From a virus, in the IMG/VR virus record IMGVR_UViG_3300032240_002371, positions 1 to 23,661 of that record: DNA of 23,661 nucleotides; one strand, given 5' to 3'. Numbering within the stretch: the stretch's first letter is position 1; each line of letters starts with the position of its first letter. The position numbers and the translations under genes were made by a program. Shown here piece after piece: positions 1-23,661 of the stretch. The notes below the pieces were generated by a model. The model saw only the letters and a program-made list of their open reading frames with translations, was not told where the DNA came from and ran no database searches.

Positions 1-2
1 AA

Positions 3-209
3 TATAACGAAGGAGATCAATTAAAGATTTCATCATTTGATGAAGCTGGTGAATTAGTTTATAGTGACACAGCAACATTTGGAGAAATGCAAAATGAAGA
101 CATCGATATTCCGAACGAGTTTAACTTTACTCCTGGAGAATTCAAATCACCAAGAGAAGAGAATAAGGGATTTGGAAAGGACGTTAGAACTAGTTCTAAA
201 AAGCGTTGA
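3..209 (+). CDS. 3' end of an upstream baseplate gene (gp53 or gp5 position), partial
   Basis: An open frame runs in from the left edge for 68 codons and ends at TGA 207-209. The visible C-terminus contains a YNEGDQLKISSFDEAGE stretch, then an acidic segment, and ends in the basic tail KDVRTSSKKR. By synteny with T4 (53-5-...-25-6) the gene should encode a baseplate wedge (gp53) or hub (gp5) protein, but too little is visible to choose. The 'GD..KI..FDE.G....' pattern resembles the beta modules found in the large tail proteins downstream. The last part overlaps the next gene in another frame. That this is a coding tail is fairly likely; its identity is inferred only from position. Confidence 0.6.
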   Translation, partial: YNEGDQLKISSFDEAGELVYSDTATFGEMQNEDIDIPNEFNFTPGEFKSPREENKGFGKDVRTSSKKR

Positions 210-369
210 TAGGCGTTTAGAAGCGTTAGAAGAGCGTGTGGGTGAGATACCAGATCCATTTGTATTGTATTATAAAGAACCTGGGGCAAGTGATTATGTA
301 AAAGTGAATGAAGCTTTGGATGATATGTACGGACGAATAAATATTTTAGAGACATTGGTAATTAACTGA
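94..369 (+). CDS. small coiled-coil protein between baseplate genes
   Basis: A 91-residue product if translation starts at ATG 94, which has a GGAGA Shine-Dalgarno match at 81-85. Other in-frame starts are GTG 64 (no ribosome site) and TTG 172 (66 residues, far less overlap with the upstream gene). Residues 22-50 form a charged heptad-like helix (RIRDLERTLELVLKSVDRRL), followed by IPDPFVLYYKEP and a second short amphipathic helix at the C-terminus. No enzymatic motif is visible. The stop TGA shares its last base with the ATG of the next gene (TGATG), which suggests translational coupling. The role is unknown; an assembly or structural accessory of the baseplate is a guess from context. The C-terminal two thirds are convincing; the exact start is not. 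Confidence 0.6.
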   Translation: MKTSIFRTSLTLLLENSNHQEKRIRDLERTLELVLKSVDRRLEALEERVGEIPDPFVLYYKEPGASDYVKVNEALDDMYGRINILETLVIN

Positions 370-764
370 TGGCATTAATCCTTGGAACTAAGACAGTAGA
401 CACTGTATCATTTAATGGTACATGTCGATATGATCCAAAAGTTGTCAAAGGATATAACATATCTCCCAATGTTTACTTTGAGGGTAAAAAAGTTGAGTAT
501 TTACCCTCAACGGTCCCACCAGATACTGTGGAAGGTAGACCATGGATTCCGAATCCTGTACCACCACCAGAATTAATTCCGTGTCCTATACCAGTTGCGG
601 AAAGAAAAGTGGTGCCTATACAAAATAAGACAGTTCATATTAATGGATTATTGCCATTGGTGCAAGGTGATGAGACAATTTTAACGTCTTTCCCTGGCAC
701 ACCAAGAAAATTTGTGGCTCCATTTCAGCATCCCACAATACATATTGCAAATTCACCCGTTTAG
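369..764 (+). CDS. PAAR-like spike-tip protein (putative)
   Basis: A 131-residue protein starting at an ATG overlapping the previous stop by one base. It contains two stretches typical of PAAR-type tip proteins: SPNVYFEGKKV (residues 32-42) and KTVHINGLLPLVQGDE (87-102), separated by a proline-rich linker (about 46-76). PAAR proteins cap the central spike of contractile tails and fold into a small cone held by a metal bound to His and Cys. Here H90, H121, H125 and C19 or C72 could supply such a site. The position, next to the gp53/gp5 region and before gp25, resembles T4 gp5.4 next to gp5. What is seen is the motif resemblance and gene order; the tip function and metal site are inference. Its last 20 bases carry the -35 element of the promoter for the next gene. 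Confidence 0.55.
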   Translation: MALILGTKTVDTVSFNGTCRYDPKVVKGYNISPNVYFEGKKVEYLPSTVPPDTVEGRPWIPNPVPPPELIPCPIPVAERKVVPIQNKTVHINGLLPLVQGDETILTSFPGTPRKFVAPFQHPTIHIANSPV

Positions 765-773
765 TGCTATAAT
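745..773 (+). promoter_or_regulatory. sigma70-type promoter with extended -10
   Basis: TTGCAA at 745-750 (4 of 6 to TTGACA), a 17-base spacer, then TATAAT at 768-773 (6 of 6) preceded by TGC at 765-767, giving an extended -10. Transcription should start near 780, about 20 bases before the ATG at 800. It is unlike the TATAAATA late boxes elsewhere in the window and would be read by the host housekeeping holoenzyme without the phage late sigma factor. Confidence 0.7.
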
Positions 774-799
774 ATTTGAGTAATACGGAGGACTGATAC

Positions 800-946
800 A
801 TGGCAAAATCGAAAGGAACGTTCAATAAGTCGAATTATGTTCCTGGCAAACCCAAAATTACGAGTCAAGGGCGCTCGAAGAACACGAATCTTGCGGCAAC
901 CAGTCGAAATGGTCGCAAAAAACGTTATCGTGGGCAAGGAAGTTGA
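800..946 (+). CDS. 48-residue highly basic small protein
   Basis: ATG 800 is preceded by a strong GGAGG ribosome site at 787-791 region and the frame ends at TGA 944-946. The product is 48 residues with 8 Lys and 5 Arg and no Asp or Glu. It begins MAKSKGTFNK and ends RNGRKKRYRGQGS. There is no predicted membrane or signal segment. A basic, Gly/Ser/Asn-rich, acid-free chain suggests a disordered protein that binds nucleic acid or another polyanion, but no known family motif is recognised. It is a self-contained transcription unit, with its own sigma70-type promoter upstream and an intrinsic terminator 2 bases after the stop, inside an operon otherwise served by late promoters. It may therefore be expressed early or constitutively. 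The gene is well supported by start, ribosome site, promoter and terminator; its function is unknown. Confidence 0.8.
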   Translation: MAKSKGTFNKSNYVPGKPKITSQGRSKNTNLAATSRNGRKKRYRGQGS

Positions 947-948
947 GT

Positions 949-975
949 AAAAGCGCCATTTTTGGCGCTTTTTTT
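949..975 (+). terminator. strong rho-independent terminator
   Basis: AAAAGCGCCA at 949-958 pairs perfectly with TGGCGCTTTT at 963-972 around a TTTT loop (959-962), and the T run continues to 975. The GC-rich 6-bp core GCGCCA/TGGCGC and the T tail are those of a classical intrinsic terminator. It begins 3 bases after the stop of the 48-codon gene. Confidence 0.9.
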
Positions 976-1006
976 ACGTTTTGGCGGGATAGCAACCCCG
1001 TAAAAA
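971..1006 (+). repeat. second inverted repeat overlapping the terminator T tract
   Basis: TTTTTACG (971-978) is the exact reverse complement of CGTAAAAA (999-1006). Inside it GGG 986-988 can pair with CCC 996-998 around a 7-base loop. Because the left arm uses the terminator's T run, this helix would compete with or extend the terminator. It may be an accident of AT-rich sequence. Confidence 0.35.
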
Positions 1007-1038
1007 GTTCTGTTTTAATCAATTTTGAGGAAAAACAG

Positions 1039-1230
1039 ATGGCAAAATACCAAGTAGACAGAGATTCTGAGTATATGCGAGAAAATTGGGGCACTACGAA
1101 GTTGGTGACCGACTATGGAGCGATGACTCCGACAACAAAAGAGAAAAAGAACGATCCACCGAACGATAGAATGTCAAGACCCTGTGGTGGCAAGGGAGGA
1201 TTTGATGATTATGTCGAGCGATGGCATTGA
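1039..1230 (+). CDS. 63-residue hypothetical protein
   Basis: ATG 1039 has GAGG at 1027-1030 eight bases upstream. The 63-residue product is hydrophilic: an acidic/aromatic N-terminus (MAKYQVDRDSEYMRENWG), a KEKKNDPPNDR linker, one Cys in RPCGGKGGFDD, and the end VERWH. No membrane segment or known domain is recognised. A longer in-frame version would start at TTG 943 but would translate straight through the terminator hairpin, so it is rejected. A poor extended -10 (TGTTTTAAT, 1011-1019) without a clear -35 lies just upstream. Otherwise expression would need read-through of the terminator. The gene sits between the terminator and the gp25 late promoters. Function unknown. Confidence 0.6.
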   Translation: MAKYQVDRDSEYMRENWGTTKLVTDYGAMTPTTKEKKNDPPNDRMSRPCGGKGGFDDYVERWH

Positions 1231-1247
1231 ATCTCCGACAGAGGGGG

Positions 1248-1267
1248 TATAAATATAACTATAAATA
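1248..1267 (+). promoter_or_regulatory. tandem T4-type late promoter boxes upstream of gp25
   Basis: Two perfect TATAAATA octamers lie at 1248-1255 and 1260-1267. TATAAATA is the -10 consensus read by T4-type late sigma factor gp55 with its sliding-clamp coactivation. Starts would fall about 6 bases after each box, near 1261 and 1273. The second would leave only a few bases before the ATG at 1277. Confidence 0.8.
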
Positions 1268-1276
1268 GGTTGTTTT

Positions 1277-1672
1277 ATGCTGACCAGCAAGCCCTTTAAG
1301 GATTTAAATATCACTTTTGAGAAAAATCCTGTTACTGATGACCTATTAGTAACAAAAAATGAGGCTGCGATCAAAAGAGCGGTATATAATTTGATATTAA
1401 CAAAGCCTGGAGAACGATTTTTCAATCCAAATATTGGTTGTAGGGTCTCTGGGCTTTTGTTTGAACCACTTGATTTTGTTACTGCTGGTTTAATACAGGA
1501 TGAAATTAAGTATACGATCAATGCTTTTGAACCAAGAGTTACTTTGAAGAGTGTTGAAGTTGAAATTGATGACTATAATAATGCATTTAACGTGTTAATT
1601 GATTATACGATCATTGGACAACCAGCATCAATACAAACGTTAGAACTTGTCCTAGAGAGAACCAGAGCATAA
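1277..1672 (+). CDS. 25: baseplate wedge subunit gp25
   Basis: A 131-residue protein, essentially the length of T4 gp25 (132). It belongs to the GPW/gp25 family, small lysozyme-fold-like proteins that sit at the inner wedge next to gp6 and gp53 and anchor the first sheath ring. Visible family features are NEAAIKRAVYNLILTKPGERFFNPNIGC (split here as residues 28-55) and the conserved EPR triad at residues 85-87 in NAFEPRV. The ATG follows the tandem late boxes closely. The only ribosome-site candidate is a weak AGG at 1267-1269, which would be missing from a transcript started at the second box. gp6 follows after one base. The identification is firm. Confidence 0.95.
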   Translation: MLTSKPFKDLNITFEKNPVTDDLLVTKNEAAIKRAVYNLILTKPGERFFNPNIGCRVSGLLFEPLDFVTAGLIQDEIKYTINAFEPRVTLKSVEVEIDDYNNAFNVLIDYTIIGQPASIQTLELVLERTRA

Positions 1673-1673
1673 A

Positions 1674-3470
1674 ATGCCATATAATCAACTTACTAACTTA
1701 GATTATTTTGACATTCGTAATGCGTTACGAGATTATTTACGTGCGAATTCGGATTTTACCGATTATGACTTTGAGGGTTCGGTTTTAAGTCATCAATTAG
1801 ACCTATTAGCATACAATACTTATTATACCGCCTTCAACACGAATATGGCGGTGAATGAGACGTTTTTGGATTCTGCTACGTTAAGAGATAACGTTGTATC
1901 CAAAGCGAAAGAATTAGGGTATATTCCAAGATCAATTACATCACCAGAAGCAGTGGTTGATTGTACATTGACGATTAGTTATACAAATCCAATATCAACA
2001 CTTGTTTTTAGAAAAGGAAGCGGATTTCTAACAACAATTGACAATAATTTGTATCAGTTTGTGTTGCAAGATGATTATAAAGCATCTGTAGTTTCAAATC
2101 AAATTACGTTTGATGATTTGAAATTATATGAAGGCACAATTATTAAAACGTATTATACAGTAGGATCAAACACACCATTTGTTTTGCTACAAAATAGTGG
2201 TATTGATACGTCAACGATTCGTGTTCATGTTTACGAAAGTCAAAGTTCGTCTTCTTTTGACATTTATACCGTTGCTGATAATATTTTAACAGTGGCACCA
2301 AATTCAAAAATCTTTTTCGTAAATGAAGTTGAAGACGAAAACTACAAGATTACTTTTGGTGATGGAATCTTTGGAAAAGCATTAACACCTGGCAATTACA
2401 TCGAAGTCAGTTATTTGGTAACTTCAGGTGAGGCAACAAACTCGGCTAGATCATTCACGTTCAATGGTATTGTTGAAGATGAATTTGGTAATACCAATTT
2501 CAGTATTACCAATATTTCTATTGCTGTCGTGTCACCAGCGTCTGGTGGTGCTTCAATTGAAAGTATTGATAAAATTAAAAAAAATGCTCCCGCAATGTAT
2601 GGCACACAGAATCGTGCTGTTACATCAGATGATTATGATGCTATTGTAAGAAGAATCTACCCAGCAGTAGCAGATATTTACTCCTATGGTGGAGAAGAAG
2701 CAAAACCACCTGAGTATGGCAAAGTTAAGGTAGTTATTAAACCATCAAGTGCAGATTACTTGACTTCATACACAAAAAGAAAAATTGAGGGAGAAATTAG
2801 AAAATTCTCGGTGGCTTCAGTAGTACCAGAAATTATTGACCCCTCAATTTTGTTTGTTGAAATGAATAGTAATGTTTACTATCAATCTGCATTGACAAAT
2901 AAAAAACCAGATGCGATTAAATCATTGGTAATCAAAAATATTCAAAATTATATTGCCAACTCTGATACCGAAAAGTTTAATGGTAAGTTTCGTTATAGTA
3001 AATTTGTGGGTGCGATTGATAGTGCAGATCGTTCTATTCGTTCAAACCTCACTGAGATTACCATGAGAAAGGATTTTTATCCTTCGTTAAATAATAAGGC
3101 ATATTATGAAATTTGTTTCAATAATCCTTTTGATCATGAAGCAGATATTCCAAATATGGCAAGCACTGGATTTATTGTTCAACAATATCCAAACTTTACC
3201 TCATATATTGAAGATAGAAATGGAGTTGTGGTTCTTTATCGCTTAGATCCACAAACAGGCGAAAAAATTGTTTTGAATTCAAACATTGGTTCATTTAACT
3301 ATGCAACAGGCGAAATCAAAATGTATGATTTAACTATCATCAAAGGTAGTTTATATGATGACAAGATACAAATCAGAGTGAGACCAAAATACAATGATAT
3401 TATTGCTGTACGTGAAATGTTTTTAGATGTTGATATCGTCAACAGTAAATTCACCATCATCCAAGAGTAA
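1674..3470 (+). CDS. 6: baseplate wedge subunit gp6
   Basis: A 598-residue protein (T4 gp6 is 660) of the baseplate J/gp6 superfamily. gp6 dimers form the continuous inner ring of the baseplate, linking the six wedges. The N-terminal region has the diagnostic NTNMAVNETFLDSATLRDNV segment (about residues 56-75), found in T4-type gp6. FGDGIFGKALTPGNYIEV begins at residue 228 and matches the FGDG..G..P..G..I.V pattern of baseplate J proteins. The C-terminal part after about residue 440 is less conserved. It is one base from gp25 and four bases from the giant gene that follows, so all three are likely on the same late transcript. The Shine-Dalgarno is weak (AGAGAGAA inside the gp25 end), again suggesting coupled translation. 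Confidence 0.93.
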   Translation: MPYNQLTNLDYFDIRNALRDYLRANSDFTDYDFEGSVLSHQLDLLAYNTYYTAFNTNMAVNETFLDSATLRDNVVSKAKELGYIPRSITSPEAVVDCTLTISYTNPISTLVFRKGSGFLTTIDNNLYQFVLQDDYKASVVSNQITFDDLKLYEGTIIKTYYTVGSNTPFVLLQNSGIDTSTIRVHVYESQSSSSFDIYTVADNILTVAPNSKIFFVNEVEDENYKITFGDGIFGKALTPGNYIEVSYLVTSGEATNSARSFTFNGIVEDEFGNTNFSITNISIAVVSPASGGASIESIDKIKKNAPAMYGTQNRAVTSDDYDAIVRRIYPAVADIYSYGGEEAKPPEYGKVKVVIKPSSADYLTSYTKRKIEGEIRKFSVASVVPEIIDPSILFVEMNSNVYYQSALTNKKPDAIKSLVIKNIQNYIANSDTEKFNGKFRYSKFVGAIDSADRSIRSNLTEITMRKDFYPSLNNKAYYEICFNNPFDHEADIPNMASTGFIVQQYPNFTSYIEDRNGVVVLYRLDPQTGEKIVLNSNIGSFNYATGEIKMYDLTIIKGSLYDDKIQIRVRPKYNDIIAVREMFLDVDIVNSKFTIIQE

Positions 3471-3474
3471 GTAA

Positions 3475-6400
3475 ATGGTAGTCAAGTCAAGGAATATCTC
3501 TAACTTAATTGAAAACCAATTACCAGAGTTTATTTCCTCTGAGTATCCTAAGTTTGTAAAGTTTCTTCAGAAATATTACGAGCAGTTAGAGAACTCTGGG
3601 CAACCGCTGGATATTATACAGAATTTATCTAAGTACCATGATATTGATACTTATGAGAATTCTTTGTTGTCCGAGAAAACTATTTTAACACAAACCGTAG
3701 ATGCTACTGATACTACGATTTATGTTAATAATACTTCTTCTTTCCCAGATACTAACGGATACATTTTAATTAATGACGAAGTTATCTTCTATCAGTCAAA
3801 AACTTCAAACTCGTTTGAAGATTGCTATAGAAATGTCAGTGCAACCACAAAACTTGGTGATCTATATAATCCTTCCACGGTAAGAAATGTTCCATACGAA
3901 GAAGTTGGAAATGGATCTGATCATGGAATCACGGATGTCTATAATATCAGCAATTTATTCTTTTATGCTTTCGTAAAAAATTACGAAGCACAATATCTTG
4001 CATCGTTCCCAGAAGAGAATCTAAAACCAAGTGTTGATAGAAAAACACTAATCAAAAATATTAAGAAATTTTATCAATCAAAAGGAACTGAGCAATCAAT
4101 CAAGTTTATTTTCAACTCTATTGTCGCAAAAGAAGTTGATGATATTCCTTCGGTTTATTATCCAAAAGATTTTACTTTCAAATCATCAACTGGTGATTGG
4201 ATCTCAAACTATTCACTCAAAGTAAGAGTTCTATCTGGTGATGTAACTAAAGTTATTGGTCAAAGAATTGTTCAGGCACCAAGCTTATATGACACATCAG
4301 TAAAAAATGCATTTTCAGTAATCGACAACATCATTGACATTGGAAATGGATTTTATGAAGTCGTTTTATCTCCAAGTAATAACGTTGGTGAGTTTAAAAT
4401 TGCTTCGGAAACAAAATTAACGAAATTACTACTTTCTTCCAAAACTTCTGGTAATATTGATGTATTTTCAACATTTGGATGGCAGACAACTTCTGGGCAA
4501 ATTGTAATTGGAAATGAAGTCATTACTTACAAAGGCAAAAACGTAAATCAATTTGAAATCGATACTAGAGGCTCGAATGCCATTAACTATGCAGTGGGAA
4601 CACCTGTTTATAGCTTCACTACTGTATCTTCAGATTATGCAGATGGAACAGGATCTGTTGCATTTTTAGTTCTTGGTGTTTTGTATAATTTAGATGTAAA
4701 AGAAGGATTGCCTTACTCACAAGAGAATGATGTAATCCAAGAATCCAAACCTGGATTTGATACTAGAGATCCAATTATTTTCAATAAAACAACTGGATTG
4801 TCAAGGTGGTTTATTAATCAAAATCTTACTAATCCATCATCACCTTCTTCTGTAGTAAATACAAGTTTATCAGAAGTTAATGCTGACGTTTCTGCAATTT
4901 TTGAGGATGAACAATATTACTACATTACTTCTTCTAGTTTTCCCTCAACATCAATAGGCAAGTCAAATTGGTCTACCGCATTAAAAGATCAGAAGATTCT
5001 AAAATTAATTAGAAAAACTCCATTAAACACTACAGAAATTTATCCTACTACTGTTAGAGATGTAGGAATGCTAGTTGATGGTTCTCCAATTTATAGCTAT
5101 AAAGATTATAATGATAGTGACGTTATTTTTGGTGGTGTTGAAAATATCATTATAACATCAAAAGGAAAGGGATACAAAAGTGCTCCTTACGTTTTAATTG
5201 AAGAAAAACTAGGTGTTGAAACAGCAACAGCAAAAGCAGTATTAGCGGGAGAAGTTGTAGATAGTATTATTGTTGAAAGTTCTGGTAATGGATATTTTCC
5301 ACCAGAACCAACAATAACCATTACTTCGGGCAGAGGAGCTGTAGTAGAAGCAGTCGTTACTTTGGGAAGAGTGACCAGTTTAAAAGTTATAAATCGTGGG
5401 GAGTATTATTCGACTCCCCCCGAAATTAAAATTACTGATACTACTGGAAAAGGAAGATTTGCTCGCTTTACTGCTCAAATTTCAGAAGATGGTAAATTAG
5501 TTGGTTTTGTAAAAGAAAATGAAGGAAAATTTTATACACAAGAAAACATTAAAATAGAGGTTGTTCCTGTTGGCAATGGTGCAACTGCTTATGCAAATGT
5601 TAAAAGATGGAAAAAAGATCGATTTGCTAAATTAAGAGTAAATTTAGATTCCTCGAACGGATATTTCTTTGAAAATATAAATTCAGCACTAGAAAATGGT
5701 TATGCAGTAATAGCAAATCCAAAAAATCTCAGAAATCGTTTAGGGGATACTGATTCTTCGAAGCATTCTCCTATTTTAGGTTATGCGTATGATGGTAATC
5801 CAATTTATGGTCCTTATGGATATTTAAATTCATTAAGTGGTTCAATTGGAAGATTAAGAAGCAGTTATAGATTAAAAAATTCCAGGAAAAACGGACCTCC
5901 ATTATCCACATATCCTATAGGAACATTTGTAGAAGATTATGAATATGTTCATTTATCTGGCGAACTAGATGAAAATGGTGGTAGATATTGCACTACTCCA
6001 GAATATCCAAATGGCGTCTATGCTTATTTTGTTTCTGTTGATGAAAATGACAATCCAGTATTTCCATATTTACTCGGAAATAATTTTTATTCAATTCCTG
6101 TAGATTCTAATTACAATAAACAAATTTCTCAAAATCAAATTCCTCGTGGTGTAACAAGATATAGAACAGACAATATAGAACAAAATGGCAAAGGAATTTT
6201 ATCATTAATTAATTCTGTATATTCTGGTTCTATTTCTTCTGCTTCCGTATTTGATTCACATGATAATTTTTCTGTGGGGAGTTTAGTAGAAGTTAATTAT
6301 GAGGATACTCAAGGATATGGATTGGTATCTCAAGTTTCTTCTGTTCAAGGAAAAACAGTAAATTACTTAGAAAACAAAGAAACACCAGCAATACAAATTG

Positions 6401-9400
6401 AAACAAATAATATTTCTTATTTGTTTGAAGGAGACACATTAGTACAAAATAATACTGGAGCTACTGGTCAAATTATTGGTAATGTATTTGATGGTAAAAA
6501 AATTGTATTGAGAAACATTACAGGAACTTTTAATTTTGTAGATACATTATTTGCACAAAATTATAAAGTTATTTCATTAATTGTAGATAAATCATCTTCT
6601 TTTACTGCAAATTCTGTAATAAAGTTAACAAATGGTAAAAAAGGAAATATTGAAAACATATCAGGAAATACTATTAGTTCTGCTTCACACCCATTTACAA
6701 ATGGAGAAAAAATTTCTTTTAGTAATTCTTTTTCCAATATAGTATCTGATCAAATTTATTATGTTAAAAATAGAACTATTAACTCATTTCAAATTTCATC
6801 TACTCCAACGGGATCTATTTTAACATTAACTGACAATTCTTCGCCCATTGCTATTGCAGAAAGTGTAAATGCAAGAGGAAAAGTTTTAGAAGCAACTGAA
6901 AATAAAAACACAATAAAAATTCTCGTAACAAATGGCGAATTTATTGTTGATAGCGAATACTTTTTAACAAGTTCAACAAAAACCGACACCGTAGCATCTA
7001 AAATTTCACTTGTTAAAAAACTAAGCGAAGATTTACAAATTTTTGCTTTGAATGATAATATCGCAATTGTTTCTACAAACAGTGATCATAACTTAGCCGA
7101 GGGAGATACGGTTAATGTTTCTGTTGATCCAGATTTAAATCTCACTACAACGACGTATTATGTAAGAAAAAGAATATATCAAAAAGTAAAATTAAACCCA
7201 CCAAATTTTGCAACAAAAATTTCAGACACTGGTATAGGAATATTAACTACATTAAACAGTGGTGCTGATTATGCCAACGGCGGCAGCAATACATTCACAA
7301 ATGTAGAATTGCTATTTTTAGATCAAACTAAATGCAGAGATTCTGAAGGAAGAATAGTAGGATCTTCTAGTTCTTCTGCTATCCTTGGTAATCCTGGAGG
7401 AACAAATAATGCAAAGGCAACAATTAATGTTGTCAATGGTTTAGTAACTAGTGTTATCATAACTTCAAAGGGAACTGGATATAAAAAAGGCGATATATTA
7501 ACAGTATCAAATACTTCTTTGAACAGAGCTTCTGGTTCTGTAAGTAGTCAATATTTTATTACTGAGATCGACCACGTTGGATTGTCATACAATCAAACAA
7601 CTTTGTATTTGAAGACAGTTGAAGGAATTTCTATTAATGATAATATTATCATTAATAACGAAGTAGTAAAAGTAACAGCAATTAATTCAAATGCTTCTTC
7701 CGTAACAATTATAAGAGCACAAGAAAATACAGAAGCAGTTAATCATTACAATGATCAACCAGTAACATTATATAATTCAAAATATAATCTTTCTGTTGGG
7801 TATGAAGTAGGAACCAAAACAAATTCGGGTAAAATAAAATCATATAACTCAGAAACACAAGAATTGATAGTTATATTTGATTCTATTGATTCTTCTATTA
7901 ATTTATCAACAATTAATAGATTAGATTTAAATTATACATTTTTTGATGAAAGCACTGCCCGCAAATTAGTAAGTATTTCTCAAATTTTAGAAGATGCAAA
8001 TTATCAATTTGAATTTTCAAAAGATCAAACATCTTGGAGAAGAAATCCAATTATAGAAGTCCAAAAATACTATACTTATGTTTTTGATCAAACTGATACT
8101 TCTTTGGTTGGTAGTATTTTGGATTTTTCACCAAGTAATAATCATAACTTATACACCGTAGAGGTATTAGATTCACCAGAAATTTCAAAAACAAATCCTG
8201 GTGTTTCTAGTCCATCTGCTATTACCAAATTAAGATTTGGTTATGGATCTGCACAGCAACAATTTTTGTTAGAAAAATCTCCACCCAATTATAGTAATTA
8301 CTATTATTATGATAGAAATGGAATTATTCAAACAGACAATTCATATTTAAAATTAATTGATGACCCATTACAAGGAAATCAAACTGTTAGTTATGTAACT
8401 CCAAACAAATTTGTTTACAAATTAAAAAAACTTGCACAGTATGATGGACATGGAACTATTACATATACTACTTCATCATCAACTGCCGTAGGAAAAATAA
8501 ATCAGATTTCAATATCAAATCCAGGAAAAGAATTTAAGAAAATTCCAATTGTAATTGGAATTAGACCAAGTTCATCTGTAGAAGCACTGGCAGAAGTAAA
8601 TTGGAATTCTTTAACAAAAAATATTGATTCTGTTAAAATTACATCAATAGGAAAAAACTATTCAAAACCAAAGGCAATTATTGTTGATGGTGATGGATTA
8701 TTTGCTGAATTTAAATGCGTAACAAATAATGACGGCGCTGTGACTGATATTTTAGTTATCAATAAAGGCAAAAATTATACTTATAGACCAAAAATTAAAA
8801 TCATAGAATCTGATATAAAAGTATATTTCAATAGTAAAACTATTGGTGTTCCAAAAAATATTACTGTAATTAAAAATGGATATGATTTTAATAATGATAC
8901 CTCAATTATTAAAAAATATAGTTCAGTACAAATTTTAATTTTGAACAATTTTGGAACTACTGGATTTTCTAGCGGAGAAACAATCGTTCAATATGATCAG
9001 AATGTATTAATTGCTAAAGCCCGAGTTACAAAAGGTGGGTGGAGAAATGGTTCAAATATTCTCAGATTAGAATCTGTTGAAGGAATTTTTAGAAAAGATC
9101 TGCCAATTCTAGGTCAATTAAAAAATACAACTGCTGATATCGTAACTTCTTTTGCAACATTATTCAATACAAATATTAAATCATACTATGATAATCTTGG
9201 TTACTATCAATCAGAGAGATCTCGTATTGGTTCAGAATCACAGAGAATTGCCGATTCTTATTTCTACCAAGATTATTCATATACAATTAAATCAAAAACT
9301 CCAGTAGATGTTTGGAGAAAATTAATTAATAATACAGTTCACCCAGCTGGATTTAAAGTATTTGGTGAAGTAACAATTGACACAAAGGGTTCGGCAGAAT

Positions 9401-12400
9401 TTAAACCACAACCAACGAAAACAAATCATGTAAGTTTCGTACAACTTTGGGATCCAAATAAGAACCGTGTTACAGTAGAATCTACCAGAAGAACAATTAC
9501 TCAGTCATCTATTCGTGTAAAAGATGTAAATGAGGTAAGAGCAAAAGGTTCTGCTTATGTTTCCGCTTTTGATACATCCGAAACTATATCATATGAATTT
9601 GGTTTAGATCCTGCATTTGATGGGTATGTTGATGAAAGTGGAAACAGAAAAGGAACCAAAACATTTACGATGAAAATTAAGGGTTCTAATACTCCTTTAA
9701 ACGTTGATAATCAAAATAATGTTATCATTTCTTTGGACGGAATTGTACAAGAACCAGGAAAAGCATTTACTATAAATGGCACTCAAATAACATTTAATGA
9801 AGCTCCATTTGGAAATAGATTCAATCCCAGTAATTTAACTGCAATTAATCCAATTTCTTCTTATCAGATTAAATTGAGTGGTGTATTGAATGCTAGTTTA
9901 TTCTCTGTTGGGCAAAAATTCTATACTGATAGTACATCATATACTAATGTCTTAAATTTTGTAGATTCAAATTCTAATACTAATCCAATTCAATTACAGG
10001 GAGCATATGAAGTAGTAGATATTGGCAACAATACTTTGACTATTTCTCCATTGAATTTGTTGCCACCTGTTTTGGGTAGTGTGTTTTCTGTTGCTGTCAG
10101 AAATGGCACTGCTAGTTTTATAACTACCATTTCTGTTGGTGGTAACTTCTTCCCATGCACTGCCAAATTATTAAATTATACCGAAAGATCTTATGTTCCT
10201 GGGTCAGATATACCAGGACAAAAATTTATTGGTAGATTTATTAAATTTAAAGATGCACTATTGAATTCTGCTGGGTTTAGAAAAATTAAAAATATTTCAA
10301 GTCAATTTGACAATAGCAAAACAATCTTTGATTTGTATTATGATGACAATACTCCAGTAGAATTGAAATCAAATGAAAACTTATTAGTTTCTATTGATGG
10401 TGTTATTCAAAGGTCTGGTTTCACTCCTTTAGTTCCTTTTGACCGTGCTTATTATATCAGAAAAACCGTAGTACCAAACCAAATTGTTTTTGTAGAACCA
10501 CCGAGAAAATTTGAAGAAGTACAAACATCACAAACTTTCAATAAAGTAAAACAATCGTTCTTTGCATACAATATTGGAGCATATGATCGATTAAAAATAG
10601 ATGAAAAATTTGTTGATGATTTAAACTATGGTCCATTTATTTTAAGATCTGCAATAACTGGTAAAACTTCACCAGTTGATGACGATAGAAATGCATTAGT
10701 GTTTATTGATGGAGTTTTACAAAGAAGAAATACTAGTTCCTATGTAATCCGTGGTGCAAGTATTACATTTGGCGAACCAATTAGAGTAGGTCAAAAAGTA
10801 GATATTTTATATCTCTATGGTAGAGATAGTACAAAATATATTACTTTGTTTAATTTTGAAAGGGTTCCTTTCTACAATAGATTAGAATTAAAGTTAAAAT
10901 CTTATCTAGGATTTAAGCAGTTTAATAAAATTCCTTGTTACCAGGGTCCATCTCTAAAAGATAATACAGCATTTGGTTATGTTCAAAAATATGACATATT
11001 GCCAGATGGAAAATGTATTGTAACTTTAGATACACAAAATAATAAATTTGACACAACAAAACCAATTATTTGTATTGACGGTAAAGCAAGTGGTTTGGGT
11101 GATCTGACTATTTTGCCATCTGATATTATTTCAATTGGTCAATCTCAATCTGTAACTGGATCAACTGTTTATTTCGAGCAAACGCAAGATACTTTAGAAG
11201 TATTGAGAAAAGATACTTCTGGTTGGTTGATCAATTCGTCCAAAAAACCAAATTATTATAATTTAATTGACGTTGATGATGAAATTAAGATTGATGGAGA
11301 AACCGACTATAGAAAAGTTCTAGGTATACCAGACGAAGTAATTAAGACACAATATCGTGGAGATGACGATGTAAATACCGATTATTTTGGAAAAGTTTCC
11401 ACTACAAATTATAATGGTATTGCGAGAGGTGAAGGGTTAGATGTTGTGCCAGAAGTAGACACAAATCCATCTTCGCCAACATATGGTCAAATTGTAGCAT
11501 TGATATGGAATAAGAGAAATTATGATGCATACGAAACCAGAAGAATATTGCCAAGACCAGCTGGTTATGGTTATGACGATGCTCCCAGATTGCATTTTGT
11601 CCCACAACCAGTAAAGGATGAAGGTGGTAATATTATTGCAGCACCATCTGGTGGAGGGGCTAGAGGATATGTTGTAGTTGATAATGGAGAAGTTGTTGAT
11701 GTTGTATTGACTACTGGAGGTAGTGAATATAAAGTTCCTCCTAGAATTTATGTTGCTCGTGGATTTAATATTAAAAAATCAAACAAAAATAATGTACATA
11801 GATTAATTACTCAATATCACACTCCATTTGTATTTTCTGCTTCGCTTAAAGTTTTTTCTGGTTCTGCAACATCACAATTACCAGAACCACCAATTATTTA
11901 CATCGAAACTTTTGTTTCGCCTGCTATACGAAATAGAAGTATTGTTCTTACTAATATTTTACAAATTAAATTAAAGCCCGCAATACCTCTGGCACTTACT
12001 TCGGCCAAAGCATCTATTAATTTTACAATAGTACCAAAAATAAACGTAAGATCTTCAGATATATCACATTCGTTCATTTCATATAGCAACGGAAATAAAA
12101 CACCTATACAAATTTTTAATGAAAGCAGTGTTAGAGTCAAACCCACAATTAATCAATATGTTTCTTACATTAGAACTTTCTTAAAAGTTATCAATGGTCC
12201 TGTTTATCCTGCTTTACATGATACTGGAGCATGGTTACAAATTTCTTTGACAAAAACAGATTCTATTGTTTATATTGCCGACACGAGTAAATTTACTTAT
12301 TCTGGTCGTTTAATGATTGATGGTGAAATCTTACGATATACTTCTAAAATATCAGATCGTTTCTTAGGCGTAACAAGGGGACAAGATGGAACATCCGTTG

Positions 12401-13392
12401 CAACACATGATGCTGGTACATTTGTAAGACAGTACCGTGAAAATGTCACTATTGTTTCTGGTGGTGTTGCTGGAGTTACCATAATTGCTCCATCTATATC
12501 TACTGTAAGAGTACAAAAAGCCTCACTCAATCAAGTTGTTTCAATTGAACAAATTACTATAAAACCAAATGTAGTAAAAGTTGGTGATCAAATAACTTCG
12601 ATTATTCAAAAATCGGAAAAAATTAATTCTATTGTTAGAGTTGTTAGTGCTCAAGTTCCAACATTAACAATTTCGAAATCAAATGTTAATGTTGCAATTA
12701 GTAAATTAGTTAAAAATAATGTTATTATTCTTGCACCTACTTTAAATATTGTTTCTAAATCAACCATTACAAAATTAGTAGGTGAAGTAGTAAAAATTTA
12801 TAAAACTGGAATAATAGATTCTTATTCGGAAACAATTTTACTAACAAGTGATATAACTACAAGAACTGGTACAGTTACACTAAATCCAACAATTACTTCC
12901 GTTTCTCTGAGAAGTAGTGGTTCTTTCTCGGTTAATAATACCTCCGCACAAACAGCAATTGATTCATATAGTATTACAAATGCTGGAACAACATTAGGAT
13001 CTTTGGAATCTTGGAAATTTGTAAATGTTGGATCTTCAAATGTCTCTGGTTTTACAATCCAAGAATTTGATTTTGTATATCCAGGATTAAAATTACAAGA
13101 TTTTGTATTGAATAAAATTACACAATATACTCCATCAAATATCAAATATAATGCTGGATATCCTTCTATAAATGAGTTAGGATCTGTTCTTGTAAATAGT
13201 ATGACAACTACTGGCACAACTATTCAAATATCAAGCACAAGTCGTTTTCCATCATCTGGTTATTTAATTATTGAAGGCGAAATAATTTCTTATACAGGAA
13301 AAACATCCACCAATTTTACAGGTGTTATCCGTTCAGTAAATGGCATAATTGCTACTCACGCTAATGGTACTTATCTCAGAAGTTACAACTAA
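3475..13392 (+). CDS. giant modular baseplate protein at the gp7 position, with YHYH-like domain
   Basis: One uninterrupted frame of 3305 residues, about three times T4 gp7 (1032), between gp6 and gp8 where T4 has gene 7. Residues 1-230 hold a conserved phage pattern: NQLPEFISSEYPKFVKFLQK near the N-terminus, then SFPEENLKP and FYQSKGTEQSIKFIF. After that the chain is a mosaic: five copies of a '..TTIYV..TS.FP..GYI.I..EVI.Y..K' module (from residues 74, 323, 1369, 2926 and 3243), GY-x-x-P repeat blocks (about 555-708, 1313-1347, 1675-1781, 2696-2764), a YHYH-like domain (763-880), a GD..SGATG module (983-1033), and three V.IDGV.Q modules (2083, 2303, 2407). An acid-poor Ile/Val/Lys region (about 2780-3115) precedes the last module. 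No enzyme site is evident. It is probably an outer baseplate wedge component. Coding status is certain; equivalence to gp7 is by position only. Confidence 0.9.
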   Translation: MVVKSRNISNLIENQLPEFISSEYPKFVKFLQKYYEQLENSGQPLDIIQNLSKYHDIDTYENSLLSEKTILTQTVDATDTTIYVNNTSSFPDTNGYILINDEVIFYQSKTSNSFEDCYRNVSATTKLGDLYNPSTVRNVPYEEVGNGSDHGITDVYNISNLFFYAFVKNYEAQYLASFPEENLKPSVDRKTLIKNIKKFYQSKGTEQSIKFIFNSIVAKEVDDIPSVYYPKDFTFKSSTGDWISNYSLKVRVLSGDVTKVIGQRIVQAPSLYDTSVKNAFSVIDNIIDIGNGFYEVVLSPSNNVGEFKIASETKLTKLLLSSKTSGNIDVFSTFGWQTTSGQIVIGNEVITYKGKNVNQFEIDTRGSNAINYAVGTPVYSFTTVSSDYADGTGSVAFLVLGVLYNLDVKEGLPYSQENDVIQESKPGFDTRDPIIFNKTTGLSRWFINQNLTNPSSPSSVVNTSLSEVNADVSAIFEDEQYYYITSSSFPSTSIGKSNWSTALKDQKILKLIRKTPLNTTEIYPTTVRDVGMLVDGSPIYSYKDYNDSDVIFGGVENIIITSKGKGYKSAPYVLIEEKLGVETATAKAVLAGEVVDSIIVESSGNGYFPPEPTITITSGRGAVVEAVVTLGRVTSLKVINRGEYYSTPPEIKITDTTGKGRFARFTAQISEDGKLVGFVKENEGKFYTQENIKIEVVPVGNGATAYANVKRWKKDRFAKLRVNLDSSNGYFFENINSALENGYAVIANPKNLRNRLGDTDSSKHSPILGYAYDGNPIYGPYGYLNSLSGSIGRLRSSYRLKNSRKNGPPLSTYPIGTFVEDYEYVHLSGELDENGGRYCTTPEYPNGVYAYFVSVDENDNPVFPYLLGNNFYSIPVDSNYNKQISQNQIPRGVTRYRTDNIEQNGKGILSLINSVYSGSISSASVFDSHDNFSVGSLVEVNYEDTQGYGLVSQVSSVQGKTVNYLENKETPAIQIETNNISYLFEGDTLVQNNTGATGQIIGNVFDGKKIVLRNITGTFNFVDTLFAQNYKVISLIVDKSSSFTANSVIKLTNGKKGNIENISGNTISSASHPFTNGEKISFSNSFSNIVSDQIYYVKNRTINSFQISSTPTGSILTLTDNSSPIAIAESVNARGKVLEATENKNTIKILVTNGEFIVDSEYFLTSSTKTDTVASKISLVKKLSEDLQIFALNDNIAIVSTNSDHNLAEGDTVNVSVDPDLNLTTTTYYVRKRIYQKVKLNPPNFATKISDTGIGILTTLNSGADYANGGSNTFTNVELLFLDQTKCRDSEGRIVGSSSSSAILGNPGGTNNAKATINVVNGLVTSVIITSKGTGYKKGDILTVSNTSLNRASGSVSSQYFITEIDHVGLSYNQTTLYLKTVEGISINDNIIINNEVVKVTAINSNASSVTIIRAQENTEAVNHYNDQPVTLYNSKYNLSVGYEVGTKTNSGKIKSYNSETQELIVIFDSIDSSINLSTINRLDLNYTFFDESTARKLVSISQILEDANYQFEFSKDQTSWRRNPIIEVQKYYTYVFDQTDTSLVGSILDFSPSNNHNLYTVEVLDSPEISKTNPGVSSPSAITKLRFGYGSAQQQFLLEKSPPNYSNYYYYDRNGIIQTDNSYLKLIDDPLQGNQTVSYVTPNKFVYKLKKLAQYDGHGTITYTTSSSTAVGKINQISISNPGKEFKKIPIVIGIRPSSSVEALAEVNWNSLTKNIDSVKITSIGKNYSKPKAIIVDGDGLFAEFKCVTNNDGAVTDILVINKGKNYTYRPKIKIIESDIKVYFNSKTIGVPKNITVIKNGYDFNNDTSIIKKYSSVQILILNNFGTTGFSSGETIVQYDQNVLIAKARVTKGGWRNGSNILRLESVEGIFRKDLPILGQLKNTTADIVTSFATLFNTNIKSYYDNLGYYQSERSRIGSESQRIADSYFYQDYSYTIKSKTPVDVWRKLINNTVHPAGFKVFGEVTIDTKGSAEFKPQPTKTNHVSFVQLWDPNKNRVTVESTRRTITQSSIRVKDVNEVRAKGSAYVSAFDTSETISYEFGLDPAFDGYVDESGNRKGTKTFTMKIKGSNTPLNVDNQNNVIISLDGIVQEPGKAFTINGTQITFNEAPFGNRFNPSNLTAINPISSYQIKLSGVLNASLFSVGQKFYTDSTSYTNVLNFVDSNSNTNPIQLQGAYEVVDIGNNTLTISPLNLLPPVLGSVFSVAVRNGTASFITTISVGGNFFPCTAKLLNYTERSYVPGSDIPGQKFIGRFIKFKDALLNSAGFRKIKNISSQFDNSKTIFDLYYDDNTPVELKSNENLLVSIDGVIQRSGFTPLVPFDRAYYIRKTVVPNQIVFVEPPRKFEEVQTSQTFNKVKQSFFAYNIGAYDRLKIDEKFVDDLNYGPFILRSAITGKTSPVDDDRNALVFIDGVLQRRNTSSYVIRGASITFGEPIRVGQKVDILYLYGRDSTKYITLFNFERVPFYNRLELKLKSYLGFKQFNKIPCYQGPSLKDNTAFGYVQKYDILPDGKCIVTLDTQNNKFDTTKPIICIDGKASGLGDLTILPSDIISIGQSQSVTGSTVYFEQTQDTLEVLRKDTSGWLINSSKKPNYYNLIDVDDEIKIDGETDYRKVLGIPDEVIKTQYRGDDDVNTDYFGKVSTTNYNGIARGEGLDVVPEVDTNPSSPTYGQIVALIWNKRNYDAYETRRILPRPAGYGYDDAPRLHFVPQPVKDEGGNIIAAPSGGGARGYVVVDNGEVVDVVLTTGGSEYKVPPRIYVARGFNIKKSNKNNVHRLITQYHTPFVFSASLKVFSGSATSQLPEPPIIYIETFVSPAIRNRSIVLTNILQIKLKPAIPLALTSAKASINFTIVPKINVRSSDISHSFISYSNGNKTPIQIFNESSVRVKPTINQYVSYIRTFLKVINGPVYPALHDTGAWLQISLTKTDSIVYIADTSKFTYSGRLMIDGEILRYTSKISDRFLGVTRGQDGTSVATHDAGTFVRQYRENVTIVSGGVAGVTIIAPSISTVRVQKASLNQVVSIEQITIKPNVVKVGDQITSIIQKSEKINSIVRVVSAQVPTLTISKSNVNVAISKLVKNNVIILAPTLNIVSKSTITKLVGEVVKIYKTGIIDSYSETILLTSDITTRTGTVTLNPTITSVSLRSSGSFSVNNTSAQTAIDSYSITNAGTTLGSLESWKFVNVGSSNVSGFTIQEFDFVYPGLKLQDFVLNKITQYTPSNIKYNAGYPSINELGSVLVNSMTTTGTTIQISSTSRFPSSGYLIIEGEIISYTGKTSTNFTGVIRSVNGIIATHANGTYLRSYN
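5137..5598 (+). repeat. GY-x-P repeat block A in the giant gene
   Basis: Residues about 555-708 contain about four consecutive degenerate units of roughly 40-45 residues. The pattern is a hydrophobic strand, then G-x-GY (KGKGYKSAP, SGNGYFPPEP, RGEYYSTPP, EGKFYTQEN), then a short strand and a G/A-rich turn. This reads as a tandem beta-repeat segment. Confidence 0.65.
5761..6110 (+). other. YHYH-like domain in the giant gene
   Basis: Residues 763-880 contain PILGYAYDGNPIYGPYGY and, later, RYCTTPEYPNGVYAYF and FPYLLGNNFYSIP. These match the framework of the YHYH domain family, including the conserved GYAYDG.PIYGPYG segment. The position of the namesake Y-H-Y-H is occupied by Y-A-Y-F (residues 849-852, bases 6019-6030). 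Confidence 0.75.
11815..12825 (+). other. acid-poor Ile/Val/Lys/Ser/Thr-rich region of the giant gene
   Basis: Residues about 2781-3117, interrupted by one complete '..GRLMIDGEILRY' module at 2926-2987. The rest is dense in Ile, Val, Thr, Ser and Lys with few Asp or Glu, and shows recurring I-x-P patches (TIIAPSI, TIKPNVV, IILAPTL). It is unlike the Gly/Tyr-rich modules before it and may form a long beta stalk; this is inference. Confidence 0.4.
13201..13389 (+). repeat. C-terminal copy of the 'GYLIIEGEIISYTGK' module
   Basis: The final 63 residues (3243-3305) form a complete module with the same order as the copy at residues 2926-2987 (bases 12250-12435): TTI-strand, STSRFPSSGYLIIEGE, SYTGKT, GVIR, then ATHANGTYLRSYN against ATHDAGTFVRQY. 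More diverged copies start at bases 3694, 4441 and 7579. The protein ends on this domain. Confidence 0.75.
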
Positions 13393-13395
13393 GCG

Positions 13396-13409
13396 TATAA
13401 ATATAAATA
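13396..13409 (+). promoter_or_regulatory. overlapping tandem late promoter boxes upstream of gp8
   Basis: TATAAATA at 13396-13403 and again at 13402-13409, sharing two bases. The 12-base string GTATAAATATAA (13395-13406) also occurs at the gp25 promoter (1247-1258). Starts near 13409-13415 would give a 24-30-base leader containing GGAG at 13425-13428, upstream of ATG 13439. Confidence 0.8.
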
Positions 13410-13438
13410 AATTACCGCTATTTTGGAGCAATATTTAA

Positions 13439-15217
13439 ATGGCCGCTATTATTTCTGAAAAGTTCAGAATTTTCAACGCTAAGCAATTTCTGGAATCTCT
13501 TTCAGAAGGCAGTAGCGATTCAGATTCTGCCCGCACAAGAATGTATTTCTTCGTCGGCAGACCACAAGCTTGGAAAACATACTTAGAAATTTATGCTGTA
13601 AGTTCAACAGCATTTACTGTTGGAGAAACAGTTACTGCTACTGGTGGATTTTCTGGCACCGTATCAGAAGTTTATGCAAATTCACTTCTTTTAACTGGTG
13701 TTTCTCCATCAGCAACTATTACTGCTGGTAGCACTGTTACTGGTGGAAGTTCGGGTGCTACTGCAAAAGCAGGTGTTTATAGATATGCCACCGAAGAAGT
13801 GCCAGCAGCAATTGCTGATTTCGACAATCAAAAAGAAAAATATGAAGAGTATGATGATATCATCGCTCTAAAAAGAATTAGTTCAACGAATGCTAGACAC
13901 GTTATTGTTCGCAATAATTGGTTGACTGGAACCACATATGATATGTGGAAGCCAGATTATTCTTCACAAAAATTAACTGCTACTGGTCAATCATCTCTTA
14001 CATCAACATCAGCAAAATACGCTGTTCTAAACCCAACATCTTATGATGTTTTTACTTGTGTTTATAACGGAACTAACTTAGCAAATCCAAGTGGACAAGC
14101 TTCAACATATGTCCCTTCACGCACTCCAAATAGTGGAGAAGGAAGTTACGATGGTACAGCACAACTATACACCGAACCATCTGGTGCTTATATTTGGAAA
14201 TTCATGTATAACATCCCAACTGACGATGTTATCAAATTCCTCTCATCTGATTTCATGCCAGTAATTGTAGATTCTGCTGTACAAGCAGCAGCAGTTGATG
14301 GTGCTATTCGTGTAGCTCTATTAAAAGATGCTGGTGCTAACCTACCAACTAGCGCAACCCTATATGCTGCTATCCTCGGTGATGGCACTGGTGGCAAAGT
14401 TCAAATTACGACGAATGGTAGCGGTGCAATTACTGCTGTTTCGATCAATGCCGCTGGTTCTGGTTATACATACGGTAACGTTCTTCTCAAAAACGGTTAT
14501 TTATACACCAACAGCAATTTAACAACTACAGCTACTGTTGGAGCAACAGCAAAAGGTGCAATTGAAATCGTAATTCCTCCTCAGAGTGGTTATGGTGCTG
14601 ATCCTATCGCAGAATTGAATGCTAAGCGTATTATGACGAATATTCGTCTAACATATGCTGAAGGTTCAGGTGACTTCCCTGTAGATAACGATTTCCGTAG
14701 AATTGGTATTATTTCAGATCCTCTCCAATTTGGTTCAACGAGTTATTATACTGCCGATACTGCCACCAATTTGTTTGCTGTTAAACTTTCGAGTGTTACT
14801 GGAAACTTTATTGCTGATGAAGAAATTACTCAAACAATCAGTAGCGTAGTTTCTAGGGGTAAAGTTGTTTCTTGGACACTAGATAACGGAAGCACAACTG
14901 CTGGTGTATTAAAATATATTCAAGTACCTGAACTACATGCAAGCAATGGTGCTGTTGTTCCATTCAGAGCAACTGCTTCTCAACCAATTATTGGTGCTAG
15001 TTCTGGTATTCAAGGCACTGTAAATACTGCCTATACTGGATCACTTTTAGGTTCCACTTTTGCAACTGGTGTTGATTCAACTAACCCATCAAACGGTGGA
15101 TTAGCAACCCCAGAAGTCAAAAATAACTCGGGCGATTTAATCTATATTGAAAACAGAAGATTAATTACAAGAGCAGCAGACCAAATCGAGGATATTAAGT
15201 TAGTTATTGAGTTCTGA
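13439..15217 (+). CDS. 8: baseplate wedge subunit gp8
   Basis: A 592-residue protein, larger than T4 gp8 (334). Recognisable gp8-type elements of marine T4-like phages are RTRMYFFVGRPQAW (32-45), YEEYDDIIALKRI (135-147), YIWKFMYNIPTDDVIKFLSS (about 250-269) and DFMPVI. In T4, gp8 is a dimer in the outer wedge that binds gp7, gp10 and gp6. A GE.V....SG..G module is inserted between the first two elements (about residues 60-112), a GSGYTYG repeat lies at about 335-345, and another E.I.....S.G.V module at about 460-530. It has its own late promoter and a clear GGAG ribosome site. It uses more GCT/GGT/ACT and C-ending codons than the giant gene before it, in keeping with high expression. Confidence 0.88.
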   Translation: MAAIISEKFRIFNAKQFLESLSEGSSDSDSARTRMYFFVGRPQAWKTYLEIYAVSSTAFTVGETVTATGGFSGTVSEVYANSLLLTGVSPSATITAGSTVTGGSSGATAKAGVYRYATEEVPAAIADFDNQKEKYEEYDDIIALKRISSTNARHVIVRNNWLTGTTYDMWKPDYSSQKLTATGQSSLTSTSAKYAVLNPTSYDVFTCVYNGTNLANPSGQASTYVPSRTPNSGEGSYDGTAQLYTEPSGAYIWKFMYNIPTDDVIKFLSSDFMPVIVDSAVQAAAVDGAIRVALLKDAGANLPTSATLYAAILGDGTGGKVQITTNGSGAITAVSINAAGSGYTYGNVLLKNGYLYTNSNLTTTATVGATAKGAIEIVIPPQSGYGADPIAELNAKRIMTNIRLTYAEGSGDFPVDNDFRRIGIISDPLQFGSTSYYTADTATNLFAVKLSSVTGNFIADEEITQTISSVVSRGKVVSWTLDNGSTTAGVLKYIQVPELHASNGAVVPFRATASQPIIGASSGIQGTVNTAYTGSLLGSTFATGVDSTNPSNGGLATPEVKNNSGDLIYIENRRLITRAADQIEDIKLVIEF

Positions 15218-15229
15218 TTGAGTTTTTAT

Positions 15230-15250
15230 TATAAGTAAATATTATAAGAA
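15230..15250 (+). promoter_or_regulatory. weak late-promoter-like boxes upstream of the DUF4815 gene
   Basis: TATAAGTA at 15230-15237 has one mismatch to TATAAATA, and a poorer TATAAGAA follows at 15243-15250. A start near 15243 would give a 17-base leader containing the GGAA ribosome site (15252-15255). The location in the only gap between these genes supports it; the match is imperfect. Confidence 0.45.
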
Positions 15251-15259
15251 TGGAACAAA

Positions 15260-18200
15260 ATGCCTCAGAAGATTAATCTTAATTCAACACCTTATAATGA
15301 TGACTTTAATTCTTCGAAAGAGTATTACAGGGTTCTTTTTAGACCTGGATACTCTATTCAAACAAGAGAATTAAATACTTTACAGTCAGTTTTACAAAAT
15401 CAGATTGAAAATTTTGGTAAGAGTCAATATAAACAGGGGCAACAAGTTGTCCCTGGTGAAGTTTCTTTCAACAATAAATTAAATTATGTAAAATTATCTT
15501 CAGTATCTGAAGTTGCTGTAAATGTTGGTGGTAATATTGTTTTCCAAAAATACAATATTGCCAATTTAGTTGGTAATATTGTTCAGGGATTATCTTCTGG
15601 GGTTACTGCAACTGTTGTTTCTTATGCATATAGTTCAGAAACCGAATCTGATATTATTTTTGTAAAATATACAAATAGCGGCAATTCAAACGAAGAGTCA
15701 ACTTTCAGACAAGGAGAAACTTTAGAAGTTTTAAATATCGCTGACAGTCCATTACTTGTCGTTGGAACTGATGGCAGTGTTCTTCCAGCAACTATTGATG
15801 TTGTTGATTATGATACACAAAAAACAAAAACTATTGACAGTCCCGCAATGGGATATGCCTCTGCTGTTCAAGTAGAAAGTGGTGTTTATTTTGTCAATGG
15901 ATTTTTTGTAAATAATGCCAAGCAAATTGTTGTAGTAGATAAGTATTATAATAAACCATCGGTAAAAGTTGGTTTTGAAATTAGCGAGCAATTAGTAACA
16001 CCAGAAGAAGATAATTCTTTATATGATAATGCTCGTGGATTTAGTAATTTTTCTGCACCTGGAGCACATCGTTTAAAAATTGATCTTACATTAAATGTAT
16101 ATGAGTACGATGCAACTACTTCACCAGATTTTATACATTTAATTACTTTAAAGAACGGCGAAATACAAAAATTAGTTAGAAGTCAAGATTACAATATCAT
16201 AGAGGAAACTCTAGCCAGAAGAACGTATGATGAATCTGGCGACTATGTTGTAAATAATTTCTCAGTAGATTTAAGAGAATATTATCTAAGAAATAATAAT
16301 AAAGGAACATATCCTTTAAATGAATTTGGAACTGTCAATGGCAAAACACCAGATGAAGCCAGAGGATTAATGGTAGCTGGTATAAGTCCTGGTAAAGCAT
16401 ATGTAAAAGGATATGAAATTTTAAAGAAAGATATTGAATATCAAATTATAGAAAAAGCAAGAGATACTTTAGTAAAACAAGATAACAAAATCAAAGTAAG
16501 TCCACTTTCTTCTTATAATATAAGTAATGTTTATAATTCAGTTCCTTTAAATGCTGAAGGCGAAGATTTGAATGCATACCCAGATGTTTATTTAAATTCT
16601 GTATTTAATGATGGCAAAATAGGATTTAAAAATGTAGATGGTGTATATAATAGAAGAGGAAAAAGATTTACTATAGATGATGGCATAAAAACAATTTATG
16701 TTAAATTGGGTGGTGATTCTCCAACATATCCAACAGATTCCGTTTTAGGCACATCTTTGTGGTTTATTGTTGAAAAAGGAACATCTACTGCTAATATTGT
16801 AACTACTTCCGTAGAAATTCTTTCGTATTCTATTGTTAATAGACCAGATATTGGTGCCCCAACCAATTTATATGTAGAGTACACCGTTCTAGGAAATAAA
16901 TTATATTTAAGTTTACTAAAAGAATATGATAATGATAATTCTTCTAAGAAAAGATTTTTATTCTCTTCCCAAGCACTAGCACAGAATTATTATTATGGCA
17001 CAAATCAACCAGCTCCATACGCAGAAGTAGTTGATTACAACGATACTATCACACCAATTGTTGGTATTTGCAAACCAAAGAATTTTACACTTTTAGAAAA
17101 AGGCACAGGATTTAATACTGATACCGATATTATCCTTTCTAAAGGAAGAGTATCTGGCGGTACATCTGCATACAATTCTGTTTTTAATCTTAGTTATTTC
17201 AACCCAATTTTCTTTACTCAAATTATTGTTGATAAAGATTTGGATTCAAATTCCTTTAAAGTAGGAAAATATGTCAAAGGATTGAAAAGTGGTGCTTATG
17301 GAATTATTGAAGGAACTAATGCTGGATATTATTCTATAACCAACAAATTATTTGTAAAAACTTTATCAGGTGAATTTGTTTCGGGTGAAACTATTGTAGA
17401 TGAAGAAGGAAATTCTAGGAGAATCGCTAGAGAAGGAACAATATCGCATTTCATTGTTCTTCAAAGAGGTACTGGGTATAACATTCAAACTGGTAATACT
17501 ATCAGTCAAATTTTAATTAATGGCATTTCATATGATAGCACTGTTTTAGAACTTAATATCTTAGGATCTTCTATTTACAATATTAATGTAAAAAATAGAG
17601 ACCTCCTATCAAATGTTTATAATAGTGTTCCTTCAGTTACGGTAACTGTTGGTTCTGGGGCAGTAATTTTCCCAGTTCTTTATAAGAACACGGTTACAAC
17701 ATATGGACCCCAAAATGTAAAATCTGTACAATCACAATTTGGAGCAAATTCCAAATATGTATTTACAGCTGATGTTGAATCATTCAATGGTGAGTATTTC
17801 TCCACAAAAACAATTACTGATTTTACATTTTCTGGTGCTGCTGGTTCCAAATTTATAGAGTGCAATGGTTTTTCGGGTGATCCATCCGTAGATCTCGTAC
17901 AAGGGGATATTGTACAGTTTGTATATTCAGATAATGAGGTTGTGAGGACTGTTGTTCAATATGCAACAAAACCCGAAGGATTATCAAAAGCAAGAGTATA
18001 CTTAGACATCACACTCAAAAAAGCAGTAGTTAATAGTACAGTTGTTCGTCTACGTGCTAAGGCAGAAAATTCTACGTCTTCGACATTAATTATTCCTACT
18101 GGAACCAAATATGTAAGATCAATTGTTTCCAGCCCAGAAAATTCCAAAATTAAATACTATCTCAGAAGAGATTTTGTAACTAAGATTGCAAGTAGTGGTG

Positions 18201-21200
18201 GTAATATTACTTTTGCTGCTCAGTTGCCATATGGAACTCAAAGGTTTGTGGAATTTTCTGAAAATAACTTCTTAATCACAATCCTAGATCCAGATATAGC
18301 AAGTAACCCAGGTGCAACGGTAAAAAAGGGTGATATCATTTACTTAAAATCAGATCAAATCAGTATCACAAATTCTTCAGATACCACAACTGGTTTAACT
18401 GCTGGTAGTGTTACGGTTAACTTGCCAGCAAACTTCTTTGGCACATTAACCAGCACAGAGAATTTTAAAATAAAATTAACCGCCACGGTAGAAGTTAATA
18501 AAGCAAAACCAAGATTAAAAACATCATACAAGAATAAGAGAATTGTTGTTTCATCTCCTGGAGACAGAGTAATTCCTTTTAGAGGAGTTGATTATGATAC
18601 CAACTCTTCTGAAATTTTATCTTATTCTGATGTATTCAAATTTAGATACGTTTATGAAGGATCTTCTAGTGTTGCTCCTGTTGCAGATGCTGATGGTAAT
18701 TTAGTTTCTGGTATCGATGTAACAGAGAAGTTTACTTTTGATGATGGTCAAAGAGATACTTTCTATGATGTTGCTAGAATCGTTCTCAAGCCTGGTTATG
18801 ATGCTCCTAAAGGTCAATTATTGATTGGATTTGATTACTTTGATCACTCACAAGGAGATTTTTGTACCGTTGATTCATATTTACACGAAGCTGGTGTTAC
18901 AGAAGAAGAAATTCCATATTTCAATTCAACTGTATACGGAAGAACGGCATTAAAGGATGTAATTGACTTTAGACCTAAAGTAGACACAACAACAATTGCT
19001 GGTGGATACCAAGATACCACATTCTTAACGTCTCCCCCAAGTTTTACCAAACAGGGTGGCATTACTGCTGGATCTTTGGCATCAGATTTTAATTTAGAGT
19101 ATAGTTTGTCATTTGATCTTTCTCAATATTTGGATAGAATTGATGGTCTATTTTTAAACAAGAATGGAGAATTCATTGTTAAGAAAGGAAATCCATCTCT
19201 CAACCCATCAAAACCAACAGATGTTGATGATGCTATTCCTCTTTACTATTTCTATCTCCCAGCGTTTACAACTAGCGCAGATGATGTAAATATCATCCCA
19301 GTTGACAATAAACGCTATACAATGAAAGATATTGGGAAATTAGAAAAGAGAATCGAAAGATTAGAAAAATATACGCTATTGAGTATGCTTGAGCAACAAG
19401 CACTCAATATGCAAGTTAAAAATGAAATAGGAATTGATAGATTTAAGAGTGGTTTTATCGTTGACAATTTTGAAAATCATGGTGTGGGAAATTTAACTTC
19501 TGCCGATTATAAATGTGCTATCGATACTCAACAATCTATTTTAAGACCAAGAGCATTTGAAAGTTCATTAAATTTAAGAGAAATCAACACAACCAACGAA
19601 GAAAGAATTTTAGATGGTTATTCTATCTCAAATGGCGTCGTAACTTTACGTTATGACAACATTAAGTATATTAATAATAGTTTTGCAACAACTACTGTAA
19701 ACATTAATCCATTTGTTGTTGTTCAGTATGTTGGAGATGCTAAGTTAGATCCACCCGTAGATCAATGGTTCAATGCTAAACAAATACCTGTTATTTTAAA
19801 CAATGATAGTAAAGTGTTCTCGGTATTCTATGCTAAGAAAAATGCAAGAGAAGGTTTAGCAAGTATTTTCAATAACTACTCAATCAACTGGGTTGGCACT
19901 AATAGAGTATTTTACAACACAAAACCACTAAATGATGTCAATCTATCTGAATCATCAACTACTATTTCAGCAACAATTTCTTCTTCTTCTAACATTAGTC
20001 CTCAAAATAATGAATCTGCTCAAGGTGTATCAACAACCACTGTCGGTTCAAGTACCATCATTTCTAATATTCAATTCTTCTGTCGTCCAAAACTAGTTAA
20101 CTTTGTTCTAACAAGAATGAAGCCAAAAACAAAATTATATGTTTATTTGGATGGAAAAAATATTGATGCTTGGGTAGCACCAGATTTCAGATTCACTGGC
20201 ATAGCAGGAAACTCATTAAGTTCATTTGGTTCCTCAGTTACAACAGATGAAAATGGAAATGCTAGTGGTGTTTTAGTAATTCCAGCAGGTTATGCACCTA
20301 TCTCTGGTTCATCTGTTCCAAATCAAATTGAATCAATTGGTTATGATGAAACTTCAACTCCATTGTACTTTGTTGCTGGAAATAAAAATATTAAATTTAC
20401 ATCAGATGCAGATGGAATGACAGATGAGAATGTTGATACATTCACAACTGTTACATACTATGCAACTGGTGTTCTTCCTCAAAATCCATCTTCAATCGTA
20501 TCTACATTACCAGCAAAAAATAAAGGCGATGAAGGAATTCAATTGATTGATGGCGCAAAAATTAAACCAAATCCATTGTCACAAACATTTAAGATTCAAA
20601 ATGCTCCAGGTGGAGTATTCTTAACTGGCATGGAACTTTTCTTCTCCAAAAAAAGTTCTGCAATTCCAGTAAAAGTTTATCTATCAAATGTAGAAAGTGG
20701 CAAACCAGGCAAGTATATTATCCCTGGATCAGAGAAGAGTTTAGTGCCAGATACTTACTTAAGAGTATACACCAACGGCACACTAACAATTAAGAAAGAT
20801 GAGTATGCCACAGGTGATACTTCAAAAGCATCAGGTCCATTAAAAACTGTACTCGACAAAAATAATATCGAACTTATTCCTTCTGTAACAGGAGAATATA
20901 CTTTATCAAACGATCAAATTTATACTTTAGTTCTTTCTAATCATAATGGAAAAGAATACAAACAAAATGAGGATGTTGTATTCAATTCACTCACTTCATA
21001 CAATTCTAAAAATGCAACTAAGTTAAGAGTTACGATTGCCAAAGATTCTGGTAGATTGACAGGATTAGAAGTTTTAACGGTTGGCATTGGATATGAAACT
21101 GCATCTATTACTGTAGAAAGTCCACAGTTAGTTGGTGGAATTAATGCGGCAGCAAGTGTTTATGTCTCAAATGGAAATGTTTACGATTCCGAAGTTTCTA

Positions 21201-23383
21201 TATCTGGATCTGGTTACACCGACCCCCCTGCCATTATTATCAATGGAACTGGTAGTTCTCCTTCTGGTGCAACAATTAAATCTTACATTACTATTGATAC
21301 ACCAGCAGTGAGAATGGGAGTTGCTGTAGACACCGAAACACAAAAATCTACAGTTCCAACATTTTTCAAGTTTGATTACCCAATTTATTTACAGAATGAA
21401 ACTGAGTACGCTTTTGGTATAGAATCCGATTCTACTGATTATGAGATTTGGTCTTCTAAACTTGGGCAAAATGAAATTACAACAAATGCAGCTGTAACTA
21501 CACAACCTCTACTTGGTTCGGTATTCAAGTCACAAAATTCTGATACTTGGACCGAAGATTTATTTGAAGATTTAAAATTCAGTTTATACAGAGCAGAATT
21601 TAATACATCATTAACTTCACATGTATATCTAACAAATCAAACGTTAGGTTACGAAGAAATTGAAATGAGTCCTTTTGAAACAGATTCTTCGGAAGATGCG
21701 ACAGCAACTTCCACACTATACAGAAGCAATAACAAAATTGTTAGAGTAAGACATTATAATAATGGTTTTGAAGATTCTGGTAAATCATATGTTGCTTTCA
21801 AACAAGCATCTTCTGTTGGCGGTGTTGGTTCTGAATTACTAAATTCTAAGTTATTCAGTGTTACCAATAGTGGATTAGAATCTTATAATATTGATGCAGA
21901 GTTTAGAGCCACTTCTTCTGAAGTAGGTGGTGGTGACAATGTATTAGCATCACATAATAAGAAATTCGAAAAACTTTATGCTCAGGTAGGTATTTTATCT
22001 CTACCAAGCACTACAATTAATTCATATGTAAAAACTACCAATATTGTCCCAGTTGATAATACGGATACTACTTACACATCATATTCACAATCTTCTGATT
22101 ACGAAAATACATTTTTAAACCAAGAACATCTATTTAATAATCAAAAAGTAGTTGCATCAAGGATCAATGAATTGAAGAATGGATTGAATAGATCTTTACA
22201 GTATAAATTGGATTTAGCATCTTCAAATTCATATCTATCACCTATTATTGATTTGAGAACCAGTACGGTTAAATTAGTTCACAATCAAGTTGAAAAATCA
22301 TCTGGTTTGGAATCTCGTTATGGTAGAATCGATCAAGTAATTAAATTCTATCCAGTTTATAAAATTATATACAACGGTTCTGGATTAGCAAATGTTTCTG
22401 ATAATGATATTGTTGGAAGTCCTTCAAATATCAAAACAATAACAGGAAATACATCCCAAGCAAATGCGGTTGTTGTTAGAGTTGATAAAGCAAATGCTAT
22501 ATTATGGGTTAAAATGTTAACTGATACAACTTTTGTTTCCAATGAAAAATTATTATTTAATAATATAAGCACTTTAAATTCTGCATCAAATTCAAATATT
22601 TACACGGCTAATAACGGTATCACTGAGGTTGAATTTGATTTTACTGCTGGATCTACACTTATTGCTTTCGATAGAACAGATCTGACAAAAACATATGACA
22701 ATGTAATCAGCGGTAAAGTGGTTCTTTGGGATCCTCGCAAGAAAGAACTTAGAGTATCAAATAACAAAAAACCAATCAACGGAAATTATGTTGCATTAGC
22801 AGTCAATAGTCCATATGCAAGAATTCCATTTGCTATTTCTGGTGCTGGTGGAGGTGTACAAGAAACCGATATCTTTAGAGTTGGTGATATTCTTTCATAT
22901 CCAAATATTACTTCGTCAAATCTTGCATTTACTGAAATTAAATCTATATCTTATACAAATGGAAGTTTGTTTGTTGACGAAACATTCTCTAAAAATAGTT
23001 CTTCTGTTGCAAAATATGTAACAAAAGAAATTGCATTAGAAAATTCATCAACATGTATTAATGTTCGTCTCACTGCAAATATCTTTAAAGAAGATGATAT
23101 CAAAGTTCTTTACAGATATAAGTCAGCAAGTTCACAAAGTAATTTTGAAGATTTAGATTGGATTTATTTCAATGGAGATGGGAGCCCTGATATTAAAGTT
23201 ATTCCTTCAAGTGACAACATTATATCTGGTTACTTAGAATCACAAAATTCTTATAAAGAATACAAGTTTAGTGTTTCATCTTTACCAGAATTTTCATCTT
23301 TTGCAGTTAAAATTGTAATGAGAAGTTCGCAACCTGTATTTGTTCCAAAAGTACAGGATATACGCATTGTTGCTGCTTATTAA
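15260..23383 (+). CDS. giant DUF4815-family virion structural protein
   Basis: A 2707-residue protein. The N-terminus (YRVLFRPGYSIQTRELNTLQ, then NQIENFGKSQYKQGQQV) is the DUF4815 signature, a family in tail proteins of T4-like and related phages. The region to about residue 560 stays similar (GAHRLKIDLTLNVYEYD). Then come SGA-G and GTGY modules (about 660-760), a DYFDHSQGDF segment (1192), a short coiled coil MKDIGKLEKRIERLEKYTLL (1355-1374), a RPK-V-F beta domain (1609), and a split NPLSQTFKI...QPLLGSVFKSQNSDTW domain (about 1770-2095). The C-terminus ends VFVPKVQDIRIVAAY. The order after gp8 suggests an outer baseplate or fibre-attachment role in place of T4 gp9/gp10, but this is inferred. 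The start is set by ATG with GGAA six bases upstream. The stop overlaps the next ATG. Confidence 0.88.
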   Translation: MPQKINLNSTPYNDDFNSSKEYYRVLFRPGYSIQTRELNTLQSVLQNQIENFGKSQYKQGQQVVPGEVSFNNKLNYVKLSSVSEVAVNVGGNIVFQKYNIANLVGNIVQGLSSGVTATVVSYAYSSETESDIIFVKYTNSGNSNEESTFRQGETLEVLNIADSPLLVVGTDGSVLPATIDVVDYDTQKTKTIDSPAMGYASAVQVESGVYFVNGFFVNNAKQIVVVDKYYNKPSVKVGFEISEQLVTPEEDNSLYDNARGFSNFSAPGAHRLKIDLTLNVYEYDATTSPDFIHLITLKNGEIQKLVRSQDYNIIEETLARRTYDESGDYVVNNFSVDLREYYLRNNNKGTYPLNEFGTVNGKTPDEARGLMVAGISPGKAYVKGYEILKKDIEYQIIEKARDTLVKQDNKIKVSPLSSYNISNVYNSVPLNAEGEDLNAYPDVYLNSVFNDGKIGFKNVDGVYNRRGKRFTIDDGIKTIYVKLGGDSPTYPTDSVLGTSLWFIVEKGTSTANIVTTSVEILSYSIVNRPDIGAPTNLYVEYTVLGNKLYLSLLKEYDNDNSSKKRFLFSSQALAQNYYYGTNQPAPYAEVVDYNDTITPIVGICKPKNFTLLEKGTGFNTDTDIILSKGRVSGGTSAYNSVFNLSYFNPIFFTQIIVDKDLDSNSFKVGKYVKGLKSGAYGIIEGTNAGYYSITNKLFVKTLSGEFVSGETIVDEEGNSRRIAREGTISHFIVLQRGTGYNIQTGNTISQILINGISYDSTVLELNILGSSIYNINVKNRDLLSNVYNSVPSVTVTVGSGAVIFPVLYKNTVTTYGPQNVKSVQSQFGANSKYVFTADVESFNGEYFSTKTITDFTFSGAAGSKFIECNGFSGDPSVDLVQGDIVQFVYSDNEVVRTVVQYATKPEGLSKARVYLDITLKKAVVNSTVVRLRAKAENSTSSTLIIPTGTKYVRSIVSSPENSKIKYYLRRDFVTKIASSGGNITFAAQLPYGTQRFVEFSENNFLITILDPDIASNPGATVKKGDIIYLKSDQISITNSSDTTTGLTAGSVTVNLPANFFGTLTSTENFKIKLTATVEVNKAKPRLKTSYKNKRIVVSSPGDRVIPFRGVDYDTNSSEILSYSDVFKFRYVYEGSSSVAPVADADGNLVSGIDVTEKFTFDDGQRDTFYDVARIVLKPGYDAPKGQLLIGFDYFDHSQGDFCTVDSYLHEAGVTEEEIPYFNSTVYGRTALKDVIDFRPKVDTTTIAGGYQDTTFLTSPPSFTKQGGITAGSLASDFNLEYSLSFDLSQYLDRIDGLFLNKNGEFIVKKGNPSLNPSKPTDVDDAIPLYYFYLPAFTTSADDVNIIPVDNKRYTMKDIGKLEKRIERLEKYTLLSMLEQQALNMQVKNEIGIDRFKSGFIVDNFENHGVGNLTSADYKCAIDTQQSILRPRAFESSLNLREINTTNEERILDGYSISNGVVTLRYDNIKYINNSFATTTVNINPFVVVQYVGDAKLDPPVDQWFNAKQIPVILNNDSKVFSVFYAKKNAREGLASIFNNYSINWVGTNRVFYNTKPLNDVNLSESSTTISATISSSSNISPQNNESAQGVSTTTVGSSTIISNIQFFCRPKLVNFVLTRMKPKTKLYVYLDGKNIDAWVAPDFRFTGIAGNSLSSFGSSVTTDENGNASGVLVIPAGYAPISGSSVPNQIESIGYDETSTPLYFVAGNKNIKFTSDADGMTDENVDTFTTVTYYATGVLPQNPSSIVSTLPAKNKGDEGIQLIDGAKIKPNPLSQTFKIQNAPGGVFLTGMELFFSKKSSAIPVKVYLSNVESGKPGKYIIPGSEKSLVPDTYLRVYTNGTLTIKKDEYATGDTSKASGPLKTVLDKNNIELIPSVTGEYTLSNDQIYTLVLSNHNGKEYKQNEDVVFNSLTSYNSKNATKLRVTIAKDSGRLTGLEVLTVGIGYETASITVESPQLVGGINAAASVYVSNGNVYDSEVSISGSGYTDPPAIIINGTGSSPSGATIKSYITIDTPAVRMGVAVDTETQKSTVPTFFKFDYPIYLQNETEYAFGIESDSTDYEIWSSKLGQNEITTNAAVTTQPLLGSVFKSQNSDTWTEDLFEDLKFSLYRAEFNTSLTSHVYLTNQTLGYEEIEMSPFETDSSEDATATSTLYRSNNKIVRVRHYNNGFEDSGKSYVAFKQASSVGGVGSELLNSKLFSVTNSGLESYNIDAEFRATSSEVGGGDNVLASHNKKFEKLYAQVGILSLPSTTINSYVKTTNIVPVDNTDTTYTSYSQSSDYENTFLNQEHLFNNQKVVASRINELKNGLNRSLQYKLDLASSNSYLSPIIDLRTSTVKLVHNQVEKSSGLESRYGRIDQVIKFYPVYKIIYNGSGLANVSDNDIVGSPSNIKTITGNTSQANAVVVRVDKANAILWVKMLTDTTFVSNEKLLFNNISTLNSASNSNIYTANNGITEVEFDFTAGSTLIAFDRTDLTKTYDNVISGKVVLWDPRKKELRVSNNKKPINGNYVALAVNSPYARIPFAISGAGGGVQETDIFRVGDILSYPNITSSNLAFTEIKSISYTNGSLFVDETFSKNSSSVAKYVTKEIALENSSTCINVRLTANIFKEDDIKVLYRYKSASSQSNFEDLDWIYFNGDGSPDIKVIPSSDNIISGYLESQNSYKEYKFSVSSLPEFSSFAVKIVMRSSQPVFVPKVQDIRIVAAY
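21010..21297 (+). repeat. GY-x-P repeats inserted inside a tail domain of the DUF4815 protein
   Basis: Residues about 1918-2013 hold two GY-type units (VGIGYETASI and GSGYTDPPAI) with intervening A/G-rich strands. They lie between IYTLVLSNHNGKEY and PVTFFKFDYPIYL-type segments (here PTFFKFDYPIYL), which normally belong to one conserved domain. Confidence 0.55.
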
Positions 23384-23601
23384 TGGATTATTCTAAAGTT
23401 ATTGATCATGACTATCTTGTTAGAGATAACTCTACTGGCGCTATTATAAATATTGATAAAAGCGTTTTTGAATCTACAAAAAAATCTCGCCTAGGTGCAG
23501 AGACGATTGGAAATTTACAATCTGATGTAGAATTACTTAAGAATGAACTATATGAGATTAAAAATCTTCTAAGAGAATTAATAAGCAATGGCAATACTTA
23601 G
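23383..23601 (+). CDS. 72-residue protein with C-terminal coiled coil
   Basis: The ATG shares its A with the TAA of the DUF4815 gene (TAATG), implying translational coupling. Residues 11-27 (YLVRDNSTGAIINIDKS) form a short polar N-terminal motif, and residues 41-68 are heptad-patterned (IGNLQSDVELLKNELYEIKN). Small proteins of this layout (LVRD..TGAIIN plus a coiled coil) occur near tail genes of other marine T4-like phages; their function is not established. No membrane or signal segment is visible. The next gene starts inside its last 14 bases. Confidence 0.75.
   Translation: MDYSKVIDHDYLVRDNSTGAIINIDKSVFESTKKSRLGAETIGNLQSDVELLKNELYEIKNLLRELISNGNT
23445..23452 (+). promoter_or_regulatory. 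possible internal late promoter box
   Basis: A perfect TATAAATA within the 72-codon gene, about 130 bases before the next start at 23588. It could serve the downstream tail gene, but in AT-rich DNA a single octamer can arise by chance and its bases also encode IINI. Confidence 0.3.
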
Positions 23602-23661
23602 AAATGTAGCTAAGACCGACACTCTGGAAACACAGAGGCAAATTATCAATACAATTGCTTC
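23588..23661 (+). CDS. start of a tail-type structural gene, truncated by the window edge
   Basis: ATG 23588 opens a frame that continues to the end of the window, overlapping the previous gene by 14 bases. The visible N-terminus MAILRNVAKTDTLETQRQII has the TDT-E-QRQ-IN pattern found at the start of several structural or fibre-type proteins of marine T4-like phages. An AGAGAA ribosome site lies around 23572-23577. Only 24 full codons are visible, so the product assignment is tentative. Confidence 0.6.
   Translation, partial: MAILRNVAKTDTLETQRQIINTIA

Follow-up and report, generated by a model that had tools for sequence, protein, structure and literature searches.

The preQ1-I riboswitch combines a tiny stem-loop, an A-rich linker and an H-type pseudoknot that act on an SD or terminator platform. 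In phage T4 the inhibitory leaders of e, soc, 49 and I-TevI hold the ribosome-binding site or the start codon in a helix, while the leader pseudoknot of T2/T4 gene 32, which binds gp32, controls translation (PMC3014915). The wcaG, manA, glnA and PhotoRC-II RNAs are cis-regulatory elements borne by cyanophages and are mostly tied to metabolic or photosynthesis genes (PMC2864571, PMC9964418). Early genes of cyanophages are thought to be transcribed by the unmodified host polymerase with sigma70, and the early promoters of S-PM2 and Syn9 carry a sigma70 recognition sequence (PMC2984593).

The DNA analysed here (the window) comprises positions 1–23,661 of IMGVR_UViG_3300032240_002371, a fragment of a T4-like cyanophage. 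Its region upstream of gp25 is best read as an insulated, probably early gene unit behind which lies a leader of the baseplate operon that resembles a switch, a reading given a probability of about 0.68 as a whole. It is built on the conservation of a promoter, a terminator and an RNA structure, the covariation found in hairpins P1 and P2, the predicted pairing of the SD and the presence of two kinds of expression platform.

Gene order and signals upstream of gp25

A promoter, a GGAGG site, a 48-codon gene and an intrinsic terminator had been claimed at 745–975 in the first-pass annotation, and all four parts (745–773, 787–791, 800–946 and 949–975) are present in the window sequence as claimed. 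The same annotation overlooked the conserved RNA element behind the terminator and an extra gene at 1039–1230, between the terminator and the late promoters of gp25. The features of the locus are the following.

745–773, + strand: sigma70-type extended −10 promoter, best site of the window, supported by its recurrence in relatives and by control regions
787–791, + strand: ribosome-binding site GGAGG, spaced 8 nt from the ATG at 800, seen in the sequence
800–946, + strand: 48-codon gene coding a basic protein, PHROG 516 / T4-GC 394
949–975, + strand: intrinsic terminator, 10-bp stem (949–972) and U tract, recurring in relatives
984–1001, + strand: P1 hairpin of the RNA element, GCGGG (984–988), loop AUAGCAAC (989–996) and CCCGU (997–1001), supported by covariation
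1002–1011, + strand: A-rich linker and tail (AAAAGUUCU, 1003–1011) of the RNA element, conserved
1009–1039, + strand: P2 hairpin of the RNA element, UCUGUUUU (1009–1016) with AAAACAGA (1032–1039)
1039–1230, + strand: 63-codon gene, PHROG 1414-like, following the RNA element
1248–1267, + strand: tandem T4-type late boxes of gp25, TATAAATA at 1248 and 1260
1277–1672, + strand: gp25, baseplate wedge subunit, the syntenic anchor

Late boxes (NATAAATA) are found in the window at 336, at 1248/1260 (the tandem pair before gp25) and at 13396/13402, and two others lie within genes. No promoter proper to the 1039–1230 gene was recognised between 975 and 1039, despite the strong terminator ahead of it. 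With no late box in front of the element, this gene would be transcribed either by read-through past the terminator or from an unrecognised promoter. The tail region downstream of gp6 contains two giant open frames, 3475–13392 (3305 aa) and 15260–23383 (2707 aa).

The PHROG 516 unit

The open reading frame 800–946 codes for 48 amino acids followed by TGA. Residues 1–47 of its product align with positions 1–47 of the 48-position PHROG 516 profile (67.4 bits, E 1.8e-18), a full-length match that makes it a member of this family. The gene occurs in 420 cyanophage isolate records, where it is annotated as the T4-GC 394 hypothetical protein, and in hundreds of viral contig stretches; all isolate matches are to cyanophages or marine phages. 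Its place is fixed, 67–1745 nt upstream of gp25 in 118/118 loci tested. A search of solved structures gave no match for its product or for that of the 1039–1230 gene.

The promoter ahead of this gene is composed of TTGCAA (745–750), a 17-nt spacer, TG (765–766) and TATAAT (768–773). It is the top-scoring sigma70-type site on both strands of the window and scores 10/12, with the TG, in another scan; RNA would be expected to start near 780. A single match of this kind proves little in an A+T-rich phage, 12 kb of which hold 59 sigma70-type sites versus 62 in shuffled sequence, and the promoter becomes significant through its conservation among relatives. A score of at least 12 is reached in 30.8% of 120 dereplicated regions upstream of the PHROG 516 gene, in 0.1% of shuffles, and in 0% of the control regions, which lie before gp25, before gp6 and ahead of the gene that follows the RNA element. 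The layout is that of sigma70 early promoters, with hexamers 16–18 nt apart and a recurrent distance to the start codon, the −10 box mostly lying 21–36 nt before the ATG in relatives. Isolate S-PM2 has an identical TGCTATAAT box ahead of its own copy of the gene. T4-type late boxes have another distribution, preceding gp25 in 85% of loci and the PHROG 516 gene in 5%.

The terminator stem (949–972) has 10 bp, a folding energy of −15 kcal/mol and a z of −5.1, and the U tract comes next to it, as expected for an intrinsic terminator made of a G+C-rich hairpin followed by a U tract. Terminators are found within 110 nt after the PHROG 516 gene in 43/120 loci, against 2/1200 shuffles. They share their position and have unrelated stem sequences, so that the feature rather than the sequence has been kept, which points to selection. 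The association of promoter and terminator across loci is not significant (p=0.22). The promoter is linked to the closeness of the RNA element (p=8e-4, for related loci that are not fully independent), and promoter, terminator and a nearby RNA element come together in 16 loci, the window included. At six loci (L090, L111, L125, L140, L149 and L188) a TAAATA late-promoter-like box lies in or adjoins the terminator loop (e.g., GAGTGCTTAAATAGAAATAAGCACTC), as if the early terminator were also the late promoter.

The earlier proposal of an independent, possibly early unit gains support from the recurrence of an early-class promoter at this position, never found before gp25 or gp6, and from that of the terminator. 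Relatives compared for the cassette, as the first-pass annotation had advised, agree on the gene, upstream of gp25 in each of the 118 loci; the rest of the cassette is kept in part, with a strong promoter in 31% and a terminator in 43/120. A further claim, that the terminator explains the fresh late promoter of gp25, does not hold, late boxes being about as frequent with a terminator (36/42) as without one (63/76; p=0.80).

That the promoter and terminator likenesses arise by chance or are relics, the gene being merely a member of the late operon, is improbable. The strong promoter is missing in about two thirds of relatives, many relatives lack both signals, and the abundance of promoter-like sites in this A+T-rich genome would fit such an explanation; the enrichment at this position over shuffles and over the gp25 and gp6 controls, together with the unrelated terminator stems at one place, speaks against it. 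The suggestion that the gene is a moron or an inserted regulatory gene, in other words one that is mobile or was acquired recently and has a promoter and a terminator of its own, matches the self-contained layout seen in the sequence and a neighbourhood that acquires accessory genes (PurM, oxygenase, glycosyltransferase), yet it is hardly credible for a gene that is widespread and syntenic instead of sporadically present at a collinear site in close relatives, and that stays upstream of gp25 while its neighbours vary.

Several isolates code for PurM, an oxygenase, a glycosyltransferase or CP12 around the gene. At five loci (L261, L263, L265, L268 and L270) a hotspot for accessory genes, here PurM, 2OG-Fe(II) oxygenase, glycosyltransferase and CP12, extends from the PHROG 516 gene to gp25 and includes the upstream side.

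Host RNA polymerase with the main sigma factor would initiate near 780, transcribe the PHROG 516 gene and stop at 949–975, so that the gene would be made apart from the surrounding late baseplate operon, most likely early. Both the early timing and the termination are deduced from these signals. In this abundant phage group a late structural region thereby encloses a conserved unit with a promoter of host type, which suggests that infection probably requires the basic PHROG 516 protein at another time than the baseplate.

The RNA element and its possible trigger

Behind the terminator, 12 nt past its stem, starts an apparently undescribed RNA element (984–1039) that is conserved almost letter for letter. 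It is ordered as the P1 stem with the loop AUAGNAAC, the second P1 strand, an A-rich linker, GUUCU and a hairpin that reaches up to the start codon. The alignment has 20 invariant columns, and P1 shows 40 double-change cells, a value as high being reached in 0/500 shuffles, so that changes in the stem are compensatory. Two of the four P1 pairs never vary, nor do the three pairs of a candidate pseudoknot between loop AAC (994–996) and tail GUU (1007–1009). Longer linkers accompany longer P1 stems.

The element loci were gathered partly with a pattern of our own, and the set found through proteins agrees with them. In the latter, 52 of the 77 loci that are long enough carry the exact element, 1 has a version with a single change and 24 lack it, an all-or-none distribution. 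The element has the covarying conserved core expected of a riboswitch, as P1 covaries and the core is nearly unchanged in the protein-found set. Eight isolates have one strong copy each, at this locus only, and five isolates have none; carriers include the cultured Syn9 and S-WAM2, and DSL-LC03 is a ninth isolate. The PHROG 516 gene is kept without the RNA element in S-RIM8, S-ShM2 and S-SSM5, and in S-PM2 the following gene is retained behind an ordinary ribosome site. The PHROG 516 gene lies upstream on the same strand in 94/120 viral stretches found with the pattern, the others being mostly cut short upstream. In S-BM3 the annotated PurM gene contains most of the element and ends just past it.

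Several candidates were discarded. One pattern match without the stem (L117) is probably due to chance, as is a second GATAGNAACC of the window (9208, minus strand), which is without tail and stem. The 54 pattern matches in 257 Gb of cellular genomes compare with about 60 expected by chance according to our own estimate, and do not place the element in bacteria. A coding signature, RDSNPVKSS, which can be read in one frame in some of the upstream genes, was rejected, given that the variable base alters a residue and the stem changes are compensatory. Rfam gave no fitting match, either for this stretch of the window, searched up to E=10, or for six relatives at the gathering score, and covariance models of known RNA families, preQ1-I, wcaG, manA and glnA among them, do not recognise the element. 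The literature searched names only other cyanophage RNAs.

The 3' part of the element is predicted to engage the ribosome-binding site. In the subtype adjacent to the SD, P2 (UUCUGAUU/AAUCAGGA) is 100% paired and has two covarying pairs. When the 3' parts are folded, GUUCU is paired in 163/163 elements; the SD is predicted to pair with this part in 145/150, and the median z of the folds is −2.1. An element's own 5' and 3' halves suit each other better than no fewer than half of the exchanged combinations in 136/147. In a second kind of platform, found in 11 elements including that of isolate S-WAM2, the P1 3' strand and the tail form pairs with the region of the SD, and U6 comes next; this terminator platform uses the P1 3' strand and tail, and P1 is then excluded. 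RNAalifold applied to the mixed alignment finds P1 only, the P2 subtypes probably aligning poorly. A competing SD or terminator platform is thus predicted in silico in many relatives and is weaker in the window copy, whose P2 holds the SD GAGG (1027–1030) in its loop with a z of only −1.4 and has a 3' strand extending to the A of the start codon.

By its position the segment 984–1039 would be the leader of the next small gene and of the gp25–gp6 operon. The sensing part would be formed by P1, whose loop AUAGNAAC is invariant, together with the tail AAAAGUUCU. In the OFF state the tail, joined in some phages by the P1 3' strand, would pair with the ribosome-binding site or make a terminator, and the ON state would be reached when a ligand or a protein stabilises P1 and the tail. 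A single core that serves two platform types is how riboswitches are laid out; the switching and its trigger are proposed. A sensed metabolite or phage protein would link the state of the infected cell to the tail assembly genes. The element, which has no Rfam entry and is the same nearly letter for letter across many phages, lends itself to reporter assays and probing.

The nature of the trigger can be read in several ways. An operator bound by a phage or host protein, such as a repressor that binds RNA or the protein encoded by the next gene, rather than a metabolite riboswitch, is a serious candidate with somewhat less than an even chance. The element is confined to one phage group, one locus and one copy per genome; T4 provides precedents in the gene 32 pseudoknot and the RegA sites (PMC3014915), and cyanophages encode RegA (PMC2984593). 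Against an operator stand the two different platforms behind one core, which are typical of riboswitches. The protein coded behind the element is in addition modular and far more variable than the element, which argues against simple self-regulation. This protein (1039–1230) and its homologues are composed of amino- and carboxyl-terminal blocks, with ends CGGKGGFDDYVERWH or IRNDDDYDDWEYGTEP, that are mixed across phages.

More tentatively, the element may be a new riboswitch class of T4-like cyanophages that senses a small molecule of the infected cell. Its core of ~28 nt would then consist of P1, the loop AUAGNAAC, the A-rich linker and the GUU closing the pseudoknot, and it would gate the operon leading into the baseplate genes in most phages by way of translation and in some through a terminator platform.

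A passive 5'-terminal structure that protects the late mRNA or tunes translation, with no sensing, appears unlikely. A TAAATA late box ends 4–7 nt before P1 in 67/164 elements, so that P1 would start where the late transcript is expected to begin. However, 91/164 elements, the window copy being of this type, have no late box in front and probably lie within longer transcripts, and the invariance of loop and tail exceeds what a stem needs. A DNA site such as a recombination joint for the exchange of accessory genes would suit the border of an interval of accessory-gene turnover, but is very improbable in view of the compensatory changes in P1 and P2, the strand-specific pairing with the ribosome site and the constant orientation, always ahead of the same kind of gene.

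Relation to described systems

The T4-GC 394 genes of isolates occupy the same place before gp25 as the gene described here; the difference is its packaging between promoter and terminator, which seems to be undescribed as far as the searched literature goes. The promoter (TTGCAA-17-TG-TATAAT) resembles the sigma70 recognition sequence of the S-PM2 and Syn9 early promoters but stands alone in the late structural region, outside an early gene cluster.

The RNA element resembles preQ1-I in that it too is a tiny stem-loop with an A-rich linker, a possible pseudoknot and an SD or terminator platform; it differs in the letters of its loop and tail and in a gene context unrelated to queuosine. None of the four cyanophage RNAs matches the locus, and their usual context is not a baseplate operon. 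Concealment of the ribosome-binding site or start codon is shared with the T4 leaders. The late transcript of T4 e and soc starts inside the helix and so escapes it, whereas a late RNA of the element would carry the whole of it, the late box, where present, ending before P1; the element is thus not a leader of the e/soc type. To our knowledge, no conserved sensing core is common to the leaders of e, soc, 49 and I-TevI. The gene 32 leader is comparable as a phage leader pseudoknot, one being possible in the element, but differs from the element in sequence and gene. The T4 helices that hide the SD and the gene 32 pseudoknot make the principle a known one (PMC3014915), and it is the family of the element that appears to be new.
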